A DNA stretch of 31,386 nucleotides. Source: a virus. Under the pieces are notes generated by a model, which saw nothing but the letters and a program-made list of their open reading frames with translations, ran no database searches and was not told the DNA's origin. Shown here in pieces: positions 1 through 31,386 of this stretch (position 1 is its first letter; every line of letters starts with the position of its first letter). The position numbers were made by a program, and so were the translations under genes. Location of the stretch: IMG/VR virus record IMGVR_UViG_3300047311_000351, positions 1-31,386 of that record. The stretch is one strand, 5' to 3'.

Positions 1-5
1 GCCGA

Positions 6-32
6 CCTGGCGCGTCTTCCCTGCGCGCCAGG
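6..32. terminator. Hairpin upstream of the first gene, possible terminator
   Basis: A 9-bp perfect stem (CCTGGCGCG at 6-14 with CGCGCCAGG at 24-32) closes a 9-nt loop. No clear T-run follows on either strand, so a terminator role is inferred from stem strength and from its position in front of the first plus-strand gene. Confidence 0.4.
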
Positions 33-122
33 CCGGCAGCCCTACGGTGAGACACGCCCCGATCACTCGCTGCAGGCGTTGTCGGGGTGTCCGATGGTGC
101 AGACGGATGGAAGGTTACGGAG

Positions 123-875
123 ATGACGGAGGAGTTGCAACGGATAGATCTTGACGCGCGGCACCCGGAAGTCGCGTTGGGTCGGCTCGGCTACGTCGCG
201 GGTCTGATCGACCGGCGGAAGGTGACATGCTGGCGCGCCGAGCACACCGGCGAGGCACCCTTCGAGGTGCACGTGTACGGCGATCCGCAACCACTGCTGG
301 ACGACGGCGAGTGCCGGGCGGGCCTGCAGTTGATCGTGACGTACGCGGAAGCATGCAACATCGAGTTGGTGTTCCACCGTGACCTGCGAGACGTGCTCGG
401 CGTGTTCGGCACGGTGTCCAGCACGTTCGCCGCGACCCTCGCCGCGGGCATAGAAAAGGGACACGTCAAGCAAGGTGCGGTGCCGGGCGACACGCCGGCG
501 GACCGCTGGTCGGTGATCCCCGCCGGCGACGCCGAGGGGGAGTTGTACAGCCGGTCGCTGTCGGCGGAGGTGTGGGCGTCGTTGATGCTCGGCGACGCGG
601 ACACCCTCGTGCGGATCTTCGAGGCGCTGAACGCGGCCAGCAAGCACGCGGCCACCGACGACACTCAGGCTCGGGCGCGGCTGCTGTCGGATGCGTTGCG
701 GCGGGCCGCGGACTGCATCCTTCCGGGTGCCGGCGGGATGCTCGGCGATGTGACGTTCTGCCCGTTGTGCCTCGGCTCGCCGATGGTCCGCCTCGACGAG
801 GTTCCCTCGCATCTGCTGGCACTGCACGCGGCCGGGGCGATCGAGGGTGCGCTGGGTCCGGGGGCAGTGAAGTGA
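123..875 (+). CDS. Hypothetical protein with C-terminal C2H2-like zinc motif
   Basis: This is a 250-residue protein of unrecognised family. I chose the ATG at 123 because GGAAGG at 109-114 is well placed as a Shine-Dalgarno site; an in-frame GTG at 87 lies further upstream. The C-terminal part holds CPLC followed by HLLALH, a spacing that could bind one zinc ion as a small finger. The rest is a mixed helical and strand-forming soluble sequence with no signal peptide or membrane segment. The stop region is followed at once by the next plus-strand gene, so the two are probably cotranscribed. No function can be assigned; a role in early phage biology is only an inference from the left-arm position. 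Confidence 0.75.
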   Translation: MTEELQRIDLDARHPEVALGRLGYVAGLIDRRKVTCWRAEHTGEAPFEVHVYGDPQPLLDDGECRAGLQLIVTYAEACNIELVFHRDLRDVLGVFGTVSSTFAATLAAGIEKGHVKQGAVPGDTPADRWSVIPAGDAEGELYSRSLSAEVWASLMLGDADTLVRIFEALNAASKHAATDDTQARARLLSDALRRAADCILPGAGGMLGDVTFCPLCLGSPMVRLDEVPSHLLALHAAGAIEGALGPGAVK

Positions 876-955
876 TCGCGACAGTGCCGGGGCGTCCGGC
901 GAACAGACGACCGTTCGGCGACAGGCCGGCGGGCAATGGAAAGGTGAGGGTTGGG

Positions 956-1963
956 GTGGCTGAGATCCTGTCCAGCGAGGACGCGGAGAAGGTCTTTCAG
1001 GAGTTCGCGATCAAGTGCGGGAAGGTGCCGGCGGACATTCAGCGGGTCGCGAACATCGACGGCGAGGGCAACGCCAAGGACGGCGGCGTGTCGAAGGCTG
1101 GTCGAGAGTTCGCGACGGAGATGCCGGAGCTATTCGAAAGATACCGGAAGTCGACCGACAAGATCGTCGGTGGCCTGATGCGAAAGATCTTCAGCGAGGC
1201 CGGCGACGCGAGTAAGGGCAAGGATGGGAACGACGGCGATGACGACAGCGGGGTGACCGTCACGGAGCTGCCGCTGTCCGCAGTCCTCGCCGCCCTGGGC
1301 GGCCGGCGGCAGTCGGCGACCGCCGACAGCATGGCGGCTGCCATGAAAGGCTGGCCTGCCCTCGTGGTTGGGCTGGGTCTGGCGGGTCCGATCCGGGCCG
1401 CGATCCGGGCGGCGGCGCAGGCCTTGACGGTCGCGCTCGACGACGGGGCGTCCGACGATGCGGAGGGTGTGTCGACTGGGGTGTTCACGGACCGACTCAG
1501 CCGAGCCGAGAACGGCGACCGGCGCCTGTCGGTGACGTTGGGCGCGGAGCCGTTCGTGTTGGCGCGAGCCACGCGAGGCGTGGACGACGAGGAGACTCAG
1601 GCGGCGGTGATCATGGGCGGGATGGGTCTCGGCCACGGTAAGGGCATGCTGATCTGTCCGGAACAGTTGCTGGAGGCGGCCGAATCCGGGGCGGGATTCA
1701 TGGTCGATAATCTGGATCGGGCCGGCGCGCCCATGATCATCGGCTGTGTTGTCGCGGCCGAGCGTGACGAGACGGACGAGCCGCAGGCCGGTTCCGGCAA
1801 CGGGCCCCGCACGGAAGATCCGTACGGCAATCGGAAGAACGGTTCGGCGAGTCGCCCGGCGCCGAAGTCCGGCTCGGGTGATGATGAGGATCTGCCGCCG
1901 GAACCTGTTCGGCCGGCGGCGGCTCCTAGCCGGGAGGGTGACCCTTCGTCGGACGGCGAATAA
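956..1963 (+). CDS. Hypothetical acidic protein
   Basis: This is a 335-residue protein of unrecognised family. The GTG at 956 is preceded by GTGAGGG, a strong purine-rich ribosome site. An in-frame GTG at 872 would overlap the preceding stop as GTGA and add 28 residues of basic, low-complexity sequence. The protein has an N-terminal helical part (about residues 1-90), an Asp/Gly-rich linker (GNDGDDDSG), an Ala-rich helical segment with one hydrophobic stretch (ALVVGLGLAGPIRAAIRAA) and a Pro/Glu/Asp-rich disordered tail. Several MGGMGLGHGKG-type glycine turns occur in the second half. It follows the 123-875 gene closely and is probably in the same operon. It could be a nucleoid or virion-associated acidic protein, but nothing proves that. 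Confidence 0.7.
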   Translation: MAEILSSEDAEKVFQEFAIKCGKVPADIQRVANIDGEGNAKDGGVSKAGREFATEMPELFERYRKSTDKIVGGLMRKIFSEAGDASKGKDGNDGDDDSGVTVTELPLSAVLAALGGRRQSATADSMAAAMKGWPALVVGLGLAGPIRAAIRAAAQALTVALDDGASDDAEGVSTGVFTDRLSRAENGDRRLSVTLGAEPFVLARATRGVDDEETQAAVIMGGMGLGHGKGMLICPEQLLEAAESGAGFMVDNLDRAGAPMIIGCVVAAERDETDEPQAGSGNGPRTEDPYGNRKNGSASRPAPKSGSGDDEDLPPEPVRPAAAPSREGDPSSDGE

Positions 1964-2009
1964 GGGTCTCCACGCCCCTGCCGGTCCTGGGGTGGCTTGG
2001 CCCACAAAA

Positions 2010-2058
2010 GGAACGCCCGTCTCGCGCAAGTACGTCGACAGCGCGGGGCGGGCGTTCC
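2010..2058. terminator. Long hairpin with T-run on the minus-strand side
   Basis: A 10-bp perfect outer stem (2010-2019 with 2049-2058) extends through eight further pairs, two of them G-U, to a 13-nt loop at 2028-2040. On the minus strand it is followed by TTTTG (plus-strand CAAAAG at 2005-2010). This is the layout of an intrinsic terminator for leftward transcription, although the flanking genes are both rightward. It may also stop the preceding plus-strand gene. Confidence 0.6.
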
Positions 2059-2102
2059 CGTGTGTCTGGAGGGGGGTGGCGACGGCCGACAACTCCGCCT
2101 AG

Positions 2103-2130
2103 TGTTGTACATGTCCAACATGCACAACAT
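2103..2130. promoter_or_regulatory. Operator-like 28-bp element, copy A
   Basis: Two arms, GTTGTACATGT and ACATGCACAAC, form a 25-bp inverted repeat around a 3-bp centre (10 of 11 arm positions match). The whole 28-bp block recurs with one mismatch at 2631-2658. It ends 8 bp before the ATG at 2139 and overlaps a possible -10 box (TAGTGT, 2100-2105). A repressor site of the GntR/KorA kind would look like this, but the protein that binds it is unknown. Confidence 0.6.
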
Positions 2131-2138
2131 GAGGAGTG

Positions 2139-2522
2139 ATGGTGCAAGATCAAAGTGCTCGAGCGGTTGGTCTCGGCGCGCTACCGGCCGGCACGTTCAC
2201 CGCGGCCGCCGCGTTCCTGACGGTCGGCCCGCTCGCCGCGGTCGGCTGGTTCCCGGCGGCGTTGGGCGCCGGAGTCGGCTACCTGGTCGCCGGCGACCTG
2301 ACGCCCCGCCGCCCCGACCGGCCGGCGTTCCTCACGGTCGGCGCGATCCTGTTCGGCGCCTGCGCGGTCCTCGCGCAGGCGCACGGTGACCTCGACTGGG
2401 CGCTGGGATTCGTCGCGGCCGCGGTGATCCTGGCGTACGGGGCGGCGGTGCTCGTGATGGGGGAGGAGCCGGTGTCGTACGAGGGCACCGATTCGCCTGC
2501 AGGCAAGACGGCTGGCGGCTAG
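2139..2522 (+). CDS. Small multi-spanning membrane protein
   Basis: This 127-residue protein has four predicted hydrophobic segments (roughly residues 17-31, 33-48, 62-80 and 85-108), ending in a hydrophilic tail. It should be an inner-membrane protein. GAGGAG at 2131-2136 precedes a run of possible starts (GTG 2136, ATG 2139, GTG 2142); ATG 2139 is used here, but GTG 2142 has the better spacing. It is a single-gene unit between the operator-like element at 2103-2130 and the terminator at 2569-2604. Small membrane proteins of this kind are common in actinobacterial mobile elements and can act in superinfection exclusion or transfer. Neither role can be shown here. Confidence 0.7.
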   Translation: MVQDQSARAVGLGALPAGTFTAAAAFLTVGPLAAVGWFPAALGAGVGYLVAGDLTPRRPDRPAFLTVGAILFGACAVLAQAHGDLDWALGFVAAAVILAYGAAVLVMGEEPVSYEGTDSPAGKTAGG

Positions 2523-2568
2523 CCTCGATCGTGCGAGGGTTTTAGGGGTACGTGGCCGTCTCACAGTG

Positions 2569-2604
2569 CAAGCGCCCCACCGGTTTCGACCGGTGGGGCG
2601 CTTG
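2569..2604. terminator. Strong terminator hairpin with TTCG tetraloop
   Basis: A 15-bp stem (2569-2583 with 2590-2604) plus a T-A closing pair holds a TTCG tetraloop at 2585-2588. This unusually stable hairpin separates the membrane-protein gene from the next transcription unit. It has no long T-run on either side. Confidence 0.75.
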
Positions 2605-2630
2605 TCTGTTCCTAGCCGACCGTCTAGGCT
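2602..2630 (+). promoter_or_regulatory. Candidate promoter for the 2669 operon
   Basis: TTGTCT (2602-2607) and TAGGCT (2625-2630) are spaced by 17 bp, which fits an actinobacterial housekeeping promoter. Operator-like copy B begins at the next base, so a bound repressor would cover the start point. The -35 box lies in the foot of the preceding terminator hairpin. Confidence 0.5.
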
Positions 2631-2658
2631 TGTTGTACATGTCCAACAAGCACAACAT
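2631..2658. promoter_or_regulatory. Operator-like 28-bp element, copy B
   Basis: It is identical to 2103-2130 except for one base (AACAAG instead of AACATG). It lies directly downstream of the candidate -10 box and 10 bp before the ATG at 2669. The matching position in front of two separate transcription units points to shared control by one regulator. Confidence 0.65.
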
Positions 2659-2668
2659 CTAGGGGTCG

Positions 2669-3151
2669 ATGATGAGAAAGCCCACCCCCGCGCAGCTGCG
2701 GTTCCTTCTCGCCCTGGTCGCCGAGCACGGCCGCTCGTTCAACGCCGCCGGCCGGTTCCGGAGGGACACCGTGCGGTCCTGCCGGGCTAACGGCTGGGTG
2801 ACCATCATGCATCCGGAAGGGCCGTATGGCCCTGCCGAGCACATCATTACCGGCACCGGACCGAACTCCGGTCGGGCCGTGGCGAAGCGGACCGATCTGG
2901 CCGGCTACGCCAAGGCACTGCCCGACTCAGCCGCGGACTTCGGCGAAACTCCGCTCGCCGCCGCGGTGACCGCCGAACGGTTCGGATCCGCCGAGCGCGA
3001 GCCGGGCGGCCGGTTCGCGCCGCGCCGCGCCGGCGACGGCAACTCCGGCACCGGCTGGTCCGGTCCGGCCGGACCGGACGACGAGGACCACCCCGACGAG
3101 TGCGGGTGCCCGGAGTGCATCGCCGATGCGCTTGACGAGGATGAGCGATGA
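2669..3151 (+). CDS. Hypothetical protein with C-terminal Cys cluster
   Basis: This is a 160-residue protein of unrecognised family. The N-terminal ~60 residues (TPAQLRFLLALVAEHG and an RANGWV segment) resemble a short helix-turn-helix or winged-helix fold, in which a helix pair is followed by a turn and a strand. The middle is Gly/Ser/Pro-rich and probably disordered. The acidic C-terminus carries ECGCPEC, a CxCxxC cluster able to bind zinc. Two adjacent ATGs (2669, 2672) follow a GGGG ribosome site. Its stop overlaps the next start (ATGA at 3148), so translation is probably coupled. A DNA-binding role is an inference; I cannot name the family. Confidence 0.65.
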   Translation: MMRKPTPAQLRFLLALVAEHGRSFNAAGRFRRDTVRSCRANGWVTIMHPEGPYGPAEHIITGTGPNSGRAVAKRTDLAGYAKALPDSAADFGETPLAAAVTAERFGSAEREPGGRFAPRRAGDGNSGTGWSGPAGPDDEDHPDECGCPECIADALDEDER

Positions 3152-3513
3152 GCTACAACCGCAACCGGGTACACCTGATGGACGGGTTCGCGCCGGCCGG
3201 CACGCGGGTCCGGGCGGTGTGCACGTGCGGGTGGGCGACGACGCCGCGCGCCCGGGAGGTCCTCGCGTTCGACGCGCTGCACAGCGAGCACGGGGTGTCG
3301 CGGCCGGAGTGCCGGCTGTGCGGCCGGTATCACGGCGGGCAGTCGTGGGAGCGGATCCGCAACGCCGTGCAGATCTTGCGCGACGGTCTTGACGGGGAGT
3401 TCCTGGTGTGCCGGGGGATGCCGGTCGCGTGCCGGGAGGAGTCGAAGCGGCGGCTCGACGATGCGACTCGTGAGTTCATGGCAGCGTTCGGCATTCCGTA
3501 CGCCGGCGAGTAG
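3148..3513 (+). CDS. Hypothetical zinc-finger protein
   Basis: This 121-residue protein has two CxxC-like pairs. CTCGW (about residues 24-28) and CRLCGRYHGG (about 56-65) are followed by a helical C-terminal half with two further cysteines (LVCRGMPVACREE). The pattern suggests one or two structural zinc sites. Its start overlaps the upstream stop (ATGA), and a 15-bp hairpin closes the operon 12 bp after its stop. The protein is soluble and has no recognised catalytic motif. Such small zinc proteins are typical of actinophage accessory regions; the function is unknown. Confidence 0.7.
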   Translation: MSYNRNRVHLMDGFAPAGTRVRAVCTCGWATTPRAREVLAFDALHSEHGVSRPECRLCGRYHGGQSWERIRNAVQILRDGLDGEFLVCRGMPVACREESKRRLDDATREFMAAFGIPYAGE

Positions 3514-3524
3514 CGACAACGAAA

Positions 3525-3575
3525 ACACGGCCCGGCGCCTCATTCCGTATTGACGGGCGGGGCGCCGGGCCGTGT
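3525..3575. terminator. 15-bp hairpin terminator
   Basis: A perfect 15-bp stem (3525-3539 with 3561-3575) closes a 21-nt loop. The GAAAA on its left gives TTTTC after the hairpin on the minus strand, so it is best oriented against leftward transcription. It may also end the 2669-3513 operon. The left flank CAACGAAAA is shared with the late-operon terminator at 4071-4120. Confidence 0.65.
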
Positions 3576-3590
3576 ATGTGCTCCGGTCAC

Positions 3591-3596
3591 TATCCT
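3591..3596 (+). promoter_or_regulatory. -10 box for a leaderless mRNA
   Basis: TATCCT ends 6 bp before the ATG at 3603, so transcription would start at or next to the start codon. No purine-rich ribosome site is present. No good -35 box is visible at the expected distance, where the terminator arm lies. Confidence 0.45.
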
Positions 3597-3602
3597 CTGT
3601 GC

Positions 3603-3974
3603 ATGGCCACTGAACCGTGCGACGATCCTGCCGCGTACGCGAATATTCCGACAGAGTTCTTCGACTGCATCTTGCCGCGCCGGCACATGTTTCCGCTATC
3701 ACGTTTGCAGAAACAGTATGTGCGGATCGCTTTGGGTCCATCCAAACGGGATGGCGTCTTGGAACTCACCGAATACTACGGCACCTGCCCGCAGTGCGGC
3801 ACCACCCGAACCCTGCAGCGTGACCGGTATACCCGCGAATACGTGTCCGCCGTATATGTGTACCCAGACGGCTATCTGGCGCCGAAGGGCACGAAGTGGG
3901 ATCCGGACCTGTTGTGGGCAGAGTATTTCCGGCGAAGTCCGATCACCGGTGCCGCGGTCAAGCGGAAGCGGTAG
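3603..3974 (+). CDS. Hypothetical protein with zinc ribbon
   Basis: This is a 123-residue protein. CPQCGTTRTLQRDRYTRE and the following VYPDGYLAPKGTKW form a single CxxC knuckle with strand-rich flanks, an arrangement I associate with small actinophage zinc-ribbon proteins of unknown role. A second Cys occurs near the N-terminus. The C-terminus is basic (KRKR). The start at 3603 is chosen because of the TATCCT box 6 bp upstream, giving a leaderless message; a start at 3576 would lie in the terminator arm. Base composition in the first half (AAT, TTC, ATA codons) is visibly less GC-rich than the neighbours, which hints at separate acquisition. Confidence 0.7.
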   Translation: MATEPCDDPAAYANIPTEFFDCILPRRHMFPLSRLQKQYVRIALGPSKRDGVLELTEYYGTCPQCGTTRTLQRDRYTREYVSAVYVYPDGYLAPKGTKWDPDLLWAEYFRRSPITGAAVKRKR

Positions 3975-3976
3975 GC

Positions 3977-4258
3977 GTGGACGAGTTGATCATTTTCGTG
4001 AGAGCGGCGCTGGACGACGAGGAGCGGGGCGGCGCGATCGCGAAGGTTTCCGGGATGAGTGACGGTGCTAGGCAACGAAAAATGCGGCCCCTGCATCGTC
4101 GTAGCATGCAGGGGCCGCATCGGCGGCGGGGGTCGCTCCTTGCGGGCCAGATGGACACCGGCGTCTTTCTGGCCGTCCGCTGCACTTCAGTTGCTGCATC
4201 TCGCCACGTCATAGCACGCATGCTCTTTGACGAAACCGCTTCACAAGTAGCCGGTTAG
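3977..4258 (+). pseudogene. Remnant of a DUF6221-like gene running into a terminator
   Basis: A GTG two bases after the upstream stop opens a frame that begins VDELIIFVRAALDDEERG. This resembles the N-terminus of DUF6221 proteins, which are common in actinobacteria and their phages. After about 27 residues the similarity ends and the frame runs through the terminator hairpin at 4082-4120, so the remaining residues look like translated non-coding DNA. I read it as a gene cut off by the junction with the late operon. If expressed, it would give a 93-residue basic protein. The family match is from memory of the motif, not from a search. Confidence 0.35.
4075..4120 (-). terminator. Intrinsic terminator of the late operon
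   Basis: Read leftward, a 15-bp perfect stem (4106-4120 with 4082-4096, 9-nt loop) is followed by a T-tract (plus-strand CGAAAAAT at 4077-4083). This is a classic rho-independent terminator about 185 bp after the last late gene. Confidence 0.85.
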
Positions 4259-4305
4259 CGACCTTCGGGGCGCGACCCCCGCAAGCACTGTAGAGCATCT
4301 GTCAT
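4121..4305. other. Non-coding spacer after the late operon
   Basis: No supported gene lies here. It contains a weak inverted repeat (GGCCAGA 4145-4151 with TCTGGCC 4168-4174) and a small GGGG/CCCC hairpin near 4266-4278. It is the 3' untranslated region of the late transcript. A structured RNA cannot be excluded. Confidence 0.5.
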
Positions 4306-5175
4306 CTAGATCGGTAGAGCGGTAGGCGTCGGCGTTTCCCCGGACGGAACCGGGGTGGTGGGCATCTCCGCCGCGGGAGCGTTCGCGGCGATGACAGCCG
4401 ACCACGCGCGCACCTCGACCGTGGTCGGCTGGTCCGTCCACAATCGCAAGTCGGTACCGTTCGACCCGAGGTCATCCCAATAACAGACCGCGGTGACACC
4501 TTCCGCGCGCATCGCCGCCGCGCAGTTGTACAGGAAATCGGCGCGGCCGGAACCGTCGGTGTCGCCCGCCACCCGGGCCGCACCGAATTCGGGGAATTCG
4601 AGGTTACGACCGATGGTGTCGCGGTACCGCCACAGCGGGGCGAGGAACGCGGCCGGATCCGGGTAGTGGGCTTCCCATGAATCTGCGTACACGTCTACAC
4701 CGGGATTGCCGATTCCGGTGTAAAACGTCGACCAGTCACCGGCGCCTTTGCCGGGGGCGTTGCTCATCGTCCACTGATACGTCTGTGTCGGCGTGAGGGT
4801 GACGTGGCCACCGTTCGGATGGTCCATCACCCATTGCGCGAGGGCATACCAGCGGCGCCGGTAGTTCGTCGGATCTTCCCGCTTGCGGTCCGCCTCATGC
4901 CGCCAGCACAGACGCACCGGGAAATCGACCTGGTCAAGCCAGCCGTTCACACGTGCCCGGGTGGTCGCATCGTCGGGCCAGTCCTGGAACACGGCGGCCG
5001 GCTGAATGCCGGGCACCATGTCCCGCAGTTGCGCGATCCGCCGATCCCCGGTCGCGGCCTGCCATGTCGGCAGGGCTTTGCTGGCGTAGCCGAACACCCG
5101 GCACATCTGCGAGCCGGGGAACACGGGAATGCGGTTGGCGTATTCGCGGGGGTCGACGGTGACACCGACCAGCAT
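4306..5175 (-). CDS. GH26-like glycoside hydrolase
   Basis: This is a 289-residue soluble protein with the look of a TIM-barrel GH26 (mannanase-type) domain. FPVRLCWRHEADRK carries a candidate acid/base Glu at about residue 94, and NLEFPEFGAA carries a candidate nucleophile Glu at about residue 196. VDVYADSWE at about 160-168 lies between them, as expected for strand ends of the barrel. The C-terminus is a Pro/Thr tail. It would cleave a glycosidic bond in a cell-wall or capsular polysaccharide; the substrate is unknown. The ATG at 5175 overlaps the holin stop as TGATG. It is the last gene of the lysis cassette and of the late operon, so release from, or spread through, a polysaccharide layer is a fair inference. 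A tail-borne depolymerase is an alternative. Confidence 0.65.
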   Translation of the reverse strand: MLVGVTVDPREYANRIPVFPGSQMCRVFGYASKALPTWQAATGDRRIAQLRDMVPGIQPAAVFQDWPDDATTRARVNGWLDQVDFPVRLCWRHEADRKREDPTNYRRRWYALAQWVMDHPNGGHVTLTPTQTYQWTMSNAPGKGAGDWSTFYTGIGNPGVDVYADSWEAHYPDPAAFLAPLWRYRDTIGRNLEFPEFGAARVAGDTDGSGRADFLYNCAAAMRAEGVTAVCYWDDLGSNGTDLRLWTDQPTTVEVRAWSAVIAANAPAAEMPTTPVPSGETPTPTALPI

Positions 5176-5444
5176 CACGCACCCCCGGAATTGTCCGGCA
5201 GGGTGCTGGCGGGCGGGACGAGGCGGCGGGCCGCGTAGGACAGGCCTGCGGTGAGTGCCGACTTCCCGACCGCCAATCCGAGCGCCAGCCAATACGACTG
5301 CGTCCAGGTGATCCCGCCGGCGATCGCCGCGGACAGGGCGACCGCTACTGCGGCGGTGACGTCGACGGCGAGTCCTTGCACGAGGGTCCGCCAGGCGCGT
5401 TCCCCGGCGTCCATGGCAACGGGTGGCGTGGAATCAGGATTCAT
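5175..5444 (-). CDS. Putative holin
   Basis: This is an 89-residue protein with two hydrophobic segments (about residues 25-48 and 52-68) and a short charged N-terminus. Its small size, two membrane spans and position between the endolysin and the last lysis gene fit a class II-like phage holin, possibly of the r1t type, that would form membrane lesions to release the endolysin. The ATG at 5444 follows the upstream stop after two bases; AAAGG lies further upstream as a weak ribosome site. Other small phage membrane proteins could look the same, so the call rests mainly on context. Confidence 0.6.
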   Translation of the reverse strand: MNPDSTPPVAMDAGERAWRTLVQGLAVDVTAAVAVALSAAIAGGITWTQSYWLALGLAVGKSALTAGLSYAARRLVPPASTLPDNSGGA

Positions 5445-5446
5445 TC

Positions 5447-5839
5447 CTATGTGCCTTTCTCCTCGCGCTTTCGCGGCTCTTCGCTGAGTCGGAAGTTCGT
5501 GCCGGTCGCGGCGAGCAAACCCTCCAGGCGGGCACGGGACCGCATCAACTCGTCGACCTGGTCTTGCAGGGAACGCAGTTGAGAGCGCAGCTGCGCGGAC
5601 ACGTCCTGTTCGTGGGCGAACTGGTCTTGGACCCGTTCCAGTTGGACGCGGATCCGGTCGATATGTTTGTCCTGCTCTTCGATGATCTGCCGGAGGCGTT
5701 CCATCGCGTCGCGGTGCTCTTCGAGTCCGACTTTCTGCTGTCCGGCGCGGTTCGCGGCGGCGGAGGACCGGTAGGTGAGCAGGGCGGTGGTGAGGGCGAT
5801 CGCCGCGGAGCCGCCGGCGATGATGGTGGCTGAGTCCAC
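5447..5839 (-). CDS. Membrane-anchored coiled-coil protein
   Basis: This 130-residue protein has one N-terminal membrane segment (SATIIAGGSAAIALTTALL) followed by a long heptad-rich helix from about residue 38 to 108 (QIIEEQDKHIDRIRVQLERV and on) and a charged tail. The layout fits a spanin-like or holin-accessory protein of the lysis cassette, anchored in the membrane with an extended coiled coil. The GTG at 5839 follows a G-rich ribosome site (GGGGTGGGGG). It sits just upstream of the holin gene and is probably coupled to it. No lipobox is present, so a classical o-spanin is unlikely, and Gram-positive phages usually lack spanins. Confidence 0.6.
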   Translation of the reverse strand: MDSATIIAGGSAAIALTTALLTYRSSAAANRAGQQKVGLEEHRDAMERLRQIIEEQDKHIDRIRVQLERVQDQFAHEQDVSAQLRSQLRSLQDQVDELMRSRARLEGLLAATGTNFRLSEEPRKREEKGT

Positions 5840-5867
5840 GCGTAACCCCCACCCCTGTCGGATCGTT

Positions 5868-5873
5868 TATGCT
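5868..5873 (+). promoter_or_regulatory. -10 box of the tRNA-Leu gene
   Basis: TATGCT lies 13 bp before the first base of the tRNA. It would start transcription about seven bases upstream of the mature 5' end. No convincing -35 box is seen. Confidence 0.4.
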
Positions 5874-5886
5874 GGCGAAAGCTCAC

Positions 5887-5987
5887 GGCCGTGTGGCGGA
5901 AATGGCATACGCGCTCGCTTTAGGTGCGAGTTCGCCCTACCCCCCTTTAAGAGGTGGGGCATGAGGGTTCGATCCCCTCCACGGTCA
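5887..5987 (+). tRNA. tRNA-Leu (anticodon UAG), long variable arm
   Basis: All arms can be drawn. The acceptor is 5887-5893 with 5980-5986 (one G-U pair), with discriminator A at 5987. The D-stem GCG/CGC has the GG pair in its loop. The anticodon stem CTCGC/GCGAG holds the loop TTTAGGT (anticodon TAG at 5921-5923, reading CUA). The T-stem GAGGG/CCCTC holds TTCGATC. The variable arm is 32 nt (5931-5962) and can form an 8-bp stem, well over the usual length for leucine tRNAs. CCA is not encoded. The gene lies on the plus strand in a gap of the minus-strand late operon, and its last bases overlap the stop of the 5985-6395 gene. CUA is a rare codon in GC-rich genomes. Confidence 0.88.
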
Positions 5988-6395
5988 CCGACGCGGCCCG
6001 CTGTCCGGATGCGGATCCGGCCAGCCGGCCAGCACCCCGACCATGGCCGCGAACGCCAGCCAGATCACCGCGGCGACCCAACCGCGGGCGACCACACCGG
6101 CCAGCCAACCCAGCAGGAACACGGCCCCCCACAGGGTTTTGATGCCGATCGCCGCGGCAAACCCGATCCGGCCGAAACGCCGCCGGAACACCCCGGCGAG
6201 GCACAAGACGCCGACCACGAACCACAGGACCGCCCAGCAGCGCAGCGGCGCCATCGACGCGAGGAATCGGGCCGTCGGATTGCGGGCGTCGTCCGCCGGC
6301 GGCCGCCACAGCGACAGGGCGTACAGAAAGTCGAGCAGGGCGAAGAACAGCAGGCATGCGCCGCGGCGTCCGATGGTGCGATCCAGCACCGACAC
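5985..6395 (-). CDS. Four-span membrane protein of the lysis cassette
   Basis: This is a 136-residue protein with four hydrophobic helices: LLFFALLDFLYALSLW, CWAVLWFVVGVLCLAGVF, FAAAIGIKTLWGAVFLLGWLAG and WVAAVIWLAFAAMVGVLAGW. Short basic loops lie between them. I chose the GTG at 6395, which follows the endolysin stop by two bases; an upstream GTG at 6434 would overlap the endolysin by 37 bp. Proteins of this type sit next to the lysin in actinophages and are often annotated as holin-like, but the family function is not established. The tRNA-Leu on the other strand overlaps its last codon. Confidence 0.65.
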   Translation of the reverse strand: MSVLDRTIGRRGACLLFFALLDFLYALSLWRPPADDARNPTARFLASMAPLRCWAVLWFVVGVLCLAGVFRRRFGRIGFAAAIGIKTLWGAVFLLGWLAGVVARGWVAAVIWLAFAAMVGVLAGWPDPHPDSGPRR

Positions 6396-6397
6396 GG

Positions 6398-7096
6398 TTA
6401 CGGCCCGGTCCAGCCGACACCCATGTTGCGCCACGTAACCGGCCCCACGATGCCGTCAGCAGTCAAAGAGCGGATGCCCTGATACCAGCGCACCCCTGCC
6501 GCGGTGTGTGGCCCGTAGTCGCCGTCAGCCTGCCCGCATCGGGCGTAGCCGATCCAGCGCTGCACGAACGCGACATCGGCGCCGGTCAGGTGCGGGGTCT
6601 GCACGGACAGCTGCCGGGAGCCGGCCGGATGACTGCCGCCGACCACCGGGCGCGCCGGCGTGGGTGGTGTCGGTGGGGTGGGGCGGCCCGGGCCGAACGT
6701 GGCCGACACTCCCCACTGCTTCCCGGACGCGGCCAGCCCGTCATAGCGGGACGAGAAGTGCGCGTGGCCGGTGTGCGGGTCCGGGCCGGTGTATCGCCGG
6801 GCCGTCCAGCCCCACGAGCGGGACCAGATGACCCGCCGGAAGATCACATACTGCAGTCGCTGTTCCACGCCGGTCCGGCACCGGGCGACGATGAACGCGA
6901 CAATCCGCGGCATCGGCACGCCGTCGACGTCGACGTCGATCGCGTGCACGATGCCGCGGGCGTCCGGGTTGTGGTCGGAGATCCTGGCGAGGTGCGCGGC
7001 GTCGCCGATCCAGCCGTCCGAGGACCGGTCGCGGCGGGGGTTGACCATGTCGAATTCGCGGCGCAGCACGGCAAGACCGTCGATGAGCATCGCCAT
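6398..7096 (-). CDS. Endolysin: M15-like peptidase plus peptidoglycan-binding domain
   Basis: This is a 232-residue two-domain cell-wall hydrolase. The N-terminal domain (about 1-120) carries the zinc-site pattern of M15-type peptidases: SDHNPDARGIVHAIDVDV with His51 and Asp54, then PHTGHAHFS with the downstream His pair at 111 and 113. A Pro/Thr linker (about 130-150) joins it to a C-terminal peptidoglycan-binding repeat (about 165-230: VQRWIG, DGDYGPHTAAGVRWYQ, DGIVGPVTW). It should cut the peptide part of peptidoglycan and bind the wall through the C-terminus. There is no signal peptide, so it needs a holin. The ATG at 7096 overlaps the upstream stop as TGATG; a GTG at 7099 is an alternative. 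This is the central lysis gene. Confidence 0.85.
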   Translation of the reverse strand: MAMLIDGLAVLRREFDMVNPRRDRSSDGWIGDAAHLARISDHNPDARGIVHAIDVDVDGVPMPRIVAFIVARCRTGVEQRLQYVIFRRVIWSRSWGWTARRYTGPDPHTGHAHFSSRYDGLAASGKQWGVSATFGPGRPTPPTPPTPARPVVGGSHPAGSRQLSVQTPHLTGADVAFVQRWIGYARCGQADGDYGPHTAAGVRWYQGIRSLTADGIVGPVTWRNMGVGWTGP

Positions 7097-7254
7097 CACG
7101 GCACCTCCGCCGGCGGCTGGTCAGGGTCGGCTGCGTCCGGGTCCGGGTCGTCGACGTCTTCGCCGGCGAGGCTCTCCGGGTCGTCGTCAGTGCACGCGCT
7201 GGCGCCGGCGTCCGGCGCGGGATCCGCGGGAAGGGCACCGTCAACGTCCGTCAT
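7096..7254 (-). CDS. Small acidic protein (52 aa)
   Basis: A 52-residue, strongly acidic protein (many Asp, Pro and Ala; DDDPESLAGEDVDDPDPD) is encoded between the fibre-like gene and the endolysin. The ATG at 7254 is preceded by GGAG at 8 bp, and the stop overlaps the endolysin start as TGATG, so it is very probably translated. It has no membrane segment or recognised fold and should be disordered. It could be a tail or lysis accessory protein, or serve mainly to couple translation of the endolysin. Confidence 0.65.
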   Translation of the reverse strand: MTDVDGALPADPAPDAGASACTDDDPESLAGEDVDDPDPDAADPDQPPAEVP

Positions 7255-7266
7255 GGCATGGTCTCC

Positions 7267-7806
7267 TCAGAGCGGGATTATGATCATGTTGCGTTGCGCC
7301 CATGTGCCCGTGTTGGCGCCCACGCGATACTTCGCGGTGAACGTGTTGCTACCGCTGGTCAGGCCGGTCTGCATGATTACCCTGCTCGCGCCGATGATCC
7401 GGCCGGCCGAGGAGATGTCATGCGCGTACGACACGGCATCGCCGGCGGATACCGTGCTGGCACCCGAAACCGCGAACGACATGTAGCTGCGGGAGCCTGC
7501 GGTGTCGTTCCACATGTGCGCGGAGAAGATGACGATCGCCTGCGTGCCGGTCGTCGAGGTCACCTGCGGCCCGGTCGTCGTCAAGTCGACGTAGCTGGTA
7601 TTCGTGGTGGTCTCTGTCGCCGCGGTGAACGCGTTGCCGATGATGCGTTGCGCGATCGCGTTCGCGGCGGTCGCCACGAAGATGCCGCCTGCTGTCGTCG
7701 CCACGGCCGGCGCCGTCGTCAACAGGTTGTCACGGACGCTCGCGTTGAACTGCGCGGCGGTGAACGCCGCATTGGCGACGGCGGTGATGGGCGTGGTCCA
7801 CGCCAT
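7267..7806 (-). CDS. Virion-associated beta-rich protein
   Basis: This is a 179-residue protein. The N-terminus (PITAVANAAFTAAQFNASVR) is helical and of a type seen at the start of actinophage tail or fibre proteins. The rest is Ser/Thr/Gly-rich strand sequence with a jelly-roll look. The ATG at 7806 starts right after the upstream stop at 7809; the frame is open far upstream, but that part overlaps the neighbouring gene and is not supported. It lies between minor tail genes and the endolysin, the usual place for tail-tip or receptor-binding accessory proteins. I infer a structural role; a specific family cannot be named. Confidence 0.65.
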   Translation of the reverse strand: MAWTTPITAVANAAFTAAQFNASVRDNLLTTAPAVATTAGGIFVATAANAIAQRIIGNAFTAATETTTNTSYVDLTTTGPQVTSTTGTQAIVIFSAHMWNDTAGSRSYMSFAVSGASTVSAGDAVSYAHDISSAGRIIGASRVIMQTGLTSGSNTFTAKYRVGANTGTWAQRNMIIIPL

Positions 7807-7808
7807 GG

Positions 7809-8255
7809 TCAGGCTCCGATCTGTCGGCGCGCGTCGGCCGCGGCGATCTCGTGGAACAGCAGACCGCCGACCACGCGGCCGCCGGCGATGGTGGCCACGT
7901 CGAGCTGCCCGCCGGCGGCGTCGGCGAGTTCGCCCCACGCGGCAGGCAGGACACCGTGCGCGGCGTTCTCCGCAACCAGGTCGGTCAGGGTCTCCCCGGG
8001 CAGCCAGTTGCGGGTGCGCGACACCGGGCGGTGCGCGAGGAGTGCCTCTACGGCGTCCGGGTCTGCGGGCCATGTCAGGTCGGCGACCATGCCGCACGCG
8101 TCGAGGCCTTCGCACCGGAACAGCAGCTGACCGCGGGTCACGCACAGGGCGTTCGTGCACCACGGGCGAGGACAGCGGGCCAGCCAGCGGCCCCAGTTCA
8201 CCTCGGCGTAGGCGACGCCCGGCAGTGCCACGGCGCCGGCGAGTGGTGTGGTCAT
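7809..8255 (-). CDS. Cysteine-containing minor tail region protein
   Basis: A 148-residue protein starts at the ATG overlapping the upstream stop (ATGA at 8252-8255). An N-terminal strand region holds a cluster of five cysteines (CPRPWCTNALC, FRCEGLDACG), which could bind zinc. A helical C-terminal half (VEALLAHRP to the end) follows. I have seen this layout in small actinophage proteins placed after the large minor tail protein, where the function is unknown. The frame extends upstream but overlaps the 8252-9793 gene and shows no ribosome site. Confidence 0.65.
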   Translation of the reverse strand: MTTPLAGAVALPGVAYAEVNWGRWLARCPRPWCTNALCVTRGQLLFRCEGLDACGMVADLTWPADPDAVEALLAHRPVSRTRNWLPGETLTDLVAENAAHGVLPAAWGELADAAGGQLDVATIAGGRVVGGLLFHEIAAADARRQIGA

Positions 8256-9793
8256 GTCGCGAACAACCCCTGGTCGAAACCCTGCCCGGATGTGTCGAAG
8301 CGAAGCATGGTCGAGGGGTTGTCCTGGCCGATCTGCCCGAACAGGCCTTGGTCGAATCCCTGTCCGGCGACGTCGAAGGTAAAGACGTTCGTGACGACGG
8401 TGGGGATCTTCTCCAGGCCGAACGTGGTGACATGCTCCGGCAGATTGATAGAATGCGATATCTGCTCGATAAAACAGTCGGCGTCGAGGCCGGTTTGCGA
8501 CTCGACGACGTGCACCCGGTCGGACAGGTCGCGGGTCAGGCACTGGGTCAGCCGTGTTGCGCTCGCCGCGCCGCGCATGGTCACGCTGATGGTGGGTAGC
8601 CGGGTGGCGCGTTTACCGACGATCAGCTGCAGCACGGCCAAAGCGTCATAGACGTTGGCCCACGTCGGTAGCCGCTGGTCCTGCATCGCCCGCCGGCCGT
8701 ACTTGGTGATGCTGTCGGAATCCTCCACGGTCACGGTGACCGTGGCCGACTGGATCGCGTAGGCGCGTAGCTGCAGATCCTGGATCACCGCCCCGCCGGC
8801 CGCGGTGATGAGGATCGTGGTCGACATGCCGGAGGTCTGCGACAGGGTGACCGTGACGGCCCCCGACAGCACGGTGTAGTCGGTGTCCTCGTCGGGGGTG
8901 ATCGCCCCGGTGAACGGACTGCTCGCCGTCGCGGTGATCTGCAGCGTGTCGCCGGCGGCGATGGTCAGCTGGCCTGGGCTACTCCACACCGTGGAGATCT
9001 GCCCGTCGACGGAACGGACCGGCACGTCCACGCTGACTGAGTTGACGATCTCTTTCCAGCCGTGCCCGTAGACGACCGGTGCGGAGATCACCGGTTCGGC
9101 CCCGGAGCTACGCCATGTCGACTGAACGGTCAGCGACGCGGACCGGGTGAGCCGGTGATGCCGGTCGCGGAATACGATCCGGCCCGTATCGTCCACAGTG
9201 ACCAGCGCGGCCGGGCCTTCAGAGTCGGCGAGTGCCATCAGCGCTTCGAACGCGTCGGTGTTGTCGAGCCACCAATACGGCATGTAGGTGGCGCCGATGT
9301 CGATGTCGCGCAGCGTCGGCGACCATCCGACGGCATCGAGCAGGGCATTGACCGCGTCGCCGGTGCGCAGACCCTGATAGACCGGTGTGCTGACGTTGAC
9401 GCCCTTGAGCCGACCCAGAGCGTCCGTGCAGACGACGTCGATCGAACGCTCAACCAACTCGGGCTTGACGTCGAAGTCGTCAAGATAGCCGGTGAAAATC
9501 GTGGTCGTCGCACCCGACAGGATCGCCTGCAGCTGCACGGGCCGGCCGGGCAACACCAGGCCGACCAGGGGAGAGGAGGCGTTCTCCGGCGAGTAGTCCT
9601 TACTGCGGTTGTCCAGCTCGAAGGACAGCTCGCCGGGCGACGTCGGCGACAACTGCCGGGCCTGGTCGCGGCCGTAGCGGGTGGCGAGAGGGGTGCGCTC
9701 ATCGAGGGTGCGATGGGTGACGTCGTCGCCGACGTCCGTGAAATCGCCGTCGGCCAACCAGTCGATAGACAGCTTGTACTGTGCGCCGGCCAT
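8252..9793 (-). CDS. Minor tail protein with C-terminal repeat
   Basis: This is a 513-residue minor tail protein directly behind the tape measure, where distal-tail or tail-associated proteins lie. The N-terminal ~130 residues (YKLSIDWLADGDFTDVGDDV, SFELDNRSKDYSPENASSP) have the strand pattern of the first minor tail protein of actinophages. A central domain (MALADSEGPAALVTVDDTGR) resembles hub or baseplate proteins. The last ~45 residues hold two copies of a GQGFDQGLF motif. The ATG at 9793 abuts the tape-measure stop. It should form part of the tail tip; a receptor-binding role is possible for the repeat end. Confidence 0.75.
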   Translation of the reverse strand: MAGAQYKLSIDWLADGDFTDVGDDVTHRTLDERTPLATRYGRDQARQLSPTSPGELSFELDNRSKDYSPENASSPLVGLVLPGRPVQLQAILSGATTTIFTGYLDDFDVKPELVERSIDVVCTDALGRLKGVNVSTPVYQGLRTGDAVNALLDAVGWSPTLRDIDIGATYMPYWWLDNTDAFEALMALADSEGPAALVTVDDTGRIVFRDRHHRLTRSASLTVQSTWRSSGAEPVISAPVVYGHGWKEIVNSVSVDVPVRSVDGQISTVWSSPGQLTIAAGDTLQITATASSPFTGAITPDEDTDYTVLSGAVTVTLSQTSGMSTTILITAAGGAVIQDLQLRAYAIQSATVTVTVEDSDSITKYGRRAMQDQRLPTWANVYDALAVLQLIVGKRATRLPTISVTMRGAASATRLTQCLTRDLSDRVHVVESQTGLDADCFIEQISHSINLPEHVTTFGLEKIPTVVTNVFTFDVAGQGFDQGLFGQIGQDNPSTMLRFDTSGQGFDQGLFAT

Positions 9794-12700
9794 CAGACCC
9801 TGCCCTTACGACGGAGGGAGTCGAATTCGGCGACCAGCCACTGCCGCAACTCGTACTGGCTGCCGACCGGGCCGGAGAAACTCAGGTTGATCATGGTGGC
9901 GTGACCGGCGCCGGCGCCGCCGTGCCAGTTCGACACGACCCGCTCCGGCTGGTAGTTCTCGCCGAACGAGTAGGTGCGGCCGGACCGCCCGATCCCGAAG
10001 ATCGGTTCGGTGATCATCCCGCCGTGGGCCATCGCCCAGTGATCGTGAGCGTTGCCGCCGGCGAAGTTGTGTTGGTTCTCGATCAGTGCCGAGTACTGAT
10101 GGCGCGATCCATTGTGGATGTTCAACGACTGCCAGGGGGTGATCAGTTCTTTGGTCTGCCGCATGAAATGCAGGTTGATCCATTCGGCGAGTGGCTTGCT
10201 GGGCGCGAAGTCGACGGCCCGGCCTACCGAGTGATACGAGCGGTTGCCGGTCAGGGTGATCGCGCCGGGCCGGTAGTCGCTGTAGACCGCCATGCCGGGA
10301 AACGCCGCCCGCACCGCCGCTTCCATCCACCGGTAGCCAGGGCCGCCGCCCTGAGCCACGCTGCCGCCGATGCCGCCGGGGGCGGTGAAGCTTGGCGCGG
10401 GGATCTTCGTCTTGGATTCGTTGACCGGGTACGGCATCACGATGCCGCCGCCGGCGTAGCCGGACACGCTGCCGGTCCGGTTGATCCGGTCGAGCAGGCC
10501 CGGTCGGGCGGTCTCGATCTTCTGCCGCGACGCCTTGTTGATCACATACTCGTCGGCGTGCACGACGCCGGCGATCTGATACTTCGAGCCCGGGCCGGTC
10601 CAGCCGCCGGCGGAGAAGAAATGCCCCAGCTCGCGGTTAGCCTCGTTGACGGAGACGCTGTCCTTCAGCGCCTGTTGCGCGGCGAGCAGGTGCCGGAGAT
10701 CGTTGGCCACCTTGCTGTAGCCGGTGCTCTTCAGGTTCGCGACCCAGTTGCCGTCAATGCCCTGCAACTTCGTCCACAGGTTTTGGGCCTGCCCGATGGC
10801 TTCCTTCATGCCCGGTTGGTTGATCTTCGTGGCGACGCCGGGCGGCATCTTCGCGTAGGCGCCGAGAAGCTTGTCAACCTCCGCCTTGTTCAGTCCGGCC
10901 GCGAGCAGTGTCTTGCGAAGCTGCCCGAGGTAGGTGGTGTACACGCTATTGGCCTGTTTGACGGAGCCGGTCTCCTCGTACTTGGCCTGCGCCGCGTCCA
11001 CGGCCGCTTTCGCGGCGTCGCCGATGGCGATCCGGTTCTTCAACGCCGCGTCGGAGTTCCCCTTGATCGCGTCGCCGTTGTCCTTAAAGGACTGCTTGAC
11101 GGCCTGGATGCCCTGATTCGCGGCGAGCATCGCCTTGTCGGTGCCGACCAGGGCGCCATGCAACTGCAGCCACACATCGGTCAGTTTCTGCCCGGCGTTC
11201 GTCGCCGAATCGAGACTGCCCTTCAGTGTCTCCGCGTTCGCCGTCGCACTGCCGAAACCCTTAGCCAGCCCCGTATTCGCCTGCTTCGCGTCGTTCGCGG
11301 CGGCAACATACTGCGGCAACTTGTCGATCGTGATACCGGTCGCCACTGCCAGTTGCTGGAACGCGATCTTCGCCTGGTTCGCGTAGCCGTTCTTCACCAG
11401 CGAGGCGAGGGTCTGATCGAGGGCACTCAGATCAGCATTCGCCTGCGCCGCCTGCTGCCTGATCTGCCCACCGACCGCCGCCATCGCGCGGGCCGCGCCC
11501 TGCGCGCCGACGGCGGTGTTTGCCAGGTTCGAAACCTTCGCAAGGTCCGCCTGGCTTTTCGCGATCGCGGCCATGTCCCGAGTGAGGCCCTGCAGGTCGG
11601 CGCCGAACGTCTTCGACAGCTCGCCGGTAACCTTGCCCGACGCGGCGAACTCCTGCAGCGCCGTCGACATCTTGTCGACGTCGCGGGTGACCGGTGCGGA
11701 GAAATGATCGACCCAGTCGCCGAACAGCTTCATGCCCTCATACAGGCCGACCGCCGCGGCGCCGGCGATGCCGAGCTTCCCCGCGACGGATCCGATCCTG
11801 GACAGGCCGTTCGCCGCGGTGACACCGCGCGGTCCCATGTCACGCAGCTCGTCCATGAAATCGCTGGCAGTCTTGCGCGCCTTGAGGAATCCGGCCGCGG
11901 CGAGCAGGCTGATACCGCCGACGCCGGACAGCACGGTGATGGACTGCTGGATCCATCCGGGCAGGCTGCCGAACGCGTTGACGGCCGCCTCGGCGCCCTG
12001 CGCGAGTTTCCGCAGGCCGGCGTTCGCTCCGGTGCCGGACTCGATCGCCACAGTTTCGAGAGAGCCGCGGAGCCGTTCCAGGTCGCCGGACAGGTTGTCG
12101 GTCATCTTCGCGGCGGTCGCCGAGGCGTACCCGCTGTCGTTGACTGCCGACTTCCACTTGTCGACGCCCTGCGCACCATCCTCGTAGAGGATGCTCGCGG
12201 CCCGGATCGCGTCGTTGCCGAAGATCTGGCTCAGCGCCTGGTTTCGTTGTTCCTGTGTCAGGCTGCGCAGACGTAGCTGAAGGACGTTCGCGACACCGGA
12301 CAGTCCGATGAACTGGCCGTTAGCGTCGTAGAAGGAGATGCCCAGCTGTTTCATCATGTCGGCGGTCTGTCCGACCGGATTCGCCATGGCCAGGAACATC
12401 GTCTTCAGCGACGTGCCGGCGTCGGAGCCGAGTAGGCCGGCGTGTGCGAACTCCGCCAGCACGCCTGTCGTGTCCTCGATGGACATGCCGAATTTCGCGG
12501 CCACCAAACCCGATTGATTCAAGGCCATGCCGACGTCATGCACCGAGCCTTGCGCCTTGCCGGCCGCGGCGGCGAGCAGATCGGCGACATGCGGCACCTG
12601 GTCGCCGGACAGCCGGAACTGTGTCATCGCCGACGCGGAGACCTGAGCGGCATCGGCGACCGACAGTTGTCCGGCGGCGGCGAGCGCGAGCGCGCCCTTG

Positions 12701-13095
12701 AGTCCGCCACCAAGGATGTCGGCGGTTGACACGCCTGCTTTGGCGAGTTCGGTGATGCCGTCCGCGGCCTCGGTCGCGGAATACTGGGTGTCTTTGCCAG
12801 CCTGAATCGCGGCCTGCCGCAGCGCGGTCATCTCGCTGACGCTGCCGTGCGTGGCGGCGGACACCGCGGACATGGACCGGTCGAAGTCCATCGACATTTT
12901 CACGGCGCCGGCGGCGACACCGACCAGGCCGAGACCGAGCACGGCGGTCGCTTTCGCGATCTTGTCGACTTTGCCGCCCTTCGCGGCCTTGTCGAGTTCG
13001 CCGCCGAATTCCTTCGTGGCGACGGCGGCGCGCTGCAGCCCGGACATGTATCCGGCGACGTCGGCGAGAAGTTTGATCGATACGGTGCGACCCAT
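9793..13095 (-). CDS. Tape measure protein with embedded M15 peptidase motif
   Basis: This is an 1100-residue tape measure protein that sets tail length and is ejected ahead of the DNA. The N-terminal part (about 60-330) matches the phage minor-tail/TP901 core domain (KATAVLGLGLVGVAAGAVKM, MDFDRSMSAVSAATHGS, AGVSTADILGGGLKGALAL). Long helical stretches follow. The C-terminal ~190 residues carry SYHSVGRAVDF at about residue 957 (the SxHxxGxAxD motif of VanY-type M15 peptidases) and AHDHWAM at about 1018 (HxH), so a zinc peptidase is built in, probably for local peptidoglycan cutting during entry. GGAGG lies just before the ATG at 13095, six bases after the chaperone extension. It is the largest gene in the window. 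Confidence 0.92.
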   Translation of the reverse strand: MGRTVSIKLLADVAGYMSGLQRAAVATKEFGGELDKAAKGGKVDKIAKATAVLGLGLVGVAAGAVKMSMDFDRSMSAVSAATHGSVSEMTALRQAAIQAGKDTQYSATEAADGITELAKAGVSTADILGGGLKGALALAAAGQLSVADAAQVSASAMTQFRLSGDQVPHVADLLAAAAGKAQGSVHDVGMALNQSGLVAAKFGMSIEDTTGVLAEFAHAGLLGSDAGTSLKTMFLAMANPVGQTADMMKQLGISFYDANGQFIGLSGVANVLQLRLRSLTQEQRNQALSQIFGNDAIRAASILYEDGAQGVDKWKSAVNDSGYASATAAKMTDNLSGDLERLRGSLETVAIESGTGANAGLRKLAQGAEAAVNAFGSLPGWIQQSITVLSGVGGISLLAAAGFLKARKTASDFMDELRDMGPRGVTAANGLSRIGSVAGKLGIAGAAAVGLYEGMKLFGDWVDHFSAPVTRDVDKMSTALQEFAASGKVTGELSKTFGADLQGLTRDMAAIAKSQADLAKVSNLANTAVGAQGAARAMAAVGGQIRQQAAQANADLSALDQTLASLVKNGYANQAKIAFQQLAVATGITIDKLPQYVAAANDAKQANTGLAKGFGSATANAETLKGSLDSATNAGQKLTDVWLQLHGALVGTDKAMLAANQGIQAVKQSFKDNGDAIKGNSDAALKNRIAIGDAAKAAVDAAQAKYEETGSVKQANSVYTTYLGQLRKTLLAAGLNKAEVDKLLGAYAKMPPGVATKINQPGMKEAIGQAQNLWTKLQGIDGNWVANLKSTGYSKVANDLRHLLAAQQALKDSVSVNEANRELGHFFSAGGWTGPGSKYQIAGVVHADEYVINKASRQKIETARPGLLDRINRTGSVSGYAGGGIVMPYPVNESKTKIPAPSFTAPGGIGGSVAQGGGPGYRWMEAAVRAAFPGMAVYSDYRPGAITLTGNRSYHSVGRAVDFAPSKPLAEWINLHFMRQTKELITPWQSLNIHNGSRHQYSALIENQHNFAGGNAHDHWAMAHGGMITEPIFGIGRSGRTYSFGENYQPERVVSNWHGGAGAGHATMINLSFSGPVGSQYELRQWLVAEFDSLRRKGRV

Positions 13096-13101
13096 CCGGG
13101 T

Positions 13102-13521
13102 TTACCTCCGCATCGATATCCGCCACACCCTGGCGGCGGCGTTCGGGTTCGGCTTGTTCGGGTTCGTCGAGTTCCGCTGCTCTTCGATCTGGGCGAGAGT
13201 CGCCCGGCAGGCCTGATGGCTGGCGGTGAACGCAGGCCCGTGCTCCTCGTGCGAGAGCGTGTCCTCGGCGAGGAATCCGCAGCCGTCCGGGCACAGCCAT
13301 GTGCGGTACAGGGCAACGGCGAGGAGCTCGCCCCGATCAAGCTCGGTGAACAGCGATTCGCGATTCGTGACCGTGTGCGTGAGCCGACCGGCGTCGTCGT
13401 AGACGCACGTCGTCGTCTCGGCCGGCTCGCGCCCGTCAAGCTGCGATGGGGGGATGCCGAGCCGTTCGGCTAGTTCGATTCGCCGCCGGTAGTCCGCCTC
13501 GCCCGCGATGCGGCGTGCGAG
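13102..13521 (-). CDS. Tail assembly chaperone, frameshifted extension (T part)
   Basis: An open frame with no usable start runs from the slippery site to a stop at 13102, six bases before the tape-measure ATG. Read in the -1 frame from 13521 it gives 139 residues. An ADYRRRIELAERLGIPPSQL segment is typical of the downstream tail-chaperone domain of actinophages; a CPDGCG pair and a TNPNKPNPNAAA tail follow. It would be made only as a fusion to the 13470-14027 product by a -1 shift, as in lambda G/GT. The fused protein would have about 308 residues. It should coat the tape measure before the tail tube assembles. Confidence 0.85.
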   Translation of the reverse strand, partial: LARRIAGEADYRRRIELAERLGIPPSQLDGREPAETTTCVYDDAGRLTHTVTNRESLFTELDRGELLAVALYRTWLCPDGCGFLAEDTLSHEEHGPAFTASHQACRATLAQIEEQRNSTNPNKPNPNAAARVWRISMRR

Positions 13522-14027
13522 AAAGGGACGTCGATCTCACCGCGATTCACGGCCCACGCCGCATCGGACAGCTGCCCCAGCTGCCGGTCGGTGAGCTTGC
13601 CGGCCGGGCCGGCCATCATCGCCCACGTCTCATCGTCGATCACCGGATACACCAGGCAGGCCCGGGTGATCGCATCGAAAAACGTTTCCATGTTCAGGCC
13701 GATCGCGGCATCCTCCTGCAGCGGGTTGCCGTCGGTGTCGCGGCGCGGCGGATGCGCGGCAATCAGGGCCCGCCAAGCGGGTTTCGGCAGAGCGCGGAGG
13801 CGGAACACGACAGTCGACGCCTGCATGCGCGCCTGCAACGCCTCGATCTGGTCGACCAGGTCGCCGGCGCCGTTGCCCTCCAGCGAATCGGCGGGCCGGC
13901 GGTTCGCCTCCTCAAGGCGCCTGTCGAGTTCCTCGTGTTCGGCGACAAGGTCGCCGCGCAGACACAGCGGTACGGTGCGTTCAGGCAGGGCGGCGTCGGC
14001 GAGCAGGGTCTTGAAATCTGCAGTCAT
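13470..14027 (-). CDS. Tail assembly chaperone (G part)
   Basis: This 185-residue helical protein lies between the major tail protein and the tape measure, the fixed position of the tail assembly chaperone. It starts at the ATG at 14027 (MTADFKTLLADAALPERTV); the frame is open upstream to 14297, but that part overlaps the major tail gene and the terminator hairpins. A coiled region occurs at about 25-65. Near the end, a CCCTTTC heptamer (13521-13527, minus strand) sits in the correct register (C CCT TTC) for -1 slippage into the T frame; without slippage the protein ends 17 codons later at 13470. The G form is expected in excess of the fusion. Confidence 0.85.
   Translation of the reverse strand: MTADFKTLLADAALPERTVPLCLRGDLVAEHEELDRRLEEANRRPADSLEGNGAGDLVDQIEALQARMQASTVVFRLRALPKPAWRALIAAHPPRRDTDGNPLQEDAAIGLNMETFFDAITRACLVYPVIDDETWAMMAGPAGKLTDRQLGQLSDAAWAVNRGEIDVPFSHAASRARRTTGGESN
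13521..13527 (-). promoter_or_regulatory. Programmed -1 frameshift slippery heptamer
   Basis: CCCTTTC on the minus strand fits X XXY YYZ in the zero frame (GTC CCT TTC). After slippage both tRNAs can re-pair with CCC and TTT. It precedes the zero-frame stop by 17 codons, and the -1 frame is open for 139 codons. A downstream stimulatory structure was not established. Confidence 0.8.
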
Positions 14028-14064
14028 CAGTGCATGTCTCCCGGCTCCCGAACTCCCGATGGAA

Positions 14065-14102
14065 GTGCCCGGCCGGCGTCGGGAGTGGCGCCGGCCGGGC
14101 AC
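14065..14102. terminator. 14-bp hairpin in the tail-gene gap
   Basis: A perfect 14-bp stem (14065-14078 with 14089-14102) closes a 10-nt loop. It follows the terminator at 14104-14129 on the minus strand and may lower readthrough or protect the upstream mRNA end. Confidence 0.6.
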
Positions 14103-14103
14103 G

Positions 14104-14129
14104 AAAAAACCACCCGGCATAGCAGGTGG
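14104..14129 (-). terminator. Intrinsic terminator after the major tail protein
   Basis: Read leftward, CCACC and GGTGG pair (14110-14129) and are followed by six Ts (14104-14109). It lies directly after the major tail gene and before the chaperone. The likely effect is partial termination, so that the abundant tail tube protein is made in excess over the tape measure. Confidence 0.7.
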
Positions 14130-14152
14130 CTGATAGGTGTGGTGCTCGACAG

Positions 14153-14638
14153 TTAGGCGACCGCGGCGCGCAGCGACGGCGACGACGTGATCTTGATGGG
14201 GATTTCGTACCGCTCCACCGTGTTGGGTTCCGGGTCCAGCCGAGAAACCTCGCCGCACAGCGCCGGATACACCTCGATCGCCTGCGACGACGCCCACGCC
14301 GTGGTGGCTGCGACGGACCGGCGGATGACCACGAAACCGGCGGTGTCGCGGGTGAGGGTGGTGAAGATGGTGTCGGTGCCGGACTGTCGCTTGAGGCGGA
14401 TCGCCGTATTCGAGAACGACGTGCGACCGTTGACCATCGTGTTGAACGTGGAATCGAGCGAGCTGGTGTCGACGTCGGCGGTGGCCGGCTGGAAACCGCT
14501 CAGGCCGTCGGCGGTCATCGTCGACTGCAGCGCGATACCCGCGTTCAGTTCGGTCGTGGTCGGTGCGGCCTGACTGGCGATGGACGTGACCCAGTAGACG
14601 CGGGTTTTGCCATCAGAGGTGATGTCGTTGGCGGACAT
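14153..14638 (-). CDS. Major tail protein
   Basis: This is a 161-residue protein. Its size, its position immediately upstream of the chaperone pair and its strand-rich sequence (TRVYWVTSIASQAAPTTTELNA start, FNTMVNGRTSFSNTAIRLKR, TAGFVVIRRS, YEIPIKITSSPSLRAAVA end) fit the tail tube subunit of a siphovirus. The conserved N-terminal pattern of a strand followed by an ELNAG helix start is common in actinophage tail tubes. The ATG at 14638 overlaps the upstream stop as TAATG. It should polymerise into the tail tube around the tape measure. A terminator follows the gene, as is usual for this highly expressed protein. Confidence 0.8.
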   Translation of the reverse strand: MSANDITSDGKTRVYWVTSIASQAAPTTTELNAGIALQSTMTADGLSGFQPATADVDTSSLDSTFNTMVNGRTSFSNTAIRLKRQSGTDTIFTTLTRDTAGFVVIRRSVAATTAWASSQAIEVYPALCGEVSRLDPEPNTVERYEIPIKITSSPSLRAAVA

Positions 14639-14937
14639 TAGGCGCTAACTCCCTTCACGGCATCGCCGTCGGTGTTGGGTGCCGGAGCGGCCGGCATGCC
14701 GTCGACCGGGGGCGGATCGGACGGTGTCCAGCCGAGACCCGCGTGCAGGAGTGTCGCCTCGTGATTGAGGACGCCCCGGCCGCCGTGGTTCTCGTTGCGC
14801 ACCCACTGGAATTCGAGGCCGGCCGGCTCGGTGGTTTCGGTCCAGCCCTGCACGTGGGTCCAGTAGTCGCGGGCGGCGGTATCGGATACGCACGCCTTGA
14901 CGCCGTTCGGATCGGCGATCCAATATGTGTGTGGCAT
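14638..14937 (-). CDS. Hypothetical protein upstream of major tail protein
   Basis: This is a 99-residue protein starting at the ATG at 14937 behind a GAAGGGG ribosome site. The N-terminal two thirds (HTYWIADPNGVKACVSDTAA, WVRNENHGGRGVLNHEATLL) look like a compact single domain. The last ~30 residues are Pro/Ala-rich and flexible. The stop overlaps the major tail ATG (TAATG). I do not recognise a family; similar small proteins are found in actinophage tail modules. It may be a minor tail or assembly factor. Confidence 0.65.
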   Translation of the reverse strand: MPHTYWIADPNGVKACVSDTAARDYWTHVQGWTETTEPAGLEFQWVRNENHGGRGVLNHEATLLHAGLGWTPSDPPPVDGMPAAPAPNTDGDAVKGVSA

Positions 14938-14947
14938 TCCGACCCCT

Positions 14948-15283
14948 TCAGGCGCTGTAAAGCTCGTAGGTGACACCGGTCAGGGCGCCGGAGAATGTGA
15001 CCGTGGCGACGCCCGTCGACGGGGCGATAGCCGCGCGGGGGACGAGAATCATGCGGACGCCGGTCGCCGGGGCGGCGACCGCGGTGACTGTGCCCGGATT
15101 GCTCTGCGCCGTGAATCCCGGATCGAGTACCGAAACGTTCGTTGCGGTGCCAGTCGTGATGACCCGCAGATAGACGCCCGCGACACCGAAACTGGACGCG
15201 GCGATGGTGTCCGAAGCGGACGGCGTGATCGCCGCTGGCGTGGTGCCGGTCGTGATGACCGACTGAGATGCCTGTAGCGCCAT
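14948..15283 (-). CDS. Beta-rich structural protein
   Basis: This is a 111-residue Thr/Ala/Val-rich protein with alternating strand pattern and an Ig-like or jelly-roll appearance (YLRVITTGTATNVSVLDPGF, ATVTFSGALTGVTYELYSA end). I chose the ATG at 15283 because of the AGAGAGGTG ribosome site before it; an in-frame GTG lies at 15292. It sits between the tail terminator and the major tail protein, so a decoration or tail-tube-related role is likely. It has no cysteines. No family can be named. Confidence 0.65.
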   Translation of the reverse strand: MALQASQSVITTGTTPAAITPSASDTIAASSFGVAGVYLRVITTGTATNVSVLDPGFTAQSNPGTVTAVAAPATGVRMILVPRAAIAPSTGVATVTFSGALTGVTYELYSA

Positions 15284-15347
15284 ACGGCGCACCTCTCTCT
15301 TCGACTGGTGGACAGGGTGAAGCGCACCGCGGCATCACGCCGGGGCG

Positions 15348-15353
15348 TATATT
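15348..15353 (+). promoter_or_regulatory. -10 box directly in front of the second tRNA
   Basis: TATATT ends 6 bp before the first tRNA base (15360), which places the transcription start at or beside the mature 5' end. No clear -35 box is seen. Confidence 0.5.
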
Positions 15354-15359
15354 CGGAGG

Positions 15360-15438
15360 GTCGGTGTGCCGGAACGGCAGACGGGGGCGGTCAATCCAGT
15401 ACCGCGAAGAGATGCGGGTTCGAATCCCGTCACCGACA
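15360..15438 (+). tRNA. Atypical tRNA with 9-nt anticodon loop
   Basis: The acceptor stem is perfect (GTCGGTG 15360-15366 with CACCGAC 15431-15437, discriminator A at 15438). The T-arm (GCGGG/CCCGT with TTCGAAT) and the D-arm (CCG/CGG, GG in the loop) are normal. The anticodon stem GCGGT/ACCGC (15387-15391 with 15401-15405) leaves a 9-nt loop, CAATCCAGT, instead of 7, and the variable region is 8 nt. If the T at 15395 acts as U33, the anticodon is CCA (Trp); the central triplet would be TCC (Gly). The identity is therefore left open. It lies on the plus strand, opposite to the late operon, ending two bases before the tail-terminator stop. Confidence 0.75.
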
Positions 15439-15439
15439 C

Positions 15440-15853
15440 TCAGCCGGGAACGCTCACCAGCTGGTAGACGTCCACGGAATCGACGACCAGGCTCAGAGTC
15501 TGTTCATCGCGGACGGTCTGCTGACCGTCGATCCAGCGCAACGGGAAACAGGACCGGCCCGCCACAGTTGGCGTGACGTCGAGCAGGACGGTTTCCACTC
15601 GCGCCTGCACGGCCCGTGCGGCGATCGCGTCGACTCCCACGCAATGGCAGTAGAACCGCATGTCCACCGTCGGCGAGTCGAAGTCGAGAGACGACTTATC
15701 CGGAGCGGCCGCCGCGTCCGGCAGTTGCCGGAACGTGTACACCAAGACGTAATGGTCGGCGGTGCCGGTGACCTGCCCGTCGTACACGGTCAGCAGGCTG
15801 TCCGCGCGCAGCAGGTTCAACACCGCGTCCGCGTGGGCCTGCAGGCTGCTCAC
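15440..15853 (-). CDS. Tail terminator / tail completion protein
   Basis: This is a 137-residue protein in the position of the tail terminator (after the gp10-like protein, before the tail tube). An N-terminal helix (LQAHADAVLNLLRADSLLTV), strand-rich core (HYVLVYTFRQLP, DMRFYCHCVGVDA) and a C-terminal pair of strands match the fold pattern of siphovirus tail terminators (SPP1 gp17-like). It should cap the tail and connect it to the head. The GTG at 15853 overlaps the upstream stop (GTGA). Confidence 0.7.
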   Translation of the reverse strand: MSSLQAHADAVLNLLRADSLLTVYDGQVTGTADHYVLVYTFRQLPDAAAAPDKSSLDFDSPTVDMRFYCHCVGVDAIAARAVQARVETVLLDVTPTVAGRSCFPLRWIDGQQTVRDEQTLSLVVDSVDVYQLVSVPG

Positions 15854-16242
15854 CGGCTGAGCGCCTTCACCGCGAGAGCTTCCATCGCCGCCGCGAACCT
15901 CGGCTCCTCGGCCTCCGCGGCCGGGGCGAGGTGCGGTATCGGCGCGTTGTGCACGGTGCCGTATTCGAGGATGTTCCCGAGACCGCCCTGGCGTTTGTCA
16001 TTGTTCGGGCCGACCAGGGTTTGCACGGCGGTCCGGCCGATGTGCACCGGGTCGTAGTCGATCGACCACGGATAGGCGGGCGCGTGCCGGATACCCCGCA
16101 CCCGTTGCCGGGCATCCCGCTTGATGTTCTGCGCAGCCTTCCCGACAACCTTCGCGGCGTCGACCGGGGCGATCGCCGCGTCACGTTCCAGGTCCTTCGT
16201 GAAGGCGATCAGGCCGCGAACGTCGAAGGTCACCGACGGCAT
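15850..16242 (-). CDS. HK97 gp10-like head-tail joining protein
   Basis: This is a 130-residue protein. The helical N-terminus (TFDVRGLIAFTKDLERD, VVGKAAQNIKRDARQRVRG) followed by the NILEYGT and PHLAPAAEAEEPRFAAAMEA motifs is typical of the HK97 gp10 / minor capsid family in actinophages. It starts at the ATG at 16242, behind the very good ribosome site GGGAGGTG. It would act at head-tail joining together with the closure and terminator proteins. Confidence 0.8.
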   Translation of the reverse strand: MPSVTFDVRGLIAFTKDLERDAAIAPVDAAKVVGKAAQNIKRDARQRVRGIRHAPAYPWSIDYDPVHIGRTAVQTLVGPNNDKRQGGLGNILEYGTVHNAPIPHLAPAAEAEEPRFAAAMEALAVKALSR

Positions 16243-16252
16243 GACACCTCCC

Positions 16253-16651
16253 CTAGTCGGTCTTTTCGAGCACGTGGACGCGCCGCGACGTCGCATCCGT
16301 CTTGTGCGCGAGGTCGCGAATCCTGAACACCCTGCTGACGAGGTCGGGGTCGCGGCCGGCGGCCGTCATCACCACCTCGTCACCGACTTTCAGGCCGGTG
16401 ACCGTGAGCGGCAATTGCACCTGCAGCCGGAGCAACAGTTCGTAGTCCTGCCCGACGTCGGCTTGCTCGGCGCGTTGCACGGCCCGTTGCTGGATCCGGC
16501 ACTTCCCGGTGTAAAGAGTCGTGTAGCTGGGTGTGGACACGCCGGTAACCGGGTCGGTGCTCGCACCGGTGCGCCGGCGGATCGTGCAGGCGTCGACCAT
16601 GGCAGCCTCCGCTATCACCGCGCCGCGGGCGAGCGCCGTCGTCCTGGTCAT
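16253..16651 (-). CDS. Head closure / stopper protein
   Basis: This is a 132-residue protein with an N-terminal helix, then a strand-rich part that includes CTIRRRTGASTDPVTG (the usual opening of the actinophage head-closure family, DUF6093-like), QVQLPLTVTGLKVGDEV and a C-terminal RRVHVLEK strand. It occupies the expected place before the gp10-like gene. The ATG at 16651 overlaps the stop of the preceding gene (TGATG). It should plug the portal channel after DNA packaging. Confidence 0.75.
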   Translation of the reverse strand: MTRTTALARGAVIAEAAMVDACTIRRRTGASTDPVTGVSTPSYTTLYTGKCRIQQRAVQRAEQADVGQDYELLLRLQVQLPLTVTGLKVGDEVVMTAAGRDPDLVSRVFRIRDLAHKTDATSRRVHVLEKTD

Positions 16652-17082
16652 CAGGTCAGCGAGATCGACACGCCGCCGATGGCGATTTGGAACGTGTTGC
16701 CGTTCGCGACCGAGATCGGCTGGCCGGTGAAGCTGCCGAACCAGCAGCGGACGCCGGCGTTGTCGGTCAGATCCATCGACACGATCGACCAGGCGCCGCC
16801 AGAACTGTTGGTCCAGGACAGTGCCGAGCCGGCGGGCAAGGTGACCGCGCTACCGGCAGATGAGGCCGTCGACGCGGTGCCCAGCGCGGTGCCGCCGGCG
16901 GTGTAGCCGGTGCCGGTCAGTTCGGTGCCGGCCGCCGATCCGGTCGACGCGGCGGAGTTGAGCCGGACTTTCATCGCCGACGCCGACAGGGCGGAGCCGA
17001 ACGATCCGGGAATGCCGGCCGTGCCGGTCGGCGTGGTCTGGTTGAGGATCTTCGAGATCATGGCGTTATCGATGGCGGCCAT
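16651..17082 (-). CDS. Fibre- or decoration-like protein
   Basis: This is a 143-residue Ser/Thr/Gly/Ala-rich protein. A helical start (DNAMISKILNQTTPTGTAG) leads into beta-sandwich-like sequence (MKVRLNSAASTGSAAGTELT, WSIVSMDLTDNAGVRCWFGS, QIAIGGVSISLT end). It resembles phage fibre or decoration proteins found together with other beta-rich virion proteins. It overlaps the 53-residue gene upstream (TGATG at 17080-17084) and the closure gene downstream. It belongs to a block of five such genes placed between the connector and closure genes. Confidence 0.65.
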   Translation of the reverse strand: MAAIDNAMISKILNQTTPTGTAGIPGSFGSALSASAMKVRLNSAASTGSAAGTELTGTGYTAGGTALGTASTASSAGSAVTLPAGSALSWTNSSGGAWSIVSMDLTDNAGVRCWFGSFTGQPISVANGNTFQIAIGGVSISLT

Positions 17083-17243
17083 CAGCAGTCACACCCTTCG
17101 CCGCACTCGGCCGGCCCGGCGTCGGTGACCACTTCGAGTTCGACCAGGGGACCGGAGGCGACGACGTTGCCGTCCGGGTCGGTCACGATCCAGCCGGGCG
17201 CCTCGTCGAGGTCCGGCGGCGCGGCCACAGATACGTCAGTCAT
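17082..17243 (-). CDS. Small Cys-tailed protein (53 aa)
   Basis: A 53-residue protein is encoded between the repeat protein and the next virion gene. The ATG at 17243 follows a GGGGGT ribosome site, and the stop overlaps the following ATG (TGATG), so it is translated as part of the operon. The middle (WIVTDPDGNVVASGPLVELE) reads as three strands. The end is GECGEGC-like: AECGEGCDC, three cysteines in the last seven residues, which may bind metal or form disulfides. Its function is unknown. Confidence 0.65.
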   Translation of the reverse strand: MTDVSVAAPPDLDEAPGWIVTDPDGNVVASGPLVELEVVTDAGPAECGEGCDC

Positions 17244-17258
17244 GCAAACCCCCGTGGG

Positions 17259-18836
17259 TCATGGGCGGATGGTGATACCGGTGGATGGGCGGGGGGTCGT
17301 GCCGGTGGACGGGCGTGATGTGCGACCGGTGGACGGGCGCGGCGTGATCCGGCCGGTGCTGGTCGCGGTCAGTACGCCCGCACCCGCGATCGTGGCCGTG
17401 CCGGAGACGGTGGACTGGCCGACGGCGATCAGTACGCCGGCGCCGGCCGGCGCCGTGGTGGCCTGCAATGCGCCGACCACGAGGAGGGTGCCGCTCCCGG
17501 TGAGCACGGCCATCCCGGCGATCTGACCAACCGCGGTGACCGTGCCGGCCCCGGCCGGACTCGCGGTCGCCTGCTGAATCGCGGCGACCGTCAGCGCGCC
17601 GGCGCCCGCCGGCGACACGCCGGCCCGCTGGACGACCAGGGCCGACAGGGACCCGGCGCCCGCCGGGGCGGCCGCGGCGATCTGCACGGCGGCCGCCGTG
17701 AGCGCGCCGGCGCCGGCCAAAGCTGCCGTGCCGGTGACGTTGCCGCCCGCCGCCGCCGTAACAACGCCGGCACCGGCCAGCGTGGCCGTGGCGATCTGCA
17801 CGACCGGAGCGGTCAGCGCGCCGGCGCCGGCGGGCGACGCCGCCGCCCGCTCCGTTACGACCGCCGACGGCGCACCCGCGCCGGCGAGGCTCGCCGTGAC
17901 ACCCTGAACCACGACAGCCGACAGGGCGCCGACACCGGCCGGCGACACGCCGGCCCGCTGAACGGCCGCGGCCGCCAGAGCGCCCGCACCGGCCGGCGCG
18001 GCAGTCGCCTGCTGAACGACGTTCGCCGTGACAGCGCCGACGCCGGCGATCGAAGCGCCGACGATCACCGTTGCGGCCGCGGTGACGACGCCCGCGCCGG
18101 CAATCGAGGCGGTGCCGTTGATGGTGGCGGCGGCAGCGCCGGCGAGGATCTCGACCAGCACCATGCGCACCACGTCGGAACCCGTGGCCTGCGTAAAACC
18201 CAACGTGATGGAACCGGGTGCGACCGTCGATGTAGCGCGGGCCAGCGCGCCGGTATCGCCGCTCGATCCGTTGACCTGACCGATCAACGTCGATGAGGTT
18301 TTCGCCGTCAGCACGTACGAGTTCGATGCGGTCGCCGCGGCGACGGCGATCACCGAGCCGGCCGCCTGCGCCGTGATCGCCTTGGACCACGCCGCCGCGC
18401 CGGCATTGTTCGCGACCGCGCCGGGCTGTTGAGCGACCGGCAGGGCGCCCGCGTACCACTTGACGCAGGCAATCAGCCCGGACGCGGGTGAACCGCCCGG
18501 ATCCCAGGTGACCGTCTGCGAAGACGGCGACGCGCCGGCATCCTTCGCCCAGATCTCAGCGTCGCCACCCGAGGCGGAAACGTCACCCTGCAGCCGGGTC
18601 CACGAGCCGGACACCGAGTCGGTGACCGCACCCAGCGACGACGAGGAACCGGCACCGTTGCCGCTCGCGCAGAACGCCACAACCAGCGAGCCGGCGGCCG
18701 GCGTGAACGATCCGGTCGTGACGGTAGTCGCGTTCGCCGTCGCGACGGGTGTCGTACCGAGCTCGGCGACGGCAAGAGCGACGTCGTTGCGGGCGATGAG
18801 CGGCCGGGCGGGATAGCTGCGACCGAGGCGCGCCAT
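17259..18836 (-). CDS. Fibre-like protein with fourteen 18-residue repeats
   Basis: This is a 525-residue protein in three parts. Residues ~1-240 form a beta-sandwich-like domain (FTPAAGSLVVAF, SGSWTRLQGD, AEIWAKDAG, VVRMVLVEIL) resembling the 19379-20137 product. Residues ~243-495 consist of about fourteen copies of an 18-residue unit, consensus ASPAGAGALTAxVVQxAT, most copies keeping exact length. The last ~30 residues hold three RPSTG repeats. The repeat region has two short strand segments per unit and would suit a solenoid or shaft; Gly/Ala content is extreme. It is probably a virion fibre, fixed by the N-terminal or repeat part. The gene lies between the connector and closure genes, so a head fibre is as likely as a tail fibre. 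Confidence 0.7.
   Translation of the reverse strand: MARLGRSYPARPLIARNDVALAVAELGTTPVATANATTVTTGSFTPAAGSLVVAFCASGNGAGSSSSLGAVTDSVSGSWTRLQGDVSASGGDAEIWAKDAGASPSSQTVTWDPGGSPASGLIACVKWYAGALPVAQQPGAVANNAGAAAWSKAITAQAAGSVIAVAAATASNSYVLTAKTSSTLIGQVNGSSGDTGALARATSTVAPGSITLGFTQATGSDVVRMVLVEILAGAAAATINGTASIAGAGVVTAAATVIVGASIAGVGAVTANVVQQATAAPAGAGALAAAAVQRAGVSPAGVGALSAVVVQGVTASLAGAGAPSAVVTERAAASPAGAGALTAPVVQIATATLAGAGVVTAAAGGNVTGTAALAGAGALTAAAVQIAAAAPAGAGSLSALVVQRAGVSPAGAGALTVAAIQQATASPAGAGTVTAVGQIAGMAVLTGSGTLLVVGALQATTAPAGAGVLIAVGQSTVSGTATIAGAGVLTATSTGRITPRPSTGRTSRPSTGTTPRPSTGITIRP
17352..18110 (-). repeat. Tandem 54-bp coding repeats
   Basis: About fourteen units of mostly 54 bp, each encoding an 18-residue repeat, run through the C-terminal half of the 17259-18836 gene. 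Copies are diverged at the DNA level but recur with GCGCCGGCGCCGGC-type cores. Three short GTGGACGGGCG-type repeats follow at about 17262-17351. Confidence 0.75.
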
Positions 18837-18865
18837 GGCTTACCGCCTTCCGCCGCCCGGCCCGG

Positions 18866-19363
18866 TCATTCCTCCCAAACGACGTACGTCACCGCATTGA
18901 CCGCCGCGCCGAACGTGACCCGCACCCGCAGGAATTTCGAGATCGGCACGGCCGGCTCACGGCCGAGCGGGAACTGTTTGACGTACTGGCCGGTGGGAGC
19001 GATGAGCTGGTAATCCAACACCCGGGTCACCGTCGTCGTGCCTTCCGACGTCGCCGTGTAGCCGGTCGCCGTGGTGCTCAGCGTGACCAGACTCGCCGGC
19101 GCGTTCGGGTCGTTGTGCGGCATCACGCCGGCCGCCACGGCCGCGGTGACCGTCGCCGCGACGTCGGTCTGAATGAGCTCGATCTTGCCGGGTGTGGCCG
19201 CGGTAGACCCGTCGAAACTGATCCCCCACTCGACCACGCAGAGCGGCCGGGTCGACGGGGTGGCGATCTGCAAGAGCGTCTTGATCGCGGTGCCCGTGGT
19301 GACCGGCGCGAGCGCCGCTGTCGTCGGGTTGGCACCGTTGAACGTGATGTAGGTGTTGGCCAC
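18866..19363 (-). CDS. Beta-rich virion protein
   Basis: This is a 165-residue protein with an N-terminal strand (TYITFNGANPTTAALAPV), a run of strands (LLQIATPSTRPLCVVEWGIS, KIELIQTDVAATVTAAVAAG) and a C-terminal RVRVTFGAAVNAVTYVVWEE hairpin. The WGISFDG segment and the closing strands are typical of a jelly-roll virion protein of actinophages that I have seen next to capsid genes, where it may decorate the head. The ATG at 19363 follows the upstream stop by 15 bases. It is part of the fibre block. Confidence 0.65.
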   Translation of the reverse strand: MANTYITFNGANPTTAALAPVTTGTAIKTLLQIATPSTRPLCVVEWGISFDGSTAATPGKIELIQTDVAATVTAAVAAGVMPHNDPNAPASLVTLSTTATGYTATSEGTTTVTRVLDYQLIAPTGQYVKQFPLGREPAVPISKFLRVRVTFGAAVNAVTYVVWEE

Positions 19364-19378
19364 GACCGTCCGGTCCCC

Positions 19379-20137
19379 TCAGTAGGTGGTGCTGCGGTTG
19401 ACGGCCTGGCCGACCACGAGGGGGGGTGTCGGCAGGAACGTGGCGGCGGCGACGATTTCAATCGCGACGCCGGCGAAGTTGAACAGGGCGCCGCCGCCCG
19501 AACGCAAGTCGTCCCAACTCACCGACGTCGACGCCGAACCGGTGCGGGTCTCGCTTTCGAGACCGCCCCAGTCGGTGTTCATCATCGAGTCGTGGACTTC
19601 GGTCCACACCGTCGGCGAGCTGCCCGGCGTCACCCCGATCACGGACTTGTCCATGGCGACGGCCGCGAACACCTCGGACGTGGTCGCGGGACCGGCGGAC
19701 AAGGTGATCGAGGCAGGCGTCGGCGGCCCGGAGAAACCGCCGTTCTGCTGCCCGCTTGCGGTCGCCCCGGTCGCGCTGTAGCCGGTGTAGGCGACGACGC
19801 TGACCGCGTAGAAAGCGGCGGCCCGGCCGCCGGATCCGGCGGTCAGCGTCATGGACGCCCCGGTCGACACGGGCGCGGTGAAGATCTTCGCGGCGGTCGG
19901 AAAGGTGGTCGGTGAGGCGGCGATCGCCGGGCCGGCCGTCCACGTCCACGAGCCGCCGCTCATCGTCAGCGCCGAGCTGGGATCGGTGGTGCTCCCGGCG
20001 TTCTCGATGTAGCCGAGCGCGACCACGAGCAGCGAGCTGGACGGCGGTGTGAAGCTCGACGTGGTGAAGTTGCCGGTGCCGAAGTTGCCGCTCGTGCCGG
20101 TGATCTGCTGCAGCAGGTCGGTTCGGGAGAGGCTCAC
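19379..20137 (-). CDS. Beta-sandwich fibre-like protein
   Basis: This is a 252-residue protein whose core (FTPPSSSLLVVALGY, SGGSWTWTAG, AAAFYAVSVVAYTGY, FAGVAIEIVAA) follows the same order of motifs as the N-terminal domain of the 17259-18836 product, so the two are probably paralogues. It has no repeat part. I prefer the GTG at 20137 because GAGGGG lies 5 bases upstream; the GTG at 20143 directly abuts that site. The leader and start lie in copy A of the 38-bp repeat. It is likely a virion surface protein. Confidence 0.65.
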   Translation of the reverse strand: MSLSRTDLLQQITGTSGNFGTGNFTTSSFTPPSSSLLVVALGYIENAGSTTDPSSALTMSGGSWTWTAGPAIAASPTTFPTAAKIFTAPVSTGASMTLTAGSGGRAAAFYAVSVVAYTGYSATGATASGQQNGGFSGPPTPASITLSAGPATTSEVFAAVAMDKSVIGVTPGSSPTVWTEVHDSMMNTDWGGLESETRTGSASTSVSWDDLRSGGGALFNFAGVAIEIVAAATFLPTPPLVVGQAVNRSTTY

Positions 20138-20171
20138 GGTCACCCCTCGCGCTGTTGATCTACACCAGAAG
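20134..20171. repeat. 38-bp direct repeat, copy A
   Basis: It matches 20726-20763 in 37 of 38 positions. On the minus strand it carries the ribosome site and GTG start of the 19379-20137 gene. On the plus strand it ends 14 bp before the -35 box of the 20222 gene. Its end holds TACACCA, which pairs with TGGTGTA just outside (20175-20181). Confidence 0.85.
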
Positions 20172-20185
20172 CCATGGTGTAAGCG

Positions 20186-20221
20186 TTGACAGATCCAGTA
20201 AATTCCAGTAACGTACTGGAC
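20186..20221 (+). promoter_or_regulatory. Promoter and operator of the RHH gene
   Basis: TTGACA (20186-20191) and TAACGT (20209-20214) are spaced by 17 bp, and the -10 box ends 7 bp before the ATG at 20222, giving a leaderless mRNA. CCAGTA half-sites at 20195 and 20205 are one helical turn apart. The second forms an inverted repeat with TACTGG at 20214-20219. This overlaps the -10 box and fits autoregulation by the ribbon-helix-helix product. Confidence 0.75.
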
Positions 20222-20467
20222 ATGACAGCCAAGGGATACACCAACATGTCAATCAAGCCGGAAGCCAAGCGCGGCCTAGAGCTGCTGGCGTTCGACCTGT
20301 CCAATGAATTCGGCCGCAGGGTTTCACTGAGCGAAGCTCTCGAACTGGCGATGGACGCGATCTATGGCAACGAGGTCGAGATCCTAGACCCGCAGGGGGC
20401 GACGAACGCCGGACAGGAATGGACGACCGCGTACGACGGCAACGGCAACGTGGTGGGGCAGCGATGA
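20222..20467 (+). CDS. Ribbon-helix-helix regulator
   Basis: This is an 81-residue protein. TNMSIKPEAKRGLELLAFDL gives the N-terminal beta strand and first helix, and GRRVSLSEALELAMDAIY gives the turn and second helix of a ribbon-helix-helix (Arc/CopG/ParD-like) DNA-binding domain. Such proteins bind DNA as dimers through the strand. The C-terminal ~30 residues are hydrophilic and less ordered. The promoter in front has half-sites spaced for RHH dimers. Its stop overlaps the next start (ATGA). An antitoxin role is possible, but the partner does not look like a known toxin; autoregulatory repressor is the safest call. Confidence 0.75.
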   Translation: MTAKGYTNMSIKPEAKRGLELLAFDLSNEFGRRVSLSEALELAMDAIYGNEVEILDPQGATNAGQEWTTAYDGNGNVVGQR

Positions 20468-20715
20468 GCATCAAGGTCGCCTGCCCGGCATGCTCTCGGA
20501 CCATCACTGCCCAGAAGTGGACGGGCTACCCGCGTCGGCATAAGAGCCCTGCCGGAGAGTGGTGCCCTGGCGTGGCGACCCGGCGCTTGCGTTGGGCAAG
20601 CGACGCGACACGTCGGGATGTCGCGTACGTCGTGCGCGCTTCGATGGACATGACGGCATGGATGGCCTACCTGCGAGCACACCGACCAACCGACACGCCG
20701 ATCGGGCACCGGTAG
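20464..20715 (+). CDS. Small zinc-ribbon protein partner of the RHH gene
   Basis: This is an 83-residue basic protein. It opens with VACPACSRTITAQKWTGYP and has further His and Cys residues (KSPAGEWCPG), giving CxxC plus H and C as a possible zinc site. A helical, Arg-rich C-terminal half follows (ATRRDVAYVVRASMDMTAWM). The ATG overlaps the RHH stop, so the two are coupled. No toxin fold is recognised. The gene ends next to a run of nine Gs and copy B of the 38-bp repeat. Confidence 0.65.
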   Translation: MSIKVACPACSRTITAQKWTGYPRRHKSPAGEWCPGVATRRLRWASDATRRDVAYVVRASMDMTAWMAYLRAHRPTDTPIGHR

Positions 20716-20725
20716 AGGGGGGGGG

Positions 20726-20763
20726 TCACGGTCACCCCTCGCCCTGTTGATCTACACCAGAAG
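20726..20763. repeat. 38-bp direct repeat, copy B
   Basis: It is a near-perfect second copy (one mismatch) of 20134-20171, 592 bp away. On the minus strand it keeps the ribosome site and GTG of the fibre gene but leads into a C-run instead of the gene. It precedes the second plus-strand promoter by 22 bp. TACACCA again has a TGGTGT partner outside (20771-20777). Confidence 0.85.
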
Positions 20764-20785
20764 AATCATTATGGTGTCCTGCCCG

Positions 20786-20821
20786 TAGACAGTCACTCAG
20801 TCACTGTGCTACTGTCTTCTC
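20786..20821 (+). promoter_or_regulatory. Promoter of the second cassette unit
   Basis: TAGACA (20786-20791) and TACTGT (20810-20815) are spaced by 18 bp; the -10 box ends 6 bp before the ATG at 20822, giving a leaderless mRNA. Two tandem CAGTCACT octamers (20790-20805) fill the spacer and look like a binding site different from that of the RHH gene. Confidence 0.65.
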
Positions 20822-21304
20822 ATGACCACCTGGACCCGCCAAGCAGCCGGCCACTACACGGCCGGGAACTCCGAGATCCGACGCGACCAGATTCGCTTTG
20901 GCGATGCCTGCGGCAGCACCGTGACGAGGTGGCACATCACCATCGACGGCATCCGCATGGACAGCTGGGCCAACCTCGCAGGCGCGAAAATCCGGGCCGC
21001 ACTACTGCCCGCGATCATGGCTGGCGAGAAATGCTGGGCGCGAGGTTGTGACCAGCCTGCGACCGGTAGCACGCCGCGAGCGACTGTGAACCTCCCCGGC
21101 GACGGAGAAATCGCCACCTGCGATCGCTGCCACCTGTCATTCACCGGCATCCCCCGCAACCTCACCGGGCGGCGCTGCTGGTCGTCGGATTGCAGCCGAC
21201 CGGCCAAGGGCCTTACCGCTCGCGCGGCGATCTACGGCCGAGGCTCCGGTTTCGTGGCAACCTGCAACGGCTGTCACCGTCACTACACCGGACAGGAACG
21301 CTGA
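20822..21304 (+). CDS. Protein with duplicated zinc-binding module
   Basis: This is a 160-residue protein. The N-terminal ~70 residues form a small strand-rich domain (GDACGSTVTRWHITIDGIRM). Two related modules follow, each with CWxxxC, a basic stretch, ATCxxCH and a YTG or FTG turn: CWARGC to CDRCHLSFTG, then CWSSDC to CNGCHRHYTG. Each should bind one zinc ion with four Cys/His ligands, and the pair clearly arose by tandem duplication. The protein is leaderless, and its stop overlaps the next start (TGATG). Nucleic-acid binding or a scaffold role is possible; no enzyme motif is present. Confidence 0.7.
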   Translation: MTTWTRQAAGHYTAGNSEIRRDQIRFGDACGSTVTRWHITIDGIRMDSWANLAGAKIRAALLPAIMAGEKCWARGCDQPATGSTPRATVNLPGDGEIATCDRCHLSFTGIPRNLTGRRCWSSDCSRPAKGLTARAAIYGRGSGFVATCNGCHRHYTGQER

Positions 21305-21591
21305 TGGCCGCCCCGAAGAACCCCAACACCGTTGCCGCCCGCGCCGCGAAAGCGGTCCGGGACCGCAACCTGAAACTCAGCACGGCGGCGCAGCTCCTGC
21401 GCGAGGCTGGCTGGACGGCCTATCCGCCCGTCACGCTGGCCGACCTGACCGCCCGCCTCGGACTCGACGACCACGAGCAGCAAGCGGTGCTGTCATTTTC
21501 CGGTGAGCCGGTCGACAAGGTGTGGACCGAGATCGAGGCCCGCGATCTGATCACCGCGTGGGAGGCATACAGCGACCCGAACGGCGACTAG
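21304..21591 (+). CDS. Hypothetical helical protein
   Basis: This is a 95-residue protein with a basic N-terminus (APKNPNTVAARAAKAVRDRN) and helical remainder (LKLSTAAQLLREAGW, LADLTARLGLDDHEQQAVL). It looks like a small DNA- or protein-binding helical domain but matches nothing I can name. It is coupled to the upstream gene by TGATG. The stop lies only four bases from the stop of the convergent connector gene, with no terminator between, so its transcript would run into the late operon as antisense RNA. Confidence 0.65.
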   Translation: MAAPKNPNTVAARAAKAVRDRNLKLSTAAQLLREAGWTAYPPVTLADLTARLGLDDHEQQAVLSFSGEPVDKVWTEIEARDLITAWEAYSDPNGD

Positions 21592-21595
21592 AGCC

Positions 21596-22132
21596 TCAAG
21601 CGGCGAGAGTGCCGCGGTACTGCGCAGCCAGCGCCGCGGCCGAGGGTGTCAACCTGATCCCACCCTCGTTCGCGGTGTACCGCACGATGTAGTCGTCGAT
21701 CTGCTCACCGGCGACCGCGCTGACCGGGATCACGTATGCCGTGGCGGCCGTCTCCAAGACGGCCGCCTTCACATCGTCGGTCGGCGCGGTGTAGCCGTGG
21801 GTCAGGTCGATCTCCACCTCATCGGGCGGGATCACGTAGGACAGGCCGAAACCGGCGGCGCGGTAGACGACATTCTTGATCACAGTCCAGCCGGTGACTG
21901 TGGCGCCGTTGATCCGGACCGCGGCCACCGCCGTCACCGGCCGGAACGGCAGCCGGATCCACACGTACCGGCTGCCCAGCGTGACGTACGTAGCCGACGT
22001 CGCCTCAAACCAGGTCGCCGCGGCCTGGCTGAACGCATTCGAGGCGAGCGTCAACACCTGGTTCGCGGTGTACGTGTCCAGGTCCTGTTGGAGGTAGCCG
22101 GCCAGTTCAGTTGCTGTCGCGTACTGAACCAT
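21596..22132 (-). CDS. Head-tail connector protein (gp6-like)
   Basis: This is a 178-residue protein. The ATATELAGYLQQDLDTYTAN start, the helix QVLTLASNAFSQAAATWFEA and the strand part (WIRLPFRPVTAVAAVRINGA, VEIDLTHGYTAPTDDVKAAV) are the pattern of HK97 gp6-type connectors that bind the portal. The ATG at 22132 overlaps the glycosyltransferase gene by 26 bp. In most actinophages it is followed at once by the closure gene; here the plus-strand cassette and the fibre block intervene. Confidence 0.85.
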   Translation of the reverse strand: MVQYATATELAGYLQQDLDTYTANQVLTLASNAFSQAAATWFEATSATYVTLGSRYVWIRLPFRPVTAVAAVRINGATVTGWTVIKNVVYRAAGFGLSYVIPPDEVEIDLTHGYTAPTDDVKAAVLETAATAYVIPVSAVAGEQIDDYIVRYTANEGGIRLTPSAAALAAQYRGTLAA

Positions 22133-22853
22133 CGGAGCTCCTCAGCGCCTTGACCGCAGCCACATGGACATCACGCATGCCGTCACACCAGTGCCGATAC
22201 AGCGCCTCGTCGCGGCGGTACTGATCGGCGCGGTTGACCCGCGCATACCCGCCATCCCAATCCGCCTTACCGGCAAGCGGATGGCAGTGTTCGATGACCA
22301 CCTCAGGCAGGTACCGCAGGCAGCCGGCGAGCCGGCCGAGGTCCATCACCGCGTTGTCGCAATACATGTGCTCCACCGGCGCCGGCACCATCGCACCGAG
22401 CGTCTGCACGATGTCGGAGGTCATCGCCCACGCCGTGCACAGCCGCTCCCGCTGCAATAGGTCGTCGCCGTAGACGATCCCGGTACCCATCTCCCGCAGC
22501 GCAGCCAGCATCGTTGACGCCCAGCCGACCGTGCGGGGACGATGGTCGTCGCCCATGAACGCGAGCGCGAAATGCCCCTGGCAGGCGAACAGGTTTGCCG
22601 CCCGGTCGAGCTTCGCCACCATCGGCCGCCAGCGGCCGGCGTTCATCAGATTGATTCCCCGGCCGGGGTCCGCGGCGGCGAGGCGGGCCAACGCGGTGTG
22701 GTAGCCCGGCAGGCTCGGATCGTCGTCGTCGACCGCGAAGACGAGGCCGGCCGACTCCCCGAACGCCTTCGTCGCGTCCCAGGCCGCCGCGACCCGTTCC
22801 AGCGACTCCGGCCGACCCCGAGAGGGGACGATGACCAGCAGGTCAGAGTTCAT
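22107..22853 (-). CDS. Glycosyltransferase (GT-A, family 2-like)
   Basis: This is a 248-residue enzyme. The opening LLVIVPSRGRPESLERVAAA is a classic GT2 nucleotide-sugar binding start. FAVDDDDPSLP provides acidic metal-binding residues, and FALAFMGDDHRPRTVGW supplies the second acidic (GDD) motif. The C-terminal part (ALYRHWCDGMRDVHVAAVKA) is helical. It should transfer a sugar from a nucleotide-sugar donor to a phage or host acceptor in the cytoplasm. It overlaps the 22843-24429 gene by 11 bp, so the two are coupled. Its place behind the capsid gene suggests a virion protein as acceptor. Confidence 0.8.
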   Translation of the reverse strand: MNSDLLVIVPSRGRPESLERVAAAWDATKAFGESAGLVFAVDDDDPSLPGYHTALARLAAADPGRGINLMNAGRWRPMVAKLDRAANLFACQGHFALAFMGDDHRPRTVGWASTMLAALREMGTGIVYGDDLLQRERLCTAWAMTSDIVQTLGAMVPAPVEHMYCDNAVMDLGRLAGCLRYLPEVVIEHCHPLAGKADWDGGYARVNRADQYRRDEALYRHWCDGMRDVHVAAVKALRSSDGSVRDSN

Positions 22854-24429
22854 CGCCGTGTACGTTCAGGTGAGGGCCATCGTGTGCGGTCGGCAGGCCG
22901 CAATGTGTCCGCTCCGGATCGCCCAACTCGCGCATGAATCCGTTGACGAAGTCGCAGCGAGCGATCGGCACCCGCACGAACAGGGTGTCGGCGAAGTGCC
23001 GCTCATGCTCCCAGCGGATCGCCGCGACGAACCCGACCTTCCCGAGCGCCTCGACCGCGTCCGGCCAGAACGCCGCGTACAGCTCGCGGGAGAGTTCCTG
23101 CGTCTCGACGACGACCAGGTCCACACCGGACAGGTCGGCGGATGCGAGCGCCTCCAGCTCGGTGCCCTGCGTATCGACGACCAGCACGTTCGCGGGCTCG
23201 GCGCACCCTGCCTGAAGGGCGAACAGCGGCTGTACGGCGACGTCGAACGCGTCAGCGGTCGGCACGTGGGCGTCTTCGCGAAGCCCGCTGAACACGCTGT
23301 CCACGGCACGGTGGAACGTCGCGGTTCCCGGCTCGGCCCCGACCGCGAACTCGACGACCGCACAGTCCGGGAATTCGGTGCGCAGGAAAGCGGCGTTGTC
23401 GGGGTCCGGCTCGACAAGGGTGATCTGGTCGAAACCGCACTTGCGGTAGATCGGCACCTCTTCGCCGCGGTGCGCGCCGACGTGCAGCACACCCTTCGCG
23501 GCGATGCCCAGGTCGGCGAGCGCCTCCGGTAGCAGGTCGAACGTCCACGCCTGCTCACGGGTCATCGCAATGCGCTTCAGCCCGGAAATGTCCGGCCGGC
23601 GTTCCAGCAGGGCCAGCGCGGTGCGCTCGCGGACGTACAGCTCCTCCGACACCCACACGTTCTTGAGGTGTGTCGTCTTGACGCGGGTGTCGACGTACAC
23701 CGGGATGTCCAGGGCGCCGGCCCGGACGCAGAACGACAGGTCCTCGCTGAACAGCTGTGCCGTGGACGGGTTCGGAATGCGGTCGTACCACTTCGGCCCG
23801 AACTCCGTCAGCATCCGCTCGAGGACGGATCGATGTATGACGATGCATGCCGATCCGGTGGCATGGCACTGGGTCACCGCGTCACGCGGGTAATCCCAGC
23901 GGACCGCGTACCCGGACTGTTCCTCCACGGTGATCCAGTCATAGATCACCGGTGTCGGCTGTGTGCGCCGGCCGCCCATCCCGTCGGACTCGATCTCCTG
24001 CTGGCTGAAGCACAGCGCGCCGACGATCGGACGCTCGACCGGGTCTGCGGCCGCGAGAAGCAACTCAAGGACGTCCGGGGGAAAGCCCATATCCGTGTCG
24101 AGCCAGAACAGCCATTGCGCGTCCGGGTACTCAGTCAGGAAGTCATGCACCGCGGTGTTCCGGGCGTCGATCAGGCCGCCGGTGCCGTACCGCAACGCGT
24201 GGACGCGTTCCAGGCCCGGGCCGAGCCTGCGGTGCGTCTGGTAGTCGAACGCGATCAGCTGCACCATCGAGCGGTGCCACGAGTAGGCGACGTCGTTGCC
24301 GCACACGTACGCCAGGACAACGGCGTCGGCGGAATTCGGAGCCTCATCGTGTCCATTGGCCGGACACGATGAGATGTGCTGGCTATGGGTTCGACACGTG
24401 CCGTCGCCGCTCACGTCGCACTCAGCCAC
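22843..24429 (-). CDS. Glycosyltransferase / FkbM methyltransferase fusion
   Basis: This is a 528-residue bifunctional protein. Residues ~36-285 are a GT-A glycosyltransferase: GGLIDARNTAVHDFL, WLFWLDTDMGFPP with the DxD motif, HATGSACIVIHRSVLE and FSEDLSFCVRAGA. Residues ~310-500 are an FkbM-type SAM-dependent methyltransferase: GVLHVGAHRGEEVPIYRKCG (SAM loop), LVEPDPDNAAFL and VVDTQGTELEAL. The termini carry Cys/His clusters (for example HCGLPTAHDGPH) that may bind zinc. The likely role is adding a sugar and O-methylating it, or modifying one glycan in two steps. The GTG at 24429 overlaps the previous gene. Donor and acceptor are unknown; the capsid or the nearby fibre proteins are candidates. 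Confidence 0.82.
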   Translation of the reverse strand: MAECDVSGDGTCRTHSQHISSCPANGHDEAPNSADAVVLAYVCGNDVAYSWHRSMVQLIAFDYQTHRRLGPGLERVHALRYGTGGLIDARNTAVHDFLTEYPDAQWLFWLDTDMGFPPDVLELLLAAADPVERPIVGALCFSQQEIESDGMGGRRTQPTPVIYDWITVEEQSGYAVRWDYPRDAVTQCHATGSACIVIHRSVLERMLTEFGPKWYDRIPNPSTAQLFSEDLSFCVRAGALDIPVYVDTRVKTTHLKNVWVSEELYVRERTALALLERRPDISGLKRIAMTREQAWTFDLLPEALADLGIAAKGVLHVGAHRGEEVPIYRKCGFDQITLVEPDPDNAAFLRTEFPDCAVVEFAVGAEPGTATFHRAVDSVFSGLREDAHVPTADAFDVAVQPLFALQAGCAEPANVLVVDTQGTELEALASADLSGVDLVVVETQELSRELYAAFWPDAVEALGKVGFVAAIRWEHERHFADTLFVRVPIARCDFVNGFMRELGDPERTHCGLPTAHDGPHLNVHGDEL

Positions 24430-24658
24430 GGCGCACGCCCCTGAACTGGTACCGATAGTGGTCCGTGGGCTTGCGCGAAGGGTCGGCCACCAGTTCGTAT
24501 TCCGCGAACCTGATCTCCGGGAGCTCTATAGGCTCTCCCCGATTCAGCCTCGGCGAACCAGTTACGTTGAATCGGTACTCCTGCGGCAGGTCAGGTAACG
24601 CCTGCACGCGACCATCCGCAGGACCGCCGGCGAACTCAGCGACAATTGCCTCAGCCAC
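24422..24658 (-). CDS. Hypothetical small protein
   Basis: This is a 78-residue protein of unknown family with a strand-rich core (ALPDLPQEYRFNVTGSPRL, IRFAEYELVADPSRKPTDHY). The GTG at 24658 overlaps the upstream stop by 8 bp and the gene overlaps the following GTG, so it is translationally coupled on both sides. The pattern FAGGPADGRVQALPDLPQEY, with a C-terminal HYRYQFRG strand, resembles small actinophage proteins of unknown role found near capsid genes. Confidence 0.65.
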   Translation of the reverse strand: MAEAIVAEFAGGPADGRVQALPDLPQEYRFNVTGSPRLNRGEPIELPEIRFAEYELVADPSRKPTDHYRYQFRGVRRG

Positions 24659-24893
24659 GGCGGATGTCCCGCCGCTCGCCGGGCGCGGCCGTCGCCGTCT
24701 CCACCGGCGGATCGTTATAGCCGGGCGGTTCCGCGCTGTATCGCAGCCCGTACCGCGAATCGCGGGAGAACAGCGTCGGCGCGGCCTTCACCACGGGATC
24801 ACTCGCCGGCCAGTGCTCACCCTTGTGCACGAGCACGACGCCGCACGTCTGCGTCGGTATCTGCGCGGTCTCGACCGCATACACCACATCCAT
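24651..24893 (-). CDS. Hypothetical small protein behind the capsid terminator
   Basis: This is an 80-residue protein. I chose the ATG at 24893 because of the GGGAGG site 6 bases upstream; the frame is open to 24929, but that part lies in the hairpins. The core (VYAVETAQIPTQTCGVVLVH, GEHWPASDPVVKAAPTLFS) looks like a compact strand-helix domain, and the C-terminus is Pro/Arg-rich. It is the first gene after the post-capsid hairpins. Its function is unknown. Confidence 0.65.
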   Translation of the reverse strand: MDVVYAVETAQIPTQTCGVVLVHKGEHWPASDPVVKAAPTLFSRDSRYGLRYSAEPPGYNDPPVETATAAPGERRDIRRG

Positions 24894-24913
24894 GTCAAAC
24901 CTCCCAGGTAAGC

Positions 24914-24948
24914 GGCAACCCCCGGGCACCTGGGACCCGGGGGTTGCC
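24914..24948. terminator. 13-bp hairpin after the capsid genes
   Basis: A perfect 13-bp stem (24914-24926 with 24936-24948) closes a 9-nt loop. With the neighbouring hairpin it follows the capsid and 71-residue genes on the minus strand. No T-run is present, so it may attenuate transcription or stabilise the capsid mRNA end. Confidence 0.65.
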
Positions 24949-24950
24949 TT

Positions 24951-24971
24951 CCCTCGTCCGCGAGACGAGGG
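24951..24971. terminator. 8-bp hairpin next to the post-capsid terminator
   Basis: CCCTCGTC (24951-24958) pairs with GACGAGGG (24964-24971) around a 5-nt loop. It is the first of two stacked hairpins met by leftward transcription after the 71-residue gene. Confidence 0.55.
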
Positions 24972-24982
24972 TGATCGGTCGG

Positions 24983-25198
24983 CTACTCGTAGCCGAGGTC
25001 AGCGAGCTGCACGACCAGGGCTGCGGCCCGGTCGGCGTCGTCGTTCATGCGTGCCGTCTGCAGTTCGGCCATCACCTGATGCACTGCCGGGTCACCCGAC
25101 TCGCTTGCGCGGGCCAGCTTCGGCGCGGGCGTCGGAGCGGGCGGCGGTGTCGGGTCAGGCGTCGACTCAGGGACGGCGCTCCTCCTCGGATCGGTCAT
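24983..25198 (-). CDS. Small Pro-rich protein downstream of the capsid gene
   Basis: This is a 71-residue protein. The first half is Pro/Thr-rich and disordered (ESTPDPTPPPAPTPAPKLAR). The second half forms one helix pair (HQVMAELQTARM, DRAAALVVQLADLGYE). The ATG at 25198 comes 3 bases after the capsid stop, so it is cotranslated. Similar short proteins follow capsid genes in actinophages, with unknown role; a minor head protein or assembly aid is possible. Confidence 0.65.
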   Translation of the reverse strand: MTDPRRSAVPESTPDPTPPPAPTPAPKLARASESGDPAVHQVMAELQTARMNDDADRAAALVVQLADLGYE

Positions 25199-25201
25199 CG
25201 G

Positions 25202-26779
25202 TCAGGAACTCACCAGGAGCCGGAACGCGAGATCGTTCGCCGAGGACCCGCCGATGCGGGAGTACGCGAACAGGCCGCGCTGGCCGGTCGGCATGCCGTA
25301 CGCGGAGCCGGCGGTCGCCTGCTGGAAGATCTGCGGGATGAGCTCGACGGACATCCCGCCGCGCCGCGCGATCACGTAGTTGGAGAAGTCGCCGGCGATG
25401 GCGTACCCCTCCGTCGCCGTGGTGACCGTGGTCGTGGTCGGCATGTACGGCGACTCGTAGACGGGGCTCTGGAACAGCTCCTCCACCGAGCCTTCCGGCA
25501 GGTTGACCGTGTAGGCGTGGTAGACGTTCGCCGCGCCGAGCTGCCGGATGGCGTTATTCACGGCGACGTTCATGAGCCAGGACGCGTTGCGGCGGTTGCG
25601 CTGCGGGACGGCCTGCCACACGTTGTACGGGTCGTTGACGGTGATGCCCGGGTTGGTGGCCACCTTGACCCGCACGTTGGTGTTCGCGCTGAGGCAGGTG
25701 AGGATGCCCTTCGGCTCACCCGTGCCGGAACCGCGGGTGAACTTGTCGACGAGGAGCTCGTCGTAGCCGGCGGCCAGCAGGGTCTGCATCTCGCTGGCGA
25801 AGCCGGGGTAGTCCATTCCGACTTCGATCGAGTAGGGGATGAATCCGCGGGCCATGAACACCGTGACGATCGGCTGCGCCAGGGTCGGCGAGTCGTCGCT
25901 AACCGCGGAGGCCTCCGTGTCGAACGACCAGGTGACACCGGCGCTGGAGACGCCCTTCCAGACGTTGGTGTTGACGTCGACCTGCTTCGCGATGGACAGG
26001 AACGGGTTACCCGATCCCTGCGCGGTCATGATGATGCTGGGGTCGATGAACACGGGAATGCCGAAGCCGCCGGCGGTGGTGGTGCCTTCCGACGCGGCCC
26101 GGTATTCCTGGTAGGCGCGGACCGCCTGCCGCTCCTCGTCAGAGAGCAGGCCCATCGCGTTGGGGTCGGTGACCAGCTTCATCCACGCTTCGCGGTAGTG
26201 TTCGTTCTCGGTGACGATGATCCGCCTGGCGATGTCGGGGTTGCGGCGGATCTGCAGCTCGACGTGGTCTTTCTCGTCGGAGCGCAGGTGCGAGGCGGCG
26301 TTGCGGTCGTCCAGCGTCCGCAGCGCCCGGTCCCGGGCCTCCTGGTTGGTCAGGCGTCGGACGTCGGCGCCGGCCTCCCCGCCGTAGTTGATGTTCGCCA
26401 GTGCGCGCTGCACCGCGGCCGGCTTGCGGCGGAAGATCTCCTGGATGTTGCGGTGTTCCTCGACCCTGGCGATGGCCAGGTCGCGCAGCTTCAGGCCGTA
26501 GTCGAACGCCTTCTGCTCTTCGGAGGTCTTCTCCCGGAGCTCGCCGGTGTCGTCGTCCTGGTGCAGGCTCTTCAGGTGTGCGTCGAGGACCTCGACGTAG
26601 CGGGCCAGTTCGTCGGGGGTCTTGCCGCGCAGCTCCTCGGGCATGTCACCGGCCACGAGCGCGGCAACGTCCTTGCCGTGCAACTCGTCGCCAATATTGG
26701 GGGCGCCGCCCTGGGCCAGCCAGATCGGGGCGCCGTTCTTGCGGTAGCCGAGCAACCTCGGCGTGCGGCGGATGTTCAC
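25202..26779 (-). CDS. Major capsid protein (HK97 fold)
   Basis: This is a 525-residue capsid subunit with a long N-terminal part. Residues ~1-215 are mostly charged helix (ELRGKTPDELARYVEVLDAH, HRNIQEIFRRKPAAVQRALA) and act like a delta or scaffold domain that the protease would remove. Residues ~225-525 carry the HK97-type core: TTTAGGFGIPVFIDPSII, then IGG-like strands, GYDELLVDKFTRGSGTGEPK and a C-terminal strand end. The motif GTGEPKGIL is the common marker of HK97 capsids. The GTG start overlaps the protease stop. It should assemble the icosahedral shell around the portal. Confidence 0.92.
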   Translation of the reverse strand: MNIRRTPRLLGYRKNGAPIWLAQGGAPNIGDELHGKDVAALVAGDMPEELRGKTPDELARYVEVLDAHLKSLHQDDDTGELREKTSEEQKAFDYGLKLRDLAIARVEEHRNIQEIFRRKPAAVQRALANINYGGEAGADVRRLTNQEARDRALRTLDDRNAASHLRSDEKDHVELQIRRNPDIARRIIVTENEHYREAWMKLVTDPNAMGLLSDEERQAVRAYQEYRAASEGTTTAGGFGIPVFIDPSIIMTAQGSGNPFLSIAKQVDVNTNVWKGVSSAGVTWSFDTEASAVSDDSPTLAQPIVTVFMARGFIPYSIEVGMDYPGFASEMQTLLAAGYDELLVDKFTRGSGTGEPKGILTCLSANTNVRVKVATNPGITVNDPYNVWQAVPQRNRRNASWLMNVAVNNAIRQLGAANVYHAYTVNLPEGSVEELFQSPVYESPYMPTTTTVTTATEGYAIAGDFSNYVIARRGGMSVELIPQIFQQATAGSAYGMPTGQRGLFAYSRIGGSSANDLAFRLLVSS

Positions 26780-27564
26780 AGGATGCCTCTCAGGCGTAGC
26801 GCGTCGGTGTCGGCGCGCGAACGGGTGGGAACGGTTGGCCGCTCGCCGTTTCCTGGCTGCGTACCCGTGGGGTCGTCACCGGCGGCACTCCGCGTGCCGG
26901 CGGTGAGGTCTAGGCCCGCGTGAGTGCGGAGCTCGGTGGCGAGCTCGCGCAGCATCAGGCGGTGTTCGTCGGGGGTCAGCTGCGCGAGCAGCGACCGCAC
27001 ACCGACGGAGGTGGATTCGTAGGCCGGGAACACGACCGGGCCGAGTTCGTACAGCGGGTCGACGCGCAGGATCGTGCGCTTCAACGGGCCGCGGTCGCCA
27101 GGATTCCAGAGCAGTTGCTCTAGCTCACCGGCCTTGACCGGTGCACCGTTGACGTCGGTCCATTTCTCGTCGGCGACGCCGAATCGGAACGACATGCCGC
27201 TGATCGCGTTGCCTTCGATGGCCTGCCGGATCGGCTCGACAACGTCGTTGTCGAAGAGGCGGGCCTGCACGTAGAGGCCCTGGTCGTCCTCGCTGAGCTG
27301 CTGGATCGAGCCGATCGGTACTGAACCTGTCCGGGCGTCACGGCCGTGGTCGAACTGCAGCACCGGCATCCGACCGCGGAGAACCCGCTTGAACGCTCCG
27401 GAGGCGATCTCCTCGTCGAAATCGCCTTCCCACGACTGAATGCAGGTGGACGTGTTGAAGACCGCGGCGTAGCCCTCCAAGGTGCGGCCGTCGCCGGTGT
27501 CGCCGGTCGCGCGGAACTCGACCGCACGCAGGCAGATCGACGGGGCTTTCGTCAGCGTGGTCAC
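26776..27564 (-). CDS. Prohead protease (HK97 family)
   Basis: This is a 262-residue maturation protease. The motifs EGYAAVFNTST, VLQFDHGRD (catalytic His at about residue 73) and NAISGMSFRFGV (catalytic Ser at about 125) are in the order of the U35/S78 family, followed by VVFPAYESTSVGVRS, the typical end of the domain. The last ~60 residues are disordered and may be cleaved. It should remove the capsid N-terminal domain during prohead maturation. The GTG overlaps the portal stop (GTGA), and its stop overlaps the capsid GTG. Confidence 0.9.
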   Translation of the reverse strand: MTTLTKAPSICLRAVEFRATGDTGDGRTLEGYAAVFNTSTCIQSWEGDFDEEIASGAFKRVLRGRMPVLQFDHGRDARTGSVPIGSIQQLSEDDQGLYVQARLFDNDVVEPIRQAIEGNAISGMSFRFGVADEKWTDVNGAPVKAGELEQLLWNPGDRGPLKRTILRVDPLYELGPVVFPAYESTSVGVRSLLAQLTPDEHRLMLRELATELRTHAGLDLTAGTRSAAGDDPTGTQPGNGERPTVPTRSRADTDALRLRGIL

Positions 27565-28967
27565 GCCGGCCCTCCTGTCGTAGTCGATGGCGGCGGATTC
27601 GAACCAGGCAGTTGCAACTGGACACTCACCAGGCCCGTATGAACCAGAAGCGACATGTCCTGACCGATGACCGCAGATTTCGCCGAATCAGGCGTGAAAC
27701 CCTCTCGGACCAATTGGCCGATAGTGGTCGCGTTGATCTGCGCGATCTCGGCAGCGTCTTTCGCGTCCTCACGCAGGATCGGCATGTCCGCCGTGTCGAA
27801 CCACAGTTCGGCGTCTTCCACGCCGGTGCGCGGATTCTTCGGTTTCACCATGATGGATTCAACCGATGCGCACAGGTCCTGCAGCGACGGATAGATCCAC
27901 GAGTCAGCGAAGATACGCCGGGCCATGCCGAAGTTGCCGGCGTTCAGAGACGAACCGGCGAGGCCTTCCGAGATTCCCAACAGCGGTGCCGGAACTCGGC
28001 CGAGCATCGCAATTCTTGTCTCGCCGGCTCCCTGGGTCGCCTTGAAATCCAGCTGCTTCAGGTCGGCGCCGACAACCGTCGCGTCGGCGCCAGCAGCCAG
28101 ATACAGCGTGCGGTAAGCGTTGGACACGCCCGCATGCTTCGCTTCCATCGCGTCGACGATTTCGGTGAAATGTTCCGGGGTTACCGCGTTGATGCCCTTG
28201 ACGACCATGTTCGGGGTTGCGCCATTCGCAAAGAATTGCAACTTGTGCTGGGTCGCCGCGCGGTCGCCGCGAATGTCCGTGAGAGCCGCGGTCACCCACG
28301 ATTGGCCCATGCCGGGGTTGGTCGGGTCGGGAATCTGCGACCAGTGCGCGAACTCGTCAGGCAGGAGCGTGTTCAGCTGCCCGCGACCGTTACCAATCCC
28401 GCCGTTCTGGTAGACGAGGCCCAGCAGTTCACCGTCCAGCGCGGTCGACGCAATCTCTTCCGGATCCTGATTGGAGCCGAAAAGCAGCCCACACCAGTCC
28501 GGGCGCAACACCCGCAGCCGGTCGGGGCGGCGCGCCACGAACGCGTTGCCGGCCAGCCCGGAATGCCATTCCATCGTGGCGATCAAATCCCCGGTAGTCG
28601 CCTTCGGCCAGGGCCGTTCCAGCAACGCGAGTTCGCGGTTACCGAACAGCCGCCGCGGGGTCGGCGACGACGGCAGGTTGCGCCAGGTGAAGCGCATTCC
28701 CGACAGCACCAAGGCGCGAACCATCTGCGCCGCGAACGCCGGCGGGCACATTCGCAGGGCTGCCGCGTAGCTGGGCAGCGTCGTAGCGATCCGCTGAACC
28801 TTCTGCCCGGTCCACGTCTCAGTCAGGCCAATCTGATTCAGCCCGAACGGATAATTATTGCCGTCGTAGTTGAACTGCGACGGGATCAGGTACTCGGCAA
28901 GCCATTCGTCGGCGCTGAAGCGCTTCTCGTCCTTACCGCCAGCGGCGATGCGTTCCAGCAGACCCAT
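27561..28967 (-). CDS. Portal protein (HK97-like)
   Basis: This is a 468-residue portal with the usual features: an N-terminal helix (LERIAAGGKDEKRFSADEWL), a long mixed domain, ATQHKLQFFANGATPNMVVK, DATVVGADLKQLDFKATQ and GRVPAPLLGISEGLAGSS, the last three being the conserved clip and stem motifs of phage portals. It forms the dodecameric ring through which DNA enters. The ATG at 28967 overlaps the previous stop as TAATG; the frame is open further upstream, but only as a shadow. It is followed directly by the protease. Confidence 0.9.
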   Translation of the reverse strand: MGLLERIAAGGKDEKRFSADEWLAEYLIPSQFNYDGNNYPFGLNQIGLTETWTGQKVQRIATTLPSYAAALRMCPPAFAAQMVRALVLSGMRFTWRNLPSSPTPRRLFGNRELALLERPWPKATTGDLIATMEWHSGLAGNAFVARRPDRLRVLRPDWCGLLFGSNQDPEEIASTALDGELLGLVYQNGGIGNGRGQLNTLLPDEFAHWSQIPDPTNPGMGQSWVTAALTDIRGDRAATQHKLQFFANGATPNMVVKGINAVTPEHFTEIVDAMEAKHAGVSNAYRTLYLAAGADATVVGADLKQLDFKATQGAGETRIAMLGRVPAPLLGISEGLAGSSLNAGNFGMARRIFADSWIYPSLQDLCASVESIMVKPKNPRTGVEDAELWFDTADMPILREDAKDAAEIAQINATTIGQLVREGFTPDSAKSAVIGQDMSLLVHTGLVSVQLQLPGSNPPPSTTTGGPA

Positions 28968-29233
28968 TAGCCTGCCTTCGCGCCGGCGGGCTTGCGGCCC
29001 TCCTGCCAACCCAGCCGGACGGCACGGCCACACCAGCACAGCACCGTCCAGGCCTTTGCCGCACACCAGCCGACCACGAGGAGGGTGGCGGCGATCGCCG
29101 TCGCAACCATGCGCAACGTCTTCGCGACCAGCCAGCCGACCACGAACAGGAGCCGGGAAAGCGCGGTCCGGATGAGGCGGCCGGCGTCGCGCCAGGGCAG
29201 CCGCGGGTCGGGAGACGTCGATAGGGCAACCAC
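28967..29233 (-). CDS. Small membrane protein between terminase and portal
   Basis: This is an 88-residue protein with two hydrophobic helices (about residues 27-40 and 43-68: ALSRLLFVVGWLVAKTLRMV, ATAIAATLLVVGWCAAKAW) and basic ends. It should be an inner-membrane or head-associated hydrophobic protein. The ATG at 29233 lies nine bases after the terminase stop, and its own stop overlaps the portal ATG (TAATG). A membrane protein between terminase and portal is uncommon; it might act in membrane-linked packaging or be a moron. Confidence 0.65.
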   Translation of the reverse strand: MVALSTSPDPRLPWRDAGRLIRTALSRLLFVVGWLVAKTLRMVATAIAATLLVVGWCAAKAWTVLCWCGRAVRLGWQEGRKPAGAKAG

Positions 29234-29241
29234 GGTTCCTC

Positions 29242-30846
29242 CTATCGCCAGGACGCGAAAAACGGCTGAGGGGCAGGCTCGGGTACTTCATTGAGGACCC
29301 AGACGCCCATGCACAAGGTGATCGCGGCGTCAATGTGCCGCTTGCTCTTGCCCTTGGAAAGAGTGAAACCGCGGTCCTGTTCCCGCTTGACCGCCGCTTT
29401 TATGTGCGCACCCAATTCCGGGTCGCCATCGTGGACAATGCGGCCCTCGATGATCAGGTCGAACGCGAGGCCGCACGCCGGTGCCATGCGTTGCGGGCTC
29501 TGGTCGAATTGGACGGCCATAATTCCCTCATCTTCGAGGATTCGGCCGGGCAATTCGAAAAACCGGGGGTCGTAGACGACGCCGCGGAACGCTGGACCGC
29601 GGGCCAACGCTCGAATGTAGGTGAACACGTCCAAGTGGTCGATGGGCCCGGAATCGGCACGCCAAATCCGGGCCGTGATCGCGTACCGGTCGTCTGGGAG
29701 CCGCTCGATGCGGCTGACCGCCACCGAATCGTGCCGCAACGCCATGTCGACGACGACGACGAACGGATTGTCCGGGCTCGACGTCCACGCACCCTCGCAG
29801 GAGCCCCACGCGCCGGGATGGTCGGCCAACCAGGATTCCTCGGCGACATCCACCCAGCGGTTGGCGTAATAGCGGAGCCATTCGTGCCGCGGAACGCCCG
29901 GCTTTCCCCACTCGTTGACCCGATCCCGCACCGACCACAACACGCCGGCCGCCCCGGACGCCGCTTTCACAGCGGTCTCCCGATCGGCGGCGACGTCGTA
30001 GTTCAAATCGTCGGGTGCTTCACGCCAGTCGAACAGGAACCGCGGCGCCACCGACGGATCCCGCTCGGCCCGCTTACCCAGCTTGTACATGGCGCCGAGC
30101 AAAGATTGGTCAACGTCGAATCCGGCCGTCGACAGATTCAGCCGGCGGCCCGCACCTCGCGATGTACGCCGCTTCTTCGTCGACTTTCCGATAACCGTAT
30201 GGACGCGCGCCTTCCGCGAGCCCTCCTCGCCCCACTCGTGCAATTCATCGGCGACGAACAGGCTCGGCAGGCCACCCTCATTCGTGCCGGCCACGGCCGC
30301 CACCCGATAGACCCGACCAGGGCGCCCGTCAGCGAACTTGATCTCGGTGTCGTACACCTCGAAGTAGCCGCACAGCGGCGATTCCTTCACGGCCTGGTCG
30401 CGGCCGCCGCACATCGTGGCGAGCGCGGTGAACAGGAGGTTGGCCTGCTCGAAACTGGCGGCGCCGATCGGAATGTTCGGCGACGGCACCGCGATCTGCT
30501 CCGGGCCAGCAAACTCCACCAGCGCCAGCGCGGCAATGAACTGCGTCTTCCCGTCGCCGGTCGCCGCGCCGCGCAGGCCCTCGTCGTAATGCCACTCGCC
30601 GCAGCGCGGGCAGTATTCGAACCAGCGCCACGCAAACTTCTGCTGGTCCGGGCGCAGGCTGATCAGCTTGCCGTACCAGTCACCCTCGCCACAGATGCAG
30701 TTGTCCTCGATCCAGTCGACGGCGATGCCGCCGTGCGACGGCCACAGCTCGCCGGCGGCCGGTTTCCAGCCGCAGGCCTGGCAGCCCGGGTCAGGCCTGC
30801 TCGATGATCCGTGGGTCAGCGCGGACGGGCTGGCTGCGGGCGACAT
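29242..30846 (-). CDS. Terminase large subunit
   Basis: This is a 534-residue packaging motor. Walker A is GAATGDGKT (about residues 93-101), and Walker B with the catalytic Glu is LFVADELHEW (about 197-205). The C-terminal nuclease half has VVVVDMALRHDS, VVYDPRFFE and HIDAAITL, the acidic residues of the RNase H-like fold. Zinc motifs (CQACGW, CICGEG, YCPRCGEW) precede the ATPase, an N-terminal addition seen in several actinophages. It cuts concatemers and drives DNA into the prohead. I use the ATG at 30846, which overlaps the small subunit by 56 bp; a GTG at 30855 is an alternative. Confidence 0.92.
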   Translation of the reverse strand: MSPAASPSALTHGSSSRPDPGCQACGWKPAAGELWPSHGGIAVDWIEDNCICGEGDWYGKLISLRPDQQKFAWRWFEYCPRCGEWHYDEGLRGAATGDGKTQFIAALALVEFAGPEQIAVPSPNIPIGAASFEQANLLFTALATMCGGRDQAVKESPLCGYFEVYDTEIKFADGRPGRVYRVAAVAGTNEGGLPSLFVADELHEWGEEGSRKARVHTVIGKSTKKRRTSRGAGRRLNLSTAGFDVDQSLLGAMYKLGKRAERDPSVAPRFLFDWREAPDDLNYDVAADRETAVKAASGAAGVLWSVRDRVNEWGKPGVPRHEWLRYYANRWVDVAEESWLADHPGAWGSCEGAWTSSPDNPFVVVVDMALRHDSVAVSRIERLPDDRYAITARIWRADSGPIDHLDVFTYIRALARGPAFRGVVYDPRFFELPGRILEDEGIMAVQFDQSPQRMAPACGLAFDLIIEGRIVHDGDPELGAHIKAAVKREQDRGFTLSKGKSKRHIDAAITLCMGVWVLNEVPEPAPQPFFASWR

Positions 30847-31297
30847 CGCCACCACCGCTCCCGTAACGCGAGTTCATCTCCTGCAGAGACTTCTGTTCGG
30901 CGATCACCGCGATGCCCAGCGCCGACCTGTGCAGCGGGCCGACACCCATCTGCCGCTCACACCGCTCCGCCGCATCAAGCGCCCGGTAGGCGATCCTGTA
31001 GAGCGGGTTCTCGACCTGCTGACCGGTCGAGCCGCGCACGAGAGGCGTCTTGTCGGCCTCGGCGATGGTGCGCATGTACCGGTCGTACTCTGTGATCCAC
31101 CGGGTCAGAACACCGCGGTCGACGGGCGTTTGCACCGTCGATACGGCGTCCGACCAGTACGCCTCCCACAACGCGAGCGAATCCGGCGACAGGCCGTCCG
31201 GCGGATCGAGCCGGCCACCGGGGACCGCGGCGAGAAGAGCGCGGCGACCGTTACGCGGATCAACGGCGGTGCCCGCGGGTTTCTTCGTCCGAGGCAT
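30791..31297 (-). CDS. Terminase small subunit (P27-like)
   Basis: This is a 168-residue protein. The N-terminus is basic and disordered. LSPDSLALWEAYWSDAVSTV, TRWITEYDRYMRTIAEADK and GPLHRSALGIAVIAEQKSL are the helices of the P27-type small terminase, which binds the packaging site. The start is one of two adjacent ATGs (MMPRTKKPAG); the upstream frame to a GTG at 31360 lies in a promoter-like region. It is the first gene of the late operon and overlaps the large subunit. Confidence 0.8.
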   Translation of the reverse strand: MPRTKKPAGTAVDPRNGRRALLAAVPGGRLDPPDGLSPDSLALWEAYWSDAVSTVQTPVDRGVLTRWITEYDRYMRTIAEADKTPLVRGSTGQQVENPLYRIAYRALDAAERCERQMGVGPLHRSALGIAVIAEQKSLQEMNSRYGSGGGDVARSQPVRADPRIIEQA

Positions 31298-31315
31298 CAT
31301 CACCGCCCGTAGTAT

Positions 31316-31350
31316 TTGTACGCTGAGTGAGGATAACGCAGCGTATACAA
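31316..31350 (-). promoter_or_regulatory. Inverted repeat in front of the late operon
   Basis: On the minus strand, TTGTATACGCTG and CAGCGTACAA form an inverted repeat with a two-base insertion, 13 bp apart and about 18 bp before the terminase start. TACAAAT and TATCCT are possible -10 boxes. An activator or repressor site controlling late transcription is likely. Coordinates may be off by one. Confidence 0.45.
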
Positions 31351-31386
31351 AATCGGCCACCAGTGGTGCCAGGCGGACAAGGCAGG

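Follow-up and report, generated by a model that had tools for sequence, protein, structure and literature searches.

The window, that is, the whole stretch of DNA analysed, is a 31,386-base virus record with 67.7% GC, a fragment from an uncultured virus of soil actinobacteria. Its minus strand carries two overlapping genes. The first encodes a 528-residue fusion of a GT-A glycosyltransferase (GT) with an FkbM methyltransferase (22843-24429(-)), assigned from Pfam, TIGR01444, PHROG and predicted structure; the second encodes a 248-residue glycosyltransferase of GT-A fold (22107-22853(-)), assigned from PHROG, its structural model, PDB fold matches and conserved motifs. The fusion starts with GTG, in a start context common to its relatives ('CGTGCGCC GTG'), and overlaps the second gene by 11 nt, which in turn runs 26 nt into the gene of the head-tail adaptor (21596-22132(-), phrog_442). 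Upstream, on the same strand, lie the genes of a terminase, a portal, a protease, the major capsid protein (25202-26779(-), PF05065), a 71-residue ORF, a connector-like protein (24651-24929(-), phrog_9538) and a 78-residue ORF taken from the ORF list (24422-24658(-)), which shares 8 nt with the fusion start. The first-pass annotation had described both the fusion and the overlapping second gene, as the family searches, motifs and predicted folds confirm, and had placed them within the head module between capsid and connector. The head module stands, but the cassette is located downstream of the capsid gene between the connector-like gene and the head-tail adaptor. Judged from the overlaps, the cassette and the head genes would form one operon. 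Codon-position GC is gene-like in both ORFs (GC3 0.86 in the fusion and 0.85 in the second GT), and dN/dS between the window and four relatives is 0.10-0.35 for the GT-A, FkbM and second GT domains each, so that all three are under purifying selection. Elsewhere in the window the minus-strand structural operon is broken by small plus-strand ORFs at 20186-21591(+), with two similar Cys-rich units encoded at 20822-21304(+), and a tRNA-Gly (TCC) is found at 15360-15439(+), on the strand opposite to the structural genes and between two structural ORFs.

The glycosyltransferase half of the fusion spans residues 36-277 (23599-24324(-)) and matches phrog_34859 'glycosyltransferase' with an E value of 2.3e-15. 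Invariant over 28 relatives are the DxD motif, DTD (residues 111-113, 24091-24099(-)), the pair RN (90-91), H254 and the ED (229-230) of the SED motif (228-230, 23740-23748(-)). Foldseek matches of the predicted structure are the GT domain of LH3, STIV A197 and GalNAc-T. With its DxD motif, catalytic acid and GT-A fold, this half is predicted to be a GT-A enzyme. The second gene, too, is predicted to encode a GT-A-fold enzyme: it matches phrog_14945 'glycosyltransferase' (E 1.6e-35), its model has a pLDDT of 94.9 and structural matches to GT-A enzymes, the best PDB fold matches are a mannosyltransferase, the rhamnosyltransferase RmlT, chondroitin polymerase and the fucosyltransferase WrtF, and its catalytic residues are invariant among relatives. 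The assignment of this gene to GT2 was not sustained, since the second GT has no Pfam match and both it and the fusion fall below the cut-off of every Pfam GT model, PF00535 (GT2) included; 'GT2' is therefore a working label taken from fold and PHROG, not from Pfam. Neither the fusion and the second GT nor profiles made from them found a usable match when searched directly against PDB sequences.

The methyltransferase half (residues 280-488, 22966-23592(-)) is recognized by PF05050 (E 1.9e-6, 28.5 bits against a cut-off of 22.7) and by TIGR01444 (39.3 bits against 37.7). In alignment A4 it keeps the signs of the FkbM family, namely the SAM-binding loop VLHVGAHRGEE (residues 314-324, 23458-23490(-); A4 positions H37, G39, A40, H41, G43 and E45 invariant), the acidic end of strand 2 and the D-x-x-G-x-E motif, which opens with DTQG (residues 419-422, 23164-23175(-); D140, G143 and E145 invariant). 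The domain resembles the family in this loop and motif and in exceeding both curated cut-offs, and differs from it in being fused to a phage GT-A and in having close relatives found only in phages. The viral structure library also contains multi-domain FkbM proteins of uncultured phages. Structure prediction and family search of the two halves, proposed earlier as a check, hence returned a GT-A fold and an FkbM family member, and the catalytic residues proved intact across relatives in GT-A, second GT and FkbM alike.

The Cys/His clusters noted beforehand at both ends of the fusion do exist, at residues 4-27 (24349-24420(-), pLDDT about 35, predicted disordered) and 492-520 (CDFV..HCGLPTAHDGPH, 22870-22956(-), pLDDT about 30). 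A related motif, HxCNTIHxAGPExCPP, forms the N-terminus of the fusion in two surveyed loci (L004 and L011) and is encoded by a separate small ORF in another (L005), as would be expected of a movable peptide. Among the relatives compared, the C-terminal stretch is confined to the window. That the ends are conserved modules was considered and rejected, the C-terminal one being absent from all the relatives compared and the N-terminal one variable. By sequence and model, both look like variable, predicted-disordered add-ons, short accessory peptides that belong to neither enzyme; a catalytic role of either end is not likely, and a metal-binding role is possible.

Four queries, namely the fusion, its FkbM domain, the second GT and the capsid protein, were used to scan viral contigs for relatives, and the loci obtained (L-numbers) were surveyed by profile HMMs built from these same loci. 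Because some loci share one contig, tallies are limited to the capsid-query set, in which each contig is counted once, and there to the 41 metagenomic contigs, possibly chimeric or partial, that continue for 3 kb or more beyond the capsid gene. The GT-A gene lies at most 3 kb from the capsid gene in all 41, always preceded by a connector-like gene between the two, and its partner enzymes vary, as the neighbour survey suggested in the first-pass annotation could reveal. FkbM is fused to GT-A, with a separate second GT, in 10 contigs, and in one more with an extra CmcI; the second GT is itself fused to GT-A in another 10 and separate in 7; CmcI is fused, in company of a second GT, in 5; both are separate genes in a single contig; and FkbM, CmcI and second GT were all undetected beside GT-A in 7. 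Other arrangements are a GT-A alone plus a fusion of second GT and FkbM (L023) and three separate genes for GT-A, FkbM and second GT (L027). Where neither a methyltransferase nor a second GT was detected, several loci have NAD-dependent epimerases or a UDP-GlcNAc 2-epimerase in the slot. Therefore, the slot that follows GT-A takes interchangeable kinds of carbohydrate enzyme. The CmcI domains match PF04989, 'Rhamnosyl O-methyltransferase/CmcI', and the three methyltransferase families that accompany these GTs, FkbM, RMNT_CmcI and Methyltransf_24, are known or likely to act on sugars. An additional CmcI domain lies between capsid and connector in L148, and two tandem GT-A genes are present in L133 and L141.

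The same order is not restricted to metagenomic contigs. One genome scan found GT-A after capsid and connector in ten loci taken from genomes, of which nine are actinobacterial and one comes from a Chloroflexota MAG; the prophage-like loci are from Amycolatopsis, Spongiactinospora, Streptomyces, Nonomuraea, Acrocarpospora and a Microbacterium MAG, besides the Chloroflexota MAG. In Rugosimonospora a GT-A is present and other head genes were undetected. Among the isolates inspected, those with the nearest capsids (Sbash, ThankyouJordi and Xula, 31-39% identity) have nothing between capsid, connector and adaptor.

Pairwise distances were correlated over two sets, of 26 and 20 contigs, containing all the compared genes. 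Capsid distance correlates with that of GT-A at r 0.83 and 0.87, of the connector at 0.76 and 0.77, of the portal at 0.58 and 0.61, of the second GT at 0.36 and of the terminase at 0.12 and 0.21. Terminase divergence being almost unrelated to that of the capsid, terminases seem to have been swapped repeatedly in this lineage. The pattern would suggest a GT-A that is matched to the capsid, with the remainder of the cassette exchanged around it. Part of the tracking may be due to adjacency in the genome; the portal, which lies on the other side of the capsid gene, tracks it less well than GT-A does.

The reading favoured here is that the cassette makes a virion-protein glycan with methylation, to which a probability of about two in three can be given. 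The cassette would be expressed together with the head genes, for glycosylation of the virion. Its GT-A half would attach a sugar to a structural protein, most likely the capsid or a head-surface protein, the second GT would lengthen the glycan, and the FkbM half, joined to the first transferase in one polypeptide, would O-methylate the sugar as a cap or tailoring step. Replacement of FkbM by another family of sugar O-methyltransferases points to a sugar as the methyl acceptor. The sequences show the enzymes with intact motifs, their position, their linkage to the capsid gene and the swapping of partners. Fold and family leave donor and acceptor unfixed, and we infer which sugar is transferred, which protein receives it, in what order the steps occur and the benefit, which may be a masked or more stable particle or an escape from recognition. 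Particles of these viruses are probably coated with varied, sometimes methylated sugars.

That the virion carries methylated glycans had been proposed in the first-pass annotation, and the context speaks for it: the place in the head module in 41 of 41 contigs, the intact motifs, the replacement by CmcI, the epimerases and the mycobacteriophage precedents. The search for an acceptor went the other way, as no acceptor site and no lineage-specific Ser/Thr extension were found in the capsid C-termini of the window and its relatives. Freeman, in 2023, reportedly placed a glycan acceptor site at C-terminal Ser/Thr residues of a capsid. The window capsid ends in VSS, those of the GT-A-bearing L145, L177 and L183 end in NQ, and relatives devoid of the GT also end in Ser/Thr. 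The odds of the capsid being the glycan acceptor are about even. A stronger form can be put forward only tentatively: GT-A would be a capsid-dedicated initiating GT that co-evolved with one HK97-type actinophage capsid lineage, and the genes behind it would be a recombination slot for the swapping of tailoring enzymes (FkbM, CmcI, the second GT or epimerases), so that the capsid 'serotype' would differ from virus to virus while the attachment step stays constant.

Fibres are a different candidate acceptor. Just downstream in many relatives, between the adaptor and the tail genes, Ser/Thr-rich proteins with unrelated bodies share a conserved 9-residue C-terminal repeat tail, RPx[ST]G[TI]TxRP. 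They are found in L002, L003, L004, L007, L009, L010, L021, L023, L110, L123, L124 and L126 and in the window, where a Ser/Thr/Ala-rich protein (17259-18836(-)), a candidate acceptor, ends by its sequence in the repeat RITPRPSTGRTSRPSTGTTPRPSTGITIRP. The tail may receive glycans or serve for attachment; as a universal acceptor it was rejected, being absent from a locus that has the cassette (L008). If such proteins were the target, the cassette would glycosylate and methylate tail-fibre or head-fibre proteins (e.g. the RPxTGTT-tailed ones, 17259-20143), thereby tuning adsorption, and the capsid would be spared. Cassette positions in other phages lend some weight to this, since the GT-FkbM cassette of Yara and ShakeNBake comes behind the tail genes and a very long ORF, and the GT cassette of phiAsp2 also sits after tail genes. 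Nevertheless, the 17 kb locus of L008 includes the full cassette, GT-A~FkbM fusion plus GT, but lacks all of these proteins, and GT-A divergence tracks the capsid. A fibre target is thus unlikely.

Less likely still is that the enzymes alter a polysaccharide or lipid of the host surface during infection or lysogeny, leading to serotype conversion or superinfection exclusion. The substrates of FkbM and CmcI enzymes in bacteria include small molecules and cell-wall glycans, which would suit such a role, as would the matches of the GT-A folds to polysaccharide enzymes and the homologues in prophages. The cassette, however, lies inside the late head genes and overlaps them, in 41 of 41 contigs, rather than in a lysogeny region, and neither the fusion nor the second GT shows a hydrophobic membrane segment when the sequences are read by eye.

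Decoration of phage DNA by base glycosylation is very improbable. It was brought up by the label 'DNA methyltransferase' that the family of the second GT bears in PHROGs and in the RefSeq record of phiAsp2; the label, though, belongs to a fusion of a GT with Methyltransf_24, noted as a putative O-methyltransferase in the same phiAsp2 record, and no base-hydroxymethylating enzyme of the thymidylate-synthase family (PF00303) was found in 20 related records, which may be incomplete. The label of phrog_2675 and phiAsp2 pas34 (NC_005885) was accordingly set aside as a misnomer for this GT~Methyltransf_24 protein, likely a sugar O-methyltransferase to judge from its domains. Weakest of all, and scarcely to be expected, is direct methylation of a protein or other small molecule unrelated to a glycan, for which the diverse substrates of the FkbM family leave room and against which stand the fusion to a GT and the replacement of FkbM by RMNT_CmcI in the same place.

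Few phages are known to have glycosylated particles. In this capsid lineage a GT is as regular as the connector, both in uncultured soil viruses and in prophages of culturable actinobacteria, which suggests a phage group in which coats of glycan are the rule and at the same time diversify. The actinobacteria that harbour these prophages offer hosts for testing, and the cassettes are a source of natural GT~methyltransferase fusions.

Several known systems resemble the cassette of the window in part. The head module of Corndog and other cluster O mycobacteriophages includes an O-methyltransferase as well as GTs, and methyl plus glycan modification of the Corndog capsid was already proposed in 2015 (PMC4351075). 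According to a later article, which cites Freeman et al. 2023, the targets of the cluster O enzymes are capsid and tail tube (PMC11600133); another refers in the same way to glycosylation of the Che8 capsid (PMC11256854). Corndog gp35-gp38 are like the window cassette in lying inside the head module, and unlike it in being separate genes between portal and protease (PMC4351075). The tblastn matches listed for the window fusion and second GT, at the E limit applied, do not include Corndog. In Che8 (cluster F1), gp108 (NC_004680, 56171-57346), annotated as a glycosyltransferase only, is a fusion of GT2 and O-methyltransferase domains (PF00535 with PF13578/PF05711), and its C-terminal half matches Methyltransf_24/TylF macrocin O-methyltransferase. 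Che8 gp108-gp110 hence share with the window a GT~O-methyltransferase fusion plus further GTs, but they are at the right genome end, unlinked to the capsid gene, and the methyltransferase is of the TylF/Methyltransf_24 type instead of FkbM. Actinoplanes phage phiAsp2 encodes a GT, a GT~Methyltransf_24 fusion and a GT (pas33-pas35), the N-terminal half of pas34 being 49% identical to the window second GT; this cassette differs in its place after the tail genes and in its methyltransferase, and no GT-A of the window's family was found in it. Streptomyces phages Yara, ShakeNBake, Rooney and others, with the order GT, hypothetical gene, FkbM, have an FkbM domain 35-38% identical to that of the window beside a GT, whereas their genes are separate, follow tail or lysis genes and include a GT of another type (PF13524). 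As judged from sequence, the window genes present the hallmark of the Che8 and Corndog virion-glycosylation cassettes, phage GTs together with an O-methyltransferase. Cassettes of the Che8/Corndog kind are already known; new are the fusion of GT-A with FkbM, its constant position next to the capsid gene throughout a lineage and the exchangeable partners.
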